Assembly: GCF_000374065.1 (NCBI RefSeq)
Contig: NZ_KB893268.1
Location: 119,073-183,072, forward strand
From: Spirosoma luteum DSM 19990
Lineage (GTDB): Bacteria; Bacteroidota; Bacteroidia; Cytophagales; Spirosomataceae
Direction: 5' to 3'
Length of the DNA: 64,000 nt
The notes beneath the pieces were generated by a model, which was not told where the DNA came from, did no database searches, and saw only the letters and a program-made list of their open reading frames with translations. Of the stretch, positions 1-64,000 are shown one piece after another (positions within the stretch are counted from its first letter, which is position 1; every line of letters starts with the position of its first letter). Position numbers and translations under genes: made by a program.

Positions 1-29
1 AAGCTGGCAAGAACTAAAGTTGAGCATGT

Positions 30-160
30 TTACTCGTCCAACAACATTTCGACTTCAATTTGCAGGATTGGAAGGTGTCTAATGACAATCCCCCAAATTA
101 CATCGTCAGATACAGAGTCGTAACCATGAATGAAGTTTAATGATGGCTGGTAGGTAAGCT
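30..160 (-). pseudogene. HepT-like (DUF86) nuclease, C-terminal remnant
   Basis: Reading the minus strand to a TAA at 30-32 gives about 40 residues that match the C-terminal end of HepT/DUF86 toxins: a F-I-H-G-Y-D-S-V core, then a V-I-W-G-I-V stretch and a L-P-I-L helix ending in acidic residues. HepT proteins carry an R-x4-6-H RNase motif just before this point; the histidine of IHGYDS is present, but upstream the similarity fades and there is no start codon or N-terminal domain. No MNT-type nucleotidyltransferase partner is visible, although it could lie left of the window edge. I read it as a decayed toxin-antitoxin fragment. Confidence 0.55.
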
Positions 161-166
161 TCAAGT

Positions 167-469
167 CTATCCAACTGTTCCCGTCAGAATGGTTACGCCC
201 CCGGTGGCAAAATTAGCAATGTCGTCTACTGTGACTTGTCCTTCTGGTGAACCCATAGTTGTCTGGAGGGCTTCTGCATCAGCAAACCACAATTCGGCCA
301 TTCGATAGTATGCAGCCTTTTCGCCGTCTGGGGAGTCGAGAAACTTGGTAAGTTCAGCTTTTTCAACACCTTTCATTTTTCCTACCAGCGGTACATGCGT
401 ATCGGCGTAATAATTCTCGAAAACTGTTGGGTCACTCGGATGTCCGTAAAGTACCGTTAACTTGATCAT
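167..469 (-). CDS. EthD family protein
   Basis: A 100-residue protein that fills a single EthD (dimeric alpha-beta barrel) domain. The N-terminus runs M-I-K-L-T-V-L-Y-G-H-P and is followed by F-E-N-Y-Y-x-x-T-H-V-P-L, the usual signature with the conserved histidine, and the C-terminus carries the short F-x-x-x-G-V-T strand. EthD proteins are small cytoplasmic proteins first linked to ethyl tert-butyl ether degradation, but most, including this one, have no known substrate. The gene stands alone: the upstream 270 bases hold no gene and the downstream side is a HepT-like remnant. The ATG at 467-469 is the only sensible start. Confidence 0.85.
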   Translation of the reverse strand: MIKLTVLYGHPSDPTVFENYYADTHVPLVGKMKGVEKAELTKFLDSPDGEKAAYYRMAELWFADAEALQTTMGSPEGQVTVDDIANFATGGVTILTGTVG

Positions 470-596
470 GCTGTTTGTTAGTTGGATTGGTTCGATTTTA
501 GTGAAAATTACTAATGTTCAGGACTTACCGAAGTACGAAAAATTGAATTTATTTAAGCTAATTAATCGCGCAGATTCAAACTTCATCTTGACAACT

Positions 597-638
597 GGAG
601 ATTTCTCCTGCCGCACCGGCGGACCGGTCGGAATGACA
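597..638. repeat. Putative dispersed GTCATTCC-type intergenic repeat
   Basis: In the 270-base gap between two divergent-to-nothing genes lies a GC-rich island in AT-rich DNA. Read on the minus strand it starts GTCATTCCGACC and ends GGAGAAATCTCC, the layout of a dispersed intergenic repeat I associate with many Bacteroidota genomes. Only one copy is seen in this window, so the call rests on memory of the pattern. The rest of 470-738 shows no gene; a 67-codon open frame across it has no recognisable protein character. Confidence 0.35.
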
Positions 639-738
639 AAAAGAGTGCAACCTAAATTTGCGTGATTACTTATTCGAGCCATACTTTCTGTATTGTCACT
701 ACCCTTCTAAATTGATAAAACCAATTCAACCTCCGCTT

Positions 739-1488
739 TTACCGAAGTTCCTTCGAAGCTTCCGCCACTTTATCCGTATTGATAATATCGACTCCTGCCT
801 TTTTTAGTTGTTTCCAGGCATTGGGTGTGTCGGGGATGGCCCAGAAACGGAAGGGTTTGCTGTCGCTGTGGGCGCGTTTTATCACCCGTTTTAGTTTGTC
901 CTTATCGTCTTTCGGGATGTCGTCGTTGCCGTCCCATTGGGAGTAGGACCTGAAGTTGTCGCTAATGAGGGCTATTTTCCGCAGTGTTTCCTCATCGTAC
1001 ACTTCGCTGGGGCGGCCATCGAACTGGAGCAATGGATAATCGAGAAAAGCTGTAATTTTCGGACGCTCACCGCTAATAATTACCTGTACGGCCTGCGCAT
1101 TGGCACCCCGGTTAAAATAAGTCAGGTGTTTGGATAATGTGGCCAGCAAGATGGGCAAAACCTCGGCCGAATTAGCCTTGATATCGATTACCAGACTAAA
1201 GGTATAGTCCCGGTCGGGGCTGGGTTTGTTATTGTTCTGCTCGAACAGGGCCACAATGGGGTTGATGTATAAAGAATCGAGCGTGGGGGCATTGTCTTTG
1301 GGTTTGTTGTGGGACACAACCAGTTTCCCATTCTGGAGCCACACGTCGGCTTCGATGTAATCGGCCCGTTGTTCGTAGGCATTCACAAAGGGCCGGGGTT
1401 TTTCGTAGTCATTGTGAGCATGAATTTTCTGGGCCAGCGTGATTGTAGTCGTCAACCACAGTAAGGCGGGTAGGAGATAGGGGCGCAT
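739..1488 (-). CDS. Secreted PI-PLC/GDPD-like phosphodiesterase (AIM6-like)
   Basis: A 249-residue secreted protein. The start is placed at the ATG at 1486-1488 because it opens directly onto a signal peptide (hydrophobic core LLPALLWLTT, cleavage after LAQ). The mature N-terminus has the H-A-H-N-D-Y motif, then I-E-A-D-V-W and V-S-H-N, which match the two histidines and acidic metal ligands of the PI-PLC-like / glycerophosphodiester phosphodiesterase TIM barrel; the C-terminus reads F-W-A-I-P-D and G-V-D-I-I-N-T-D, as in AIM6-like members. It probably cleaves a phosphodiester outside the inner membrane, but the substrate is unknown. It is divergent to arsM, with 116 bases between the two starts. 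Confidence 0.75.
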   Translation of the reverse strand: MRPYLLPALLWLTTTITLAQKIHAHNDYEKPRPFVNAYEQRADYIEADVWLQNGKLVVSHNKPKDNAPTLDSLYINPIVALFEQNNNKPSPDRDYTFSLVIDIKANSAEVLPILLATLSKHLTYFNRGANAQAVQVIISGERPKITAFLDYPLLQFDGRPSEVYDEETLRKIALISDNFRSYSQWDGNDDIPKDDKDKLKRVIKRAHSDSKPFRFWAIPDTPNAWKQLKKAGVDIINTDKVAEASKELR

Positions 1489-1604
1489 AACAAATGGCTT
1501 ATTTTTTGCCAAGGTACTGAGGCTCGTCCACGAAACCAAAACCAGCCGCTTACCTTGCCGTTTGCGGCTAAGTTGCTATTTTTGCCCTGTTTATTTTTCG
1601 CTTG

Positions 1605-2573
1605 ATGAGTTATCTGGAAACAACCGCAGACGTGTACCGGCAGGCCGCCGAAGACCCTCAGATTGGGTTATGCTGCACCACGAATCCGGTGTGGCAACTG
1701 CCGGGTCTGCGTATACCGAAGCGGATGCTGGAAATGAACTACGGCTGTGGCAGCACCGTGAACCCCCGCGATTTGGTGAATAACCCAACCGTTATGTACG
1801 TGGGCGTAGGTGGTGGGATGGAACTGTTGCAGTTTTCGTACTTCAGCCGTCGACCGGGCTCCGTTATCGGGGTCGATGTGGTGCCGGAGATGATTGACGC
1901 CTGCCAGCAGAACCTGGTTGAAGCCGAAGCGCAGAACGACTGGTTTCACCGCGATTTTATGGACCTGCGGCTGGGTAGTGCACTGGATTTGCCGGTAGAA
2001 GACAACAGCGTGGATGTGGCCGCGCAGAACTGCCTGTTCAACATTTTCAAAGCCGACGACCTGAAACGGGCACTGGAAGAAACGTACCGCGTATTAAAAC
2101 CACACGGCCGACTGGTAATGTCGGACCCCGTTTGCGAGCAACCCATGTCCGACGAACTGCGCAACGACGAACGCTTACGGGCATTGTGCCTGACGGGTTC
2201 TGTTCCCCTCCAGGCGTACCTGGATTTTGTGACGGGTGTTGGGTTTGGTACGGTCGAGATACGGGCCAAGCGGGCGTACCGGCTACTGTCGCCCCGGCAC
2301 TATGCGACCAATGAGTTGCTATACATTGAAAGCGTGGAAGTCTGCGCCATTAAAGACCCCATGCCCACTGATGGCCCCTGCGTGTTTACCGGCAAAACCG
2401 CCATCTATTACGGCGATGAGGACTACTTCGACGATGGAAAAGGCCACGTACTAATGCCAAACCAGCCCCTGTCCGTATGCGATAAAACCGCCGGTGCATT
2501 CACCCGGTTAAATCGCAACGATATTTTTATTTCGCCCTCGACCTACTTCTACGATGGTGGAGGGTGCTGCTAA
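1605..2573 (+). CDS. arsM: Arsenite S-adenosylmethionine methyltransferase, arsenosugar type
   Basis: A 322-residue class I methyltransferase closely resembling the ArsM of arsenosugar biosynthesis: it moves methyl groups from S-adenosylmethionine to trivalent arsenic. The SAM site is V-G-V-G-G-G-M-E-L-L (about 65-75) with the acidic I-G-V-D-V-V after it. Candidate arsenic-binding thiols are the C-C pair at 23-24, C48 in the N-Y-G-C-G-S turn, and the terminal G-G-G-C-C, all typical of this subfamily. A TTG one codon upstream is open, but the ATG at 1605 is preferred. The radical-SAM partner ArsS that usually accompanies it is not in the window; fabG follows after a terminator, so the gene appears monocistronic. 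Function is confident at the family level. Confidence 0.85.
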   Translation: MSYLETTADVYRQAAEDPQIGLCCTTNPVWQLPGLRIPKRMLEMNYGCGSTVNPRDLVNNPTVMYVGVGGGMELLQFSYFSRRPGSVIGVDVVPEMIDACQQNLVEAEAQNDWFHRDFMDLRLGSALDLPVEDNSVDVAAQNCLFNIFKADDLKRALEETYRVLKPHGRLVMSDPVCEQPMSDELRNDERLRALCLTGSVPLQAYLDFVTGVGFGTVEIRAKRAYRLLSPRHYATNELLYIESVEVCAIKDPMPTDGPCVFTGKTAIYYGDEDYFDDGKGHVLMPNQPLSVCDKTAGAFTRLNRNDIFISPSTYFYDGGGCC

Positions 2574-2623
2574 ACGTACCGGTTTATACAGTAGGAAGGG
2601 CGCAAATTAGCATTTTGTTGAGG

Positions 2624-2652
2624 GGCCTGGTCGAACCCAGGCCTTATTTTTG
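2624..2652 (+). terminator. Rho-independent terminator after arsM
   Basis: A perfect 7-bp stem (2624-2630 with 2637-2643, GGCCTGG/CCAGGCC) with a 6-base loop is followed directly by a T-rich run. It lies 50 bases after the arsM stop and before the fabG start. Confidence 0.75.
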
Positions 2653-2697
2653 TTTATTAAAGCCTGTCATACGTTAAAACGGGCATCTACTTTAAAA

Positions 2698-3444
2698 ATG
2701 GATTTACTGAAAGGAAAAGTCGCCCTCATTACCGGTGCATCACGGGGTATCGGTCGGGCTATGGCGCAGAAGTTCGCCCAGGAAGGAGCCTCCGTCGCAT
2801 TTACCTACTTGTCGAGTGTTGAAAAAGCACAGGCGCTGGAAGCAGAACTCAGTGCGTTTGGCGGCCAGGTAAAAGGATACCGCTCCGATGCATCGGACCA
2901 CAAAGCCGCCGAAGACCTCATCACTCAGGTACTGGCCGACTTTGGCAAGCTCGATGTACTGGTCAATAATGCCGGTATTACCAAGGATGGTTTGCTGATG
3001 CGGATGTCGGAAGAACAATGGGATACCGTTATCAACGTTAACCTTAAGTCGGTCTTCAACCTCACCAAGGCGGCTATCAAGTCGATGATGAAAGCCAAAT
3101 CGGGTTCTATCATCAATCTGACATCCGTAGTGGGGATTCGGGGTAATGCGGGGCAGGCCAATTACGCAGCTTCCAAAGCGGGCATCATTGGGTTTACCAA
3201 ATCGGTCGCGCTGGAACTGGGTTCGCGTAATGTGCGGTCCAACGCCATTGCACCGGGCTTTATCGAAACCGAAATGACCGGTGAAATCAATGAGAAAGCC
3301 CTCGAAGACTGGAAGCAGCAAATCCCGATGAAACGGGGGGGGCAACCCGAAGAGGTAGCTGACTGTGCCGTTTTTCTGGCTTCCGACCTCTCCCGCTACA
3401 TCACCGGCCAGGTGCTGCAAGTGGATGGGGGAATGTTGACTTAA
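2698..3444 (+). CDS. fabG: 3-oxoacyl-[acyl-carrier-protein] reductase
   Basis: A 248-residue classical short-chain dehydrogenase. It has the T-G-A-S-R-G-I-G cofactor loop near residue 12, N-N-A-G near 90, catalytic serine in N-L-T-S-V-V-G, and Y-A-A-S-K. Length and the C-terminal R-Y-I-T-G-Q-V-L-Q-V-D-G-G-M fit FabG, which reduces 3-oxoacyl-ACP with NADPH in fatty-acid elongation in the cytosol. The start is the ATG at 2698, since the 16 extra upstream codons that stay open add no domain. It is not next to other fab genes, so a related SDR role cannot be excluded. Confidence 0.85.
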   Translation: MDLLKGKVALITGASRGIGRAMAQKFAQEGASVAFTYLSSVEKAQALEAELSAFGGQVKGYRSDASDHKAAEDLITQVLADFGKLDVLVNNAGITKDGLLMRMSEEQWDTVINVNLKSVFNLTKAAIKSMMKAKSGSIINLTSVVGIRGNAGQANYAASKAGIIGFTKSVALELGSRNVRSNAIAPGFIETEMTGEINEKALEDWKQQIPMKRGGQPEEVADCAVFLASDLSRYITGQVLQVDGGMLT

Positions 3445-3447
3445 CTG

Positions 3448-3525
3448 ATAAATGATGACTGGTATCATTGTTATCGTTTACCATTAGGTTAACATCCGGG
3501 TCATAATTTATCATTCATCATTTAT
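3448..3525. repeat. Imperfect inverted repeat between fabG and the VWA gene
   Basis: An 11-bp arm at 3448-3458 (ATAAATGATGA) is repeated inverted at 3515-3525, with a 56-base AT-rich spacer holding further partly complementary pieces. It fills nearly the whole 91-base gap. It may form a weak terminator or be a decayed dispersed repeat. Confidence 0.35.
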
Positions 3526-3535
3526 AATTGATTAC

Positions 3536-5689
3536 GTGCGCTCTGACGTTATTTTTCAATCCTCACCCTGGTGGATTTTAGTGTGTTTGCTCGTTGGGGC
3601 GGCTTACGCCTGGGCTATGTATCAGCCACTGCCCCGCCTGACCGGGCCTGGCCTGGCCGGTGGTGGTGCAACCGTGGGTGGCTTCGATAAACGAACGACC
3701 TACGGATTGGCGGCTCTGCGTTTTGTGGTGGTCAGTTTCCTGTGCTTTCTATTGCTGGACCCGCTCATCCGTAGCCTGCGAACCTTCACCGAAAAACCCA
3801 AAGTGGTACTGGCTGTCGACAACTCGGAATCGGTAGCGGCAGCGGGTCGGCCCGCGCTGAGTCGGTCCCTGGCCAGTTTGCAGACCCTGCGCCAGCAACT
3901 AACCGATAAAGGACTGGATGTAGCCGTGCGCACCTTTGGCGACAGCACGACTGCGTCGGACCTCACCCAGATTCCCTTTACCCAGCGTACAACGGATTTG
4001 TCGGGTATGCTGTCGGGTATCCGGTCAGATTACGAAGGGCAGAACCTGACCGACGTGGTGCTGGTGTCGGATGGTATCTTCAATCAGGGACTGTCACCCA
4101 CGTTTGGGCAGTACCCCTTTTCGGTGCAAACCATTGGGCTGGGTGATACAATTCCGAAGAGAGATATTCAACTCAAAGGCGTTATTGCCAACCGGATTGC
4201 GTATCTGGGTAATCAGTTTCCGGTGCAGGCCGAAATCGTGAGCAACGGATTTCAGGGGCGTAGTGGTACGGTGGTGTTGCGCCAGAACGGGAAAGAATTA
4301 GGGCGACAGTCGGCTAATTTCTCAAAAGATGAAGGATTCAGTCAAGTGACTTTCCAGATTACGGCTACGCAGAAAGGCGTTCAGCATTACGTGGTCGAAG
4401 TGCTGCCCCAACCCGGCGAATTCAGTACCCGAAACAACCGGCAGGATGTGTACCTGGACGTAATTGACGGGAAAGAAAAAGTGTTGCTGCTGGCCCTGGC
4501 GCCCCACCCGGATATAAAAGCCCTGCGGAGTATCCTGGAAAAGAACCAGAACTACGAACTGGACATCCGTATTCTAACGGGCACTCCCGCCGAAGCGACC
4601 GCATCGGCGGACCGCGCACCCGCTGATAAGCAGTACGATCTACTGATCCTGCATCAGATTCCCGACAATGGGGGAACGGGCAACGCGCTGCTGCAAAAAT
4701 ACCTGGCTAAAAACACGCCCATTTTGTTTATCCTGGGTAATCAATCGGCCATCGGCTCCTTCAATACCTCCAATCCGGTGATGCAGCTGGCAGCTCAAAT
4801 GAACCAGAGTGATAAGGTGACGGGCGCGTTGAATTCTGACTTCAAACAGCTCAACTTCGACCCGGCCCGACTCGATATTCTGAGTAAGTTTCCCCCTTTG
4901 CTGGTTCCCTACGGCGATTTTCGGTTACAGCCTGGTTCCGAAGTGGTACTATGGCAGCAGGTAGGCAGCATACGCACCAAAAAGCCTCTTCTGGCTATCA
5001 ACGTGACCAGCCCCCGGAAAACAGCCGTACTGGCCGGAGAAGGCATATGGGGCTGGCGACTCGAAGAGTTTGCCCTGACGGATAAACAGGAGGTGGTAGA
5101 TGACCTAATCCAGAAGGTTATTCAACTGATTTCCGTAAAAGAAGACCGGCGTAAACTCCGGGTGTATCCCATTCGGAACGAGTTTGTGGCGGGTGAAAAA
5201 GTTATTTTTGAAACCGAACTCTACAACGACATCTACGAACGCCTGTACGACAAGCCTGTTCAACTCGCCATCAGCGACGAAAAAGGGATAACCCGGTCGT
5301 TCAATTATACGCCTACTGCTGACAATAGCCGGTTTGAGATCAGCCGCCTGCCCGAAGGGGCGTACCGGTTCCGGGCCAGCGTGACAATCAATAACAAAGC
5401 CGAGCAATCGTCGGGGCAGTTTGTGGTGCGCGACCTGCAACTGGAAGCAATCAACACGACTGCCGACCATGGGTTGCTTCGGCAGCTGGCGCAGCAAACG
5501 GGCGGGCAGTTTTACAATGCCAGCCAAACGGATGAACTTGTCAGGACCATAACCACCAAGCCGCACCCGGCCCGCCTGACCAGCACCGAAGAAATGAATG
5601 AACTCATCAACTGGCGATGGCTGTTTTTTGTCGTGCTGTTGCTGGTTTCCGTTGAGTGGGGATTACGGAAGTTCTATGGCGGATATTGA
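3536..5689 (+). CDS. Membrane-anchored VWA domain protein
   Basis: A 717-residue protein starting at GTG 3536. Two membrane segments lie near residues 11-29 and 58-78, and a third near 694-711, just before a short basic tail. Between them is a von Willebrand A-like domain starting V-V-L-A-V-D-N-S-E-S (about 90-100), a D-x-S-x-S metal site variant, with V-V-L-V-S-D-G-I-F-N-Q-G about 85 residues later. The rest resembles the beta-sandwich and glutamine-amidotransferase-like regions of large VWA membrane proteins of Bacteroidota. Such proteins are often linked to Bat-type stress systems or AAA chaperones, but none is adjacent here. Function is unknown; topology suggests most of it faces the periplasm. 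Confidence 0.75.
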   Translation: MRSDVIFQSSPWWILVCLLVGAAYAWAMYQPLPRLTGPGLAGGGATVGGFDKRTTYGLAALRFVVVSFLCFLLLDPLIRSLRTFTEKPKVVLAVDNSESVAAAGRPALSRSLASLQTLRQQLTDKGLDVAVRTFGDSTTASDLTQIPFTQRTTDLSGMLSGIRSDYEGQNLTDVVLVSDGIFNQGLSPTFGQYPFSVQTIGLGDTIPKRDIQLKGVIANRIAYLGNQFPVQAEIVSNGFQGRSGTVVLRQNGKELGRQSANFSKDEGFSQVTFQITATQKGVQHYVVEVLPQPGEFSTRNNRQDVYLDVIDGKEKVLLLALAPHPDIKALRSILEKNQNYELDIRILTGTPAEATASADRAPADKQYDLLILHQIPDNGGTGNALLQKYLAKNTPILFILGNQSAIGSFNTSNPVMQLAAQMNQSDKVTGALNSDFKQLNFDPARLDILSKFPPLLVPYGDFRLQPGSEVVLWQQVGSIRTKKPLLAINVTSPRKTAVLAGEGIWGWRLEEFALTDKQEVVDDLIQKVIQLISVKEDRRKLRVYPIRNEFVAGEKVIFETELYNDIYERLYDKPVQLAISDEKGITRSFNYTPTADNSRFEISRLPEGAYRFRASVTINNKAEQSSGQFVVRDLQLEAINTTADHGLLRQLAQQTGGQFYNASQTDELVRTITTKPHPARLTSTEEMNELINWRWLFFVVLLLVSVEWGLRKFYGGY

Positions 5690-5917
5690 TGGGGCATAAC
5701 CCACGAATAGATGCGAAGAATTAAAGTTACTTTTTTTGGAGATTATTTATTTTACAGGTAATACCTCTTGAAAGAGTAACTTTTTAATAACTAAATGTTA
5801 CTGAAAAAGAGAAATAAACTATATGTTTTGCTACTATATTTTCTTTTAAACGAACTATTGAGTGATTTTTAACCAGCAAAACCATTAAACGGTAACCTGA
5901 AACTAAAAATTTACCCT

Positions 5918-5925
5918 TACATTTG
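5918..5925 (+). promoter_or_regulatory. Candidate Bacteroidota -7 box (TAnnTTTG) for the small RNA
   Basis: TACATTTG matches the TAnnTTTG consensus of the main sigma factor in this phylum. No convincing -33 TTTG is present at the right spacing. It lies directly before a compact two-hairpin segment that ends in a terminator. Confidence 0.4.
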
Positions 5926-5931
5926 ACAGAA

Positions 5932-6012
5932 TCAAAGGGTAGACCCCAAAATCTACCTTTATGGTGTGGATAGAAACAGGAAAGCAGGCCGATTATGTCA
6001 GCCTGCTTTTTT
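5932..6012 (+). ncRNA. Candidate small RNA with two hairpins
   Basis: In a 473-base gene-free gap, an ~80-base segment starts about 7 bases after a -7 box. It holds a hairpin with arms 5934-5943 and 5952-5960 (one bulged G), a short single-stranded linker, and a perfect 9-bp stem (5981-5989 with 6001-6009) followed by a run of T, which is a proper intrinsic terminator in the plus direction. No ORF with protein character sits before that terminator, so the terminator must end either a small RNA or a very distant read-through from the VWA gene 290 bases upstream. The upstream part of the gap (5690-5917) is AT-rich and otherwise empty. Confidence 0.45.
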
Positions 6013-6162
6013 CATTTTTAGTCAGCCACGCCCCTTTTTAACCCGCGTTTGCCTGTAACGCGGTTACTTACTCAATCGAAGATGAACGTGAATATGAGTA
6101 AGTAAATTGCTGCCAGTCAACTCATTGCACATCTGCCTGTCAAACTCAGCTTATTGATTGAC

Positions 6163-6870
6163 TTACTTCCGCCTGGGGGTACTGCTCAAAATGGCCGTCT
6201 GGCCCGATTGATAATAGTCGCATTGCGGACGTAGCACACATTCACTGCATTTGGGATAATACCAGCTACAGACGCGCTGACCATGCCAGAAGAAGTGTTT
6301 GTGAAAATTGAACAGCTGCGTGGCATCCGCTGGTAGGTAAGAAAGCAGCAGGGCGTGGGCCTTTTCGGCACTGACTCTTGGCCCAATCAACCCCAGCCGT
6401 TGCGTAACCCGATGAACGTGGGTGTCGACGGGAAGAACGGGCTTTTGAAAGTTAAACAGCAGCAGAAGTGTAGCCGTTTTCTGACCGATACCCGGCAAAG
6501 CTGTCAGCCATTTCATGGCCTCTTCCGTTTCCATATCGGCCAGGAAATCGACCGACGCTGCACCCCTTTCCTGGAAGAGATACGCCAGCAAATTTTTGAT
6601 GTAAGGGGCTTTTACCTCCGGGTAGGTAGCCGTTTGGATGGCTTCGATTAACGCAGGCAATGGCGCATCGCGCACCTCTTCCCAGGTTGGAAATCGTTCG
6701 CGCATGGTATGGTAAGCCGTCTCTTCGTTCGCGAAGTTGGTCCGGTGGGATAAAATGGTACCAACTAGTTCGTGCATCGGGTCTGCCCGGCCGTAAATGG
6801 CCTGAACGCCGTAAAAAGCATTCAGTTGCTCATGGCATTCAAGGGTTTTAGTGGCAGCAAAGGAGTCCAA
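6163..6870 (-). CDS. Endonuclease III-like DNA glycosylase (HhH-GPD, 4Fe-4S)
   Basis: A 235-residue HhH-GPD glycosylase. The helix-hairpin-helix reads L-P-G-I-G-Q-K-T-A with the catalytic lysine at 131, the catalytic aspartate is D149 in P-V-D-T-H-V-H-R, and an iron-sulfur loop is formed by C201, C208, C211 and C217 with the canonical C-x6-C-x2-C-x5-C spacing. It should excise oxidised pyrimidines or a similar lesion and nick the abasic site. The only start compatible with full length is TTG at 6870; an in-frame stop lies about 45 bases upstream and no ATG occurs before residue 32, so the start is uncertain. It is one of two divergent paralogues in the window (see 57879-58541). The downstream strand ends opposite the candidate small RNA. 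Confidence 0.85.
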   Translation of the reverse strand: MDSFAATKTLECHEQLNAFYGVQAIYGRADPMHELVGTILSHRTNFANEETAYHTMRERFPTWEEVRDAPLPALIEAIQTATYPEVKAPYIKNLLAYLFQERGAASVDFLADMETEEAMKWLTALPGIGQKTATLLLLFNFQKPVLPVDTHVHRVTQRLGLIGPRVSAEKAHALLLSYLPADATQLFNFHKHFFWHGQRVCSWYYPKCSECVLRPQCDYYQSGQTAILSSTPRRK

Positions 6871-7078
6871 ACGGGTACGAAAAGAGATAAAGTGAAAACC
6901 TCCGGTACTGGGTTATTCTCAAGAACAGCCGTTGAAAAGGAATGTTTATACCGGTGGTATCGCTTTTCGCCATTGACCAGCCCGAAACTGCGTTGATTCG
7001 CTTACGTATGGCTGAATGAAAACCTGCCGTTGTTTGTCCAACTTATTGGCCGGCGTACAGCGTTGCTATTCAACACGG
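6871..7078. other. Gene-free spacer
   Basis: No ORF with protein character, clear hairpin or promoter seen. It separates the GH30 stop from the endonuclease start on the same strand. Confidence 0.5.
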
Positions 7079-8695
7079 CTATAAAGTAGTTAGTATGGTA
7101 GTTACGGATTGGGCCGCCAGTGTCAGGTTTTTAGCCGATACCGTTCGTTTGCGCAGATTGGCCGTAGCGGACGTTTCGTACACCGCCAACTGCCTAACCG
7201 ACGGGGGTAGACCAGCGAGTTGCAGAGGACGTTCCTGGCCGGGATTGACCACGACCAGAACTAGCTGTTTCCCATCCTGACTTCGGTAGGCCGATAGCTG
7301 TGGGGCATCAGTTGGTGTAGTTGGGCTGGTTTCAAGGGCTATCCGCACCATGCCGGGCCGAACAAACCGGGCGTAGTTGCCCAGTGCCCACAGCGATTTG
7401 GAGGCCATAATATCACCATTTTGCGCGTTTGTCGGGTTTTCGCCCATCTTGCCGTTATTCTCAACGTAAATCAATCCATCCTTGTAGTTGCTCGGACTAA
7501 GCGCCAGCCACCATTGCCAGGAGGTAGCATTCGCCAGCGTTATATCCGCCTGGATGACGCGGGCTACATACAGCGCGGTTGTCATGCCCAGGTCCCGGCC
7601 GCTGCCGTTTATTTCCCCATCGTTGTCTCCTAACACGCAGTATTCCGATTGCCAGAAAGGCACTTTCGCTTTCTGGAGTGCCGAGGCCAGGTCACGCCTG
7701 ACGCTTTCCAGTTTGCTGACCGGTGAGGTGGTAAAATAGCTATGTCCACTTGCCACCGGCTCAACGGCGGGCAGGTTGCCTATAAATGCCGGACTGTGGG
7801 ATGCGAAGAGGGCATTGATAACATCGTCCTGATTGGTCTGACTGCGATTTGTGCCGCTTTGGGAGAGGTAATTTAACTGGGCGGCTTCGCCAATAGTCAG
7901 GCGGGTTGGTACGTTCCGGGTGGTCAGTTCCTGACTCAGAGCGCGGGTCAGTTCGGCCATGTCCGCGTTAGTGGCGGGGGTGCCCTCCTGTGTCGCCATC
8001 GTTTGCCCCTTTTTGATACCCCAATCCCACTGCGGTTCGTTGAAAGGGCTCAGATACTGCATGGGCCAGCCTTCCCGGTTGAAGTAATCAGCTACATCGG
8101 TCAGGAAACGGGCGTATTCCGTTAACTTCTGCCGATTGAAGTTATAATCGCCCAACTTACCGGATGCGTACGCTTTGCCGTTTGCCGTGAACTGGACGGG
8201 GGGAGAGTTGGTAAAGCCGAGCAGGTAAGGCACCCTGCGCCGGTGGGCGGCCTCCACAAACCACTGCTGACCCGCCTGTTTGCTCCAGTCGTACGTGCCA
8301 TTGGGCCGCTGGAAACATTCGGAGCGTCGCCACGGGCTTTTGATACCACTCGAATCGCCCTGCTCGGTACTGCCCGCGCCGATGTTGAACCGCCACAGCG
8401 ATAGCCCGATACCTTTTGGATTGCCTGCTGCGTCGGTATCGAGACTGAAAAGCCAGTCGGCAATCTGTTCGCGTTTGGCCAATGGGTAGTTTAGACCAAT
8501 AAACTGTGCCGACCAGCAATCCGATGCTCCAAAGCTGTGCATGGTCTGGTAGGTCTGGCTGGGTAGCACCCGTACCACAAGGGGCGATGGGGCCGCGGGC
8601 CGTTTTTTGGCGTTGCGGGCATCAGGGGGGGTAAATAAACTGCACCCGGTTATCACGGTCAGGGCGGCCAGGCTACTCAGGAGGAAAGTTTTCAT
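7079..8695 (-). CDS. GH30 family glycoside hydrolase, lipoprotein
   Basis: A 538-residue lipoprotein (lipobox ending at C18). It matches GH30 enzymes of the endo-beta-1,6-galactanase-like type: F-G-A-S-D-C-W near residue 55, the acid/base glutamate E220 in S-P-F-N-E-P, and the nucleophile E351 in F-W-Q-S-E-Y, followed by a C-terminal beta domain. It should hydrolyse a beta-linked polysaccharide at the cell surface or in the periplasm. Its start overlaps the sulfatase stop by 4 bases (8692-8695, ATGA), so the two are translationally coupled, which points to a sulfated glycan as the combined substrate. The exact linkage cannot be read from the sequence. Confidence 0.85.
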   Translation of the reverse strand: MKTFLLSSLAALTVITGCSLFTPPDARNAKKRPAAPSPLVVRVLPSQTYQTMHSFGASDCWSAQFIGLNYPLAKREQIADWLFSLDTDAAGNPKGIGLSLWRFNIGAGSTEQGDSSGIKSPWRRSECFQRPNGTYDWSKQAGQQWFVEAAHRRRVPYLLGFTNSPPVQFTANGKAYASGKLGDYNFNRQKLTEYARFLTDVADYFNREGWPMQYLSPFNEPQWDWGIKKGQTMATQEGTPATNADMAELTRALSQELTTRNVPTRLTIGEAAQLNYLSQSGTNRSQTNQDDVINALFASHSPAFIGNLPAVEPVASGHSYFTTSPVSKLESVRRDLASALQKAKVPFWQSEYCVLGDNDGEINGSGRDLGMTTALYVARVIQADITLANATSWQWWLALSPSNYKDGLIYVENNGKMGENPTNAQNGDIMASKSLWALGNYARFVRPGMVRIALETSPTTPTDAPQLSAYRSQDGKQLVLVVVNPGQERPLQLAGLPPSVRQLAVYETSATANLRKRTVSAKNLTLAAQSVTTILTTL

Positions 8696-10134
8696 GGCTT
8701 GCTGTTGGCTACGGGTAGTTGGGAAAGTTCCTTGCGCCAGGCGAGGAGTTTTGTGCGCATCTGGCCGGTCATCATGGTCTGCTTTTCGGCCACGTTAGTC
8801 GTCTCTGACGGGTCCTGGTTCAGGTCATACAATTCAACGCCCGAGCCGTTATCGTTAATCAGAAGTTTCCAGTTACCCTGCCGCATGGCCAGATTCGGAC
8901 TGCGGTCTCGCCCCTGCGGATACCGGAACGATTCATTATTGCGGCCGTACTCCCAGAAAAGGGCCGTCTTGCGGAAATAAGGTTTGCCCTCAAAAGCGGA
9001 GGCTACATTCTCTCCGTACGTGGAGCCAGTTCCTTTCTGCCCCGCCAGACTGTTGACGGTGGGAAACAGATCCGTGGCGCATAGCACAGAGCGGGTATCG
9101 ACCTGCCCCTTCGGTGTTTTGGCCGGATAACGGACCAGAAAAGGCATGCGGATACCCCCCTCGTACAGGGACAGTTTCGTTCCCCGATAGGGAGCCGCCC
9201 GGCTACCCTCGAAACTGGGCAGCGGGCCGTTGTCGCTGGTGAAAATGACCAGCGTATTGTTGTCCACCCCCTGCGCTTTCAGGCCTGCCATTAGCCGACC
9301 AATCTGTTTGTCCAGCTCGGCCAGTACGCCGTTGAACTCGCGGGGTTTCTCGGTGCCTTTGGGGAATTCGTCCAGCGTAGTTTCATCCGGTACCCAGGGC
9401 GTATGCACATCGTCGGGCCAGAGATTGATATAGCAGGGTTGGTCGGGGTGGCGTTTCAGGAAATCGAGTGTTTTATCAACGAAATAGGCCGTGCGTTTCC
9501 ACCGTTTGATACTATCCGTTCTGGCCCATATCCAGTTCGTTGAGGTCAGCAGTGGGTCGGGGTCGGGGCTTTCGTAGGTGCTGGCATATTCATCGAAGCC
9601 GTAGGCGGGTATACCGGGAGCGTCGGTCACGTCGCGGCCACCGCCCATGTGCCACTTGCCAAAGTGAGCCGTGGCGTACCCCGCCGTTTTGAGCGAACGC
9701 GCTACCGACGGGGCCGCGGAGTCCAGGAAATCGGCCTGCTCGCAGGTGCGGTTGTGTTTTCGGTTATCCAGATACGAGGTGATGTTCCATTTCCCCGCAG
9801 CCATACCCGTCGTCAGAGCCACCCGCGAGGGCGAACAGATGGGGGCGGCACTGTAGTAGTTGGTAAACTTGATCCCCTCGGCCGCCAGCCGGTCAATGTT
9901 GGGTGTCGGAACCAGCTTATCGGCCGCGGCTCCTGTACGATTCCGGTAGCAACCCACATCGGCAAGACCCATGTCGTCAACCAGCACCAGAATGATGTTC
10001 GGCTGAGGGATGGGGGCGCTGATCGGTTCGGGGGCACCCGGCTGGCTAACGGGAAAGGAACGATGGAGAAACGGGCTGGCAACGGCCGAGCAAAGGATGC
10101 CTGCCAGTATGAGTTGGGTAGTTTTCGCGAACAT
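8692..10134 (-). CDS. Type I sulfatase
   Basis: A 480-residue secreted arylsulfatase-family enzyme. After an N-terminal signal segment (residues 1-20), the metal-binding D-D pair is at 53-54 in V-L-V-D-D-M-G, and the formylglycine site is C100 in C-S-P-S-R, the cysteine form of C-x-P-S-R. Later motifs include G-K-W-H-M-G and F-T-S-D-N-G-P. It needs an anaerobic- or FGE-type maturation enzyme encoded elsewhere. It is the first gene of a two-gene unit with the GH30 hydrolase downstream. No SusC/SusD pair is attached, so this is a minimal glycan-degrading cassette. The substrate class (carbohydrate sulfate) is an inference from the neighbour. Confidence 0.88.
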   Translation of the reverse strand: MFAKTTQLILAGILCSAVASPFLHRSFPVSQPGAPEPISAPIPQPNIILVLVDDMGLADVGCYRNRTGAAADKLVPTPNIDRLAAEGIKFTNYYSAAPICSPSRVALTTGMAAGKWNITSYLDNRKHNRTCEQADFLDSAAPSVARSLKTAGYATAHFGKWHMGGGRDVTDAPGIPAYGFDEYASTYESPDPDPLLTSTNWIWARTDSIKRWKRTAYFVDKTLDFLKRHPDQPCYINLWPDDVHTPWVPDETTLDEFPKGTEKPREFNGVLAELDKQIGRLMAGLKAQGVDNNTLVIFTSDNGPLPSFEGSRAAPYRGTKLSLYEGGIRMPFLVRYPAKTPKGQVDTRSVLCATDLFPTVNSLAGQKGTGSTYGENVASAFEGKPYFRKTALFWEYGRNNESFRYPQGRDRSPNLAMRQGNWKLLINDNGSGVELYDLNQDPSETTNVAEKQTMMTGQMRTKLLAWRKELSQLPVANSKP

Positions 10135-10527
10135 TCATTTCTGCATTAGCTGAACAAAAGAGTGATAATGGCGAATGTTTACCCATGAATGCCCTGTTTT
10201 GTGCGTCTATTAGTTGTCTGTTTTATCAAATAAGGACTGATGTTCACTTGGCCTGCTACTGGTTTTTAGCATCACTTTTCCAGAAAACGCCTTCAGGTAG
10301 TCGCCTTTCTGGTTCAGTCCCGTCTGCTAGGTGTGTCCGGCTCCCGCAAACGGGGGCAGGGTTGGCAAAGGGTGCCAAAGGATGTGTAGCCAGCCTATAA
10401 ACAGGATAATCTTTATTCAGCAACTGGTTTTCTCTGCCGGAAAAAGCGCCCTACCCGTTTCCGTTTTCTGGTATTTATCCCGTAGCGTGGGGTGTTCCGT
10501 TACTTACTTTATCCGTTTCTTTACGGC
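10135..10527. other. Intergenic region between divergent sulfatase and gpsA
   Basis: About 390 bases with no supported gene. It must hold both divergent promoters. Two short open frames cross it but have no recognisable protein character. I see no strong hairpin. Confidence 0.5.
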
Positions 10528-11532
10528 ATGAAAGTAAATCAGCCCGTTCGGCTCACGATGGTGGGAGGAGGAAGCTGGGCTACGGCCCTCGTTAAAATTC
10601 TCTCCGAAAACAATGTCAGCGTTAAATGGTGGCTTCGCAAAGCCTCCGATGCGGAGCATATCAAAAAATTCGGGCATAATCCAAGCTACCTGAGCGATGT
10701 ACAAATCAACACCCGCAAAGTGAAGGTCTGCACCAAAATCGTTGACTCCTTCAAAGACAGCGAGTATGTGATTCTGGCCGTACCAGCCGCCTTCATTGGC
10801 GATGCGCTGACGGGCCTGAAACCAGGACATTTCACCGGTAAATCAGTGGTTTCGGCCATTAAAGGCATGATTCCGGGGGCTAATCAACTGGTAACGGACT
10901 GGGTGAGCGAGCAGTATGGAGTGCCGGTGGAACAGATGGCCGTTATTGCGGGGCCGTGTCACGCCGAAGAAGTGGCCCTCGAAAAACAATCCTACCTGAC
11001 CATCGCGTCGAAAGACCCGGTCTGTGCCAGCAACGTAGCGGATTTACTGCGGTGCAGGTTTGTGCAGACCACCCCCGTGGATGACATCTATGGCATCGAG
11101 TACAGTGCCGTCATGAAAAATATCATCGCACTGGCGAGTGGTATCACGCGGGGACTGGGGTACGGCGACAATTTTCAGGCGGTACTGGTATCTAACGCCA
11201 TGCAGGAAATAAAACGGTTTGTGGATGCCATCTACCCCAAACACCGCGACCTGAGCGGCTCGGCGTACCTCGGCGACCTGCTCGTAACGGCCTATTCGCC
11301 GTTTAGCCGCAACCGTACGTTTGGGACCCTCATTGGCCGGGGGTACACCATCCAGTCGGCACAGGCCGAAATGAACATGATTGCCGAAGGGTATTACGCC
11401 GTCAAAAGTATCTACGAGATTAACCGTCAGTACGGGGTCGATATGCCTATAACGGATACCGTTTATTCGATTCTCTACGGAAAAGCGGCTCCCACGGCCG
11501 CCATGAATGAACTGAAGAAGGTGCTGCTATAA
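10528..11532 (+). CDS. gpsA: NAD(P)H-dependent glycerol-3-phosphate dehydrogenase
   Basis: A 334-residue cytosolic enzyme that reduces dihydroxyacetone phosphate to sn-glycerol 3-phosphate for phospholipid synthesis. The Rossmann loop is V-G-G-G-S-W-A-T-A-L (usually GAGSWGTAL), the A-G-P-C-H-A-E-E motif is near residue 135, and the catalytic lysine lies in S-A-V-M-K-N-I-I-A-L. The start is the ATG at 10528; twelve further upstream codons are open but add only a non-conserved stretch. It converges with the DUF2256 gene, whose stop is 41 bases away. Confidence 0.9.
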   Translation: MKVNQPVRLTMVGGGSWATALVKILSENNVSVKWWLRKASDAEHIKKFGHNPSYLSDVQINTRKVKVCTKIVDSFKDSEYVILAVPAAFIGDALTGLKPGHFTGKSVVSAIKGMIPGANQLVTDWVSEQYGVPVEQMAVIAGPCHAEEVALEKQSYLTIASKDPVCASNVADLLRCRFVQTTPVDDIYGIEYSAVMKNIIALASGITRGLGYGDNFQAVLVSNAMQEIKRFVDAIYPKHRDLSGSAYLGDLLVTAYSPFSRNRTFGTLIGRGYTIQSAQAEMNMIAEGYYAVKSIYEINRQYGVDMPITDTVYSILYGKAAPTAAMNELKKVLL

Positions 11533-11573
11533 AATGTACGCTGGCGACAGGGTGGAAAATAGCCCCGACTTCC

Positions 11574-11732
11574 CTACCGGTTGCTAGGTTCGGACTGTTT
11601 GTTGGTGCGGCAACGGTCGCTGCAGTACTTTACATCGTCCCAAACGGCCTCCCACTTCTTACGCCAGGTAAACGGCCGGTGGCAAACGACGCAGATTTTT
11701 TGGGGCAGGTTTTGCTTCTTTACGTGCTTCAT
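11574..11732 (-). CDS. DUF2256 zinc-ribbon-like small protein
   Basis: A 52-residue basic protein, shorter than most ORF cut-offs. It carries the DUF2256 pattern: L-P-x-K-x-C-x2-C near the N-terminus, P-F-x-W-R-K-K-W, then V-K-Y-C-S-D-R-C-R. The two C-x2-C / C-x3-C pairs suggest a zinc ribbon. The start is the ATG at 11730-11732, the stop TAG at 11574-11576. The family has no established biochemical role; members are often near photolyase/cryptochrome and TIGR03643 genes. Here it is the last gene of a minus-strand run TIGR03643 - flavin reductase - DUF2256, 24 bases after the flavin reductase stop. Confidence 0.85.
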
Positions 11733-11756
11733 CGAAAACAGTCGAATCGGTTGGTA

Positions 11757-12392
11757 TCAGAGAGAAACCGGCCATTTGTCCGGTTTGGCGTAGGTCAACC
11801 GGCTCAGAAGCTGAGCACTGTAGTAGGCATCCAGACCTGAGCAGGCCAGTACATCGGCCCGTTCGAGGTCTACAAAGCCGTCATCGCCTACCACGCTGTC
11901 ATCCACCTCAATATGCTGGATGCTACCAATAATCAACAGCGTACCATTGAGGGGAATCGGGATTTTATCGGCAAAGGTCATGGCAATTTTTACGACCGCT
12001 TCCTGCACGAAGGGTGCACGGGAGGCAGCTGAAAACTGCTCGGTAAACCCCACTGCTGCAAATTCAGAAACACCGGTATCGTAACGGGCCGACGTCTGGT
12101 GGGCCTTTTCCAGGTCGGACGTTTTTACGTAGTTCAGCGTGAATTCGTTCGTTGCCAGGATGTTATTGAGCGTATCCCGCTGCACCGTGTCGGGGCGACA
12201 AATGAAGCCGTACAACGCGGGGTTGCTGCCAATATGAATCAGGGAATTGAACAGAGCTAGGTTGGTTTGACCCTCCAGCGATCTGGTGCCAATCAGTACC
12301 GCCTGCTTGAACCCCGCCAGCGAATTGATGAGCGTAACCCGGTACCGCTGCTCCAGGTCGTTCAACGCTATTTGCGTAAATGTCTTAGTCAT
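11757..12392 (-). CDS. Flavin reductase family protein (FMN-binding split barrel)
   Basis: A 211-residue protein of the flavin reductase-like split-barrel family. It shows N-S-L-A-G-F-K near residue 24, an F-N-S-L-I-H-I-G-S-N-P segment that contacts the flavin phosphate, and the T-L-N-Y strand near 100. Members bind FMN or FAD and pass hydride from NAD(P)H to free or bound flavin, in the cytosol. It sits between TIGR03643 (31 bases upstream) and DUF2256 (24 bases downstream), all on the minus strand, so a shared transcript is likely. The exact partner enzyme is not in the window. Confidence 0.8.
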   Translation of the reverse strand: MTKTFTQIALNDLEQRYRVTLINSLAGFKQAVLIGTRSLEGQTNLALFNSLIHIGSNPALYGFICRPDTVQRDTLNNILATNEFTLNYVKTSDLEKAHQTSARYDTGVSEFAAVGFTEQFSAASRAPFVQEAVVKIAMTFADKIPIPLNGTLLIIGSIQHIEVDDSVVGDDGFVDLERADVLACSGLDAYYSAQLLSRLTYAKPDKWPVSL

Positions 12393-12423
12393 TCGTGTGG
12401 TCTGTTCGTTACGGGGATTTACC

Positions 12424-12690
12424 CTATCGCTTGCTGATTTTGTTCAGCGAGATGGGTTGTTGACGGGTGCATTTGAACCGGTCAATATCAGCGTTCCTCT
12501 TCTGGGCGTGCTTCTGACTGACGCCACTATTCACCCGTTTCCGCCATAAGTTAAAGCTGCTCCGTTTCAGCTCGCTCCGCATCACCTTGATAACGTCCGC
12601 TTCGCTCAGGTCGAATTGTGCTTTGATGGCTTCAAACGGAGTGCGGTCCTCCCAGGCCATTTCTATGATTCTATCGGTATCTCTATCCAT
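12424..12690 (-). CDS. TIGR03643 family protein
   Basis: An 88-residue basic protein matching the TIGR03643 family: the N-terminus runs R-I-I-E-M-A-W-E-D-R-T-P-F-E-A-I, then F-D-L-S-E-x-x-V-I-K-V-M-R and the strongly conserved S-S-F-N-L-W-R-K-R-V. The layout suggests a helix-turn-helix-like fold, though no function is established. The C-terminal 30 residues are low in similarity and basic. It is the first gene of the three-gene minus-strand cluster. A decayed second copy lies at 15692-16073 within a segmental duplication. Confidence 0.85.
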   Translation of the reverse strand: MDRDTDRIIEMAWEDRTPFEAIKAQFDLSEADVIKVMRSELKRSSFNLWRKRVNSGVSQKHAQKRNADIDRFKCTRQQPISLNKISKR

Positions 12691-12942
12691 TATATTGGTT
12701 GTTTCAGCGCCAGACTACGGGGTAAATGATACTTGATGCGCTGGATAAGCCCGTTCACATGTACTAACAGAACGCCCTGTGGTGAGCGAAAGTTTTGTAC
12801 TTTTTCACCGTATCAGGTCAGATTAATAGCCATTTCTTTATTCGAGAAATTAGTGCCTGAAGACACGTTAAAAAGGGGGACTATCTTGCTCGTATGAAAT
12901 CGTTTTAGCCATTCCTGATAGGAAAGCATGTTTTATGATGGG
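12523..12942. repeat. Segmental duplication, copy 1
   Basis: This stretch is clearly homologous, at roughly 80-85% by eye, to 15902-16216. It covers the core of the TIGR03643 gene and its upstream DNA up to the start of an antitoxin-like ORF. Copy 1 has about 128 bases (12691-12818) that copy 2 lacks. In this copy the TIGR03643 gene is intact, while the antitoxin-like start (ATG near 12895) is frameshifted and stops after four codons. Confidence 0.8.
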
Positions 12943-13052
12943 CATATTCGGCCGTTGATGAAGCGGAATAATTGACAGAAAATAAGTACATTGCCCGAAA
13001 AATGAACCCTGGCAATGAAGCTATGGCTCATTCCTCTAACCCTGACAAACTC

Positions 13053-13901
13053 ATGGCAAAATCAGCCTTTATCCTGTTACCTGCTCTATTAGTCAGCCTG
13101 ATTTCTTTGGTTCAGGCCCAGTCAGTTGAGCTAAAACCCGTATGGGAAACCGATACGACGCTCCGTACACCCGAAAGTGTTTTATTCGAACCGGGACAGA
13201 AAGTCCTCTTCGTAGCCTGTATCAATGGCAGTCCAACCCTGGAAAACAAAAGCAGTTACATTGCCAAAGTAGGCCTGGATGGTAAGGTAATTCAGTTGAA
13301 ATTCACCGACAACCTCAATTCGACCAAAGGGATGGGCATATTGGGGGATAAGCTGTACGTGACCGAAATGACACAGGTTGCCGAAATTGCTCTGGCCACG
13401 GGAAAGATTCTAAACCGGTATCCAATACAAGGCGCTAAATTCCTCAATGATATCGCCATTGATACCAAAAAAGGGGTGGTATACGTCACCGACTCAAATG
13501 ACAGTAAAGTATGGGCCATAACGAATGGGCAAGCCAGCCTTGTTTTAGCCGGTGAACCACTCAAAGGTACCAATGGACTCCTGTTCGAAAACAATCAACT
13601 ACTGGTTGGCAATGGTGACGGCTCCCTGTTGAGTCTGGATCCCGCAACAAAACAACTCCGCACGGTGGCCAAGGTTTCGGGCGGTATTGATGGGATTGTG
13701 GCTTTAGGAAACAAGACCTACATGGTTACCGAGTGGTCCGGAAAAGTTTGGCACGTTCGCGCCGATGGCTCGACTGAGCTAAAAATGGATACGTCCCCGC
13801 AGAAAATAAGCTCGGCTGACATTGGCTATAATCCAACGTCAAAAATGCTGTTCGTTCCTACCTTTTTCCATAATACAGTCAAAGCGTACTCGCTCAAGTA
13901 A
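13053..13901 (+). CDS. Secreted SMP-30/gluconolactonase-like beta-propeller
   Basis: A 282-residue secreted protein. The ATG at 13053 is chosen because a signal peptide follows at once (hydrophobic core FILLPALLVSLISL, cleavage after AQA), although the frame stays open 27 codons upstream to a TTG. The body shows repeated four-stranded blades with V-Y-V-T-D-S-N and G-N-G-D-G-S-L-like turns, as in SMP-30/gluconolactonase/NHL propellers. Metal-ligand positions of true lactonases are not obvious, so the catalytic role is unproven. A long hairpin follows the stop. Confidence 0.7.
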   Translation: MAKSAFILLPALLVSLISLVQAQSVELKPVWETDTTLRTPESVLFEPGQKVLFVACINGSPTLENKSSYIAKVGLDGKVIQLKFTDNLNSTKGMGILGDKLYVTEMTQVAEIALATGKILNRYPIQGAKFLNDIAIDTKKGVVYVTDSNDSKVWAITNGQASLVLAGEPLKGTNGLLFENNQLLVGNGDGSLLSLDPATKQLRTVAKVSGGIDGIVALGNKTYMVTEWSGKVWHVRADGSTELKMDTSPQKISSADIGYNPTSKMLFVPTFFHNTVKAYSLK

Positions 13902-13924
13902 GCCGACCTTACAAAGTAAACCGG

Positions 13925-13967
13925 CCATACAACTTGGTAACTCGAAAGAGGTTAACAAGTTGTATGG
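13925..13967 (+). terminator. Hairpin terminator after the propeller gene
   Basis: Perfect 12-bp arms at 13925-13936 and 13956-13967 (CCATACAACTTG) with further partial pairing in the 19-base loop. A short T-containing tail follows. A second stem (13992-14001 with 14030-14039, 10 bp) lies between it and the convergent sugar dehydrogenase and may terminate the other strand. Confidence 0.55.
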
Positions 13968-14076
13968 TCGATTTATTCTTCCGGTTTCAACCGCCTATCC
14001 ATGCGGTCGTTGTAGGTAGAAACACCAATTGGATAGGCGAAGGACCAGCTACATGACCATCAGGGAATACTGGATA

Positions 14077-15300
14077 TTATTTTTTATCGATGCGGTACAA
14101 CCTGCCCTGGTCAGTAATGGCATATAAGGCCCCGTCCTTACCCTGCGTTACATCCCGAAAACGCTGATACTGATCTGCTAACAGCCTTTCTTCACCAACT
14201 ACTTTATCATTCCTGATGATAAGCCTTAGAAGGTGCATCCCACTCAGGGAGCCAATAAAGAGGTTGTTCTTCCATTCCGGGATACGATCGCTGCTATAGA
14301 ACGTCATCCCACTTGGCGAAACGACCGGGTCCCAATAATAAACCGGTTGTTCAAGGCCTTCTTTTTGCTGAATGGCGTCGCCCACTTTTTTGCCACTGTA
14401 TTCGATACCATACGTAATGGTTGGCCAGCCGTAATTCTTACCGGGTTGAATATGGTTTAGTTCATCCCCTCCCCGTGGTCCGAATTCAGCTTCCCACAAA
14501 TCGCCCGTTACCGGGTCGAGCGCCAGGCTTTGTACGTTCCGATGCCCATATGAATACAATTCAGGTCGAGCACCGGCCTGACCGGCAAATGGATTGCCCG
14601 GAGCAGGTTTTCCTTCCTTCGTAATTCGAATGACTTTGCCCAGGCCCGAATTGAGCGACTGGGCTTGTGGCCGGGTGACCAGATCCGACCGCTCCCCGGT
14701 GCTGATCAATAGATTGCCGTCCGGAGCAATGAGTATACGTCCGCCGTAATGCAAATTACCTTTGTAAGCGGGGGTGGCCCGATAAATGACCGTTGCGCCC
14801 TCCATCTTTTTTTCGTCGGCAGATAATTTACCTTTGGCAACCGCCGTCACATTGCCTTCGGGGCTTGGTTCAGAAAACACCCAGTATACCATCCGGTTCG
14901 TCTCAAAAGCGGGATCAACCCGAATGCCCAATAGACCGCCCTGACCAGACGGATTGACTTTGGGAAGCCCCGTAATAGCGTCCCCTACCTGACCGGCTGG
15001 TGTAACGATGCGCACCGCCCCTTCCCGTTCGGTAATGAGCAGTCGGCCATCGGGTAAGCTCGTGATCCCCCACGGAAATTTAAGCGCTTCAGTTAGTACT
15101 CTACCTTCGTAGTTTGTGGCTGACTTCACACCCGCGACTCTGGTTTGGCCGGCAAAAGCAGGTTTGTAGTTAGAATTAGGCTCTTTGGTTTCTACAGGAC
15201 TCGTCTGCGTCGAAGCCGTTGCGTTGTCAGAGGTAGATTGGCTACAGGCTGGCAACGTCAGCGAGGCAGCCGCCATAAATAGCAGAATTTGGGTCTTCAT
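14077..15300 (-). CDS. PQQ-dependent soluble aldose sugar dehydrogenase, lipoprotein
   Basis: A 407-residue member of the glucose/sorbosone dehydrogenase family, a six-bladed propeller that binds PQQ and calcium and oxidises aldose sugars in the periplasm. A lipoprotein signal ends at L-P-A-C. Typical motifs are L-K-F-P-W-G-I-T-S-L-P-D-G-R-L-L-I-T-E-R near residue 75, the G-G-R-I-L-I-A-P-D-G strand, and Y-G-H-R-N-V-Q-S-L, whose histidine and arginine lie at the active site. E-F-G-P-R-G-G-D-E-L-N follows. It converges with the propeller gene. Confidence 0.85.
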   Translation of the reverse strand: MKTQILLFMAAASLTLPACSQSTSDNATASTQTSPVETKEPNSNYKPAFAGQTRVAGVKSATNYEGRVLTEALKFPWGITSLPDGRLLITEREGAVRIVTPAGQVGDAITGLPKVNPSGQGGLLGIRVDPAFETNRMVYWVFSEPSPEGNVTAVAKGKLSADEKKMEGATVIYRATPAYKGNLHYGGRILIAPDGNLLISTGERSDLVTRPQAQSLNSGLGKVIRITKEGKPAPGNPFAGQAGARPELYSYGHRNVQSLALDPVTGDLWEAEFGPRGGDELNHIQPGKNYGWPTITYGIEYSGKKVGDAIQQKEGLEQPVYYWDPVVSPSGMTFYSSDRIPEWKNNLFIGSLSGMHLLRLIIRNDKVVGEERLLADQYQRFRDVTQGKDGALYAITDQGRLYRIDKK

Positions 15301-15691
15301 GATTAATTCAAATAGTTAATGAACGTAAATTTAGGTTTTCCCTGAATACACTTACCAGACAAAAGAGCTTCGTGTACAAAAAACCTACTTGGCTCAATCG
15401 CACCCATGTCGGCTATGGCCTGGGAGGCAGTCTCGAGACGGTAGTGAAAGGGGATCCCAACCGCAAATTAGTAGAAGGATTTACAGCCAGGGCGGATCGG
15501 CAAGCAACGGCCAATATCTTGTTACCAAGGGAGAAGAGGCAGTGGTAGCATAAACTGAAGTAATTTCCTGATCTGATGAGTTGGCATTTTTTACGGGCTA
15601 CCCGTAGCTCTCTGACGGCAGACGTTTCTCGTGTAGCCGATCATCTTATGAAGGACTGATAAAACAAGTGTTGGCTGCTTTATGAGAAGAA
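15301..15691. other. Decayed non-coding stretch
   Basis: About 390 bases without an intact gene. A 59-codon open run (about 15374-15548) looks protein-like in composition but lacks a start in context and I cannot assign it to a family. The region belongs to a 1.2-kb block of relics up to 16561. Confidence 0.45.
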
Positions 15692-16073
15692 TTACCCCTG
15701 CTTAACACAAACAAGTATCCAAAAGGGAACTCCCTTTTGGATACTTGTTTGTCGAGTAAACACCCCGCTTACTAACGCCACGTCCAATCGGCCGAATCTG
15801 TCACGTTCCAGGTAAGGGACAATGATTAGCGACCTACGAGGCTTTCGTTGACTTTGAGTACGACCAGACAATCGGGCACGGGACCTAACACGGTCTCTAA
15901 TGCCACTGTTCACCCGCTTCCGCCACAAATTGAAGCTGCTTCGTTTCAACTCGCTCCGCATTACGTTGATAATGTCCGCTTCGCTCAGGTCGGATTGTAC
16001 TTTGATGGTTTCAAACGGAGTTCGGTATTCACTGGCTATTTTTATGAGTCTATTGGTTGGTATCTCTATCCAT
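15692..16073 (-). pseudogene. Decayed TIGR03643 copy
   Basis: The ATG at 16071-16073 opens like the intact gene at 12690, but a 4-base insertion relative to that copy puts a TAG at codon 8 and breaks the frame. Further in, from about 15960 down, the frame again matches the family core (S-S-F-N-L-W-R-K-R-V), then departs into unrelated sequence that reads through a large palindrome to a stop at 15692. The open 89-codon stretch is therefore a relic, not a gene. Confidence 0.8.
15707..15752. repeat. Perfect 22-bp inverted repeat with 2-base spacer
   Basis: Arms 15707-15728 and 15731-15752 are exact reverse complements separated by only two bases. No T-run follows on either strand. It may be a relic terminator or a palindromic mobile remnant; it lies inside the decayed block. 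Confidence 0.8.
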
Positions 16074-16216
16074 TTAATGACAGATTAATAGCTATTTCTC
16101 GATCCGAGAAATTAGTGCCTGGAGACACGTTAAAAAGGGGCGGATTTACTATCTTGCTCATATGGAAATCCTTTTAGACATCCCCGATAGGAAAGTGAGC
16201 TTCATGATGGAGTTGC
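15902..16216. repeat. Segmental duplication, copy 2
   Basis: Homologous to 12523-12942, in the same orientation, 3.3 kb away. It holds the dead TIGR03643 copy and the preserved start of an antitoxin-like ORF. It lacks about 128 bases present in copy 1. Confidence 0.8.
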
Positions 16217-16293
16217 TACGAAGCCTGTCGTTTGTGAAAACTAAGCCGCTACCAGTGGGTATATCCCATGAAAAAGTCCTGTTTTTTTTATAA
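16162..16293 (+). pseudogene. Truncated antitoxin-like small ORF
   Basis: A 43-codon ORF from ATG 16162 to TAA 16291-16293. The N-terminal 30 residues (start MEILLDIPDRK, then F-M-M-E-L-L-R-S-L-S-F-V-K) resemble small Bacteroidota antitoxins of 60-80 residues, but the ORF loses similarity after K-P-L and stops within a T-run. No toxin ORF follows. The same start in duplication copy 1 is frameshifted. Confidence 0.5.
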
Positions 16294-16561
16294 GCCTCAG
16301 GGAATCAAGAATCTTAATGGCGTGATGGGTGGCAAAACATAGGTTCGTGACGCTTACGGATTACTCAATGAGCTATGACCTCAAACGGTTGGTCAAAAAT
16401 ATCCGTCTCCGAAAAACAACTTACGGAAATTGTTTGACTTCCTGCGGAAAGACCCTACTCAGGGCACCATCAATGTACCTTTCTGGAATCCCGACAGTAG
16501 AAAAATAGCCTTTGTCAGTTATTTAGTCAACTAACGTTTGATTCCTTACATTACAACAATC
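16294..16561. other. Gene-free relic stretch before the Gfo/Idh/MocA gene
   Basis: Broken reading frames with some protein-like pieces near 16420-16530, no intact gene and no family I can name. It must contain the promoter of the next gene. Confidence 0.45.
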
Positions 16562-17962
16562 ATGAAAAAAGACAATCGGGCCTCAAGACGGCGCTTTTTG
16601 CAGCAGATTGGCGCAACCAGTCTGGTAGCCGCTTCCTCGCCTTTATCCTCGCTGGCTGCTCAGGCAAAAGCCGAAGAACGCATCCTGCACTACGAAAAGC
16701 CCACCGGGCCAAATGATAAAGTTCGACTGGGTGTGATTGGCTACGGGGTCCAGGGGCATTTTGATTTGGGCTCCGCCCTGAAAGTTCCCGGGGTTGAACT
16801 GGCTGGTATCTGCGATCTGTACACGGGCCGTATTGAAAACGCCAAAGAACAGTTCGGTAACGAACTCTACACCACCCGGAACTACAAAGAACTGCTGGAC
16901 CGTCCGGATATTGACGCCGTCATTATTGCCACCCATGACGTCTGGCACGCCCGCATAGCTCAGGACGCCCTGGCCAAAGGTAAGCACGTGTACTGCGAAA
17001 AGCCGATGGTTTATAAAATCAGTGAAGGGTACCCAGTCATAGCAGCTGCCAAAAAGGCGGGGAAGGTTTTTCAGGTCGGTAGTCAGCGGGTAAGTAGCAT
17101 CGGCTATGCCAAAGCCAAGGAACTGCTGGCGGCCGGCGAAATTGGCAAACTCAACATGGTCAATGCCGTCTACGACCGGCAAAGCTCCATTGGCGCCTGG
17201 GAGTACACCATTCCGAACGATGCGAATGCGATGACCACCGACTGGGATCGGTTTATCGAAGTGACGGCCAAAATGCCCTTCGATGCCAAGAAATTCTTTT
17301 GGTGGCGGGCCTTCAAGGAAGTCGGGACGGGCGTAGCGGGCGACTTATTTATTCACCTGTTGAGCGGCACCCATTTTATCACGGGCTCTAAAGGTCCCAA
17401 CAGCATCTACAGCACCGGGCAGTTCAGCTACTGGAAAGATGGGCGGAACCTGCCGGATGTCATGTCGGGGGTCATGCAGTACCCGGATAGCGCCGAGCAC
17501 GCTGCGTTCCAGCTGACCTTACAGGTGAATTTTATTAGTGGAACGGGCGGACAGGAAGTGATCCGGCTGGTGGGTTCGGAAGGGGTCATTGATGTGATGG
17601 GCAATAACCTGAGTGTCAAACACAGCCTTATGCCCCAGGCCCCTGGGTTTGGTGGTTATGATTCGCTGTTCACCTTCTCCAAGAGTATGCAACAGCAAAT
17701 GCAACAGGAATACGATGCCAAATGGACGGCTGAGCAGCGCAAGCGGCCCGTTAAGATGGATATCACCTTCAGAGCGCCGGAGGGCTATAGTGATCATGTA
17801 GATCATTTCACCAACTTCTTTGATGCCATCCGGCTGAATAAACCGGTGGTGGAAGATGCTCAGTTTGGCTTTCGGGCAGCGGCCCCCGCCCTGTCCTGTA
17901 ACGAAAGTTACTTCAGCAAACAGATCGTCCATTGGGACCCAGCTACCATGAAATTGACCTAA
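16562..17962 (+). CDS. Tat-exported Gfo/Idh/MocA family oxidoreductase
   Basis: A 466-residue NAD(P)-dependent oxidoreductase. The start at ATG 16562 places a twin-arginine signal (S-R-R-R-F-L-Q-Q, then a hydrophobic stretch to about residue 38) at the N-terminus, implying folded export to the periplasm. The Rossmann loop G-V-I-G-Y-G-V-Q-G is near residue 60 and the E-K-P motif (Y-C-E-K-P-M) near 145, both hallmarks of the family. Secreted members act on sugars or glycosides, often by a redox-assisted mechanism. The actual substrate is unknown. Eight upstream codons are open but would bury the Tat signal. Confidence 0.85.
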   Translation: MKKDNRASRRRFLQQIGATSLVAASSPLSSLAAQAKAEERILHYEKPTGPNDKVRLGVIGYGVQGHFDLGSALKVPGVELAGICDLYTGRIENAKEQFGNELYTTRNYKELLDRPDIDAVIIATHDVWHARIAQDALAKGKHVYCEKPMVYKISEGYPVIAAAKKAGKVFQVGSQRVSSIGYAKAKELLAAGEIGKLNMVNAVYDRQSSIGAWEYTIPNDANAMTTDWDRFIEVTAKMPFDAKKFFWWRAFKEVGTGVAGDLFIHLLSGTHFITGSKGPNSIYSTGQFSYWKDGRNLPDVMSGVMQYPDSAEHAAFQLTLQVNFISGTGGQEVIRLVGSEGVIDVMGNNLSVKHSLMPQAPGFGGYDSLFTFSKSMQQQMQQEYDAKWTAEQRKRPVKMDITFRAPEGYSDHVDHFTNFFDAIRLNKPVVEDAQFGFRAAAPALSCNESYFSKQIVHWDPATMKLT

Positions 17963-17988
17963 GTCTTCGTACTTCTCCGAATTTTGTT

Positions 17989-18033
17989 ATTGATCCGAAT
18001 CTGAAAACCAGTGCTTATCAGATTCGGATCAAT
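17989..18033 (+). terminator. Hairpin after the Gfo/Idh/MocA gene
   Basis: Perfect 15-bp arms (17989-18003 with 18019-18033) and a 15-base loop, 26 bases after the stop. There is no clear T-run, so it may act as a transcript-end stabiliser or weak terminator. Confidence 0.5.
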
Positions 18034-18549
18034 TCGATAGTTAAACGAGAAGTTTGGCATACAGGTCTGTTTGCTTAGGTTGCATCGATGGTGTGTCGGT
18101 AGCCTTAACCTACTGATTATGGTTTCTAATCATAAAGACCTTACTCAACCCGCCCAAATGTAAAGGCAATTGGTCATCCGCTTCGCATTCAAATATCACT
18201 TGCTATCGTTAAGGAAGACTTGGTCCGTATTCCTGCCATCCAGAAGGAATTGCGTAGTATTGACCCCTTTGTCCTGTACAGTAATTTACGGTATAGGCTG
18301 AAGAGGCAGCTGGTTAAAAAGGTTCGTAAAGGATGGGGAATCTATTATAGCCCATCCGACAGGGTCATTACAATCGGATTAGCTGGATTTATCCAGTCCG
18401 TTTGCAGAGCACGATTGGCTCTCCTAAGATGAAACGGGCCTTACAGGTCACCAAGCCAGATTGCCTACTTCGCTGGATGTCCATGTTTCACCTGACAAAA
18501 GTCTTACAAGCTAAGGGCATTCCTGCCCGCTTTTAAGAGGTAGGGGCAG
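18034..18549. other. Relic region without an intact gene
   Basis: About 500 bases of interrupted frames. A 70-codon open run at 18220-18432 starts at a GTG and has a plausible amino-acid mix but no recognised family. It leads into the LytTR regulator fragment, so the whole stretch is probably decayed coding DNA. Confidence 0.45.
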
Positions 18550-18657
18550 AGTTTCGAGATTTTCGATTAGGTGGAGGTAAAGAGCCGGGTTATTTTCACG
18601 ACCTCTTATGATGAATATGCCCTCCAGGCCTTTAAAGTCAACAGTATCGACCCGTAG
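18550..18657 (+). pseudogene. LytTR-type response regulator, receiver-domain fragment
   Basis: Reading from 18550 gives S-F-E-I-F-D, an in-frame TAG, then V-E-V-K-S-R-V-I-F-T-T-S-Y-D-E-Y-A and F-K-V-N-S-I-D before another stop. This is the segment of a LytR/AlgR-family receiver domain that follows the phospho-acceptor, including the conserved T and the Y-D-E-Y-A-x-x-A-F helix. The N-terminal receiver part and the DNA-binding domain are missing. Two stops and truncation make it a clear relic. Confidence 0.75.
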
Positions 18658-18710
18658 CCATTGGCCAGGTTTATGTTCGATCCCTTGTTCCCTTTGATAC
18701 TAACCCGCAC

Positions 18711-19463
18711 TTACAGTTTGTTGTAGTAGGAAAACACGGAGAGCAGCCCGGCCCGGGATTTGAGGTCGGGTTTCTCGGCTTTCAGAAAAGCCTCCATCTG
18801 CTCTTTTTTGTCGGCCATCAGTTCCAGCACCGCTTTTTTGCCGGGCGAAAACTTAACCGCCTTCTTATCGCGGGCAACGTACCAGCTTTTTTGCAGAACG
18901 AGTTCATCGTCTTTCGTGCCGGTATTCATGGCGACATTGAAATTCGCCCGTTTGATGTGGATGGAGGGGTGTTCGAGCAGGGTAAGTTTTCCGGGCGCAA
19001 TCAGTTCAACGAAACCCGTCAATTCGTCGGCCTCACCCCGGTATTCGCGGGCGTTGATAAATAAACTGGTGGTGCCCCTCGTGTTGTTCATCAAAACGTA
19101 CCGCACCCGGTTGGCCTGAGCCGACCGAATGTCTTTGGCACCCGCCCGGATCTCAACATCGTTCGCTACCAGATCGAGTCGCACCGGTACCCCGGCCAGC
19201 GAGTCGGCATTGGCCGATATGCCTAATTTGCCATAAAACTTTACGATACCTGCCTGCCAGGTGGTATCGAGGTACGGATTCCCGATAAGTCGGCCGGATT
19301 CGCCTTTGATACCCCAAAGCGTACTATTGCCATTGTTGGGAATGGTCAGATTCGTGAAGTTGATACGGTCGCGGGTGCTTTGCGCCATCATATCGGTATT
19401 GTCCTGTGAGAAGGCAAGGGAGGAAATCGCTAAAAAGCCGAGACAAACGAACAAAAAACGCAT
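18711..19463 (-). CDS. Secreted protein of unknown function
   Basis: A 250-residue protein. The start is the ATG at 19461-19463 because a signal peptide follows (hydrophobic core FLFVCLGFLAIS, cleavage after AFS). The mature part is predicted beta-rich from alternating hydrophobics in the first two thirds, and the C-terminal 60 residues are lysine-rich and helical. I do not recognise the family. A TAnnTTTG-like box (TATTTTTG on the minus strand, 19508-19515) lies about 45 bases upstream. It diverges from the two-domain amidohydrolase gene 161 bases away. Confidence 0.7.
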   Translation of the reverse strand: MRFLFVCLGFLAISSLAFSQDNTDMMAQSTRDRINFTNLTIPNNGNSTLWGIKGESGRLIGNPYLDTTWQAGIVKFYGKLGISANADSLAGVPVRLDLVANDVEIRAGAKDIRSAQANRVRYVLMNNTRGTTSLFINAREYRGEADELTGFVELIAPGKLTLLEHPSIHIKRANFNVAMNTGTKDDELVLQKSWYVARDKKAVKFSPGKKAVLELMADKKEQMEAFLKAEKPDLKSRAGLLSVFSYYNKL

Positions 19464-19584
19464 GGTAATGGAGTTGACCGGGTCCTGATGAAAAGCCGTA
19501 TTCACAACAAAAATAAGCTATTTATTCTTTGCGTTGATACGAAATCTTATTTGGGTAAATTGGCGGACAGCCTATTAATTTACG

Positions 19585-19592
19585 TACTTTTG
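19585..19592 (+). promoter_or_regulatory. Candidate -7 box for the amidohydrolase pair
   Basis: TACTTTTG fits TAnnTTTG and lies 33 bases before the start codon, with a TTG about 22 bases upstream as a possible -33 element. Confidence 0.45.
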
Positions 19593-19624
19593 GCCGTTAT
19601 TCCAATCATCAACTCATGTAACTC

Positions 19625-22600
19625 ATGTTAAAACGTTTCCTGTCAGGGGTGTTTGTCTTTGGCCTGGTCGGCTCGTCGATAGCCCAGACAACCTTCCCCC
19701 GAAATGGTGTTTACGATGAACGACCGGGGCTTTACGCCTTCACCAATGCCACCATCGTTGTTGACCCTAAAACTACGTTACAGAATGCAACGCTGCTCAT
19801 CCGGAACGGACGGGTGGAGGCCGTTAGTACCAGCCTGAGTGTACCTGCCGGTGCCGTCGTGACTGACCTGACGGGTAAAACCATCTACCCGGCGCTGCTC
19901 GACATCGACTCGGACTATGGCATGCCCGAAGTAGCCCGCAGCGGTGGTCGGGGCGGTCGGGGTGGTGTGCCCCAGTACGAATCCAATAAAAAAGGAGCCT
20001 ACTACTGGAATCAGGCCATCCAGCCCGAAAATGAAGCCAGCGTTCTCTTTAAAGCCGATGCTAAAAAAGCGGATGAACTCCGTAAACTGGGCTTTGGAGC
20101 GGTGCTGACCCACCCGCACGACGGCATAGCACGGGGAACCGGCGCGCTCGTATCCCTGGCCGACGACCTGGAAAACACGCTGGTACTCAGACCAACGGCC
20201 ACGGCTCATTACTCATTCAGCAAGGGAACGTCCGGGCAGCAATATCCCAATTCCATGATGGGGTCGGTGGCGCTGCTTCGTCAGGCGTTATACGATGCCG
20301 ACTGGTACAAAAAATCAGGTAGTAAAGAGCAGGCGAACATGTCGCTGGATGCGATTAGTCGAACCAGTTCATTACCCGCTATTTTTGATGCCAATGACAA
20401 AATGGGCATTCTTCGGGCCGATAAAATTGGTGACGAATTTGGGGTTCAGTACATTGTCCGGAGTACGGGCGACGAATACCAGCGCCTGGATGAGGTGAAA
20501 GCAACGGGTGCTCCATTGATTGTACCGCTGAATTTTCCGGCTCCCTATACCGTAGAGGATGCCTGGGATGCGGATAATGTATCGCTGGCCGAGATGAAAC
20601 ACTGGGAAATGGCCCCCCTGAACGCCGGGCGGGTAGCAAACGCCGATATCCTCTTTGCCCTGACCACGGCCGACCTGAAAAGCAAAGCTGATTTCTGGCC
20701 CAATCTCCGCAAAGCCATCGAGAACGGACTGTCAGAGCAAAAAGCCCTGGAAGCCCTGACCACCGTACCGGCCAAACTCATCAAGGCAGATGATCTGCTG
20801 GGAACGCTGCAAAAAGGACGGCTGGCTAACTTTATCATCACGTCCGGGAATCTGTTCAGCCCCGACAATGTGATCTACGAAAACTGGATGCAGGGTAAAC
20901 AGTACATTGTGGCCAACAAAAGTGCCGCCGACCTGCGCGGTACCTGGAACCTGACGGTTGCCGGACTGGACGGTCGTGACCGGTCTAATCTTAAACTGAA
21001 CATTACGGGAAAAACACCAGCAAAACCGGAGTTTCAACTCATGGTCGATACCGTGAAAACGACCCCCAAAGTAACGGTGTCCGATGACTTCATAGCCATG
21101 CAGGTTCAACTGGACCGCCGACGGGGAACCTCGCGGCTGACGGGTTACCGCACCGGCAATACGATAAAGGGCGAGGGCGAAACGCCTGAAGGTAAAGTGG
21201 TTAACTGGTCCATGACCCGTACGGGCGATGCACCAGCCTCCACGTCGGCCGTATCCACATCGGCAACCAGTACGGCGGGTGCGGTAGCCGGGGCCACCAG
21301 CACCACGGCGGTTGGTACGCTCCTGTACCCATTCGTGGGCATGGGTAACGCGCAGAAGCCCAAACCGGAAACGATGCTTATCCGGAATGCTACCGTCTGG
21401 ACCAACGAAAAAGAGGGTGTACTGGAAAATGCCGATGTGCTGGTCTCGGGTGGTAAGATTGCCAAAGTAGGAAAAAATCTACCCGCGCCTGCCGATGGGA
21501 AAGTAGTGGACGGAACGGGTAAATACCTCACCAGCGGCATTATCGACGAGCATTCGCACATTGCCCTGTTGTCCATCAACGAGGGCGGGCAGTCCAGCTC
21601 GGCGGAAGTACGGATGGCGGATGTGATCAACCCGGACGACATCAACATTTACCGCCAACTGGCCGGGGGCGTTACGGCTTCTCAACTCCTGCATGGCTCG
21701 GCCAACGCCATTGGCGGGCAGTCGGCCCTGGTGAAACTAAAGTGGGGTGAATCGGCGGAGGGGATGCTCATTAAAGGAGCCGACGGCTTTATCAAGTTTG
21801 CCCTGGGTGAAAACGTCAAGCAGGCCAACTACCCCAATCCGGGTGTGCTGACGCGCTTCCCGCAGTCGCGGATGGGCGTGGAGCAGGTGTATATGGATCA
21901 CTTCACGCGGGCCAAAGAGTACGCCAAAGGATGGGCGGACTACAATCAGTTGTCTACCAAGCAGAAAGCTACGGCACTGGCCCCGCGCCGGGATATTGAA
22001 CTGGATGCCCTGGCCGAAATTCTGGCGAAAAAACGGTTTATCACCTGCCACTCCTACGTGCAGTCGGAGATAAATATGCTGCTGAAAGTGGCAGATTCGC
22101 TGGGTTTCAAAGTGAACACGTTTACCCACATTCTGGAAGGGTATAAACTGGCCGACAAGATGGCGAAACATGGCGTGGGTGCCTCTTCCTTTGCCGACTG
22201 GTGGGCCTACAAAATGGAAGTACACGATGCTATTCCGTATAATGCCGCCATCATGCACAACCAGGGCGTTACGGTTTCCATCAACTCCGACGATGCCGAA
22301 ATGGCCCGTCGTCTGAATCAGGAGGCCGCTAAAACGGTCGAATACGGCGGGATGACGGAAGATGCCGCTTGGAAAATGGTAACGCTCAATCCCGCCAAAC
22401 TCCTGCACCTGGACGACCACATGGGTAGTATCCGTGTCGGGAAAGATGCCGATCTGGTGCTCTGGAACGCGAATCCGCTGGCTATTTATGCCCGCCCTGA
22501 AATCACAATGATTGATGGTGCCGTTTACTTTAGCCTGAAAGACGAAGCGGCCAAACGGGAAGCCCTGCAAGCCGAACGCGCCCGGCTGGTTCAGAAGATG

Positions 22601-22708
22601 CTGGCCGCCAAAGCCAGCGGTTCCCCGGCAGTACGGCCCGCAGTCCGCCGGGGAAGGATGTGGCACTGTGAGGATGTGGAGGGAATGTACACGGAAGAGG
22701 AGAAATAG
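19625..22708 (+). CDS. Secreted two-module amidohydrolase-family protein
   Basis: A 1027-residue protein with a signal peptide (cleavage after SIAQ). Module 1 (about 25-440) has the composite beta-sandwich and TIM-barrel outline of imidazolonepropionase-like amidohydrolases, but where the metal-binding H-x-H should be it reads L-D-I-D-S-D. A linker near 440-545 looks like a small beta domain. Module 2 (about 575-1000) is complete: I-I-D-E-H-S-H carries H-x-H, H-S-Y and T-H-I-L supply the later histidines, and S-I-N-S-D-D the aspartate. So module 2 should be the active hydrolase, module 1 a likely pseudo-enzyme. The substrate is unknown. It is followed 111 bases downstream by a related gene. 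Confidence 0.8.
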   Translation: MLKRFLSGVFVFGLVGSSIAQTTFPRNGVYDERPGLYAFTNATIVVDPKTTLQNATLLIRNGRVEAVSTSLSVPAGAVVTDLTGKTIYPALLDIDSDYGMPEVARSGGRGGRGGVPQYESNKKGAYYWNQAIQPENEASVLFKADAKKADELRKLGFGAVLTHPHDGIARGTGALVSLADDLENTLVLRPTATAHYSFSKGTSGQQYPNSMMGSVALLRQALYDADWYKKSGSKEQANMSLDAISRTSSLPAIFDANDKMGILRADKIGDEFGVQYIVRSTGDEYQRLDEVKATGAPLIVPLNFPAPYTVEDAWDADNVSLAEMKHWEMAPLNAGRVANADILFALTTADLKSKADFWPNLRKAIENGLSEQKALEALTTVPAKLIKADDLLGTLQKGRLANFIITSGNLFSPDNVIYENWMQGKQYIVANKSAADLRGTWNLTVAGLDGRDRSNLKLNITGKTPAKPEFQLMVDTVKTTPKVTVSDDFIAMQVQLDRRRGTSRLTGYRTGNTIKGEGETPEGKVVNWSMTRTGDAPASTSAVSTSATSTAGAVAGATSTTAVGTLLYPFVGMGNAQKPKPETMLIRNATVWTNEKEGVLENADVLVSGGKIAKVGKNLPAPADGKVVDGTGKYLTSGIIDEHSHIALLSINEGGQSSSAEVRMADVINPDDINIYRQLAGGVTASQLLHGSANAIGGQSALVKLKWGESAEGMLIKGADGFIKFALGENVKQANYPNPGVLTRFPQSRMGVEQVYMDHFTRAKEYAKGWADYNQLSTKQKATALAPRRDIELDALAEILAKKRFITCHSYVQSEINMLLKVADSLGFKVNTFTHILEGYKLADKMAKHGVGASSFADWWAYKMEVHDAIPYNAAIMHNQGVTVSINSDDAEMARRLNQEAAKTVEYGGMTEDAAWKMVTLNPAKLLHLDDHMGSIRVGKDADLVLWNANPLAIYARPEITMIDGAVYFSLKDEAAKREALQAERARLVQKMLAAKASGSPAVRPAVRRGRMWHCEDVEGMYTEEEK

Positions 22709-22716
22709 GCACTCAG

Positions 22717-22801
22717 TTTATGGTTTATGGTTGGCTGACGCATGTATTACTCGTGCGTCAGCCAACCGTGCGACGGACCGCCGTAAACCCCAAACCATAA
22801 A
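22717..22801. repeat. Intergenic hairpin, GGCTGACG family (copy A)
   Basis: Inner 14-bp arms (22729-22742 with 22754-22767) and outer 10-bp arms (22717-22726 with 22792-22801). The core GGTTGGCTGACGCA is related to the hairpins at 24113-24230 and 57769-57853. It lies between two co-directional amidohydrolase genes. Confidence 0.75.
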
Positions 22802-22819
22802 CCTCAAACCATAACACAC

Positions 22820-24118
22820 ATGAAAGAACTACTAACACTTATAATTACCCTGACCGCGCTCACGAGCTACGGGCAGAACCCTGCTCCGGCGAAGCCACAG
22901 ACGAAAACCATTGCCCTAATGGGCGGTACGGTGCACGTGGGCAATGGGCAGGTTATCCCAAATGGCGTGGTCCTGTTTACCAATGGCGTCATTACCAACG
23001 TGGTCGATGGTACCCTTGTCCGGCTGAATTTGACCGATGTGGATGTAATTGACGTGTCGGGAAAGCACGTGTATCCCGGCATCATTTCGCCCGCTTCTAC
23101 GGTGGGTTTGCAGGAAACCGGTGCCGTTCGGTCTACCGTCGATAAACAGGAAATTGGGGTGTTAAACCCCAACGTTCGGGCACTGATTGCCTATAACACC
23201 GACTCCGAAATAATCCCCACCATACGTAATAATGGCGTGCTCGTTACCCAGGCTATGCCGCAGGGTGGTACCGTGTCGGGGAGTTCGAGTGTGATGATGG
23301 CCGATGGCTGGAACTGGGAAGATGCCGCGCTGAAAAAAGATGATGGTATCTGGCTCAACTGGCCAACCTATTTCTCCCGCGAATTCAATTTCGAGGACTT
23401 TTCGACCGTCATCAAAAAAAGCGATAAACGCGACCCCGCCATTGCTGCTCTGCGGGCTACGTTTGCCGATGCCAAAGCTTACGCGGCTATGACCAATCCA
23501 ACGCCCACAAATCTCAAACTGGAGTCGATGCGGGGGTTGTTTTCCGGAAAACAGAACCTGTACATCCGGGCCGATTACGCCAAAGACCTGATTGAAGCGG
23601 TCACGTTTGCCAAAGATATGGGCGTGAAGAAGTTTGTGCTGGTCGGGGGCGAAGAAGCCAACCGGGCCATCCCGTTTTTGAAAGAATTCAATGTACCCGT
23701 CATTTTGAGTGCATTGCACCGGCTCCCCAACCGTGAAGACGAAGATGTAGACATGCCGTACCGGATGCCGGGTATTCTGCACAATGCGGGTATTCTGGTT
23801 AGCCTGAGTTACGCCGATGAGTGGTGGCGGACCCGCAACCTGCCTTTTCAGGCGGGTACGGCCGCCGGTTTTGGCGTGGCCGACCGCGAAGAAGCCCTGA
23901 AAATGGTTACGTCGAATACCGCCAAAATTCTGGGCATCGATAACCTGGTAGGTACCCTCGAAAAGGGGAAGCAGGCAACCCTGTTCGTGTCGGCGGGGGA
24001 TGCGCTCGACATGCGGACCAACAAAGTAGAACACGTCTTTATCCAGGGCCGCAAAGTAAACCTCGACGACCGCCACAAACGGCTCTACAATACGTACAAG
24101 GAGAAGTACGGGAAGTAG
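22820..24118 (+). CDS. Secreted amidohydrolase-family protein, probably inactive
   Basis: A 432-residue protein with a signal peptide (cleavage near S-Y-G-Q). Its architecture matches one amidohydrolase module: N-terminal strands I-A-L-M-G-G-T-V-H-V, V-I-D-V-S-G-K-H-V-Y-P-G, and the C-terminal T-S-N-T-A-K-I-L-G-I and G-T-L-E-K-G-K-Q-A-T-L-F-V. Where active members have H-x-H the sequence reads I-S-P-A-S-T, and later metal histidines and the aspartate are not visible. It resembles module 1 of the preceding protein. The two products may form a complex with one working active site; this is inference. Confidence 0.75.
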   Translation: MKELLTLIITLTALTSYGQNPAPAKPQTKTIALMGGTVHVGNGQVIPNGVVLFTNGVITNVVDGTLVRLNLTDVDVIDVSGKHVYPGIISPASTVGLQETGAVRSTVDKQEIGVLNPNVRALIAYNTDSEIIPTIRNNGVLVTQAMPQGGTVSGSSSVMMADGWNWEDAALKKDDGIWLNWPTYFSREFNFEDFSTVIKKSDKRDPAIAALRATFADAKAYAAMTNPTPTNLKLESMRGLFSGKQNLYIRADYAKDLIEAVTFAKDMGVKKFVLVGGEEANRAIPFLKEFNVPVILSALHRLPNREDEDVDMPYRMPGILHNAGILVSLSYADEWWRTRNLPFQAGTAAGFGVADREEALKMVTSNTAKILGIDNLVGTLEKGKQATLFVSAGDALDMRTNKVEHVFIQGRKVNLDDRHKRLYNTYKEKYGK

Positions 24119-24230
24119 GTTTATGGTTTACGGTGTTCGGTATTTGGTTTACGGTGAGCTGACGCATAGGATAAGACCATTGATGCGTCAGCTCACCGTA
24201 AACCAAATACCGAATATTGTAAACCTACTT
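24113..24230. repeat. Long convergent hairpin, GGCTGACG family (copy B)
   Basis: A perfect 32-bp stem (24136-24167 with 24183-24214) with a 15-base loop, enclosed by an outer 11-bp stem (24113-24123 with 24220-24230). The outer arms contain the stop codons of both flanking convergent genes. It probably works as a bidirectional terminator. The arm contains TTTACGGTGAGCTGACGCAT, shared with copies A and C. Confidence 0.85.
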
Positions 24231-27200
24231 CTGATACGCCCGTAACGGTTGCTGATTGATGCCGAATAATAAGGTGTTATTGACCGGTAGCACCGCCCGC
24301 ACATCGCCGGTTAGGTCAAAACCGGCTTTTTGTTGGGGTACTGCCGAAAAGTTACCCCGTCCATCGCCCCGTAAGAGCAGCCCGTAGTTAGCATCGGCCC
24401 GGCCAAAACGCAGCCGCGCCTGCACCGCGTTGCCACAAAATAACAGGTCTTTCTTGCCATCATTGTCGTAATCCAGGGCTGTCAGCGTGAAAATGGGGGA
24501 TGTCTGAACTGCCAGCGGCAAGGGTTTCTCCACCAGTTTTCCCGTTGGCGTACTGACGAACAGTGTCGTTTGAAAGTGATTGGCCGTTAGCTTTTTGGCA
24601 TCCTGTAATTCCTCCTTCGTGAACACATCCGCGAGGGTAGCGTTGGAATAACTGTCGTAGGTCGTGAAGCGGTGGCGCAGCATCCCAACCTGTTCCAGGA
24701 TTTCGTCGCGGGTGGCGTGGGGGTAACTTTTTCCCTGCACGTACAGGCACAGGATTGGGTCTACTTTCCCGTTATTGTCGAAATCCTTGAAATACAACTC
24801 GGCGGGTTCCGTTTCGCTGGCCCGGCACTGCGTATTCAGCCCCTGATTCCCGATGACCAAATCGGGCTTCCCGTCGCCGTTGAGGTCATCGACCAGCAAT
24901 TTGTTCCACCAGCCGCTATACTGTTTTTCCAGATACGTTTCCGTCTGGTCGGTCAATTTTCCGTTGACCAAACCCAGTATCGTTACGGGCATCCATTCCC
25001 CCACAATCACTAACTCGGGTTTGCGGTCGGCGTTGAGGTCTACCCAGGCGGCATCGGTAACCATGCCGAGCGTAGAAAGCTGAGGGGCGAGTTGGGCAGT
25101 CCGGTCTATGAATTTACCCTTTCCATCGTTGATGAGTAAAAAGCTTTTGGGCGTTTCGGGGTAACGCCCCGGAATGACGCGTCCTCCCACAAATAAATCG
25201 GGTTTGCCATCGCCGTTTATGTCGGCCACCCGGGCGCAACTGGTGCTGGTTTGCAGATTGGGAACCGCAGTTGGACTCTTCGTGAAAGTTCCTTTGCCAT
25301 CGTTCAGGTAAACCCGATCCTGTAAAACCGGGTCGGCTGGTTCGCTATTTCCGTAGCCGCCACTGCACACGTAAAGGTCAGGAAAGCCGTCGGCGTTGGC
25401 ATCGAAGAAAACCGCATCGGCATTGTTGCTGAGTTTGTCCGTTTCAAACGCAGGTTGCGCTTTCTGGATAAATTGCCCCGACGATTGCTGGACGAAAAGG
25501 GCGGCTGCCTGACCACCGCTGCTCCCTACAAATACATCGTCAAGGCCATCGCCGTTTACATCAGCTCTGGTCATGCATGGTCCATTGAAGGATTGCGCAT
25601 TGACCAGCAGCGTCTGCCGTTTAAAATCGCTGGATTTATTGACGGGGTCAGTAAATGGAATGGGTGTTTTTATTTCCTGGTAAAGGGCAGGAGCGGGGCG
25701 TAGTGCCCGATAGGTTGCGTTGGCTTCCTTTTCCCGAAGCACCAGCAGCTGATCTGATTTTACGCCCGTTAGCAGTTGTTGCTTTCCCGTTGGCCAGACC
25801 ACCCGCAATGAGTCGATAAGGGGGTCGGTACCCAGACCGAAATGCAGCCGAAACGACATGCCGGACTGATAACCCCGCGTAGGCATCTGCTCCAGATACT
25901 GCTGCTGGCTTTTCCGATACACGGTCACGCTGGCTCCTACGCCCTGCGTGTTGGGCGCGTTGCCCGCCAGTTGGAGGGTTAGGTAGTGGTGTTGACGTTC
26001 TTTATTGGTTTCGTTCTGGAAAATAAAGGCGGGCTGATTGGTATTGTTGACGATGAGGTCCAAATCACCGTCGTTATCGAGGTCGGCGTAAGCGGCCCCG
26101 GTGCTGTTGGCAGTCTGGGTCAATCCCCATGCCTTACCGGCGTTGGCAAAGGTCACCTCACCCGACGGAGTACCACCTCGATTGCGAAACATATAATTCG
26201 CTACGTTTGAGGAGGGTATTTTATGGACCAGGTCCAGGACATCTTCGCGCCGGAAATTGGCGGGGCGATTCTGCATGTAGTCGGTCATGAATTTCAGAAA
26301 ATCCTGATTGGTATAATCCCGGACGTACCCGTTGGTGACATACAGGTCTTTCCAGCCATCGTTGTCATAATCGGCCAGTAGGGGTGACCAGCTCCAGTCG
26401 GTGCCGGAGACACCAGCCAGCTGACCAACTTCACTGAAGAGCGGGGCTTTTGCCGATGATTTTTTACCGGTCTGTACGCCTTCGTTCAGTTGCAGCATAT
26501 TCCGCATGTGCTGGTAATGAAAACCGGAGGACACGGCCAGGTCGAACTTATCGTAGTTGTCGGGGGCCATCAATAACTTCTGCCGCCGGTTGTCTTCGGG
26601 CAGCATATCGAGGGTCATGATGTCAGGTAGGGCATCGTTATTGACATCAGCCACATCGTTGCCCATCGAAAACTGGGAGGTGTGCCGAACGCTGGTTTTT
26701 AGTTGGTTCGTGAACGTGCCGTCCTGGTTGTTAATGTAGAGGTAGTCGGGGATGGTATAGTCATTGGAAACATACAGGTCGGGCCAGCCATCGGCGTTCA
26801 GATCAGACACCCCGATACCCAGGCCGTAACTCAAGACTGAACTGCTCAGTCCCGAACGCTCCGTAACGTCCTCGAAACGCTTGCCTGTATTACGGTATAG
26901 CCGAACCCCAATTTCGGGATTACTCTGTTTCAGCAGGGCCGCCGTTGGAACGGGGTCCAGCACGGGCAGCAGCCGGGGGTTGTGGTTGAGCAGAAACAAA
27001 TCCAAGTCGCCGTCGCGGTCGTAGTCGAAAAAGGTGCCCTGCGTGGTCTGTCCGGGATTGGCCAGGCCCCACTGTTCGGTTTGTTCCGAGAAATGAGGAA
27101 CGCCCTGTGCGTCTGGTCCATCATTGATAAATAATTGGGGAATCCGCTTTTGGGGGGGCAAAGCACCCGAATAGCAGAGGAGTAAATCCAGTCGGCCGTC

Positions 27201-27608
27201 GCCATTCACATCGGCCATCGACACCCCTGTTTTCCAAGGCCCTTCCCGTCCGGCCACGCCAGCCGTGGCAGTTACGTCGGCAAATGTTAGCTTGCCCGGT
27301 GTTGACCGGTTCAGGTACAGTTGATTGGGTACCATGTTGCCGCTGAAATAAATATCCTCCAGCCCGTCGCCGTTAAGGTCGCCAACGGCTACGCCCCCGC
27401 CATTGTAGAAATACTCGTACATCAGCACGTTGGTGTTGAGGCCCTCGGTCAGGTTATTGGCGAAGGTAACCCCGGTTTGTTCGGGGGTGAGGAGGGTGAA
27501 CAGGGGAGGGGCACTACTGGTCTCTTCCGTATCCTGTTGCTGTTTGTCGGAAGAGCCGCAACCAGTCAGGTAGAGCAGGATAAGAAGGAAGGGGATACGC
27601 GTTTTCAC
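24225..27608 (-). CDS. FG-GAP/VCBS repeat lipoprotein with ASPIC/UnbV domain (CRTAC1-like)
   Basis: A 1127-residue lipoprotein (lipobox L-T-G-C near residue 17). It contains two sets of FG-GAP/VCBS beta-propeller repeats, with many D-x-N-x-D-G-x-x-D calcium-binding loops (for example D-L-N-G-D-G-L-E-D and D-Y-D-N-D-G-W-K-D), separated near residues 540-620 by an ASPIC/UnbV domain with the G-V-G-A-S-V-T-V strand. Such proteins are exported and common beside SusC/SusD pairs in Bacteroidota, where a surface carbohydrate-binding role is suspected but unproven. It lies 212 bases downstream of a SusD gene, with a terminator in between, so it may be on a separate or read-through transcript. Confidence 0.85.
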   Translation of the reverse strand: MKTRIPFLLILLYLTGCGSSDKQQQDTEETSSAPPLFTLLTPEQTGVTFANNLTEGLNTNVLMYEYFYNGGGVAVGDLNGDGLEDIYFSGNMVPNQLYLNRSTPGKLTFADVTATAGVAGREGPWKTGVSMADVNGDGRLDLLLCYSGALPPQKRIPQLFINDGPDAQGVPHFSEQTEQWGLANPGQTTQGTFFDYDRDGDLDLFLLNHNPRLLPVLDPVPTAALLKQSNPEIGVRLYRNTGKRFEDVTERSGLSSSVLSYGLGIGVSDLNADGWPDLYVSNDYTIPDYLYINNQDGTFTNQLKTSVRHTSQFSMGNDVADVNNDALPDIMTLDMLPEDNRRQKLLMAPDNYDKFDLAVSSGFHYQHMRNMLQLNEGVQTGKKSSAKAPLFSEVGQLAGVSGTDWSWSPLLADYDNDGWKDLYVTNGYVRDYTNQDFLKFMTDYMQNRPANFRREDVLDLVHKIPSSNVANYMFRNRGGTPSGEVTFANAGKAWGLTQTANSTGAAYADLDNDGDLDLIVNNTNQPAFIFQNETNKERQHHYLTLQLAGNAPNTQGVGASVTVYRKSQQQYLEQMPTRGYQSGMSFRLHFGLGTDPLIDSLRVVWPTGKQQLLTGVKSDQLLVLREKEANATYRALRPAPALYQEIKTPIPFTDPVNKSSDFKRQTLLVNAQSFNGPCMTRADVNGDGLDDVFVGSSGGQAAALFVQQSSGQFIQKAQPAFETDKLSNNADAVFFDANADGFPDLYVCSGGYGNSEPADPVLQDRVYLNDGKGTFTKSPTAVPNLQTSTSCARVADINGDGKPDLFVGGRVIPGRYPETPKSFLLINDGKGKFIDRTAQLAPQLSTLGMVTDAAWVDLNADRKPELVIVGEWMPVTILGLVNGKLTDQTETYLEKQYSGWWNKLLVDDLNGDGKPDLVIGNQGLNTQCRASETEPAELYFKDFDNNGKVDPILCLYVQGKSYPHATRDEILEQVGMLRHRFTTYDSYSNATLADVFTKEELQDAKKLTANHFQTTLFVSTPTGKLVEKPLPLAVQTSPIFTLTALDYDNDGKKDLLFCGNAVQARLRFGRADANYGLLLRGDGRGNFSAVPQQKAGFDLTGDVRAVLPVNNTLLFGINQQPLRAYQK

Positions 27609-27647
27609 AGAGTTGGGTTTAATTCGGGGTTTTCTACCGCAACGTTG

Positions 27648-27725
27648 CCGACGCCCTCGGCCGTTATGTCCTTACGGGACAGGCATCTGGCTGCGTGCTG
27701 TAGGGACACAACAGCGCAGCGTCGG
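27648..27725. repeat. Imperfect long hairpin, possible dispersed element
   Basis: Outer 7-bp arms (27648-27654 with 27719-27725) and a second 13-bp arm pair with two mismatches (27663-27675 with 27700-27712, GTTATGTCCTTAC). The core resembles dispersed palindromes around a TGTCCCTAC sequence that I associate with Cytophagales genomes. It lies in the leader of the CRTAC1-like gene. Confidence 0.45.
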
Positions 27726-27761
27726 TAGGTGGGTAATTAAACGGATGTTAAAAATACAAAC

Positions 27762-27795
27762 AAAAATGCCAGCACCCACAGGTACCGGCATTTTT
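27762..27795 (-). terminator. Terminator of the SusC/SusD operon
   Basis: Nine-base perfect arms (27762-27770 with 27787-27795) ending in a run of five A/T on each side, 25 bases past the SusD stop on the minus strand. Confidence 0.7.
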
Positions 27796-27819
27796 GAGCA
27801 GTTCGTGCGTTATGAAAGA

Positions 27820-29670
27820 CTAGTAACCGGGGTTCTGCACTAACTTACTGTTCCGGTTAATCTCGTCGCGACTGATGGGCAGGAAGTAAATCTTATCCGC
27901 CCATTTCCGGTTTTCCTTACCCGTTCCCAGATCCTGTACCTTATACGAATACGTGTAGTTTTCTTTACTGTATTTGTAGGTCGTTACCGACTTGCCTGGT
28001 TTAAGTTTTCCGGTGATGATAACAATCTGGGCCTGCCTGCCAAGTGTGGCTGGCGCAGTCATCCACCGGCGAACGTCGTAGAAGCGCTGATCCTCCATGA
28101 ACATCTCCACGTTGCGCTCATTCTGATAGCGGGCTATCAGGGCGGCACCCGTTTCGGTCATGGCAGGCATCCCCACCCGGAACCGGACGGCGTTGATCCA
28201 TTTTTTCGCTTCGGCTTCCTGTCCCAGCATCAGGCACGTTTCAGCATAGTTCAGCACTACTTCCGTAAACCGAATCTGAATCGATGGAATCTCCTGACGG
28301 ATGTTCTGATCCACAATAGACACATCGGTATTAAAGAACTTACGGATGGCGTAGCCCGTCCAGGTACCGTTCCAGTTCTCAATGGTGCTGTTACGCGTAT
28401 CCAGCCCAGAAAATTTGGTAGGGTTGGCTGAGGTACCCACTTCGTACTCACCCATCTGAATCTGCCCGAATGGGTCAATACCAGCGCCATCGGGGGTACG
28501 GGGTTTCCACTGAGCACCATCATACAGAATAGACGCGTAGAAACGGGGATCGCGGTTTTCGTAGGGAGTAGCTGCGTGAGTCGGGTTAGCCCAGTCGAAT
28601 TTGGTGCCATCCATCATCTCATAGTTATCCACCATCTGCTGCGTTGGCTCGGTGGAGGTCCAGCCATGATACCCGTTAGGCTGGTTGTTGCGCGGGAACC
28701 AGGAACCCCAGTCATCTGCCGATGCCCGGATGTAATATTTTAGGAAAATACCGTCGGCCTCACCCCCGTTTTGTGATAAGGACAGGTTCACGTAGTTCTG
28801 CTGTCCTTCGGCTGCCGTAACGGGAGCCGCCAGATTCAGTTTATACCCGTACTGGTTCAGGTCCATCACAGCTTTTGCAGCATCCTGGGCTTTCTTCCAG
28901 CGGGCAGTCCGATCACCACTGACGTAGCCCAGCAGTTCTGGATTAGCGAACCCGGCAATTACGCTCGACTTGGCTTTGGCCGTTGGAATGTCGTGCAGAT
29001 CGCTGGCAGCATACAGAAGCACCCGTGCTTTCAGGGCCATGGAGGCTCCCATCGTTGCCCGACCGGCGGCCATGTTACGGCCCTTCAACAGCGCCGAAGC
29101 TGAATCCAGATCGCTTACAATGGCGTTAACGCACTCCTCGTAAGTATTACGGGCAACGGTAAACTCCGGCTCATCCAGCGTGTAGGGCGTTTTGATGATG
29201 GGAATAGCTCCATAATAACGCAGCAACTGGTTGTAGAAGTAGCCCCGCATAAAGTACATCTCACCGCGCATCCGTCCGGCCAGGTCACCACTGTTATCAA
29301 ACGTGGGCTTGGCTAGTTTTGCCAGGGCAATGTTTGCGGCCCGAATTCGGGCGTAAACGGTTCCCCATTCCATGGTACTTTTAACCGTTCCGGTATTGGA
29401 AGGACTAACGTTCGCTTCGTTTACGTCCTGTTTGCCGAAGCTGTAGAGGGCGTTATCAGTCTGGCAGTCAAAACTCATCTGATCCAGCAGACCATCCCGA
29501 ATGCCATTGTACACATCCGTTACGAAGGCTTCGGAGAGGGCACGGTCGGCCCAAACGGCATCACCCGACACTTTATCGAGGGGTTTGGTATCCAGAAAAT
29601 CGCTGTTACAGGCGATCATCGTTGTGCCCAACAGCAGGCCGAACGATAGACACTTTGCTATATAATTCAT
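27820..29670 (-). CDS. RagB/SusD family nutrient-binding lipoprotein (pair 2)
   Basis: A 616-residue surface lipoprotein (lipobox cysteine at 21, followed by N-S-D-F-L-D-T-K-P-L). It has the SusD N-terminal tetratricopeptide-like helices (M-R-G-E-M-Y-F-M-R-G-Y-F-Y-N-Q-L-L-R-Y-Y-G) and the C-terminal SusD domain ending N-R-N-S-K-L-V-Q-N-P-G-Y. It should cap the SusC barrel encoded 18 bases upstream and bind an oligomeric nutrient. It is strongly similar along its length to the SusD at 33276-35135, so the two pairs arose by tandem duplication. Confidence 0.92.
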   Translation of the reverse strand: MNYIAKCLSFGLLLGTTMIACNSDFLDTKPLDKVSGDAVWADRALSEAFVTDVYNGIRDGLLDQMSFDCQTDNALYSFGKQDVNEANVSPSNTGTVKSTMEWGTVYARIRAANIALAKLAKPTFDNSGDLAGRMRGEMYFMRGYFYNQLLRYYGAIPIIKTPYTLDEPEFTVARNTYEECVNAIVSDLDSASALLKGRNMAAGRATMGASMALKARVLLYAASDLHDIPTAKAKSSVIAGFANPELLGYVSGDRTARWKKAQDAAKAVMDLNQYGYKLNLAAPVTAAEGQQNYVNLSLSQNGGEADGIFLKYYIRASADDWGSWFPRNNQPNGYHGWTSTEPTQQMVDNYEMMDGTKFDWANPTHAATPYENRDPRFYASILYDGAQWKPRTPDGAGIDPFGQIQMGEYEVGTSANPTKFSGLDTRNSTIENWNGTWTGYAIRKFFNTDVSIVDQNIRQEIPSIQIRFTEVVLNYAETCLMLGQEAEAKKWINAVRFRVGMPAMTETGAALIARYQNERNVEMFMEDQRFYDVRRWMTAPATLGRQAQIVIITGKLKPGKSVTTYKYSKENYTYSYKVQDLGTGKENRKWADKIYFLPISRDEINRNSKLVQNPGY

Positions 29671-29688
29671 ACTAGTCTGATTAATCGG

Positions 29689-32600
29689 TTAGAAACTAAC
29701 TGTTACACCCGTGTTGATAACCCGTGCCTGTGGGTAATACTGTCCACTGCTACTGGTTGATTCGGGATCGAAGATGCCCTTCATGGCTGGCGCGTACGTG
29801 GCCAGATTCAGGCCATTGACGTATACCCGCAGGTTGCTCAGGCCAACTTTACTGGCAACAACATCAGGCAGGGTATAGCCAAACTCCAGGTTTTTCAACC
29901 GAACGTAGTCTGTGCTTTTCAGCCAGTAACTGGTACCATTGGAGAAGTACTGGTTGCTACGATCCACAATGCGGGGGTTAACCGTGCTTGGGTTATCCAC
30001 CGTCCAGCGGTTGTCATAGCTGTATTGCAGGAAGTTGCCAATCGTGCCTGATTCGGTTTGCAGGAAGATCTGGCCACCAGCCGATCCCTGGAACAGAATA
30101 CTCAGGTCGAAATTTTTCCAGCGGGCACCCAAGTTCAAACCACCCTGAAAACGGGGCTGGTTGTTGCGGTCGGCCCGTACGCGGTCCTGGGCATCAATTT
30201 TACCATTACCGTCGATGTCCTTGAGCCGCATGTCGCCGGGGCGGAGCAGACTGGCACCAACGCCGGCGTAACTAATGGTGTTGGCATCAATTTCGCCCTG
30301 GGTGGAAAATATGCCATCGTACTGATAGAGCAGGGTTCCGTTTTGATCATTCGGGTTGTTGACGTTGCTCGGAATGGGCTTACCCGTCGAACGCTGCCAC
30401 TCGGGTGCTCCCGGTGTTTCGTCCCAGAAGGTAATCTGGTTCTTGGCATAACCCCCGTTTACGCTCACGTTATACTTGAAATCGCCCGCCTGACCATTGT
30501 AGCCAACCCGGAATTCGTACCCTTTGTTGGTAACCCGACCAATGTTGGTAGCGGGCAGGGTAGCACCGGTTGTTTGCGGGATGGAAGCACTCTTGCGCCA
30601 CAGGATGTTCGACCGTTTGTTCTGGAATACGTCGAACTCGAAGAACACTTTACCATTTAGTAACGATCCCTCCAGACCGATGTCCGAATTGTTGGCAACC
30701 TCCCAGGTCAGAGACGTGTTAGGTACGCCGTTTTCGTATAGTGTCTGCGCTACCTGATTGTTGATTACATAACCCCAGTTTGAATTGACGGGGTCTCCGT
30801 ACGCGTAGGTTGGCAGATAATCATATTCGCGCAGGTTACCGTTGAAGTACACCTGGTCATTACCCAACTGGCCCCAGGATGCCCGGAGTTTCAGCGAACT
30901 GACTGCTGGCAGGGCTTTCTTGAAGAAATCTTCCTCTGAAATACGCCAGCCTGCCGTTACGCCGGGGAAGAAGCCCCAGCGGGAAGAACGGGGAAACATA
31001 TACGAACCATCATACCGCCACAGGAACTCGGCCAGGTATTTTTCTTTAAAGTTGTAACCCGCCCGGCCAAAGTAACTCATCCGGGCCCGTTCCCAGGCTG
31101 CAGTTGTATTGGCTACCTGCTGGGTTTGGCTACCCGCAAACAACTGGTCGATAGCCGACGAGTTGTAATACTGCCGGAAGGCCGAGAAGCCGTTTGAATT
31201 AGACTGCTCTTTGGTAATACCAGCCAGTAAAGTAACAGCGTGACTTGCTCCAAACGTATGGTCGTACGACAGGATACCCGACAGCAGCGAGTTGAACTGA
31301 TCGTTCGTGTACTGATTGAGGGTAGACTGAGCCGGTCCTTTCTGCACCCGCTGAAGCATGGGCTCTTTCGTATTAGGATCGTAGGAAGTGTAATCCCAGC
31401 TATACACAAACCAGGGTGTCTGCCACCGCTTACCCTGCTGAATGTACTTATCCAGGGCTACGCTGGCGGTCAGTTTTAGGCCCGGTATCCAGGGATTGGT
31501 GATGTTTACGCTGGCATTGCTTTGCAGATAATACCGGGTGTCCCGGTCGTAACCCGTAGCGCTGGTCGTAACCAGTACGGGCTGCTGGCCATTCTCGATA
31601 TCGGGAGCCGGTAAACCGTTTGGCCAGAAAGCAGGCTTGTTAGGATAACCCCGCGACAGCATCCGGAAAATAGCACCGGCACCGACCGTTGGGAAGAACC
31701 GATTTTCCTGACGGGCTACTACGCCGGTTACCAGGTTGATATACTTACTGACTTTGGCATCCAAATTCAGGCGGAAGTCATATTGCTTATAACCGGTAGC
31801 CGAATTTTTGTAGTAAGCGTCCTGATTTTGGTAGTTGACCGACGTTAGGTACTTGATATTCTCCGAACCACCCACCAGCTGCAGCGTGTGCCGGGATTGG
31901 GGTGACCAGGTTTTCAGAGCCGCCCCAAACCAATCCGTGTTGGGGTGTCCCCAGGGGTCTGAGCCGTCATTGAATTTCTTGATATCATCGGGTGTGAACG
32001 CTGCTTTGGCAATGGAACCGTTGTCGGGGCGCGTGTAAACGCCGGTTGTGTTAAAGGCATCCAACGCAGGCTTCCAGAACTGCGAAGGCAGATTGTACGC
32101 ATTGATTTCGTTGTTCAACTGGGCATATTCGGCCGCATCTGCCATTTTAGGAATGACCGTTGGCTGACCAAAGCCCTGATTGAAGCTATACGAAAGTTCA
32201 GGTCTGCCCGTTTTTCCCCGCTTGGTTGTAACCAGAATTACGCCGTTAGCCGCCCGCGACCCGTAGATGGCTGCTGAAGCATCTTTCAGTACGGAAATAC
32301 TCTCGATGTCGGCTGGGTTCAGGCGGTCAATACCACCGGCACGAGCCGGCACCCCGTCAATAACAATCAGGGCATCGTTGTTTCCCAATGTGTTGGAACC
32401 CCGAATTCGGATAGCCGCCCCATCATAGCCCGGCTCACCGCTGTTGTTGGTGGCAATAACGCCCGGCATCCGTCCGGCAATGGAGTTCGACAGGTTGACC
32501 GCCGGGGATTTTATCAGTTCGGTGCCTTTTACGGAAGCCACGGCACCCGTTACGGTTTCTTTCTTCTGTTCACCGTATCCCACTACAATAACCTCACTCA

Positions 32601-32976
32601 GCATCTTGTCATCCGATGCCAGGGTCAGGTTAACCGAATTACGGCCGTTGAGGGCTATCTCCTGACTGGTAAAACCAATGTAGGAGAACACCAGCGTCGA
32701 GTTTGGACTGGGCACGTTCAGGGTGTAATCCCCTTCGGCAGAACTGACAGTACCGGTAGTAGTGCCTTTTACCACGATGCTAACGCCGGGTAAAGACTGC
32801 CCCTGGGCATCAACCACCTTCCCGGAAACTTTTGTCTGAGCCATCGCACCAACTGATACAAATAGACTTAGAAACAGAAGCAGACAGAAAGCGCGTTGGT
32901 ACGTCCAGCGGGGCTCCGTAAGGAAGGTGTCGTCGCGTATCGTGCGGACCTTCTGTTGGGTAAATTGTTTTAGCAT
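29689..32976 (-). CDS. SusC/RagA family TonB-dependent receptor (pair 2)
   Basis: A 1095-residue outer-membrane receptor. A carboxypeptidase-like beta domain (K-V-S-G-K-V-V-D-A-Q-G onward) follows the signal peptide, then the plug (V-L-K-D-A-S-A-A-I-Y-G-S-R-A-A-N-G near residue 230) and a 22-strand barrel ending T-G-V-T-V-S-F. Unusually the signal peptide core (F-C-L-L-L-F-L-S-L) starts near residue 30, after a charged N-terminal tail Q-F-T-Q-Q-K-V-R-T-I-R-D-D-T; the only start is at 32976. The tail recurs in the paralogue at 35148-38381. It imports the ligand bound by its SusD using the TonB system. Confidence 0.92.
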   Translation of the reverse strand: MLKQFTQQKVRTIRDDTFLTEPRWTYQRAFCLLLFLSLFVSVGAMAQTKVSGKVVDAQGQSLPGVSIVVKGTTTGTVSSAEGDYTLNVPSPNSTLVFSYIGFTSQEIALNGRNSVNLTLASDDKMLSEVIVVGYGEQKKETVTGAVASVKGTELIKSPAVNLSNSIAGRMPGVIATNNSGEPGYDGAAIRIRGSNTLGNNDALIVIDGVPARAGGIDRLNPADIESISVLKDASAAIYGSRAANGVILVTTKRGKTGRPELSYSFNQGFGQPTVIPKMADAAEYAQLNNEINAYNLPSQFWKPALDAFNTTGVYTRPDNGSIAKAAFTPDDIKKFNDGSDPWGHPNTDWFGAALKTWSPQSRHTLQLVGGSENIKYLTSVNYQNQDAYYKNSATGYKQYDFRLNLDAKVSKYINLVTGVVARQENRFFPTVGAGAIFRMLSRGYPNKPAFWPNGLPAPDIENGQQPVLVTTSATGYDRDTRYYLQSNASVNITNPWIPGLKLTASVALDKYIQQGKRWQTPWFVYSWDYTSYDPNTKEPMLQRVQKGPAQSTLNQYTNDQFNSLLSGILSYDHTFGASHAVTLLAGITKEQSNSNGFSAFRQYYNSSAIDQLFAGSQTQQVANTTAAWERARMSYFGRAGYNFKEKYLAEFLWRYDGSYMFPRSSRWGFFPGVTAGWRISEEDFFKKALPAVSSLKLRASWGQLGNDQVYFNGNLREYDYLPTYAYGDPVNSNWGYVINNQVAQTLYENGVPNTSLTWEVANNSDIGLEGSLLNGKVFFEFDVFQNKRSNILWRKSASIPQTTGATLPATNIGRVTNKGYEFRVGYNGQAGDFKYNVSVNGGYAKNQITFWDETPGAPEWQRSTGKPIPSNVNNPNDQNGTLLYQYDGIFSTQGEIDANTISYAGVGASLLRPGDMRLKDIDGNGKIDAQDRVRADRNNQPRFQGGLNLGARWKNFDLSILFQGSAGGQIFLQTESGTIGNFLQYSYDNRWTVDNPSTVNPRIVDRSNQYFSNGTSYWLKSTDYVRLKNLEFGYTLPDVVASKVGLSNLRVYVNGLNLATYAPAMKGIFDPESTSSSGQYYPQARVINTGVTVSF

Positions 32977-33217
32977 AAGTTTATGGAGTTAACTTTTTGT
33001 AACACCCCCAAAAGTCTGTTTCGTAGTGCTATCTACTTACCGGATTTTACTCAGATTTGACTTTTTTTTACCTTTATTATTATTAAAACTTGGTATAGTT
33101 CAATCAAATGATATTTATCTAATTTGATAAATTTTCACTGTACAACAGGAAATTTAGGCCATGCGCTACCGATTTACCTGCCTAATCTACTACAATTTGA
33201 CTACCACTTGCGTAAAC
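32977..33217. other. AT-rich leader region of SusC pair 2
   Basis: Strongly AT-rich gene-free DNA between the SusD stop of pair 1 and the SusC start of pair 2. A small inverted repeat TCAAAT / ATTTGA lies near 33103-33126. No clear TAnnTTTG box in the minus direction. It probably contains the promoter of pair 2. Confidence 0.45.
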
Positions 33218-33254
33218 ACACAAAAGGCCAGCTCCTCGGGAGCCAGCCTTTTGT
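33218..33254 (-). terminator. Terminator of SusC/SusD pair 1
   Basis: Outer arms CACAAAAGGC and GCCTTTTGTG enclose a second short stem (GGCTCC / GAGC), 22 bases after the SusD stop on the minus strand. It separates the two tandem SusC/SusD operons. Confidence 0.7.
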
Positions 33255-33275
33255 GATGTACCTATTGAGGAGTGA

Positions 33276-35135
33276 TTAGTACCCCGGGTTTTGCAACAGC
33301 TTAGCGTTACGATTCATTTCATCGCGGCCAATGGGCAGGTAATACATTTTGTCAATCCAGGTACGGTTCTCTTTACCGGGATCCGCATCTACTACTTTAT
33401 AGCTGTAGTCGTAGTTGGTGGGGTCGTATTTGTAAAGGCTCACCGTCTTACCCGGTTTGAGCGTGCCTACGATGTTGATGTAATTGGCTTTTCGGCCCAG
33501 CGTTGTGGGGGCAATCATCCATCGGCGGGCATCATGGTACCGCTGCTCTTCAAAGACCATCTCTACACGCCGTTCATTCCGGTACCGCTGGCGCAGCGCA
33601 TCCCCCGACTCGGTGATGGCGGGCATACCCGCCCGGAACCGGACTTTGTTCAGCCATAATTTAGCCTCGGCATCTTCGCCCAGCTCGATACAGGCCTCTG
33701 CATAGTTGAAAAGGGCTTCCGTATAGCGGAAGAAAGGCCAGGGAACTTGCTGGTAGGTGTTCTGGTCGACAATGGCTGGATCGGGATCGATAAACTTACG
33801 CATGTAATAACCCGTGTAACTACCATTCCAGTCCTCTACCGAACTTTTGCGGGTATCCAGACCGGGCTTAAGAACTTTAGCCCCCCCTTCAATTACTTCG
33901 TATTGTCCAGTCTGAATCTGGTTGGCCGGATCCTTGGCTGCTACGTCGGCCGTGCGGGGTTTCCACGGGGCTCCGTCGTACAGAATTGAACTGTAAAGAC
34001 GGGGATCACGGTTGGCGTAAGGCATGCTGGCCGTGGCGGGATCGGACCAGTCAAACTTGGAACCATCAATCATCTCATAATCATCAACCAGCAGCGAGAT
34101 CGGCGTATTTCCGGCCCAGTTATGGTACCCATTAGGGCCGTTGAACAAGCCTTGCTGACCACCCGCTTCCTGCTTGCCATTGATAAACGAACGGGAGAAA
34201 ATAACGTCCTTTTCACCCCCGTTTTTTGAAAGGGCAATGTTCGTGTAGTTCTGCGAACCAACCGCTTTGGTGGCCGGTGCCGTTAAATTGAGCTGCGAGC
34301 CATAGGCGGTCAGGTCAAGTACTGCTTTGGCCGCTGCTTTCGCTTTCTGCCAGCGCTCGGTTCGGCTACCGGTTACGTACCCCAGCAATTCGGGTTTGGC
34401 AAAGGCAGCATGGGCCGTCGATTTCTGTTTAGCGGTAGCGGCATCGTACAGATCGCTGGCGGCATAAGTCAGAATCCGGGCTTTCAGCGCCAGGGCAGCC
34501 CCTTCATTTGCCCGCCCCTTAGCCATCGACAGGCCTTTTAGCAAAGTCGCAGCCTCATCACAATCCTTCACGATGAAGTTGATACACTCCTCCATCGTAT
34601 TGCGGGGTACTGAGTAATCGGCCTCACCTAAACCATAGGCCTTATCAACGATGGGAACTCCTCCGTAATACCGCACCAACTGGTGGTAATAGTAGGCGCG
34701 CAAAAACTTGGTTTCCCCGGTCAGGCGTTCCACAATCTTATTCGTGTTGGCAAAGCCCGGTTTAGCCAGATTCTCCAGGGCGAGGTTAGCCGCCCGAATA
34801 CGTCCGTACATGTTGTTCCAGTCAATCGTTTCGTTGATCCAGCCGGCATCAGCCGGATTGGAACGGGCTTCCGTGATGGTCGTGATGCCCCGACCAGGGT
34901 GGGTGAACATGGTCTCGTCCGTAAGGGAGGCTAACTGTTGTTCGTTAAACCCACCCTGCCCTAAACCGGTATATATGCCCGTAACAAAAGCTTCGGCCAG
35001 CGCGGCATCAGACCATACCGCCGTACTGGCTACCTGATCTAAGGGCTGCGTGTTTACGAAATCATCATTACAGCCGGTGATAGCAATGGAGGCCAGAAAA
35101 GCGGCCAGCGTTATCGTTTTGAATTGTCGTATCAT
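33276..35135 (-). CDS. RagB/SusD family nutrient-binding lipoprotein (pair 1)
   Basis: A 619-residue lipoprotein (lipobox cysteine at 22, then N-D-D-F-V-N-T-Q-P-L). Helical repeats (F-L-R-A-Y-Y-Y-H-Q-L-V-R-Y-Y-G-G-V-P) and the terminal M-N-R-N-A-K-L-L-Q-N-P-G-Y match the SusD family and the paralogue in pair 2 almost position for position. It lies 12 bases after the SusC stop and should act as its surface lid. The ligand cannot be told from sequence, but the near-parallel structure of both pairs suggests related substrates. Confidence 0.92.
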   Translation of the reverse strand: MIRQFKTITLAAFLASIAITGCNDDFVNTQPLDQVASTAVWSDAALAEAFVTGIYTGLGQGGFNEQQLASLTDETMFTHPGRGITTITEARSNPADAGWINETIDWNNMYGRIRAANLALENLAKPGFANTNKIVERLTGETKFLRAYYYHQLVRYYGGVPIVDKAYGLGEADYSVPRNTMEECINFIVKDCDEAATLLKGLSMAKGRANEGAALALKARILTYAASDLYDAATAKQKSTAHAAFAKPELLGYVTGSRTERWQKAKAAAKAVLDLTAYGSQLNLTAPATKAVGSQNYTNIALSKNGGEKDVIFSRSFINGKQEAGGQQGLFNGPNGYHNWAGNTPISLLVDDYEMIDGSKFDWSDPATASMPYANRDPRLYSSILYDGAPWKPRTADVAAKDPANQIQTGQYEVIEGGAKVLKPGLDTRKSSVEDWNGSYTGYYMRKFIDPDPAIVDQNTYQQVPWPFFRYTEALFNYAEACIELGEDAEAKLWLNKVRFRAGMPAITESGDALRQRYRNERRVEMVFEEQRYHDARRWMIAPTTLGRKANYINIVGTLKPGKTVSLYKYDPTNYDYSYKVVDADPGKENRTWIDKMYYLPIGRDEMNRNAKLLQNPGY

Positions 35136-35147
35136 GTTGAAAGTCGA

Positions 35148-38100
35148 TTAAAAGCGCAGGGATATACCGGTGTTTACGATGCGCGATTGGGGGTAATACT
35201 GCCCCGTTGAATTGTCAGCCTCCGGGTCAAAAGAGCCAAGTTTGTTTACGATGGTCAGCAGGTTCAGCGCATTGACGTACACGCGCAGGCTGCTGATGCC
35301 TACTTTTTTGCCAAGGGTTTCCGGAATGGTGTAACCCAGTTCGAAGTTTTTTAACCGGATATAGTCGGCAGAACGCAGCCAGTAGGTATTACCGCCGGAA
35401 TAGTACTGGTCGCTCCGGTTGGCAATGCGGGGATGAACGCTGCTGGGGTTATCCACCGTCCAGCGGTCGGTATAGAACTCCTGGAGGTAGTTTCCGATGT
35501 TGCCCGACTCGCCTAAGCTGATGTACTGCTGAGCACCGGCCGAACCCTGGAACAGAATGGTCAGGTCGAAGTTTTTGTACGAAGCCGACATATTCATGCC
35601 ACCCTGAAACAGGGGTAGATTGGTCCGATTATTCCGTACCCGGTCATCCGGCGTTATTTTACCATCGCCGTTGTAATCCTGATACTTCATGTCGCCGGGC
35701 CGGATGGTTTTAACGACCGCCGAATAATCGAGTTTGTTGGCGTCGATATCTGCCTGATCTCTGAACACACCATCATACTGATACGCTACGTACGAATTGA
35801 TGGGGCGGCCCGTTGACCGCTGCCACTCCGGCGCACCGGGGGCTTCGTCCCAGAAGATAATCTTGTTCTGAGCATAACTACCGTTAATACCAACGCTGTA
35901 CCGCACCGCACCCGCCTGACCATTGTAACTGATCTGGCCATCGAACCCGCTGTTGCGCACTTTGCCGATGTTTTCGGGGGGCAGAATCAAACCCGTTGTC
36001 CGGGGAACGGATGCGTTCCGCGGGTACAGGATGGACGTACGCAGGTTGTTGAAGTAATCAAACTCGAACGCAATTTTACCGTTAAACAGCTGACCCTCCA
36101 GGCCAATGTCGGCGTTGTTGGCAACCTCCCAGGTAATATTCGTGTTGGGTATCCGACTTTCCTGCAGGATTTTCTGCTGGGCATCGTTAATGATGTAGGT
36201 ATTAAACCCGTACGTGCCCAGGTACTGGTAGGTGGCTAAAGTAGACGTTCCGGGCAGATAGATCTGGTCGTTTCCTAACTGACCCCACGATGCCCGCAAC
36301 TTAAAATAGTTGACGAGGGGAACCGAGTTTTTCCAGAAGCTCTCCTCCGAAACGACCCATCCGGCCATCACACCAGGGAAGAAGCCATACCGGGTCTCTT
36401 TTGGGAAGATGTCGGAACCGTCGTACCGGCTCAGAAACTCAAACAGGTACTTGTCTTTGTAGTTGTAGGCGATCCGGCCAAAGTAGTTCAGACGGGCCCG
36501 GTTGTAAGCACCACCCCCGTTGTCTTTGCTCAGATCACCACCGGCAAACATCTGATCAATGGCGGGTGATATGAAGTAACGACGGAAAGCGTTAAAGTTA
36601 TCGCCCGCAATCGTCTCGCGGTTTACCCCGGCCAGAAGGGTCAGGCCATGATCGCCGTATTTACGTTCGTAGGTAGCAATACCACCCAACAGAATTTTCA
36701 GCTCGGTGTTGTTACCGAGTGACAGGCGGGGTTCGGCTGGTCCGCGAACGCTGGCAATCAGGTTCGGGTTTCCATTGGCGTCTACCCCCGTACCCCGTTC
36801 GTACAGCGTCCAGGGCGTTTCCCATCGCTTGTTGTTCTGATTCAGCTTATCGACAGCGGCCGTACCGGAAATTTTCAGGCCCTCAACACCGGGTACTTTG
36901 AAATCCAATTGGCCATTCGTCTGAATATAATCCCGCTTGTCCCGGTCGTAACCCGTTGCATTAGTCGTGATAACGACCGGATTTTCGCCGTTCTCGATGT
37001 CGGGCCCCGGCCGGCCATCGGGCCAGAAAGCGGGCTGGTTCGGCTTACCGCGCATCTGCATCCGGAAAATAGCTCCGGCTCCCCGCGTTGGGTAATAACG
37101 GAACTCTTCGCGGCCCAATACGCCCAGGGTCAGGTGAAGGTTTTTATTGATGTTAGCATCAATGTTAATCCGCATGTCGTACTGCTTGTAGCCCGTGGCC
37201 GAGTTCTTGTAGAACGCATCCTGATTCTGGTAACCCAGCGAGGCCAGGTATTTAAAATCTTCCGTACCACCGGTCAACTGCAGGTTGTGCCGGGTCTGGG
37301 GCGACCAGGTTTTCAGGGTCGATTTGTACCAGTCCGTGTTAGGATGCCCCCAGGGGTCGGAACCATCATTATACTTGGTTATATCGTCGGGTGTGTAGGG
37401 TGCCTTACGGATGGTGCCGTCCGGGCGGGTATACGCACCTGCCGTCTGATAGCCTTTCGTGGCGTTCGACCATTCACTAACCGGCAGTTCATACACACTC
37501 AGATCATTGAGCATAGTGGCGTACTGAGCCGCATTAGCCAGTTTAGGCACGAGCGTTGGCTGCGCAAATCCCTGATTGAAGGTATAGGATAACTGAGGCT
37601 TGCCCGTTTTGCCCCGCTTGGTCGTGATCAGAATGACCCCATTGGCTGCGCGGGAACCGTAAATAGCCGCCGACGCATCTTTCAGTACGGAAATACTCTC
37701 GATGTCAGCCGGGTTGATGCGGTCCAGTCCACCGGCACGGTCTGGGATACCGTCAACGACAACGAGCGCACTGTTGTTACCCAGCGTGTTGGTGCCACGG
37801 ATACGAATAGCCGAACCGTCATAACCGGGCTCGCCACTGCGGTTAACGGCAGTGACACCCGGCAGGCGACCAGCCAGCGAGTTGGAGAGGTTGGTTGTTG
37901 GCGACTTGACCAGATCGGCGCCTTTAACCGCTACCACGGAACCCGTTACGGTTTCTTTCCGCTGCGTACCGTAACCAACCACTATTACTTCGTTGAGCGA
38001 TTTGGTATCGACGCCTAATGTGACATTGATGCTGCTTTTTCCCCCGATGGGAACTTCCTGGGTAGTAAAGCCAATGTAGGAGAAGATGAGGGCCGTTGCG

Positions 38101-38381
38101 CCCGAGGGTGCATTCACTGTGTAACGCCCTTCCGTATCGGTCACGGAACCTGTTGTGGTGTTCTTGACAAGGACACTTACACCGGGCAATGCCTGGTTTT
38201 GTTCATCAACAACTTTTCCCGTAATCCTAGACTGAGCATATGCCCCGAATGATGAAAAGAGCCCCCCTACTAGCAGAAGTCCGAAAATGGCCTGTCGGAG
38301 GTAATTTTTGTCCATGTAAGAAGTATCACCGCGTGTCGGGTAAATCTTCCTCCTGGTAAACTGTTTGTACATAATCGTCAT
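35148..38381 (-). CDS. SusC/RagA family TonB-dependent receptor (pair 1)
   Basis: A 1077-residue outer-membrane receptor with the N-terminal beta domain (R-I-T-G-K-V-V-D-E-Q-N), plug segment V-L-K-D-A-S-A-A-I-Y-G-S-R-A-A-N-G and a barrel ending in T-G-I-S-L-R-F. As in pair 2, a charged tail (Y-K-Q-F-T-R-R-K-I-Y-P-T-R-G-D-T) precedes the signal peptide core. Starts are possible at 38381, at codon 4 (38372), or at a methionine at codon 23 just before the signal; conservation of the tail between paralogues favours an early start. Upstream lie three direct repeats (38461-38517). Confidence 0.92.
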   Translation of the reverse strand: MTIMYKQFTRRKIYPTRGDTSYMDKNYLRQAIFGLLLVGGLFSSFGAYAQSRITGKVVDEQNQALPGVSVLVKNTTTGSVTDTEGRYTVNAPSGATALIFSYIGFTTQEVPIGGKSSINVTLGVDTKSLNEVIVVGYGTQRKETVTGSVVAVKGADLVKSPTTNLSNSLAGRLPGVTAVNRSGEPGYDGSAIRIRGTNTLGNNSALVVVDGIPDRAGGLDRINPADIESISVLKDASAAIYGSRAANGVILITTKRGKTGKPQLSYTFNQGFAQPTLVPKLANAAQYATMLNDLSVYELPVSEWSNATKGYQTAGAYTRPDGTIRKAPYTPDDITKYNDGSDPWGHPNTDWYKSTLKTWSPQTRHNLQLTGGTEDFKYLASLGYQNQDAFYKNSATGYKQYDMRINIDANINKNLHLTLGVLGREEFRYYPTRGAGAIFRMQMRGKPNQPAFWPDGRPGPDIENGENPVVITTNATGYDRDKRDYIQTNGQLDFKVPGVEGLKISGTAAVDKLNQNNKRWETPWTLYERGTGVDANGNPNLIASVRGPAEPRLSLGNNTELKILLGGIATYERKYGDHGLTLLAGVNRETIAGDNFNAFRRYFISPAIDQMFAGGDLSKDNGGGAYNRARLNYFGRIAYNYKDKYLFEFLSRYDGSDIFPKETRYGFFPGVMAGWVVSEESFWKNSVPLVNYFKLRASWGQLGNDQIYLPGTSTLATYQYLGTYGFNTYIINDAQQKILQESRIPNTNITWEVANNADIGLEGQLFNGKIAFEFDYFNNLRTSILYPRNASVPRTTGLILPPENIGKVRNSGFDGQISYNGQAGAVRYSVGINGSYAQNKIIFWDEAPGAPEWQRSTGRPINSYVAYQYDGVFRDQADIDANKLDYSAVVKTIRPGDMKYQDYNGDGKITPDDRVRNNRTNLPLFQGGMNMSASYKNFDLTILFQGSAGAQQYISLGESGNIGNYLQEFYTDRWTVDNPSSVHPRIANRSDQYYSGGNTYWLRSADYIRLKNFELGYTIPETLGKKVGISSLRVYVNALNLLTIVNKLGSFDPEADNSTGQYYPQSRIVNTGISLRF

Positions 38382-38460
38382 TACCGTTTTTGTATGTTAT
38401 AAACGACATATAAAAGCAGTAGACTATGCCCATATACTGACTAATTTTAACCCTATTTTA

Positions 38461-38517
38461 ATACTATATTGATATTTTTGATACTATATTACCATTATTT
38501 CTGTAAGATACTATATG
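38461..38517 (-). promoter_or_regulatory. Three direct repeats upstream of SusC pair 1
   Basis: ATACTATAT occurs at 38461, 38481 and 38508 (start-to-start spacing 20 and 27) in the 164-base gap between the recG stop and the SusC start. About two helical turns apart, they could be operator sites for the SusC/SusD promoter. No -7 box could be assigned. Confidence 0.4.
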
Positions 38518-38545
38518 TATGAGCAAGAATAAGCTTAATGACGCC

Positions 38546-40654
38546 CTAGGATATACGCCCCCAGTTGTTCTCGCTTTGCTTGTGGGAGTCAACATGGTTT
38601 CGGATGGGGGCGTGCTGGGGCAGGAGTAATTCCGGGTCTTCATTCAGGATAGCCTGCGCCGATTCGCGGGCAACCGTCAGGATAGCCCCGTCTTTGGCTA
38701 AATCGGCAATCATCAGGTCCAGCGCACCACTTTGCTGGGTACCGGCCAGGTCGCCGGGACCGCGTAACTGGAGGTCTACGTCGGCAATCTCGAACCCGTT
38801 GTTGGTGCGTACCATCGTTTCGAGCCGGGTGCGGGTGTCGCTGCTGAGTTTGTAGCCGGTCATCATCACGCAGTACGACTGGTCGGCACCCCGGCCCACA
38901 CGTCCCCGCAACTGGTGCAACTGCGACAGGCCAAACCGTTCGGCACTCTCAATGACCATCACACTGGCATTGGGTACATTTACGCCGACTTCGATAACCG
39001 TAGTAGCCACCATGATATGGGTTTCTCTTTTGAGAAACCGCTTCATCTCGTCGTCTTTCTCGTAGGGCAACATCTTGCCGTGCAACATGCCCACTTCGTA
39101 CTTAGGTCGCGGAAAGGCCCGCTGCATACTCTCGAAACCATCCGTCAGGTCCTTGTAATCCAGTTTCTCGGATTCTTCGATGAGCGGATACACGACGTAT
39201 ACCTGCCGCCCCAGTTCAATCTGCTGCCGCATGAAGCCAAATACCTCGGCCCGGTGCTTGTCGTACTTATGAACCGTTTTAATGGGTTTCCGTCCTTTGG
39301 GTAACTCGTCAATCACCGACACATCCAGATTACCGTAAAGGGTCATGGCCAGCGTGCGGGGAATGGGCGTGGCGGTCATGACCAGAATGTGCGGGGGTAC
39401 CACCTCGTTTTTAGCCCAGAGTTTGGCCCGTTGCGCCACGCCAAAGCGGTGCTGTTCATCGATGATGCACAGGCCCAGGTTTTTGTACTGTACTATATCT
39501 TCCAGCAGGGCATGCGTACCCACCAGGATGTGCATCTTTCCCGATTGTAATTCGTCGTGGAGGACGGCCCGGCGTTTTTTGTTGGTGGAGCCGGTCAGAA
39601 TACCCAGGTTCAGCCCCATCGCTTCGGCAAAGGGCTGGAGACCGTTGTAGTGCTGGTCGGCCAGAATTTCGGTGGGTGCCATCAGGCAGGCCTGTGCCCC
39701 ATTGCCAATGGCCATCAGGCAGGCAATGAACGCCACAATGGTTTTACCACTGCCCACGTCGCCCTGCAACAGGCGGTTCATCTGCCTGCCGGTCAGGAAG
39801 TCGGCGTAAATCTCCTTGATAACCCGCTGCTGGGCACCCGTCAGTTCAAAGGGTAGCAGCTCGTTGTAGAAATGCTTCATCAGGGTCGTATCCCGGAAAA
39901 TCTGCCCCGGAAACTCCTCCTTCTGAATGAGTTTGTTCTTGATGAGCCGCAGTTGATTGTAGAATAACTCCTCAAACTTGAGCCGCCGTTGGGCCTGTTT
40001 GAGCCAGCCCTGATTCTGGGGCAGGTGAATGTTCCACATGGCTTCCCGTTTGCCAATAAGCCGGTACTGCTGAATCAGCGCATCGGGCAGGGTTTCGCGG
40101 ATATGAGGCCACGCCTGTTCGAGCAGGGTCCGCATAGCCTTGCCCAGTGTTTTACTGTCGAGGTGACGCTTGCGGAGTTTATCGGTGAGGTTATAGACCG
40201 GGAAAAAACCGGCCTCCTGTTCGGAGCCGGTGGCCGTATTTTCCAGTTCGGGGTGAACGATGCTAAACTGCCCGTTGAAGGATTGCGGCTTGCCATAGGC
40301 AATGTACTCACCATCGCGCCGAAGGATTTTCTCGATATAAGTAACGCCTTGAAACCAGACCAGACTCATGGTGCCGGTGCCATCCTGAAAATTGGCTACC
40401 AGCCGTTTCTTCGGCCCTTCGCCCTCCATGTACCAGTCGCGGAGTCGTCCGCGCACCTGCGCTGAGGGCATGGAATCCATCAACTCGCTGATGGTGTAAT
40501 AACGGGTACGGTCGTCGTAGCGGAAGGGGTAGTACTGAATCAGGTCACCGTAAGTGAACAGGTTCAGCTCTTTGTTGAGCAACTCTGTCCGCTGCGGACC
40601 TAACCCTTTCAGGTAAAGAAGCGGGGTATCGAAAAAAGTGGCGCGTTCGGTCAT
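38546..40654 (-). CDS. recG: ATP-dependent DNA helicase RecG
   Basis: A 702-residue helicase that remodels stalled replication forks and branched DNA. The N-terminal wedge/OB region (about 60-160) is followed by the helicase core: Walker A G-D-V-G-S-G-K-T near residue 295, the D-E-Q-H box in I-I-D-E-Q-H-R-F-G, M-T-A-T-P-I-P-R-T, and the C-terminal Q-L-R-G-R-V-G-R-G motif. Length and motif order fit RecG. The ATG at 40654 gives the normal M-x-x-R-A-x-F-F-D-T-P-L-x-Y-L-K-G-L start. A 15-bp tandem repeat sits directly upstream. Confidence 0.95.
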   Translation of the reverse strand: MTERATFFDTPLLYLKGLGPQRTELLNKELNLFTYGDLIQYYPFRYDDRTRYYTISELMDSMPSAQVRGRLRDWYMEGEGPKKRLVANFQDGTGTMSLVWFQGVTYIEKILRRDGEYIAYGKPQSFNGQFSIVHPELENTATGSEQEAGFFPVYNLTDKLRKRHLDSKTLGKAMRTLLEQAWPHIRETLPDALIQQYRLIGKREAMWNIHLPQNQGWLKQAQRRLKFEELFYNQLRLIKNKLIQKEEFPGQIFRDTTLMKHFYNELLPFELTGAQQRVIKEIYADFLTGRQMNRLLQGDVGSGKTIVAFIACLMAIGNGAQACLMAPTEILADQHYNGLQPFAEAMGLNLGILTGSTNKKRRAVLHDELQSGKMHILVGTHALLEDIVQYKNLGLCIIDEQHRFGVAQRAKLWAKNEVVPPHILVMTATPIPRTLAMTLYGNLDVSVIDELPKGRKPIKTVHKYDKHRAEVFGFMRQQIELGRQVYVVYPLIEESEKLDYKDLTDGFESMQRAFPRPKYEVGMLHGKMLPYEKDDEMKRFLKRETHIMVATTVIEVGVNVPNASVMVIESAERFGLSQLHQLRGRVGRGADQSYCVMMTGYKLSSDTRTRLETMVRTNNGFEIADVDLQLRGPGDLAGTQQSGALDLMIADLAKDGAILTVARESAQAILNEDPELLLPQHAPIRNHVDSHKQSENNWGRIS

Positions 40655-40661
40655 GACATAT

Positions 40662-40721
40662 CCGGTCTGGGGTGACCCGGTCTGGATTGACCTGGTTTGG
40701 AATGACCCCGTCCGGACTGAC
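40662..40721. repeat. 15-bp tandem repeat, four units, before recG
   Basis: Four imperfect units beginning at 40662, 40677, 40692 and 40707, consensus CCGGTCTGGATTGAC. The array ends 8 bases from the recG start codon, in its leader. Because the unit is 15 bases it stays open in all codon phases, giving a spurious minus-strand ORF (40545-40763). Confidence 0.8.
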
Positions 40722-40952
40722 CAAAATTACAAAAAATGTCATGTATAGCCATTTTATTGTCATTGCTCCGCGTCATTCAATAATCATTTGGTGATGGTTT
40801 TCAAAGCCAATACACTCGCGTTAGCAAAAGCGCCGGTTTTGTGCAACCAACACTACATCAGTCTGCCAATGAGTTGCTTTTTTACAGGAAGTCTCTGTCA
40901 GGTACGCCAATCAGTGACTACCAATAACCGCAAAACAACGCGAAATTATTGG
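40722..40952. other. Gene-free spacer upstream of recG
   Basis: AT-rich promoter-like DNA for recG next to the repeat, then a stretch up to the DUF5723 stop without a supported gene or hairpin. Confidence 0.45.
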
Positions 40953-42374
40953 CTATTCATCTACCTTTCCCAGGCCAAACGCGATGCCTGCATATACATC
41001 CAGACCACGGGGATTGATACCGTTGGCTTTGCTGCCTATAAGTCCGAGGAAGTTTTCAGTACCCAGCCAGGCGGGGCCAACCCGGATGGAACCACCCGCC
41101 GTTATGCCTCCATTCAGGTACGCTATTGGTACCGCAAGGCTCAGCCATCGGGCGTCATAGCGGGGGGTAATGGCCACAAGGGTGGGTCGGTGAATAGCCG
41201 TGGCCTGTACCGACCGGGCGTCGAGCAAACAGGTTAGGTTGATGCCCAGGCCATCGGGCAACTGGTAGTCGGCAGTCAGGTTCAGCGAAGTCGGCAGGCC
41301 TTCTCTAAACGTGGTACCATTAGGTGTTCGGCTGTTGCTTAGCTTATTCTGAATAACCTGAAGTACGGCACTCGTGCCATTCAGATTATTAAAATCATTT
41401 CCATTAAACCGGACCGGATTCGTCCCAACATCGGTATACGCGTATTGCAGGCCCTTGTAGGTCAGTCCACCAATATCGGTCAGGGCGATACCCAATTGCA
41501 GCGTAGGACTGTATTCATCGTAGTGATCTATGTACGTAAGGCCAATATCGGCCCCGAAACCCCGGCCCGGTGCCGACGTGCTGAACAGGGCAGCAGGGGT
41601 TAAACTTCGATTCTCAAGGAAGGTGGTATAGGCAAGGCTGGCGTCTAATTTTGTCACCTCCAGGTAGATGTCATCCCGATTTTGTGGGTTTTGCGTAATT
41701 TGATACGTAAGCCCCCGATTGATGAGATGCTGGGCGTTGTAGCCCAGCAAGAATTTGGCGGTAGCTCCAAGCAGTAGTTTTCGCCCGTCATTTTCCATAA
41801 GCGTTCCGGCGTAGGTCAGCCCTACTTCGGCAAACGTGCTGGTATTACCACTCAGTTTGTTATCGCGGCTGGGAATTCCGTACAGCGAGCCATCACTTAA
41901 ACTGGACCGCAGTGAGGATAGCAACGATTCTGATGCGCCGAATACCTGAGCAACGGCCCGAAACCGGGTGGTTATCGCAAAGGCCGACCGTTCGGTCGTC
42001 TTTATCAGGAAAGAAGGCCCCCGTACTTCGCCCCATACCGTTCCGTTCTTCGGCTTTCCATTCAGCGTTTCGCGGGTGTAGTCCGTTTCGAACTGAACGG
42101 TACCATTGGCATTTTGATACTGCGGCTGTACCCGGCCGGTAAGTAGACGAAGGAGTGAAAACGGGGCCTGATACCGTACGTAATTGTTATCGATATGCCC
42201 GGTGCCGGTAATAACGTTCAGGTAAAATTTTGATGGGGAGTCGGCCGCCAGGGCCGGGTTAATATAAAGCCGGTTTGTTCCTCCGTATCGGCTTGTTGAA
42301 ATGCCAAGCATGTTTTGAGCAGAAACAGACGTAGCGGCCAGTAGAAACATCCCCTGGATAAGTAAATACTTCAT
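40953..42374 (-). CDS. DUF5723 family outer-membrane protein
   Basis: A 473-residue protein. The ATG at 42372-42374 opens on a signal peptide (hydrophobic core YLLIQGMFLLAATS, cleavage after VSA-Q). The N-terminus of the mature protein reads G-G-T-N-R-L-Y-I-N-P-A-L-A-A-D-S, the pattern typical of DUF5723, and the remainder alternates short beta strands expected for a porin-like barrel, closing with G-L-D-V-Y-A-G-I-A-F-G-L-G-K. Function is unknown; the family often resembles FadL/PorV-like barrels. It stands alone. Confidence 0.75.
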   Translation of the reverse strand: MKYLLIQGMFLLAATSVSAQNMLGISTSRYGGTNRLYINPALAADSPSKFYLNVITGTGHIDNNYVRYQAPFSLLRLLTGRVQPQYQNANGTVQFETDYTRETLNGKPKNGTVWGEVRGPSFLIKTTERSAFAITTRFRAVAQVFGASESLLSSLRSSLSDGSLYGIPSRDNKLSGNTSTFAEVGLTYAGTLMENDGRKLLLGATAKFLLGYNAQHLINRGLTYQITQNPQNRDDIYLEVTKLDASLAYTTFLENRSLTPAALFSTSAPGRGFGADIGLTYIDHYDEYSPTLQLGIALTDIGGLTYKGLQYAYTDVGTNPVRFNGNDFNNLNGTSAVLQVIQNKLSNSRTPNGTTFREGLPTSLNLTADYQLPDGLGINLTCLLDARSVQATAIHRPTLVAITPRYDARWLSLAVPIAYLNGGITAGGSIRVGPAWLGTENFLGLIGSKANGINPRGLDVYAGIAFGLGKVDE

Positions 42375-42690
42375 GTAGTGTATATAAATGGGACTTGTAT
42401 CGGTAAAGAAACGCAAAACCGCCGTCGGGGGTTAGCCAATATCGGTTTTAATTGAGTGAACGGTACGAAGTAACGGCCGGTTTGGATCTATACCACCAAA
42501 AAGGGGATTTTACCCGGACAAATCGGGTCTGTTAGCCAATAGCGGGCTACGAATGGCGAAGGACCGGGTGGCAGAAAAACCGTTGACAGAACTGGAGCCG
42601 GTGAAACATCTGCCCGTACATCCGGTTTAAACGGGTACTGTCGTCATACAACTTAATTACGAACCTATTCAACAACTTAAATACAGAACC
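42375..42690. other. Divergent promoter region
   Basis: About 315 bases between the divergent DUF5723 and PPOX-fold genes. No supported gene, strong hairpin or clear consensus promoter seen. Confidence 0.4.
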
Positions 42691-43227
42691 ATGGATAGCA
42701 TCAATCGGGAACAGGAGGAAGAAAACCATAAGGATTTACAGAACGCCGAAGCCGGTAAGAAAATCAGGGAACTGGCCGACAAAGCGAGCACCTGCTTTTT
42801 TGGTACGGGCATAAAAACCGGCAAACCACTCACGGTGCGCCCGATGGCCGTTCAGAAATTGGATGACGCCGGAAATCTCTGGTTTCTGAGTGCCAATGAC
42901 AGCCACAAGAATCAGGATATAGCGGAGGATAATCATGTGCAGTTGCTATTCCAGGGGTCAACCCACTCCGATTTCCTGAGCCTGTACGGACGGGCCACTA
43001 TCTCGACCGACAAAGCACTCATTAAAGAACTGTGGGAGCCAATTTTAAAAACGTGGTTTACGGAAGGAGAAGACGACCCCCGGATAACGGTTATTAAAGT
43101 AGAAACCATCGAGGGCTACTACTGGGATAACAAACACGGCGATGCCGTTGCGTTTCTAAAAATGGCCGCCGGCGCCGTCATGGGAAAAACCATGGATGAT
43201 TCCATCGAAGGAAAGCTTACGGTGTAA
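42691..43227 (+). CDS. Pyridoxamine 5'-phosphate oxidase-fold protein, general stress type
   Basis: A 178-residue protein of the split-barrel PPOX fold, of the general-stress-protein-26 group: C-F-F-G-T-G and R-P-M-A-V-Q near residues 36-56, L-W-F-L-S-A-N-D-S-H-K near 65, and W-F-T-E-G-E-D-D-P-R near 128. These proteins bind a flavin such as FMN and are induced by stress, but few have a proven reaction. The C-terminal 40 residues include a glycine-alanine segment. A paralogue is encoded at 45109-45516. A good terminator follows. Confidence 0.8.
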   Translation: MDSINREQEEENHKDLQNAEAGKKIRELADKASTCFFGTGIKTGKPLTVRPMAVQKLDDAGNLWFLSANDSHKNQDIAEDNHVQLLFQGSTHSDFLSLYGRATISTDKALIKELWEPILKTWFTEGEDDPRITVIKVETIEGYYWDNKHGDAVAFLKMAAGAVMGKTMDDSIEGKLTV

Positions 43228-43264
43228 GGGCATTCCGGTAAGGAGCTACAGCACCCGATTTTTT

Positions 43265-43296
43265 GAAACGCCCGCCACAAACGGGCGTTTCTTTTT
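43265..43296 (+). terminator. Rho-independent terminator
   Basis: A perfect 10-bp stem GAAACGCCCG / CGGGCGTTTC (43265-43274 with 43282-43291) is followed by T5, 38 bases after the stop. Confidence 0.85.
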
Positions 43297-43527
43297 GTGC
43301 GGGTATCGTAGAACAGGGTTTTCTCAGAACGTGTCTGCGTTCACGTTGATTCTCGCATTCGATACCATCCATAGCCAGCACGGAGTTGCTTCCCACACGT
43401 CGGGTAAGCTCATTGATCGACTTGAAGGTTGCAATAAGCTGACGCGGGGTCTTTCAAGGAAATGGCAAATCGAGTAGGCTGGTCAATGACATGCTTCCCT
43501 GAATCGGCACCGACACAGTCTGATTGA
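43297..43527. other. Gene-free spacer
   Basis: No supported gene, hairpin or repeat seen between the terminator and the convergent DinB stop. Confidence 0.4.
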
Positions 43528-44085
43528 CTACCAGCCCAGGTAGCCTTCAGGCGTTACACCCTTCAGCCGAAGGTAGACCATGCACTGCCCGCGATGGTGG
43601 ATGATGTGATTCTCCATCGCGTACAGATACCGCCAGTGGGGAATCTTACCCCCTACAAACTCGGCCTGCTCGAACAGTTTCGCGTCGGGTATGGTCGTGA
43701 TGGTTTGCCGCATAAAGGCGTAGAGGGCTTTCACTTCATCGACTACCTCCTGTTTGGTCACGGCCTTCGACAGCTCACGGCCTTTTTTGTAGGGATTGTC
43801 AATGCCAAGCCGCTCTGCCAGCAGCGTTGTGGTGAACTCGCAGCAATGCCGCCACTGCCCGGCAAAGCTCATGGCTTCGGCCGTATACTTAAAGTCGTAG
43901 GATTCGGCTGGCATCTGGTTGGCCGTGATCAGGGTAAGCTGTTCGGACCTGGCCCAGGCCTCAAGCAACTCCCGGCGCACGCGTTGGGCCTGGGATTCGA
44001 GGTCGATAGTGGCCGGGCGAGCCAGTGCGGATGCTGGCAGCAGACTGGTGCCTAGCAGGTTCCGGAGGAAGTGGAGTCGGTTCAT
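43528..44085 (-). CDS. DinB family protein with signal peptide
   Basis: A 185-residue four-helix-bundle protein. A short N-terminal hydrophobic stretch (L-L-G-T-S-L-L-P-A-S-A-L-A) looks like an export signal, which is unusual for DinB proteins. The three metal-binding histidines fit: H in Q-W-R-H-C-C-E-F and two in N-H-I-I-H-H-R-G-Q. The family binds a divalent metal and includes thiol-dependent transferases, but most members are unassigned. Its terminal G-V-T-P-E-G-Y is typical of the group. It is unrelated in sequence detail to the DinB at 59138-59593. Confidence 0.8.
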   Translation of the reverse strand: MNRLHFLRNLLGTSLLPASALARPATIDLESQAQRVRRELLEAWARSEQLTLITANQMPAESYDFKYTAEAMSFAGQWRHCCEFTTTLLAERLGIDNPYKKGRELSKAVTKQEVVDEVKALYAFMRQTITTIPDAKLFEQAEFVGGKIPHWRYLYAMENHIIHHRGQCMVYLRLKGVTPEGYLGW

Positions 44086-44487
44086 GCCTGTAAGTTGCCA
44101 AAAAGTTGATTATGAAGCAAGTAACGTGATCGTACTTGGTTTGGATACGTTGCCATTGACGAGTGTCTGCCCAAGAGCAGGGGCACCTACCGGCTGCGGT
44201 TGCTTGCCGTTTTCATTCGCCAACAGTATCCCGAAGAAGAACTCCAAAATCTGAAAATAATGCAAGTGCCAACGGTAACCGCGTTATTGTCCCAGTTCAT
44301 GAGTACCTGAACAATATTCGGCTTGCAGATTAAATCGATAAAGGGAACAAAATCGGTAATTTGACGGGCTAGCCGTGCTTGTGCTAATAACATTGATACG
44401 GTGAAAGTGGGCAGGTATAAGCTGTTATGATTGTGTAGCGACTATTTAGCTTGCATACAGTTTTCTTGCGTTAGCCACCCGTTTGTT
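44086..44487. other. Relic region without an intact gene
   Basis: About 400 bases. A plus-strand piece near 44150-44300 has protein-like composition (a charged helix ending in Q-Q-Y-P-E-E-E-L) but no start or family. It borders the fucosidase remnant and is probably decayed. Confidence 0.4.
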
Positions 44488-44892
44488 TCAGCGCGTTGTA
44501 ATCCGATACACCCGAACAGGCGTGTCGGTTGGCCCCGTTGGGAACGTGAGTGCATCACCGGTCTGCTGAAACGCAATGGCTTTGTCCTGCTCGTTTACCA
44601 CCGACACAATCTTACTGTCCAGCGCGTTCAGCGTCAGATTTTTGACGTTTTTTATCGAATAAAAACAGGTTGATCTGCTTTCCCTTCCGGGTGCTGGTGT
44701 ACTGACCATCCACCACAAAAGGCCCGCCAGTTGTGCCGTAAACCGTATTGCCGTGCCGGGCTAACCACTGGCCTACCTGCTGCATACAGCTGATGGCCTC
44801 CGGCTCAAACGTACCGTCGGGGCGGGGCCCGATGTTGAGGAGGTAGTTGCCCCCGTCGCCCACCGTTTTCAGCAGGTCATCTTCCTGACGGG
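44488..44892 (-). pseudogene. GH29 alpha-L-fucosidase, C-terminal remnant
   Basis: From about 44892 the minus strand encodes D-L-L-K-T-V-G-D-G-G-N-Y-L-L-N-I-G-P-R-P-D-G and then V-Y-G-T-T-G-G-P-F, the end of the catalytic barrel of GH29 fucosidases. After about 80 codons the frame shifts near 44640; a second frame then continues V-K-N-L-T-L-N-A-L-D-S-K-I to a TGA at 44488-44490, matching the C-terminal beta-sandwich. The nucleophile and the first 300 residues are missing. This is a truncated, frameshifted relic. Confidence 0.8.
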
Positions 44893-45049
44893 TTCTGCCG
44901 TTAATTCTACGTCGGCTACCCTGGCGCCTATTTTAGTCGACGCCCGATTGATCAACAATACAAGCTCAGCACTCAGGGAGTGCCTGTTTGTTTGGTGTTG
45001 ATTCCCTTGAAGAAAAAGAAAAGACGTTTCGGGCCCTTTGTCAGCACAA

Positions 45050-45076
45050 GTTTCGCCACCTGACAGGTGGCGAAAC
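45050..45076. repeat. 13-bp palindrome with one-base centre
   Basis: GTTTCGCCACCTG (45050-45062) and its exact complement (45064-45076). It lies 33 bases past the stop of the minus-strand PPOX-fold gene and may be its terminator, although no long T-run follows. Confidence 0.6.
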
Positions 45077-45108
45077 GCTTCTGATTTTACCAACTACTGA
45101 ATAGGAGG

Positions 45109-45516
45109 TTACTCCCAGCACTCCCCGGCTAAAGTAGTGATTCGTAGCAGGACGATATCGGGATCATCTTTGCCTTCCGGAAACCAATCCCGTAGTGAGT
45201 CATCCCATAGCGCATCAACCTTAGCTTGATCGGTGATTACTTCGGCATGTCCAGCCGTGCTTACCGATACGTGTGATTGGGGATTGGAAAAACCCAAAGC
45301 AATAGCGGAATGCTCTCGGATGTGGGCTACTTTCTGAGAACCTTGCCGGGTAAAAAACCACATGGTCCCATCAGGATCAAGTTGATGGGTAGCCATCGGT
45401 CGAGTCCGCAGCGCTCCCGTGGGTGCCTGGGTGGTGAGTAAGGCAATGCGAATATCTTGTATGTGGTGTTTGATCTGGTCAAACTCCTGATCCGTAATTG
45501 TTCTGGTATCGGGCAT
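45109..45516 (-). CDS. Pyridoxamine 5'-phosphate oxidase-fold protein, short
   Basis: A 135-residue split-barrel protein related to the product of 42691-43227: R-T-R-P-M-A-T-H, M-W-F-F-T-R-Q-G-S-Q-K and W-F-P-E-G-K-D-D-P-D align with that protein. It ends abruptly after A-G-E-C-W-E, where the paralogue and most family members continue with Y-W-D and about 40 further residues, so it may have lost its C-terminus. The core flavin-binding region is intact, so it could still be functional. Confidence 0.7.
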   Translation of the reverse strand: MPDTRTITDQEFDQIKHHIQDIRIALLTTQAPTGALRTRPMATHQLDPDGTMWFFTRQGSQKVAHIREHSAIALGFSNPQSHVSVSTAGHAEVITDQAKVDALWDDSLRDWFPEGKDDPDIVLLRITTLAGECWE

Positions 45517-45546
45517 CCGGGTTAATCATTAATGACAGGCTTTTAA

Positions 45547-45891
45547 GTGAGCGTTGAATGGAAAGGTTTTGTAATTCGTAGGGCTAAAGAGAAAGACTAT
45601 ACGGTGAATCTTTTCTTCGTATATTTATCGTCACCAGAAATGGCAGTTAGTCGGGTGGCTAAACGGGTTGAATCGGGAGGACATAACATCCCGGAAGATG
45701 TAATTCGTCGCCGGTATGAGCGGGCTTTAATAAATTTTTTCACGCTTTATCTACCAATATGCGATTTTTTCCTCTTCATCAATAGTAGTGGGAAGGGTCT
45801 TGTTGAAATAGCGAAAGGGAGTATGGATATTGACGTGTATGATTATAAGTTGTGGGAAAAACTGAAAAACGACTATGGAAACAATCGCTGA
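45547..45891 (+). pseudogene. Zeta-toxin-like kinase, C-terminal half
   Basis: An open frame of 114 codons from GTG 45547 that matches the C-terminal half of zeta toxin / COG4185 ATPases: L-S-S-P-E-M-A-V-S-R-V-A-K-R-V, G-G-H-N-I-P-E-D-V-I-R-R-R-Y, and L-Y-L-P-I-C-D. The N-terminal Walker A (G-x-N-G-x-G-K-S/T) and catalytic aspartate are absent because an in-frame stop lies just upstream, and the preceding DNA belongs to another gene. It cannot be a working kinase. It overlaps the following small gene by 17 bases. Confidence 0.75.
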
Positions 45892-46030
45892 AAAAGATAT
45901 TTCAGAAAAAGTAATGAACGGCTTCCGACTCGCTCACAAACGGTTGGTCGAAAAAGCCAAGCACGACGACGAATTGATCATTGCTGATAAAGAGGGTAAG
46001 CCCGTTCGCGTGAAAGCCCGCGACCTGTAA
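45875..46030 (+). CDS. Small protein overlapping the zeta-toxin remnant, possible antitoxin
   Basis: A 51-residue protein from ATG 45875 to TAA 46028-46030. It starts inside the zeta-like frame. The sequence is charged and helical, then ends in short strands (L-I-I-A-D-K-E-G-K-P-V-R-V-K). That layout is common in small proteins encoded right after zeta-type toxins in Bacteroidota, so it may be the partner or antitoxin of the lost toxin. No database family is recalled. It is followed by a strong terminator, which supports expression. Confidence 0.6.
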   Translation: METIAEKDISEKVMNGFRLAHKRLVEKAKHDDELIIADKEGKPVRVKARDL

Positions 46031-46054
46031 CGTATAATCCTGTTTAACGATATG

Positions 46055-46083
46055 AAAAACGCCCGCTGCAAACGGGCGTTTTT
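46055..46083 (+). terminator. Rho-independent terminator
   Basis: An 11-bp stem AAAAACGCCCG / CGGGCGTTTTT (46055-46065 with 46073-46083), 25 bases after the stop, with a T-rich tail. Confidence 0.85.
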
Positions 46084-46152
46084 GTTTTTCCCCAATACCG
46101 GTGCTATCGCTATCTTTACGGCCTACAACTCCATCAATACCCATCTTCTTTT

Positions 46153-48084
46153 ATGAAATACTGGCTTTCCATTTGTTTTGCCGTTATCCTCGTTCTGCCC
46201 GCACAGGCGCAACTGACCACCAACGGAAGTTTCGTCCGTGATAATTACCAGAAAACAGAGTATAAAGTCGCCATGCGGGATGGGACCAAACTGCACACAA
46301 CGGTGTACGCTCCCAAAGATGCCTCGGCCACCAATCAGTACCCTTTTTTGATGCAGCGGACCTGTTATAGCGTGGCACCTTACGGCCCCGATGCCTATCC
46401 GGCCCAGCTTGGCCCGTCGGAAACGCTCATGCGCAACAAGTTTATTTTCGTGTATCAGGATGTTCGGGGACGCTGGAACTCGGAAGGCACCTGGACGAAC
46501 ATGACCCCCAACCTGCCCGACCCACCAGCCGCCACCGCCAAAAAAGGGCGAAAAGCAGCAGCGGCCACATCGTCTACGGCTGGAGCACCCGATGAGAGTT
46601 CGGATACGTACGACACCATCGAGTGGTTACTGAAAAATGTGCCGAACAACAATGGTCGCGTGGGGCAGTGGGGTATCAGCTACCCCGGCTTTTACACGGC
46701 GGCTTCTCTGCCCGATGCCCACCCCGCTTTAAAAGCCGCTTCTCCCCAGGCACCGGTATCGGACTTCTTCTTCGACGATTTTCACCATAACGGCGCGTTC
46801 ATTCAAGCCTATCTGTTCACCTTCCCGGTGTTTGGTATTCAGCACCCGGAGCCAACCACGAAGGCATGGTACAACGACGGGTTTATTCAAACCGGTACTA
46901 AAGATGGGTTTCAGTTTCAATACGACCTTGGGCCGCTTAAAAACGTCGACAAATACTACAAGGATAATTTTTACTGGCAGGAAACGGTCAACCATCCGAA
47001 CTACGACGAATTCTGGCACAAACGCAGCATTATCCCCGCGCTGAAAAATGTTCGTCCGGCGGTGATGACCGTGGGGGGCTGGTTCGATGCCGAAGACCTG
47101 TACGGGCCGCTGACCATTTATAAAACCATCGAGAAAAATAACCCTAATACCTACAATACGCTGGTAATGGGGCCATTCGGTCATGGACGGTGGAGCCGCG
47201 AAACGGGCCATACGCTGCACAGTAATGTGTATTTTGGCGATAGCATCGCTACGTTTTACCAGCGGAACATTGAAGCTAAATTCTTTAACCACTTTTTGAA
47301 AAGCGCGGGTGATGGCAAAACGGGCGAGTCTACGTCGGGCCTGCCCGAAGCATACCTGTTCAACACGGGGCGCAATGAATGGCGGCAGTTTGATAAGTGG
47401 CCCGCGGCCGACGCACAAACGAAACAGTATTTTCTAAACGCAAACGGATCGCTGGCCAATGCCGGTGGAACGGGTTTCTCGGAGTTCGTAAGCGACCCCA
47501 TGAAGCCGGTACCCTACACCGAAGACAATACTACAACATCGGGCTTTACGCCGTTCAACTACATGTCGGAAGACCAGCGGTTTGCTGGTCGGCGCCCCGA
47601 TGTGCTGACGTTTCAGACCGATGTACTGACGGAAGACCTGACGCTGGGGGGCGAAATCATGGCCAAACTGAAAGTGAGCACAACGGGAACGGATGCCGAT
47701 TGGGTGGTAAAACTCATTGACGTGTACCCGCCCGATGAACCGAATCATGCGTACATGCCGAATAAAAATATAACCCTCGGCAACTACCAGCAGATGGTAC
47801 GGTCGGAAGTCATGCGGGGCCGGTTTCGTAACTCCTTCGAGAAACCCGAACCGTTCAAATCGGGCGAAGTGACCGACGTGAATTTCCGGTTGCAGGACGT
47901 GCTGCACACCTTCAAAAAAGGGCATCGGATGATGATTCAGGTCCAGAGCACCTGGTTTCCCCTCATCGACCGTAACCCGCAGACATACGTAGACAACATT
48001 TACAAAGCCGACGAAAAGGATTTTCGGAAGGCAACCCACCGGGTGTACGATAATTCGGTGATTGAGGTACAGGTGCTAAAATAA
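46153..48084 (+). CDS. CocE/NonD family serine hydrolase, secreted
   Basis: A 643-residue secreted alpha/beta hydrolase with a C-terminal jelly-roll domain (X-Pro dipeptidyl-peptidase C-terminal type). The signal peptide is cleaved after AQA-Q. The catalytic triad is S176 in W-G-I-S-Y-P-G, D312 in G-G-W-F-D-A-E-D and H344 in G-P-F-G-H-G-R-W. A Pro/Ala/Lys-rich low-complexity insert lies at about 122-150. Relatives act as cocaine esterase, glutaryl-7-ACA acylase or Xaa-Pro peptidase, so the substrate is open. It appears to be a single-gene unit. Confidence 0.88.
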   Translation: MKYWLSICFAVILVLPAQAQLTTNGSFVRDNYQKTEYKVAMRDGTKLHTTVYAPKDASATNQYPFLMQRTCYSVAPYGPDAYPAQLGPSETLMRNKFIFVYQDVRGRWNSEGTWTNMTPNLPDPPAATAKKGRKAAAATSSTAGAPDESSDTYDTIEWLLKNVPNNNGRVGQWGISYPGFYTAASLPDAHPALKAASPQAPVSDFFFDDFHHNGAFIQAYLFTFPVFGIQHPEPTTKAWYNDGFIQTGTKDGFQFQYDLGPLKNVDKYYKDNFYWQETVNHPNYDEFWHKRSIIPALKNVRPAVMTVGGWFDAEDLYGPLTIYKTIEKNNPNTYNTLVMGPFGHGRWSRETGHTLHSNVYFGDSIATFYQRNIEAKFFNHFLKSAGDGKTGESTSGLPEAYLFNTGRNEWRQFDKWPAADAQTKQYFLNANGSLANAGGTGFSEFVSDPMKPVPYTEDNTTTSGFTPFNYMSEDQRFAGRRPDVLTFQTDVLTEDLTLGGEIMAKLKVSTTGTDADWVVKLIDVYPPDEPNHAYMPNKNITLGNYQQMVRSEVMRGRFRNSFEKPEPFKSGEVTDVNFRLQDVLHTFKKGHRMMIQVQSTWFPLIDRNPQTYVDNIYKADEKDFRKATHRVYDNSVIEVQVLK

Positions 48085-48115
48085 AACCAGTTGCTATATC
48101 AGGCAGTTGTTGACG

Positions 48116-48161
48116 TATGTTCCGTAAGTGGGCGATTTAAATCGCCCACTTACGGAACATA
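48116..48161. terminator. Perfect 46-bp palindrome downstream of the CocE gene
   Basis: Arms 48116-48138 and 48139-48161 are exact reverse complements with no spacer. It lies 32 bases after the stop. A T-run is absent, so it could be a terminator-like end or a palindromic mobile remnant. Confidence 0.6.
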
Positions 48162-48225
48162 TATTGTCACTAGTGGAACATACACCCAGCTGACATTGGC
48201 ATGACATTAACAAAAACTTTATACT

Positions 48226-48507
48226 ATGAAAGCGATTTGGAATGGCGAGACAATTGCCGAAAGTGACAACACTGTTGTTGTCGAAAACAACCATTATTTC
48301 CCTAAAGACTCGGTAAAGCCCGAATACCTGACTGATAGTACCACCCACACGACCTGCCCCTGGAAAGGACTGGCTTCGTATTATTCACTGTCGGTCGACG
48401 GGAAAACAAATCCCGATGCGGCCTGGTACTACCCGGAGCCCAAACAGGCGGCCAGCCAGATTAAAGACCATGTAGCCTTCTGGAAAGGCGTTCAGGTCGT
48501 GCAATGA
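48226..48507 (+). CDS. DUF427 family protein
   Basis: A 93-residue protein made of one DUF427 domain: K-A-I-W-N-G-E-T-I-A-E-S, then V-E-N-N-H-Y-F-P-K-D-S, C-P-W-K-G, Y-Y-S-L and A-W-Y-Y-P-E-P-K. The fold is a small beta barrel; function is unknown. Its stop overlaps the ABC ATPase start by 4 bases (ATGA, 48504-48507), which implies translational coupling and hints at a shared osmotic or stress role. Confidence 0.85.
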   Translation: MKAIWNGETIAESDNTVVVENNHYFPKDSVKPEYLTDSTTHTTCPWKGLASYYSLSVDGKTNPDAAWYYPEPKQAASQIKDHVAFWKGVQVVQ

Positions 48508-49238
48508 TCGAGATTACAGACCTGACCAAACGGTTTGCCGGTCAAACGGCCGTCGATGGGGTGTCCCTGCACGTTGGTCAGGGCGAAACGCTGGTGCTGC
48601 TGGGCACCAGCGGCTGCGGAAAAACGACGACCCTGAAAATGATTAACCGACTGATTGAGCCTACCAGTGGGTCAATCCGTGTCGATGGTATCGACGTTCG
48701 GCAGCAACCCGGCCCCGAGTTCCGCCGGCGTATTGGATACGTTATTCAGGACGGTGGGTTATTTCCGCATTATACGGTGGCAGAAGCCATTGCTACCGTC
48801 CCCAAACTACTTGGCTGGGAACCCGACGCTATTCTGGAGCGAACCCGCGAACTGATAGCCAAACTACAACTGCCCGAAACGATCCTGTCGCGCTACCCCG
48901 GCGAATTAAGCGGGGGGCAGCGTCAGCGCATTGGGCTGGCGCGTGCACTGGCTGCCAAACCTCCGGTGGTGCTGATGGACGAACCATTCGGGGCCCTCGA
49001 CCCCTTCACCCGTCGACACGTTCGGCGGGAGTTGTTCGGGCTGAACGAACTGCGCGAAACAACGGTGGTGCTGGTGACGCACGATGTCAGCGAAGCCCTC
49101 GAACTGGCCGACCGCATTGCCCTGATGGATAAGGGGCAGCTTATCCAGATTGGCCCGCCGGATGACCTGCTGAATCAGCCCGCTACCGATTTCGTCCGGG
49201 AGTTTCTGGACAACAAACCCCACCGGCTGCCTGACTGA
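48504..49238 (+). CDS. Osmoprotectant (betaine/choline-type) ABC transporter ATP-binding protein
   Basis: A 244-residue ATPase with Walker A G-T-S-G-C-G-K-T (34-41), signature L-S-G-G-Q (135-139), Walker B V-V-L-M-D-E (155-160) and the switch H in L-V-T-H-D. The N-terminus and the region after the Q-loop match OpuCA/OsmV-type quaternary-amine importers, but it is short and lacks the CBS pair found in some members. Its partner permease-binding protein is encoded at 50026-51591, separated by about 790 bases with an extra small gene. Overlaps DUF427. Confidence 0.88.
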   Translation: MIEITDLTKRFAGQTAVDGVSLHVGQGETLVLLGTSGCGKTTTLKMINRLIEPTSGSIRVDGIDVRQQPGPEFRRRIGYVIQDGGLFPHYTVAEAIATVPKLLGWEPDAILERTRELIAKLQLPETILSRYPGELSGGQRQRIGLARALAAKPPVVLMDEPFGALDPFTRRHVRRELFGLNELRETTVVLVTHDVSEALELADRIALMDKGQLIQIGPPDDLLNQPATDFVREFLDNKPHRLPD

Positions 49239-49602
49239 TATAGCTCAGGTCAGCCCTAGGCACAAAGATGCCGGGATAACGGTCATAATAGCCACTCGCT
49301 GGTACATGTACCAAGTCAATCCGTTAGCCACTAAGAGTACTATTTAGCTTATATAGTGTACAGGTCTCTGATAATCAGGTAGATGTACGTTTTATTTCGC
49401 GGGGTTTCACGCTTTATTCACTCGTTGACAGGCCATACTTTTACTCAAGTTTCTGCTCCAGCTAGCCCGGGTGAGTGGTAAACGCGAGAAAATTAGTAAA
49501 ACGTCAAAACCTTAACTACTTAAAACTATAACACTCAGATTCATACGGGAACGCATTGTTTTCGATCCCTCTAAAAACATAATTCAAAATGAGCCACGGA
49601 CG
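49239..49602. other. Intergenic gap inside the transporter locus
   Basis: About 360 bases with no supported gene, hairpin or promoter consensus. An open frame for the next protein extends back to about 49516 but has no ATG, GTG or TTG start there. Confidence 0.4.
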
Positions 49603-49839
49603 GTGGCTTTCCCCAGTGCTGTTCGCTCGGCACATGTTGCGCTTAACGGGTTCGATGTAAGTTATACAGATGGGGACCATCACATTTTGAGGCAGCTTGT
49701 GGATATCAGTGACCCAACCATCGTTGGTAACGCAGTGACTTACAACGTTAGCCTGTTATTGAGAGATGGTTCTGGAACCATCGATGACCGTTACCAGGGT
49801 ACGGTAGATACCTTAATTATTGCTGATACCGTTAACTGA
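49603..49839 (+). CDS. Small protein of unknown function
   Basis: A 78-residue ORF from GTG 49603 that looks coding: S-A-H-V-A-L-N-G-F-D-V-S-Y-T-D-G-D-H-H, then strands V-T-Y-N-V-S-L-L-L-R-D-G-S-G and V-D-T-L-I-I-A-D-T. A beta-sandwich is likely. The frame stays open and protein-like back to 49516 (R-E-R-I-V-F-D-P-S-K-N), with no usual start codon, so the true start may lie upstream through a sequencing change or a non-standard codon. No family recognised. A terminator follows 43 bases after the stop. Confidence 0.5.
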   Translation: MAFPSAVRSAHVALNGFDVSYTDGDHHILRQLVDISDPTIVGNAVTYNVSLLLRDGSGTIDDRYQGTVDTLIIADTVN

Positions 49840-49881
49840 TATAGTTTTCTATCGATAGGCAGGCAGTACTGAGTGGGCTAT

Positions 49882-49936
49882 CCGAAAGGGTTGACAAAAG
49901 TGGGTAACTACTTTTGTCAACCCTTTCGGGTGTTTT
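49882..49936 (+). terminator. Rho-independent terminator
   Basis: A perfect 20-bp stem (49882-49901 with 49910-49929, arm CCGAAAGGGTTGACAAAAGT) with an 8-base loop and T5 following. It separates the small gene from the permease fusion. Confidence 0.9.
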
Positions 49937-50025
49937 TATGAACCAATTGAGCTAGCTTACACGTGTGGTCGTACCAATCCCACGGAACGCCAATCCAGCA
50001 GTACGATTAGCACGCTCTCACTTTC

Positions 50026-51591
50026 ATGACCAACTTTTTTTCCTTCGTCCGCGACCACGCCGATAAATTGCTGGAGCAAACGCTGACGCACATTGGCCTG
50101 ACGTTTCTGTCGTTGCTGGTGGCCTTGCTGATTGGCGTACCACTGGGCATCCTGATTGCGCGTCGGCAACGGCTGGCGGGTAGTGTGCTGGGCGTGGCAG
50201 GGGTGTTGCAAACGGTACCCAGTGTGGCCCTGCTGGGATTTCTGATTCCGGTGCTGGGCATTGGCGTCGGCCCCGCGCTGGTGGCGTTGTTCCTGTACGC
50301 ACTGCTGCCCATCATTCGCAATACCTACGTCGGCATTACAGAAGTGAGCCCGTCGGTGAAAGAAGCGGCTCGCGGACTCGGTATGACGCCCAATCAGGTG
50401 CTGACCAGGGTGGAATTTCCACTGGCGCTACCCGTCATTTTCGCGGGGGTGCGTACCGCTACGGTCATCAATGTGGGCGTGGCTACGCTGGCTGCCTACG
50501 TGGCAGCCGGTGGACTGGGTGAGTTTATTTTTAGCGGCATTGCGTTGAGTAACGTCAACATGATGCTGGCGGGGGCCATTCCGGCGGCTTTACTGGCCGT
50601 GGGCTTCGATTTCGGATTAGCCCGGTTACAGCAACTGTCAGGGCGTAAACTACGGGTGGGAGCACTGGCTTTTGTGATACTGGTCCCCTTCATATCCGCT
50701 TTTTATCTGCTGCCCGGTCGGCAGGATAAACTTGTTGCCGGGTTTGCCCACGAGTTCTACGGCCGCGCCGATGGGTATCCGGGTCTGCAAAAAACGTACG
50801 GCCTACACCTACAGCCCCGGCTCATCGACCAGAATCTGATGTACGAAGCCATCCACCGGGAGCAGGTCGATATTATCAGCGGTTACTCTACCGACGGGCG
50901 TATCAACGCTTTTGACCTGCTGGTGCTGGACGATAATCGCCATGCGTTCCCGCCCTATGCTGCTGCCCCCGTTATCCGTAAAGCGACCCTGATTCGCTAC
51001 CCGGACCTGGAACCGACGCTTAACAAACTGGCGGGTAAGCTCACCGACTCAATCATGACAGCCCTGAATTACCAGGTCGACTATCAAAAAGTATCGTCGG
51101 AAATTGTGGCCCGAAATTTTCTGACCCAGGTCGGTTTGCACAAACCCGGCGCAGGGAAATCTTCCGAACGAACCGAAACGGTGGTGGTGGGCACGAAGGT
51201 GTTTACGGAGCAATACATTCTGGCGGAGGTTTACCGGCAACTCATCGAAGGGCAAACGAACCTGCGTGTCGTTACCAAGACGGGACTGGGAGGCACACAA
51301 ATCTGCTTCGATGCCCTGCGGACGGGTACCATCGATTTTTACCCCGAATACACCGGAACGGGCCTGCTGGTTATTCTGCAACCACCGGTCAAAACCCTAC
51401 AGCAACTGCCCATGCAAACGGACTCGGTATACCAGTTTGTACAGCAGCAGTTTCAGGCACGCTATCAGATGGACTGGCTAAAGCCGCTGGGTTTCAACAA
51501 CAGCTATTGCCTGATGATGCGCCGGGAGCAGGCCCGGCAACTGGGTATCCGTTCTATCGAGGACCTGGTGCAGTATCTGGCCCGGAAGTAA
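50026..51591 (+). CDS. Osmoprotectant ABC transporter permease fused to a substrate-binding domain
   Basis: A 521-residue fusion. Residues 1-230 are the permease of betaine/choline importers, with the E-A-A loop at 113-119 and several membrane segments. The rest is an OpuAC-type binding domain, but its halves are in swapped order. Residues 235-371 match the normal second half (R-A-D-G-Y-P-G-L-Q-K-x-Y-G-L, G-Y-S-T-D-G-R-I, A-G-K-L, L-N-Y-Q-V-D). Residues 385-521 match the normal first half (V-V-V-G-T-K-V-F-T-E-Q-Y-I-L, G-L-G-G-T-Q, Y-P-E-Y-T-G-T-G, P-L-G-F-N-N). The ATPase is at 48504-49238. Confidence 0.88.
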   Translation: MTNFFSFVRDHADKLLEQTLTHIGLTFLSLLVALLIGVPLGILIARRQRLAGSVLGVAGVLQTVPSVALLGFLIPVLGIGVGPALVALFLYALLPIIRNTYVGITEVSPSVKEAARGLGMTPNQVLTRVEFPLALPVIFAGVRTATVINVGVATLAAYVAAGGLGEFIFSGIALSNVNMMLAGAIPAALLAVGFDFGLARLQQLSGRKLRVGALAFVILVPFISAFYLLPGRQDKLVAGFAHEFYGRADGYPGLQKTYGLHLQPRLIDQNLMYEAIHREQVDIISGYSTDGRINAFDLLVLDDNRHAFPPYAAAPVIRKATLIRYPDLEPTLNKLAGKLTDSIMTALNYQVDYQKVSSEIVARNFLTQVGLHKPGAGKSSERTETVVVGTKVFTEQYILAEVYRQLIEGQTNLRVVTKTGLGGTQICFDALRTGTIDFYPEYTGTGLLVILQPPVKTLQQLPMQTDSVYQFVQQQFQARYQMDWLKPLGFNNSYCLMMRREQARQLGIRSIEDLVQYLARK

Positions 51592-51825
51592 CGTGCCGCA
51601 TAGAGACGCGCCCATTTTTACACTCTGTACAATCAAAAATAAGCCTGAAACCAGTTCCGGTATCTGTACTGTCTGTAAGTAAGTGCGAGACGTAGTCGTA
51701 CCGTTTAATTGGCTTATTCTTTATACAGGAAACCGGTACTATTCATATGATATTTCTTTTTTGATTAAAAAGTAGAATTTATATAACTATATGGTTGATA
51801 ACTCTCTTAACCAAACATTAAGCTT

Positions 51826-51833
51826 TATTTTTG
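51826..51833 (+). promoter_or_regulatory. Candidate -7 box of SusC pair 3
   Basis: TATTTTTG matches TAnnTTTG in a strongly AT-rich stretch, 27 bases before the SusC start. No -33 TTTG at the expected spacing. The upstream 51592-51825 is gene-free. Confidence 0.45.
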
Positions 51834-51860
51834 TTTTTCATCAAAACTTAATTCAACCAA

Positions 51861-54800
51861 ATGAAATGTTTTCTACTACTTTTTCTTATGGTTCTTGGTA
51901 GTGCTTTTTGCACTATAGCCATAGGGCAACAGGAACGGCAGGTGACAGGGAAAGTTACTACAGCCGAGGATGGAAGCCCTATACCGGGGGCATCGGTGGT
52001 AGCCAAAGGCACCACCAAAGGAACGCAAACGGATGCGGAGGGTAACTTTACCCTGACATTGCCCGACAACATCGGTACACTGGTGTTTAGCTTTGTGGGG
52101 GTAACAACTCAGGAAGTAGCCGTCGGAAACCGGTCGGTAATAAACGTAGTCCTGAGTAACGATTCCCGCTCGCTGGATGAGGTGATTGTAACCGGATACG
52201 GTTCGCAGTCGAAGCGTAACCTGACGGGTAATATTGCCAAGGTGGGGTCGCGGGAAATTGAAAATATTCCGGTTCCCAGCGTAGAGCAGGCCCTTCAGGG
52301 AAAAGTGGCCGGGGTGCAGATCACGGCCCTAAACGGTAAAGTAGGGCAGGGGTTGCAGATAAAAGTTCGCGGTTCGGCCTCGCTGACCGCTAGCAGCCAG
52401 CCGCTGTACGTGGTGGACGGAATTCCCATCACCTCGGCGGATCAGTCTTCCACAACGGCTCCCACCAACCCCATTGCCGATTTGAATCCCAACGACATCG
52501 AGTCGCTCGAGATTTTGAAGGATGCCGCATCATCGGCTATTTACGGGTCGCGGGCCTCAAACGGTGTGGTACTCATCACCACCAAAAAAGGGCGGGCCGG
52601 TAAAACGACCTTCGATGCCGGAGTGCAGGTTGGGGCCAGTACGCCTACGCACCTGCGGCAGTGGCTCAATACCCAGCAGTACGTTGAGTTGTTTCAGGAA
52701 GCGCGGGCCAATTCGGATGCGTTGGGGATTCCGGTTTATTCGGAAACCTCGCTAACGAACCGGTTCACCCGCTATGCAGCCGGTGATGCCGCTGGCTGGC
52801 AGGGTGCCAACCCTACCTACAACACGGACTGGCAGCAGGAAGCTTTCCAGAAAGCACCTTCGCAACAGTATGACCTGAGTGCCCGTGGGGGCGATGCTAA
52901 AACCCGTTTTTTTATCTCCGGGCAGTACTTCGACCAGAGTGGCATTTTAATTAAAAACCGGTTTCGCCGGTTGAGTGGCCGCGTTAATCTGGACCACAGT
53001 GCTACGGACAAGCTGACCCTGGGCGTGAATATGAACCTGTCACACTCGATAAACGACCGCGTGTCGAACGACAACGCCTTCTCGACACCGTTGCAGATTG
53101 TGGCGCTGCCACCCATAACGCCCGTCATTGACCCGCGCACGAATCAACTCAGTGGCGATTATACCCTGTATTACAACCCGCTGCTGAACCGCGATTTTGC
53201 CGCTATCCAGGCACGGGTGTATCGTATAATCGGCAATGTGTATGCCGATTATAAACTAATGCCGGGCTTGTCTTTCCGGACTGAGTTCGGAACGGACTTG
53301 CTCAGCCAGCAGGAAGAAGAATATTACGGTCGCGAAACTGCCCGTAACACCGGTGCCGCCAATGGTCTGGGTTCGAACAGCTTCCGGCAGGTGACCAACT
53401 ACACCACGAACAACTTCTTCTCTTTTGGGCGGACCATTGCCGAAAAGCACGACGTAGACGCTACCCTGGGAATGTCGTACCAGGAGTCACGGGCGAACTT
53501 TAACTCGGTAACGGGTCAGCAATTTCCGAGTGATGCCTACAAGCAACTTACGGCTGCGGCTAAGGTTACGGCGGGTACCGGAACGGAAACGAGCTATAGC
53601 TTCCTGTCTTATTTTGCCCGGGTGAATTACCGCTTCAATAACCGGTACCTGATCGGTGCATCGGGTCGTATCGACGGTTCGTCGCGCTTCGGGGTGAACA
53701 ATCGATACGGCTTTTTTCCGGCGGTTTCGGCAGGCTGGATCCTGACGGAAGAAGACTTCCTGAAAAACGCAGGGCCGTTGAGCCTGCTGAAAATCCGGGC
53801 CAGTTACGGACTGACGGGTAATGCCGAAATCGGTGATTTCAGTTCGCTGGCGTTGTATGCCGCTACGAACAATGCCGCTACATCGGCGGGGTATGCCGGG
53901 GTACCGGGACAGGCTCCTTCGCAGATTCCGAACCCGGACCTGACCTGGGAAAAAACGCTGCAAACCGACATCGGACTGGAATTTGGCTTCCTGGAAAATC
54001 GCTTTTCGGGCGAACTGGACTATTACGAGAAGAACACCAGCGGGCTGCTGCTGAACGTGAACGTGCCAGGTTCATCGGGTTTCCGGACGCAGTTGCGTAA
54101 CGTGGGTAAACTGCAAAATAAAGGGTTCGAGTTCGTTTTCAATTCCAGAAATATATCGGGCGCGTTCAACTGGACAACCTCGCTGAATATCGCCTATAAC
54201 AAAAACATCGTGACCGACCTCGGCGGCACTACCATTACGGGGAGCTTTCTGAACCGGGCGCAGGAAGGGCAGCCGCTGGGTGTGTTTGTCGGGCCGGAGT
54301 ACGCGGGTGTTGATGTGCAGAATGGTGATGCGCTCTACTACAAAAATACGACCAACACGGATGGTAGCCTCGACCGTGGCACTACCAACGACTACAACAG
54401 TGCTGCGTACGTGCCGCTGGGCAATCCCTCTCCCAAGTTCATTGGCGGCATCACTAATACGTTCAGCTTTGCGGGTGTTGATCTGAGCGTGTTATTCAAT
54501 GGTCAGTTTGGGAATTACATCTACAACGGTGGGGGTAAATTTCAGTCGGCGAACGGAGATTTCTTCGATAATCAGTCGGTCGATCAGTTGAACCGGTGGC
54601 GAAAACCGGGCGATGTTACTGACGTACCACAGGCCCGCCTGTTGGGTGGCAACGGTACGGGGGAGTCGTCCCGCTATCTGCAAAAAGGGGATTACGTTCG
54701 CCTGCGAACCTTTACGCTGGGTTATACGCTGCCTAAAGCATTGCTGAGCAGTATTCATCTGAACCGGGTTCGGGTTTACGTGACGGGCCAGAACCTGCTC

Positions 54801-54947
54801 ACCTTTACCAAGTACACCGGCTGGGACCCGGAAGTAAACTCCGACGCGTATGTGACGGGCGTAAGGGGACCAATCAACATTGGGGTTGACTTCTATTCGG
54901 CTCCGCAACCGCGTACTATCATTGGTGGACTTCAAATAGGTTTTTAA
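51861..54947 (+). CDS. SusC/RagA family TonB-dependent receptor (pair 3)
   Basis: A 1028-residue outer-membrane receptor. Here the signal peptide begins at the start codon (core LLLFLMVLGS, cleavage after A-I-G-Q), unlike the tailed receptors of pairs 1 and 2. The carboxypeptidase-like beta domain starts R-Q-V-T-G-K-V, the TonB-box-like segment is L-D-E-V-I-V-T-G-Y-G, and the plug reads I-L-K-D-A-A-S-S-A-I-Y-G-S-R-A-S-N-G. The barrel ends G-G-L-Q-I-G-F. It is a different subgroup from the tandem pairs. Its SusD follows after 20 bases. Confidence 0.92.
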   Translation: MKCFLLLFLMVLGSAFCTIAIGQQERQVTGKVTTAEDGSPIPGASVVAKGTTKGTQTDAEGNFTLTLPDNIGTLVFSFVGVTTQEVAVGNRSVINVVLSNDSRSLDEVIVTGYGSQSKRNLTGNIAKVGSREIENIPVPSVEQALQGKVAGVQITALNGKVGQGLQIKVRGSASLTASSQPLYVVDGIPITSADQSSTTAPTNPIADLNPNDIESLEILKDAASSAIYGSRASNGVVLITTKKGRAGKTTFDAGVQVGASTPTHLRQWLNTQQYVELFQEARANSDALGIPVYSETSLTNRFTRYAAGDAAGWQGANPTYNTDWQQEAFQKAPSQQYDLSARGGDAKTRFFISGQYFDQSGILIKNRFRRLSGRVNLDHSATDKLTLGVNMNLSHSINDRVSNDNAFSTPLQIVALPPITPVIDPRTNQLSGDYTLYYNPLLNRDFAAIQARVYRIIGNVYADYKLMPGLSFRTEFGTDLLSQQEEEYYGRETARNTGAANGLGSNSFRQVTNYTTNNFFSFGRTIAEKHDVDATLGMSYQESRANFNSVTGQQFPSDAYKQLTAAAKVTAGTGTETSYSFLSYFARVNYRFNNRYLIGASGRIDGSSRFGVNNRYGFFPAVSAGWILTEEDFLKNAGPLSLLKIRASYGLTGNAEIGDFSSLALYAATNNAATSAGYAGVPGQAPSQIPNPDLTWEKTLQTDIGLEFGFLENRFSGELDYYEKNTSGLLLNVNVPGSSGFRTQLRNVGKLQNKGFEFVFNSRNISGAFNWTTSLNIAYNKNIVTDLGGTTITGSFLNRAQEGQPLGVFVGPEYAGVDVQNGDALYYKNTTNTDGSLDRGTTNDYNSAAYVPLGNPSPKFIGGITNTFSFAGVDLSVLFNGQFGNYIYNGGGKFQSANGDFFDNQSVDQLNRWRKPGDVTDVPQARLLGGNGTGESSRYLQKGDYVRLRTFTLGYTLPKALLSSIHLNRVRVYVTGQNLLTFTKYTGWDPEVNSDAYVTGVRGPINIGVDFYSAPQPRTIIGGLQIGF

Positions 54948-54967
54948 TCAACGACGAAAGACAGATC

Positions 54968-56344
54968 ATGAAAAGCTATAAATCAGTTTCTACGGCGTTG
55001 GCCCTATCGGTCGGTCTCTGGCTGACCGCCTGCAACAGCCAACTCGATATTAAGCCGGTCAACTCGGTGGCTACCAGTCAGGCACTCAGCACGGCTGCCG
55101 ACTTAAACGCCCTGCTGGTGGGTGCCTACGATGGGCTGGGCGGTGTTAACTTATACGGCGGTAGTTTTATTCGCGATGCCGAACTGCTGGGAACCACACC
55201 GGCTACGGGCGATGTGCTCTGGACGGGGACATTTGTGGGTCCCCAGCAGATTTACGTTAAACGTATACTGGTAAACAACGATCAGGCTGATGCAACCTGG
55301 ACCAATGCGTACCGTACCATCAATATCTGCAATACGGTGCTGGCTAACCTAAGTCTGGCCCTGGCGGCCGATCAGCCCCGCATTGAAGGGGAAGCCAAGT
55401 TTATCCGGGGATCGCTCTATTTTGAACTGGTTCGTCTGTACGGCAAAACCTGGGGTGATGGGGATAATAACACGAATCCCGGCGTACCGATTGTGACAAC
55501 ACCAACGGTTGTACTGGATGCCAATTCCAACGTGCCACGTAGCTCAGTAGCGGCTGTGTACACGCAGGTACTTCAGGACCTGACCGATGCCGCAGCCAAA
55601 CTTCCGGTTTCCAATGGGTTCTTCGCCACAAAAGGAGCCGCCAATGCGCAGTTGTCGCGGGTGTATCTGCAAAAAGCCGACTACCCAAACGCAGCCAAAG
55701 CCGCTGATGCGGTCATTTCCAGCAAAGCGTATCAGTTGGTACCACTGGACAATGTGTTCGACACGCGGGAATCGCAGAATGGGGTTAACACTCCCGAAAC
55801 GATTTTTGCCATACAGACTACCGATCAGGATGGCATCAATGATCTGAACACGTTTTATGGTTCATCGGACGTGGGTGGGCGTGGTGATATCGAACTGACC
55901 GAGACATTCCTCAATCAGTTTTCACCGGGCGATGGCCGGGCTGATTTGGTGTATACCGATGCTGTCGATGCGATCCGAACGGTTAAGTTTATCAATCAGT
56001 ACGGCAACATTCAGGTGCTTCGGCTGGCCGAAATGTACCTGACCCGCGCCGAAGCCAACTTCCGGGCGGGCACAACCCTGGGCGATACACCCCTGAATGA
56101 CATTAACCTGGTGCGTGCCCGTGCCGGGGCTGCTCCACTGACGGCGGCTCAGCTTACCCTGGCGAATATATTGAAAGAACGTCGGCTCGAGCTGGCCTTT
56201 GAAGGAACGTACATTCACGACCTGAAACGGACTAAATCCAATGTGGGCACACTGGCGTACAACGATCCGAAGCTAATTTTTCCGATTCCACTACGGGAGA
56301 TAACCACCAACCCCACACTGACTCAGAATAGCGGTTACCTGTAA
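54968..56344 (+). CDS. RagB/SusD family nutrient-binding lipoprotein (pair 3)
   Basis: A 458-residue SusD-type lipoprotein (lipobox L-T-A-C near residue 22). It has F-I-R-G-S-L-Y-F-E-L-V-R-L-Y-G-K in the N-terminal helices and a C-terminal I-L-K-E-R-R-L-E-L-A-F-E-G motif, ending P-T-L-T-Q-N-S-G-Y. It is about 160 residues shorter than the SusDs of pairs 1 and 2. It should bind and deliver the ligand of the SusC encoded just upstream. A perfect terminator closes the operon. Confidence 0.92.
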   Translation: MKSYKSVSTALALSVGLWLTACNSQLDIKPVNSVATSQALSTAADLNALLVGAYDGLGGVNLYGGSFIRDAELLGTTPATGDVLWTGTFVGPQQIYVKRILVNNDQADATWTNAYRTINICNTVLANLSLALAADQPRIEGEAKFIRGSLYFELVRLYGKTWGDGDNNTNPGVPIVTTPTVVLDANSNVPRSSVAAVYTQVLQDLTDAAAKLPVSNGFFATKGAANAQLSRVYLQKADYPNAAKAADAVISSKAYQLVPLDNVFDTRESQNGVNTPETIFAIQTTDQDGINDLNTFYGSSDVGGRGDIELTETFLNQFSPGDGRADLVYTDAVDAIRTVKFINQYGNIQVLRLAEMYLTRAEANFRAGTTLGDTPLNDINLVRARAGAAPLTAAQLTLANILKERRLELAFEGTYIHDLKRTKSNVGTLAYNDPKLIFPIPLREITTNPTLTQNSGYL

Positions 56345-56353
56345 AAAGAGTGG

Positions 56354-56400
56354 CAAACAAAATGCGCCCACCCTAAAGTAGGGTGGGCGCATTTTGTTTG
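56354..56400 (+). terminator. Terminator of SusC/SusD pair 3
   Basis: Perfect 21-bp arms (56354-56374 with 56380-56400) with a 5-base loop, 9 bases after the SusD stop; the arm ends in A-rich/T-rich bases. Confidence 0.9.
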
Positions 56401-56461
56401 TATTAAACCCTAAACTACCGGGCATGGTCAAACGTTTATAGAGTAGAAACCACAACAGGAA

Positions 56462-57763
56462 ATGACCATGAAACGTCGATTACTTACTTGTCTGCTACTG
56501 CTACTGGGTGCGTCGGGACTGCGGGCGCAGGTGCAGTACACGACCGAGAGTCCGCGTGTCGATGATATCAACGACCGCGACGTAGTCATCAAGCGCGTTG
56601 AACTAACGGAGCAATATACCATTGTGTATATGAAATTTGAGGCTCCTGGTACTACAAAAGGCATACCCGGCAGCGACTGGCCCTTCCGAATTCCGATGCC
56701 TAACGGCAATGGGCGGGGCATTATAACAGGTAGTAATATTGGGTTTCAGCCCTCTGCGCGTCTGTACGTCAATCAGGGCGAGCGTTCGTATAAATTTATA
56801 CGCGCAGAAAATATACCGCCCGAAACCAGGAGAAGCGTTCAGCCCGGTGAGCGGGTAGACTTTGTCGCTTATTTTGAACGGATAGATCCTGGCTATACCG
56901 TTTTTGATTTGTTTGAATGCCGGGACACCAGGAGCACCGTTTGCTTTAACTTCTGGGGCGTACATATCATCAATCCTAAAAAGAAAGATACGTACGCACA
57001 GCGAACGCCGAAAACACCGGTTCCGGTGCAGCCAAAACCCCAGACTCCGCAGCCGAAGTACACGCCCCGTACGTCGCCGGGCTTAGGCTCACCAGAACCG
57101 GAACCCAAATCCGCTGAACCCGTTGCACCTGCGCCCACAGCGGTGGCTATAAAGGGCGTAACGCGAAATGCTAAAACGAAGAAGCCCATTGTAGCTACCG
57201 TAACCTACCGGCTCATTTCGGGGGCAGAATCGGCGGGGGATGATCCGGCCGACTCTGTACGGAGCGTCAGCCCGGCGGGGAACTACAAAATTGACATCGA
57301 GAAGCGCGGTGTCTACGCCGTTACGGCCTCGGCCAAAGGATATTTCAGCCAGAGTGATACCCTGGCGACGAACCGTACCGACGTGGCGCGTAATTTCGAC
57401 CTGGTACCCATTGAAGCAGGGGAGAAAATAACCCTGAAAAATATTTATTTCGACGTGTCGAAGTACGATCTCAAACCGGAATCCTTCCCGGAACTGGACC
57501 GGCTGGTAACGCTCATGCAGGAGAATCCAACGATGAACATCCGGCTGGAAGGGCATACCGACACGGTGGGTGAATTCGACGCAAACGTTGAACTGTCGCG
57601 CAACCGGGTTAATGAAGTGAAGGCTTACCTGGTTAACAAAGGCATCAGGACTGACCGCATCGAAACCGTTGGCTACGGACCTTCACGGCCCATCAACACC
57701 AATAAAACCCTGAAAGAACGCTCCGAAAACCGGCGGGTAGAGATGGTGATTGTGAAAGTTTAA
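56462..57763 (+). CDS. OmpA family peptidoglycan-binding protein
   Basis: A 433-residue secreted protein. After a signal peptide (cleavage after L-R-A-Q) comes an N-terminal beta domain (about 20-175), a proline-rich linker (about 182-225, P-V-P-V-Q-P-K-P-Q-T-P), a small beta-sandwich of the carboxypeptidase-regulatory type (about 235-320) and a C-terminal OmpA domain (about 325-430). The last has I-Y-F-D-V-S-K-Y-D-L, G-H-T-D-T-V-G and S-R-N-R-V-N-E-V-K-A-Y-L, so it should bind diaminopimelate of peptidoglycan. It probably links the cell wall to an outer-membrane or surface complex. Monocistronic between terminators. Confidence 0.85.
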   Translation: MTMKRRLLTCLLLLLGASGLRAQVQYTTESPRVDDINDRDVVIKRVELTEQYTIVYMKFEAPGTTKGIPGSDWPFRIPMPNGNGRGIITGSNIGFQPSARLYVNQGERSYKFIRAENIPPETRRSVQPGERVDFVAYFERIDPGYTVFDLFECRDTRSTVCFNFWGVHIINPKKKDTYAQRTPKTPVPVQPKPQTPQPKYTPRTSPGLGSPEPEPKSAEPVAPAPTAVAIKGVTRNAKTKKPIVATVTYRLISGAESAGDDPADSVRSVSPAGNYKIDIEKRGVYAVTASAKGYFSQSDTLATNRTDVARNFDLVPIEAGEKITLKNIYFDVSKYDLKPESFPELDRLVTLMQENPTMNIRLEGHTDTVGEFDANVELSRNRVNEVKAYLVNKGIRTDRIETVGYGPSRPINTNKTLKERSENRRVEMVIVKV

Positions 57764-57768
57764 AACCA

Positions 57769-57853
57769 GTTTACGGTTTTTAGTTTACGGTGGGCTGACG
57801 TGGGATAAATACTAACATCAGCCCACCGTAAACTAAAAACCAAAACCGTAAAC
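57769..57853. repeat. Intergenic hairpin, GGCTGACG family (copy C)
   Basis: A perfect 24-bp stem (57775-57798 with 57818-57841) with a 19-base loop, plus an overlapping alternative outer arm (57769-57780 with 57842-57853). The core GTTTACGGTGGGCTGACG is shared with copies A and B. It begins 6 bases after the OmpA stop and could terminate it. Confidence 0.85.
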
Positions 57854-57878
57854 CAAAGATCGAATACCACAAACATTT

Positions 57879-58541
57879 ATGAAACAACCCTTCGACCTCA
57901 ACACTGTGCTGGCGCATGTGGAAGAAGCTATCCGACCTTATCCCAAAGCGGCTATGTTCGATTTGTTTGAGCGGGGGTACAACAGCCTGTTCGAGCAACT
58001 GATTTCGTGCATCGTCTCGATCAGAACGCTCGACGAAACGACCATTCCGGTATCGTTACGGCTATTCGAGCAGGCCCGAACGCCCGAACAACTCCTGGCC
58101 CTCGACATTCCGACACTGACGCAACTGCTCTACGGCACCACCTACCCCGACCAGAAAGCCTATACCATGCGTGGCATTGCCGAGCGAATCATGACTGAAT
58201 TCGGTGGACAACTCCCTGCTGATTTTGCTACCCTGACCTCATTGAAAGGGGTTGGTCCCAAGTGCGCCAACCTGGCATTGGGCGTAGCGACGGGGCAGGC
58301 GGCTATCAGCGTGGACGTACACGTGCATCGGGTAGTCAACCGCTGGGGGTATGTGCAGACCAAGCAGCCCGAACAAACGCTGAAGGTGTTGGAAGTGCAG
58401 GTGCCTAAAGAGCAGTGGACGGATATTAACCGGCTGCTGATGCCATTTGGTAAGCACATCTGTACCGGCACGCTACCGCACTGTTCTACCTGCCCGGTGT
58501 TGCCCTGGTGCCAGCAGGTAGGGGTAGAACGGCACCGCTGA
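57879..58541 (+). CDS. nth: Endonuclease III (HhH-GPD, 4Fe-4S)
   Basis: A 220-residue DNA glycosylase/AP lyase for oxidised pyrimidines. The hairpin reads L-K-G-V-G-P-K-C-A-N with catalytic lysine 128; the catalytic aspartate is D146 in S-V-D-V-H-V-H-R-V-V-N-R, and C195, C202, C205 and C211 form the iron-sulfur loop (C-x6-C-x2-C-x5-C). It is closer to canonical Nth than the paralogue at 6163-6870. It converges with a DUF4468 gene, whose stop is one base away. Confidence 0.88.
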   Translation: MKQPFDLNTVLAHVEEAIRPYPKAAMFDLFERGYNSLFEQLISCIVSIRTLDETTIPVSLRLFEQARTPEQLLALDIPTLTQLLYGTTYPDQKAYTMRGIAERIMTEFGGQLPADFATLTSLKGVGPKCANLALGVATGQAAISVDVHVHRVVNRWGYVQTKQPEQTLKVLEVQVPKEQWTDINRLLMPFGKHICTGTLPHCSTCPVLPWCQQVGVERHR

Positions 58542-58542
58542 A

Positions 58543-59073
58543 TTACCCCTTCGTCAGCGCCTGCTTCAGGTTAGCCAGTGTATTCCGGCAGGCTTTATCG
58601 ATCTGGTTGTATAAGTCGGCTTGCTGGTTAGCCGCCTGCTCGACTAGTTTCTGATCGGCCGTTTTGCTACCGGTCGCCCTGGCTATTTCGCTGGTCGTTC
58701 CACTACTGGCCAGAACCGGCACCGTCAATCCATTGCCTTCAACGATTAGCTCGGTAATGGTAGCCCGGTAGCGGCCGTATTTGGGCTCAATAGTGAGCAC
58801 GTACCGGACAAGCTGTTTATTGATGGAAAAGGATGATTTGACGAACAGGATATTGTGTTCCTGATCGAACTGCTGCTCTGTGGTAGGGTTGCCGGCGTAG
58901 TGACTGCTGGCCCATGTGCGTACCTGCTCCATCAACTGCCGGGCGGGCAACTTGGCATTTGGAACCCGCACAATTTCCTGGTACTGAACCTGCCCCACTT
59001 CATTGGTTGGCAAGCGTACCTGCGCCAGGGCAGGTGTTGAAAACAGGAGAGAAAGAATGAGTAAGTATTTCAT
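58543..59073 (-). CDS. DUF4468 (TBP-like fold) secreted protein
   Basis: A 176-residue secreted protein (cleavage after A-L-A-Q). The domain at about 30-120 has Y-Q-E-I-V-R-V-P, then a helix with Q-L-M-E-Q-V-R-T-W and strands L-F-V-K-S-S-F and V-R-Y-V-L-T-I-E-P-K-Y-G-R-Y-R, the outline of DUF4468. The C-terminal 55 residues are helical and glutamine-rich. Function is unknown. It heads leftwards towards the nth gene. Confidence 0.78.
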   Translation of the reverse strand: MKYLLILSLLFSTPALAQVRLPTNEVGQVQYQEIVRVPNAKLPARQLMEQVRTWASSHYAGNPTTEQQFDQEHNILFVKSSFSINKQLVRYVLTIEPKYGRYRATITELIVEGNGLTVPVLASSGTTSEIARATGSKTADQKLVEQAANQQADLYNQIDKACRNTLANLKQALTKG

Positions 59074-59137
59074 AAAAATGATAGTCGATAAACTGCACTG
59101 AAAGGGTATCTATTTGGGAAACCAACGCGACAACTGA

Positions 59138-59593
59138 TTATTCTCCCCGTTGCCAGATGATAAAATCCGTTACCGGGGCTTCGGCCAGCAGCGGTCTGAT
59201 TAACTGGACAATTTGCCCCCGGTGGTAAGCCGCATGGTGGCTCATATGGGTGAGTATCTCCAACGGCGTATTTTGGTATGCCATACCTTTGGAGTTGACA
59301 TAGTGTACGGATTGATTCAGTTTTTCCATGGTTAAAATCCTGACGTAGCTAACCACCTGATCATGTTGTCGCTCGGCGGTTTCAATCATCCAGCTCACCG
59401 GAATATCTTCCCAGATGGGCTGGATGGCCGACTCCTGCCGCATCCGGCTGTACCAAACCTGCTGAGCCGATAAAACGTGCCCCATGATGGTAATAGCCCG
59501 TTCGGGCGCGTTGGGCTGGGAGGACAGCGCATTGATAATCCGCAGGTTGGCCCACTGTTCGTAGTCGAGTAACTGTATCAGATAGTCTTTCAT
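59138..59593 (-). CDS. DinB family protein
   Basis: A 151-residue cytosolic four-helix-bundle protein. Metal-binding histidines are in I-T-I-M-G-H-V-L-S-A-Q-Q and L-T-H-M-S-H-H-A-A-Y-H-R-G-Q; the start Y-L-I-Q-L-L-D-Y-E-Q-W-A-N is typical. The start overlaps the stop of the upstream GH3 fusion by 4 bases (59590-59593), so translation is coupled. The reaction is unknown. Confidence 0.85.
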   Translation of the reverse strand: MKDYLIQLLDYEQWANLRIINALSSQPNAPERAITIMGHVLSAQQVWYSRMRQESAIQPIWEDIPVSWMIETAERQHDQVVSYVRILTMEKLNQSVHYVNSKGMAYQNTPLEILTHMSHHAAYHRGQIVQLIRPLLAEAPVTDFIIWQRGE

Positions 59594-62500
59594 GGTAATC
59601 CGCGTTTGGTGGCCTGATAGAGTGCTTCCACAATGTTGGTGCGGGTATTCAAATTGCCCATCGTTGGGTTATTCCGGGTCGGGTACACCCGGTTGCACAA
59701 AAATACGTACGTCAGGTTATAGGCCGGGTCGGGTTCAACCCAAACGAACGTACCCGTAAAACCGGAGTGGCCATAGCTGGCTGGCGTTGCCGATTGGGGG
59801 CCGTTGCCGGTGTATTTGAACGAGGGTTTGTCGAAACCCAGTCCGCGCCGGTTGCCAAGTTCGGGAAACTGATAACGCGTAAAGTCGGCTATGGTCCGTT
59901 CCGAAATATACCGCTGCCCGCCGTAACTACCCTTCTGCCGGTACATTTCGTATACCTTCATCAGGTCGTTGGCCGTTCCAAACAGGCCCGCGTGTCCCGA
60001 TAAACCACCGAGCATAGCCGCACCTTCGTCGTGCACCCGCCCCCAGATGAGGGTTTTGCGAAACAGTGAATCGTATTCGGTTGGCGCAATGCGGGTAAGG
60101 GGATAAAACCGGCGCGGATTGAACGTCAGCGTGCTGGCTCCCAGCGGTTCGTAGAATGTCGTTTTGAGGTATGTCTCAAAGTTTTCGCCCGTCAATCGTT
60201 TCACCACCAGCGGGTAAAGAATAAAAGACAGGTCGGAGTAAACATACTCTTTCTTGGCGTTCAGGGGCGACTCCTTTATCCGGTCGTAAAGGATTTTGGG
60301 ATACCCTCTAAACTCGTACAGGCTATCAGTTATCTCGATGGGGAAGCGGGCCGTTCGTTCCGCTTTGAACGTTTTGGGTTTAAAGGTGCCGTCCGGATTT
60401 TTCGTTTCTACCCAGAAGGGAATAAACGCTTTCAGTTGAGCCTGGTGCGTCAGCACATCGCGCCAGTTCAGGTTGGCCTTGTTCGATTTTTTGAGAAATG
60501 GCAGGTAATCGGCCATCGTGCGGTTCAGGTTGAACTTGCCTTCGTCTACCAGGCGCATCAGGGCCGGTACAGACGCACTCACTTTCGTGACCGAAGCCAT
60601 ATCGTACAGATCGTCCAGCGCAACGGAATCGGGTTCGGCGCCGAGTGAGGAATCGTAGGTCAGTTTGCCATAGGCTTTCTTAAAAATCACCTTCCCGTCT
60701 TTCGCCATCTGCACCACGCAACCCGGAAACGCCTTTGCGGTCAGTCCCACGTTCACCAGCGAGTCGACCTGCCGGGTCAGGTACCGGCTGTCGATACCCA
60801 CTTCTTCGGGGATGGTGTATTTAAGTCGCCCGTTTGGCTGGATGATAAGTCCATCGCCCATCCGGAACGACTGGTTGACCGTAACGGGCAGTTTCCCCGA
60901 CGCGCCAATGGCCCCGAATATTAACTGGGCGGCTAACTCTTCGGTATAACTGGTGAGCTGATAAGGCATAATCAACGCCCGCGCCTGTTCAATGTTGCGG
61001 TTCGGCTGAATGGTATCCATCGGAAACGTCAGTTTGTCCAGTGCGTACACATTCCCGAACACCGTTACCACTGCTTTGCCGGTGGCGACCAGCTCGCTTA
61101 CCAGGCCGGCGGTTTTGGCCTTTAAGCCGTATTTCGCACTGGGGCTGATGCTGCTCAAGTGTACATCGACCAGGAGCAGGTTGTAGTTTTTCAACGAATC
61201 CCGTACCTGCGCCAGTGCCGAATCAGCCATTTGAGAAGTCAGTTGGAAGTGGTCGACTTTAGTGTAATTTCCCGCCATTTGCTGGAAGGCGGTTACTTTG
61301 TCGCTTTCAATCGCAACGGATGCGATGCGGAGCGTATCCAGCCGTTGCAGCGGTAGCAGGTTCCTGTCGTTCTTCAGGACGGTCAGGCTGGCTTCGGTGA
61401 GTTTACGGTTAAGGAGGTTATCCTGCACGGCGTTAAGGTCACTTACCAGATTATCCAGCACAATGGGTTTGTTCTGATCCAGGCCCACCCAGGCTTTTGC
61501 CCGCAGTACCTTGAGGCAGCGGGCATCCAGAGACGCCTGCGAAACCCGTCCGTCGATAACGGCCTGCTTGATGAGCGTAAGAGCGGCCGGTACATTTTCC
61601 GTGAATTCCAGGATGTCCATCCCTGCTTCGATACCCAGCTCGTCGGCCTGACCCGACGGGAAATATTTCGTGACACCCTTCATGTTCATGGCATCCGAAA
61701 AAATCAGGCCCTGGAAACCCAGTTCGTTCTTGAGCAGGTTCGTCACAATGGCGGGGGAGAGCGTCGACGGCCGGTTGCGGGTAGTATCGAGGGCGGGAAT
61801 GTTCAGGTGGGCAATCATCACGCCCAGTGCGCCGGCATTGATGAGCTGCCGGAATGGATACAGTTCGAGGGAGTCCAGTTCTACGCGGCTCTTGCTGATA
61901 AGGGGCAGGTCATAGTGCGAATCGGTACCCGTATCGCCGTGACCGGGGAAGTGTTTAAGGCTGGTGATGAGGTTATTATCCTGCATGCCCCGCATGTAGG
62001 CAAGGGCTTTTCGGGCCACGTTGTACTTGTTCTCACCAAAGGACCGGAAGTTGATAACCGGATTATTCGGGTTGTTATTTACATCCACCGACGGCGCAAA
62101 ATTGACGTGTACCCCCAACCGGCGGGCCTGCCGGGCCAGATTGGCACCCATCCGGTAAATCAGCGAATCGGACGCTGCCCCCTGCATGGCACCCAGGGTC
62201 ATCTGATAGGGGTAACGAACCGTGCTATCCAGTCGCATGGCCAGCCCCCACTCCGCATCCATGGCCAGCAGCAGCGGCACGGACGCAGCCGCCTGGAGCC
62301 GGTTGGTGAGTTGCGCCTGTCGTACCGGCCCCCCCTGAAACATAACCACTCCACCAACTTTGTGCCGCTGGATGAGTCTGACCAGCGAGTCTTCGTACAT
62401 CCCATTGCGGTTAGAGTAGCCTGCTACCATAATCAACTGGGCAATCCGGTCGTCGGGGGCCATGTTGGTAAACACCGAATCGACCCAGCAGACCTGACGG

Positions 62501-62601
62501 GCATTGAGTGGCAGAAAAGAAGGCGGAGTGGATTGAGCGAACGCCGTTGTCCCTATTAGAACGCTGAGCAGACCGATTAAAACAGGTCGGTAATGGGGCA
62601 T
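59590..62601 (-). CDS. GH3 glycoside hydrolase fused to a serine beta-lactamase-like domain
   Basis: A 1003-residue secreted fusion (signal cleavage after A-F-A-Q). Residues 40-380 are a GH3 N-acetylhexosaminidase-like barrel: K-H-F-P-G-H-G at 216-222 with D227 and H229, and nucleophile D303 in F-S-D-A-M-N-M. Residues 380-590 form the second GH3 domain. Residues 605-1000 are a class C beta-lactamase-like serine hydrolase with S670-V-T-K673 and a later Y-S-D-L-S. The pairing suggests peptidoglycan or amino-sugar processing in the periplasm, both enzymes on one chain. A DinB gene follows with a 4-base overlap. Confidence 0.9.
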   Translation of the reverse strand: MPHYRPVLIGLLSVLIGTTAFAQSTPPSFLPLNARQVCWVDSVFTNMAPDDRIAQLIMVAGYSNRNGMYEDSLVRLIQRHKVGGVVMFQGGPVRQAQLTNRLQAAASVPLLLAMDAEWGLAMRLDSTVRYPYQMTLGAMQGAASDSLIYRMGANLARQARRLGVHVNFAPSVDVNNNPNNPVINFRSFGENKYNVARKALAYMRGMQDNNLITSLKHFPGHGDTGTDSHYDLPLISKSRVELDSLELYPFRQLINAGALGVMIAHLNIPALDTTRNRPSTLSPAIVTNLLKNELGFQGLIFSDAMNMKGVTKYFPSGQADELGIEAGMDILEFTENVPAALTLIKQAVIDGRVSQASLDARCLKVLRAKAWVGLDQNKPIVLDNLVSDLNAVQDNLLNRKLTEASLTVLKNDRNLLPLQRLDTLRIASVAIESDKVTAFQQMAGNYTKVDHFQLTSQMADSALAQVRDSLKNYNLLLVDVHLSSISPSAKYGLKAKTAGLVSELVATGKAVVTVFGNVYALDKLTFPMDTIQPNRNIEQARALIMPYQLTSYTEELAAQLIFGAIGASGKLPVTVNQSFRMGDGLIIQPNGRLKYTIPEEVGIDSRYLTRQVDSLVNVGLTAKAFPGCVVQMAKDGKVIFKKAYGKLTYDSSLGAEPDSVALDDLYDMASVTKVSASVPALMRLVDEGKFNLNRTMADYLPFLKKSNKANLNWRDVLTHQAQLKAFIPFWVETKNPDGTFKPKTFKAERTARFPIEITDSLYEFRGYPKILYDRIKESPLNAKKEYVYSDLSFILYPLVVKRLTGENFETYLKTTFYEPLGASTLTFNPRRFYPLTRIAPTEYDSLFRKTLIWGRVHDEGAAMLGGLSGHAGLFGTANDLMKVYEMYRQKGSYGGQRYISERTIADFTRYQFPELGNRRGLGFDKPSFKYTGNGPQSATPASYGHSGFTGTFVWVEPDPAYNLTYVFLCNRVYPTRNNPTMGNLNTRTNIVEALYQATKRGLP

Positions 62602-62645
62602 GAGTGATGAAAGTGAATCGTGAAGAAGCCAAAATTACAAAAAAA

Positions 62646-62683
62646 GTCCCCGACACTTTCTCAAAAGAAATAATGCCGGGGAC
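62646..62683 (-). terminator. Terminator of the outer-membrane barrel gene
   Basis: A 7-bp stem GTCCCCG / CGGGGAC (62646-62652 with 62677-62683) with a 24-base loop; on the minus strand it is followed by a run of T. It lies 28 bases past the stop. Confidence 0.7.
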
Positions 62684-62710
62684 GAAAAATTAGAATGACT
62701 GTGCTACCTG

Positions 62711-63373
62711 CTATCGGCGGCTTCGGTACTCGGGGCCAACCCCAAAGCTATAACCCAGGGTTAGAGTGATGGTTGAGTTATTGATGTTCTGGTTTGGGTC
62801 GATGGTAATATCGCTCAGGCCGTAGCGGTAACGGGCATCAATCAAAAAGTGCTGCCGTTCGGCCAACCCTTTAAAATTAAGCTGAAAACCAGCAATCAAG
62901 CCTAAATCCAGGTCATTGAACTGAGCACTGTTATTAAAATCAGGTGAGGCAACACTTTGCTTGACATTATCAGTCCTTTTCGCGTTGAGCTTGATACCCA
63001 GGGAGGGACCAAAAAACAGGTTCGGCCGGAAGTTGCCGCTCAATGTCAGGAAGTAACGCAGGGCTACCGGAATTTCGAGGTAATTGATCCGTTGTTTGTA
63101 CGATTCGTTGTTCTGGGAGAATTTGCCCCCCATCTGCGAATACAGAACATCGCCCGATATACCGAAATGGTTTAGGGAACTGTACATCAGAAAAGCACCG
63201 GCTGTTACGCCGGGGCGCAACATATAGCCTTGTGCATCACGGCCGAATGTGGACATATTCAAGCCTACCCGCGGACCCGCGCTGAAGCGCTGCTGGGCGT
63301 AACTTGCTGACAGAGAGCAAACCGTGAGGACGGATACTAGGAAAGTAGAGCGTACTAAAGTTGGGCGAAACAT
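62711..63373 (-). CDS. Outer-membrane beta-barrel (PorT-like) protein
   Basis: A 220-residue protein. The ATG at 63371-63373 opens onto a signal peptide (core STFLVSVLTVCS, cleavage after Y-A-Q). The mature sequence starts R-F-S-A-G-P-R-V-G-L-N-M-S-T, the pattern of small eight-stranded barrels in Bacteroidota, with further strands I-N-Y-L-E-I-P-V-A-L-R-Y, F-G-P-S-L-G-I and a terminal L-T-L-G-Y-S-F-G. Function is unknown. Sixteen upstream codons stay open but would hide the signal. Confidence 0.82.
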   Translation of the reverse strand: MFRPTLVRSTFLVSVLTVCSLSASYAQQRFSAGPRVGLNMSTFGRDAQGYMLRPGVTAGAFLMYSSLNHFGISGDVLYSQMGGKFSQNNESYKQRINYLEIPVALRYFLTLSGNFRPNLFFGPSLGIKLNAKRTDNVKQSVASPDFNNSAQFNDLDLGLIAGFQLNFKGLAERQHFLIDARYRYGLSDITIDPNQNINNSTITLTLGYSFGVGPEYRSRR

Positions 63374-63638
63374 AATTAAATTAATAGTTAATATTCGGGA
63401 GTAACGCCCAATGTTTCGCAAATGTTACAAAGAAGTTATCCTGTAGTGATAAAAAAATGGGTTGATTACCGAAAACGGGGTGGGTAGCGGGTGCAAATCG
63501 ACGCGTATATAAGCATTAGCGCCTGTAATGAATGGAGTATTGTTACCTATACGTAAACGTACCTGCTAACCTATCAATGGGTGCTTTCAAGTGCGTCCCG
63601 GGTTAATCTGAAAAGATTCTCACATTAATTTTTTCTTT
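63374..63638. other. Divergent promoter region
   Basis: Gene-free AT-rich DNA between the barrel gene and the small membrane protein gene. The plus-strand promoter is described separately. Confidence 0.4.
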
Positions 63639-63673
63639 TACTTTGAAATGCAAAGTACTTTTTAGTAGCTTTG
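63639..63673 (+). promoter_or_regulatory. Promoter with overlapping palindromic operator
   Basis: A TTTG at 63642-63645 and TAGCTTTG at 63666-63673, spaced by 20 bases, closely fit the Bacteroidota -33/-7 consensus. The palindrome TACTTTG-AAATG-CAAAGTA (63639-63657) overlaps the -33 element, so a dimeric repressor or activator could act here. The start codon is 35 bases further. Confidence 0.6.
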
Positions 63674-63707
63674 AATCGTGAATTAATCACTATAGAACAA
63701 AGCAATC

Positions 63708-63998
63708 ATGATTACTCAGAACAGACGACTTTTTGGCATTGTGCTTACCGTGGTATGTATATTGCTCATCCCGTTACTGGCGATGCAGTTTACGGATGAA
63801 GTGAACTGGACCCTGGCCGATTTTGTCGTTATGGGTGTCCTACTGCTTGGTACCGGTTTTATGTGTGAACTTGTAATAAGAAAAGTAAGCAGGACTGAGT
63901 ACCGAATCGCTATCTGTGGGGCAATCCTGATAGCCCTCATCCTCATTTGGATAGAACTTGCCGTCGGTATATTCGGATCACCCTTCGCCGGAAGTTGA
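63708..63998 (+). CDS. Small three-helix membrane protein
   Basis: A 96-residue protein with three membrane helices at about 8-26, 34-58 and 70-90, charged loops between, and a short tail F-G-S-P-F-A-G-S. It ends inside the window (TGA 63996-63998). The family is not recognised. Its promoter with a palindrome suggests tight control. Confidence 0.75.
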   Translation: MITQNRRLFGIVLTVVCILLIPLLAMQFTDEVNWTLADFVVMGVLLLGTGFMCELVIRKVSRTEYRIAICGAILIALILIWIELAVGIFGSPFAGS

Positions 63999-64000
63999 TC

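Follow-up and report, generated by a model that had tools for sequence, protein, structure and literature searches.

A circularly permuted OpuAC-type binding domain fused to an ABC importer permease in Spirosoma luteum and other Bacteroidota

The open reading frame at 50026-51591 on the forward strand of the window (the whole stretch of 64,000 nucleotides that was analysed) encodes a protein of 521 amino acids, in which a permease is followed by a binding domain whose two chain units stand in exchanged order. The protein is very probably (probability about 0.85) the membrane component of an ABC importer of the BPD_transp_1 type that takes up a quaternary-ammonium solute, equipped with a circularly permuted binding domain of the EgtUC/AfProX type. 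The permuted fusion is real, complete and conserved; it is common in Bacteroidota and unusual for the family. The arrangement extends beyond the Spirosoma luteum genome and is an inherited rearrangement. In the following, T denotes the permease, and N and C are the units that begin and end an unpermuted binding domain, so that the window protein reads T-C-N. The fold of the permuted domain is predicted by modelling, and from the results below we infer the ligand, transport and history of the T-C-N fusion.

Domain order of the fusion protein

The sequence-only reading had described an osmoprotectant-type permease joined to an OpuAC-type domain, and Pfam profile searches bore this out. PF00528 (BPD_transp_1) matched aa 37-210 with 86.1 bits (cutoff 26.4; positions 1-183 of 184), and PF04069 matched the whole 521-aa protein with E 1.7e-57 and 195.4 bits (curated cutoff 21.2). 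The curated cutoffs of the NCBIfam equivalogs OsmF (122.3 of 400 bits), ChoW (103.7 of 363) and ProW (96.7 of 439) were not reached. The match to PF04069 consists of two pieces, profile positions 114-257 at aa 235-368 (E 3.6e-29) and positions 2-111 at aa 385-517 (E 1.7e-26). Together they cover nearly all of the 257 profile positions; the ordinary N-to-C order fails, as 114-257 precedes 2-111. In a PDB sequence search all 27 matching solved sequences were aligned in two or three separate stretches each, and in the four alignments shown residue by residue the second half of the query corresponds to the first half of the chain and the reverse. The best relatives were acetylcholine and nicotine sensors, EgtUC, Lmo1422 and Archaeoglobus fulgidus ProX. 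The earlier claim that the OpuAC halves are swapped, each being complete, is upheld by both searches for the order and by the profile coverage for completeness. Loss of half a domain was rejected, since both PF04069 halves are nearly complete. At the level of sequence these comparisons establish the permuted order of the protein and, with the residues described below, its intact site.

The arrangement was found in 126 T-C-N loci. This number includes the window, was counted after removal of three further window copies (L001, L002 and L082), and is not a number of genomes, as some genomes occur in two collections. Misassembly, a frameshift or chance as source of the order was discarded, because T-C-N is common to all these loci. 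The protein and its presumed partner are composed as follows.

48504..49238, forward strand: ABC ATPase, ProV/OpuCA-like, 244 aa, presumed partner (PF00005; TIGR01186 280.6 bits, below the cutoff of 326.6)
50026..50640, forward strand: permease domain, aa 1-205 (PF00528 match; helices in the model)
50641..50727, forward strand: last helix, aa 206-228, then a short tether, aa 229-234 (hydropathy and model helix)
50728..50925, forward strand: first section of the C unit, aa 235-300, comprising the larger share of lobe 2 (D2) and containing E243, R247 and Y287 (PDB alignment; EgtUC lobe limits, PMC9732360; residue mapping)
50926..51141, forward strand: second section of the C unit, aa 301-372, the hinge strand that contains Y311 and the formerly C-terminal portion of lobe 1 (D1) after it (Pfam; PDB alignment; EgtUC lobe limits, PMC9732360; residue mapping)
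51142..51174, forward strand: linker created by the permutation, aa 373-383, between the former C and N termini (linker lengths in the 126 T-C-N loci)
51175..51477, forward strand: first section of the N unit, aa 384-484, the formerly N-terminal portion of lobe 1, containing K391, F393, T424, Y442 and T445 (PDB alignment; EgtUC lobes, PMC9732360; residue mapping)
51478..51588, forward strand: second section of the N unit, aa 485-521, the hinge strand that contains F490, N492 and Y494, followed by lobe 2's first strand and helices (PDB alignment; EgtUC lobes, PMC9732360; residue mapping; cut survey)

The last helix would be the membrane crossing that takes the chain to the periplasm. In the full-protein model it is followed after eight residues by the first D2 strand (residue 237), which agrees with the prediction that the normal second lobe adjoins the last membrane helix. 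The chain now terminates a short way past the SIEDL motif of the N unit.

The lobes of EgtUC are given in PMC9732360 as D1 233-331 plus 445-506 and D2 341-432. With these limits the PDB alignment places the cut at about EgtUC 362-367, inside D2, and a cut at the hinge was rejected. The description of two swapped halves therefore stands for the exchanged chain units; it does not stand for the lobes, as the cut lies within lobe 2. In the window protein D1 comprises aa 313-484 with the new linker inside, and D2 comprises aa 235-300 and 494-521. The linker at the new junction has a length of 8-14 residues (median 8) in 126 of 126 T-C-N loci, and the chain ends 0-12 residues past the N unit. No duplicated residues at the chain ends were seen by eye in 15 of the 126 loci.

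Binding site and likely ligand

The site residues were mapped from EgtUC. Those forming the cage and the carboxylate contacts, Y442, N492, Y494, Y287, Y311, K391, T445 and R247, are identical in all 26 permuted rows, window included. The AfProX-type pattern, a tyrosine cage with an asparagine base and Lys, Thr and Arg for the carboxylate, is thus present at all eight positions. Furthermore, Y442 and F490 occur in 26 of 26 permuted rows and F393 in 22, the other four harboring a glutamine. The Trp-prism site of Bacillus subtilis OpuAC is apparently absent, as the cage positions mapped from EgtUC are occupied by tyrosine and asparagine. These residues suggest that the ligand is a quaternary amine with a carboxylate, likeliest a betaine; glycine betaine or a similar betaine is most likely.

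Ergothioneine, choline or another quaternary amine may be the ligand instead of a betaine osmoprotectant, which we consider possible at the lower end of the scale. The closest solved sequences include the ergothioneine-binding EgtUC as well as the acetylcholine and nicotine sensors, and the cage by itself suits any quaternary amine. However, the residues Gly244, Phe293 and Tyr337 typical of EgtU are replaced by F393, Y442 and F490. According to PMC9732360, Phe at the positions of G244 and Y337 and Tyr at that of F293 are the residues of AfProX as compared with EgtU. The position of T274 holds a glycine; as the PDB chain in the alignment carries the T274G mutation, this position allows no comparison with the wild type.

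Two known systems resemble the window protein in part. EgtUBC, the ergothioneine transporter of Streptococcus pneumoniae, also carries six helices and then the binding domain in one chain (PMC9732360), and EgtUC shares the cage architecture and about 45% identity over the C half. Unlike the window protein, EgtUBC and a Cetobacterium relative (L087) harbor the domain in the ordinary order N-C, and the EgtU-specific residues do not occur in the window protein. A. fulgidus ProX shares the four-tyrosine cage and the Phe residues at the EgtU G244 and Y337 positions (PMC9732360). Its order, in contrast, is the ordinary one, with two aligned stretches and the C half of the chain on the first half of the query.

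Partner ATPase and genomic surroundings

A similar ATPase gene is located upstream on the same strand in 114 of the 125 other T-C-N loci. Among these 114, 87 overlap the fusion frame and 22 lie at a distance of 0-64 bases (together 109), with the remaining five at 104-927 bases. Eight of the 125 loci are without an ATPase in the fetched stretch, and three were classed otherwise by the script. In the window 787 bases (49239-50025) separate the ATPase from the permease fusion, unlike in most relatives, where the genes overlap or nearly touch. This intergenic stretch is common to a close relative, L181 (81.5% over 2121 bases), and no other copy of it was found in the genome. It includes a 78-aa open reading frame (49603-49839) with no Pfam match. 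At 49882-49929, about 100 bases before the permease start, a near-perfect inverted repeat of 48 bases (-41.9 kcal/mol, z -10.7) is followed by a run of T. This terminator-like hairpin may uncouple the ATPase and permease genes.

A second inverted repeat, perfect over 46 bases (48116-48161), directly follows an S15-peptidase-like gene and is possibly a terminator. A DUF427 gene (PF04248, 48226-48507) overlaps the ATPase start by four bases with its end, and a SusC/SusD-type outer-membrane pair (51861-56344) is located immediately downstream of the fusion.

Predicted structure and relation to known permuted proteins

The AlphaFold2 model of the full protein reached a mean pLDDT of 86.7 and a pTM of 0.69, with permease residues 163-175 under 50, whereas the domain alone gave values of 93.7 and 0.90. 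The domain model was used for a Foldseek search, and the first 1000 chains were re-checked with VIA-align. The first-ranked structure was B. subtilis OpuAC, aligned end to end over 240 residues (3.1 A, Z 20.8, 15% identity). For EgtUC the best alignment covers one half (141 residues, Z 10.5, 45% identity, C half). A whole-domain match to the distant OpuAC together with a half-domain match to the close EgtUC is expected from circular permutation. Sequence alignment and structure prediction, both proposed in the earlier reading as checks, give concordant answers, namely swapped matches and a confident two-lobed model that aligns end to end with a permuted protein.

B. subtilis OpuAC (PDB 2b4l, 2b4m) is a glycine-betaine-binding domain that is itself permuted with respect to an OpuABC domain: its C half (7-157) precedes the N half (166-266), which ends in SIEDL. 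The C half before the N half and a cut after SI(E/S)DL are common to the T-C-N proteins and this OpuAC. The domain of the window protein thus resembles EgtUC and ProX in sequence, while its permutation and the position of its cut match those of B. subtilis OpuAC. Kinship with OpuAC at the sequence level was not found: 2b4l gave no match at E up to 1, and the 15% identity refers to the structural alignment. Unlike the window protein, B. subtilis OpuAC is lipid-anchored at its N terminus, is not fused to a permease and has a Trp-prism site (PMC2861598). Permutation among glycine-betaine-binding proteins has been reported by CPSARST, with the entries 2b4l, 1r9l and 1sw1 (PMC2395249).

Other systems share single traits with the window protein. 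OpuABC of Lactococcus lactis (PDB 7ahc, 3l6g) and an Enterococcus faecium relative (L086) are also permease-first fusions with an OpuAC domain, but they belong to the OpuA subfamily and have the ordinary order, so that a permuted order in L. lactis OpuABC was rejected. TpMglB-2 of Treponema pallidum is likewise a natural circular permutation of a tethered ABC binding protein, but has a type I sugar-binding fold and a different cut (PMC4990184). A permuted domain in permease fusions of Bacteroidota was not found described in the open-licence literature consulted.

In the models the two units resemble each other, each forming strand-helix-strand-helix-strand, a crossing strand and then helices. 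With units exchanged, the permuted model is collinear with unpermuted EgtUC over 186 residues (4.5 A, Z 9.1), and the domain is also collinear in this manner with amino-acid-binding proteins (Z about 10). The likeness between the unit sequences is faint (hhalign probability 3.7%, score 20.6 versus 20.5 for the best of 60 column shuffles), and sequence homology of the units was set aside as weak, as the score barely exceeds that of the best shuffle. The origin of such folds by duplication is reviewed in PMC9815098. Due to the pseudo-symmetry of the units, an exchange would keep the fold.

Distribution and membrane anchoring

An OpuAC match was obtained in 37 of 59 genomes (window and relatives), 33 from the genus of the window and four others from its order, one genome having two copies. 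In every one of these 37 the matching rows show the C unit ahead of the N unit. Two permuted fusion genes were observed in one genome (G034), and in Larkinella humicola two such genes (L100 and L122) lie about 11 kb apart on one contig. In the phylum survey 94 of 392 genomes had an OpuAC match. All 23 permease-first fusions classified at the level of the open reading frame are permuted (T-C-N), all 34 domain-first fusions are unpermuted (N-C-T), and no T-N-C occurred among those classified. The classes leave out weak survey rows without a fetched locus, and four frames of 371-454 aa (L198-L201, of which L198 and L199 are longer survey frames) had no match with the half models and were left unclassed; 12 separate binding proteins (L032-L043) matched these models weakly. 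The 34 N-C-T loci (L044-L061 and L182-L197) make up another fusion type of the phylum, which joins the same two families but is unpermuted and starts with the binding domain; one of these loci (L184) occurs in the window's own order.

A GTDB genome scan with the permuted query yielded 586 confirmed stretches. Among the best 80 of these, 77 are T-C-N and three are C-N at contig ends, and they include Spirosoma, Larkinella, Dyadobacter, Hymenobacter, Pedobacter, Mucilaginibacter, Chitinophaga, Chryseobacterium, Flavobacterium, Saprospiraceae and an uncultured Aliifodinibius. No permuted copy from outside Bacteroidota was present among these best 80 of 586, which were found with a permuted query. 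Over all collections, L011, L091, L097 and L123 are C-N alone, at contig ends. A search of 20 genomes of the class with the window protein matched its own genome alone. In the plasmid collection the junction query gave no match with at least 70% cover in one piece among the 60 rows listed (211 records); with another query five of 244 records had 80% cover, none of them within the 30 rows listed.

Outside the phylum, all eight fetched permease-first fusions of the subfamily (Fusobacteriota, Bacillota and Cyanobacteriota) are T-N-C; six of them (L173-L178) were found with the unpermuted L087 as query, and L085 and L087 with the window protein. The sequence-only reading was to be given up if all known fusions of this kind had the permuted arrangement. 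This is the case for the 23 classified permease-first fusions within the phylum, and neither for the eight fetched from beyond it nor for an OpuA-type OpuABC.

The permutation may be an adaptation to anchoring in the membrane at the N terminus, by which the tether is moved from lobe 1 to lobe 2 and docking or closing is altered. This explanation agrees with the phylum survey, in which permease-first and domain-first fusions differ completely, and with the permuted order of the N-terminally lipid-anchored B. subtilis OpuAC (PMC2861598). The tethered T. pallidum MglB-2 is permuted too, and the same idea was raised by its authors (PMC4990184). However, anchoring does not require permutation, as the eight T-N-C fusions from other phyla and OpuABC are unpermuted, and the full association within Bacteroidota could be explained by one event that was inherited. 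An adaptive role is accordingly regarded as unlikely.

Proposed transporter

For the reading favoured here, a permuted domain within a quaternary-ammonium importer, the transporter would be assembled from two fusion chains and two molecules of the upstream ATPase, by analogy with OpuA. As in the family, the ligand would close the two lobes around the four-tyrosine cage, and the closed domain would dock on its own permease. Through the permutation the old termini became connected by 8-14 linker residues, and the chain now opens after SI(S/E)DL, within lobe 2. Lobe 1, normally built from both chain ends, is now continuous, whereas lobe 2 holds both ends and has the last membrane helix as its anchor. 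As the fold has two-fold pseudo-symmetry, the boundary would be a natural place for an exchange of units.

The permuted order would also allow an arrangement in which the units of one chain, rather than closing on each other, associate with the units of the partner chain of the dimer. L. lactis OpuA is a dimer with two chains of membrane and binding domain (PMC2861598), and segment swapping has been seen in lobes cut from ribose-binding protein (PMC9815098). Such a swapped dimer is nevertheless very improbable, as a single chain yields the confident two-lobed model (pTM 0.90) and B. subtilis OpuAC, with the same order, matches the whole domain.

History of the permutation

Trees were calculated with 32 of the 126 T-C-N loci; the domain tree used reordered domains without those of the OpuA type. 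The structure alignments comprised the window with 45 of 73 full-length loci and, for the domain, the window with 27 loci. In the domain tree a single branch (93/86, 94% of 200 bootstrap trees) separates the 32 T-C-N rows from the T-N-C, N-C-T and free proteins. The permease tree sets the same 32 rows apart less strongly (81/83, 80% of bootstrap trees), and in both trees these supports are below the program's starred level. The nearest named row in the domain tree is Spirosoma arboris (84% over 273 columns). The trees conflict with respect to the nearest relatives: the permease tree joins T-C-N with the N-C-T fusions of the phylum (90/84), whereas the domain tree places the latter with T-N-C fusions of Bacillota (96/90). 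T-C-N probably arose once in the Bacteroidota lineage and was then kept, which is the favoured history.

Judged from sequence identities, B. subtilis OpuAC probably acquired its matching cut independently, and the exchange would then have taken place at least twice. The domain of the window protein shares 45% identity with unpermuted EgtUC and 15% with permuted B. subtilis OpuAC, and the latter is 44% identical to the unpermuted OpuAC of L. lactis (PMC2861598). Although both orders exist and fold (predicted or known), it is hardly conceivable that T-C-N is ancestral in the family and the ordinary order derived, as the ordinary order is found in Escherichia coli ProX, A. fulgidus ProX (a separate protein), OsmF, EgtUC, OpuCC, an OpuABC and the separate binding proteins of Archaea, Bacillota and Pseudomonadota, and as the permuted rows form one group in a domain tree that leans to nesting them inside the unpermuted family, its root, a long-branched row, being unsure.

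Implications

The observations can be extended to a bolder proposal: the exchange of units at one identical cut inside lobe 2 evolved at least twice, in the B. subtilis OpuA lineage and in the fusions of Bacteroidota, and was adaptive in N-terminally anchored transporters, where a tether on lobe 2 and a continuous lobe 1 would alter the closing and docking of the tethered domain. We regard this proposal as speculative and rather doubtful.

For annotation, linear alignments and profiles split T-C-N proteins, as Pfam and Foldseek did here. Of most interest are the similarity to the permuted B. subtilis OpuAC and, among the fusions classified in the phylum, the strict coincidence of permease-first fusion with permuted order, for which a single inherited event could account. 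As a second case of the cut known from that protein, the fusion is a tractable example of apparently convergent circular permutation at a pseudo-symmetry boundary. It also represents a natural experiment on which lobe may tether the binding domain of an ABC importer, carried out in many species and with unpermuted fusions of the same family alongside.
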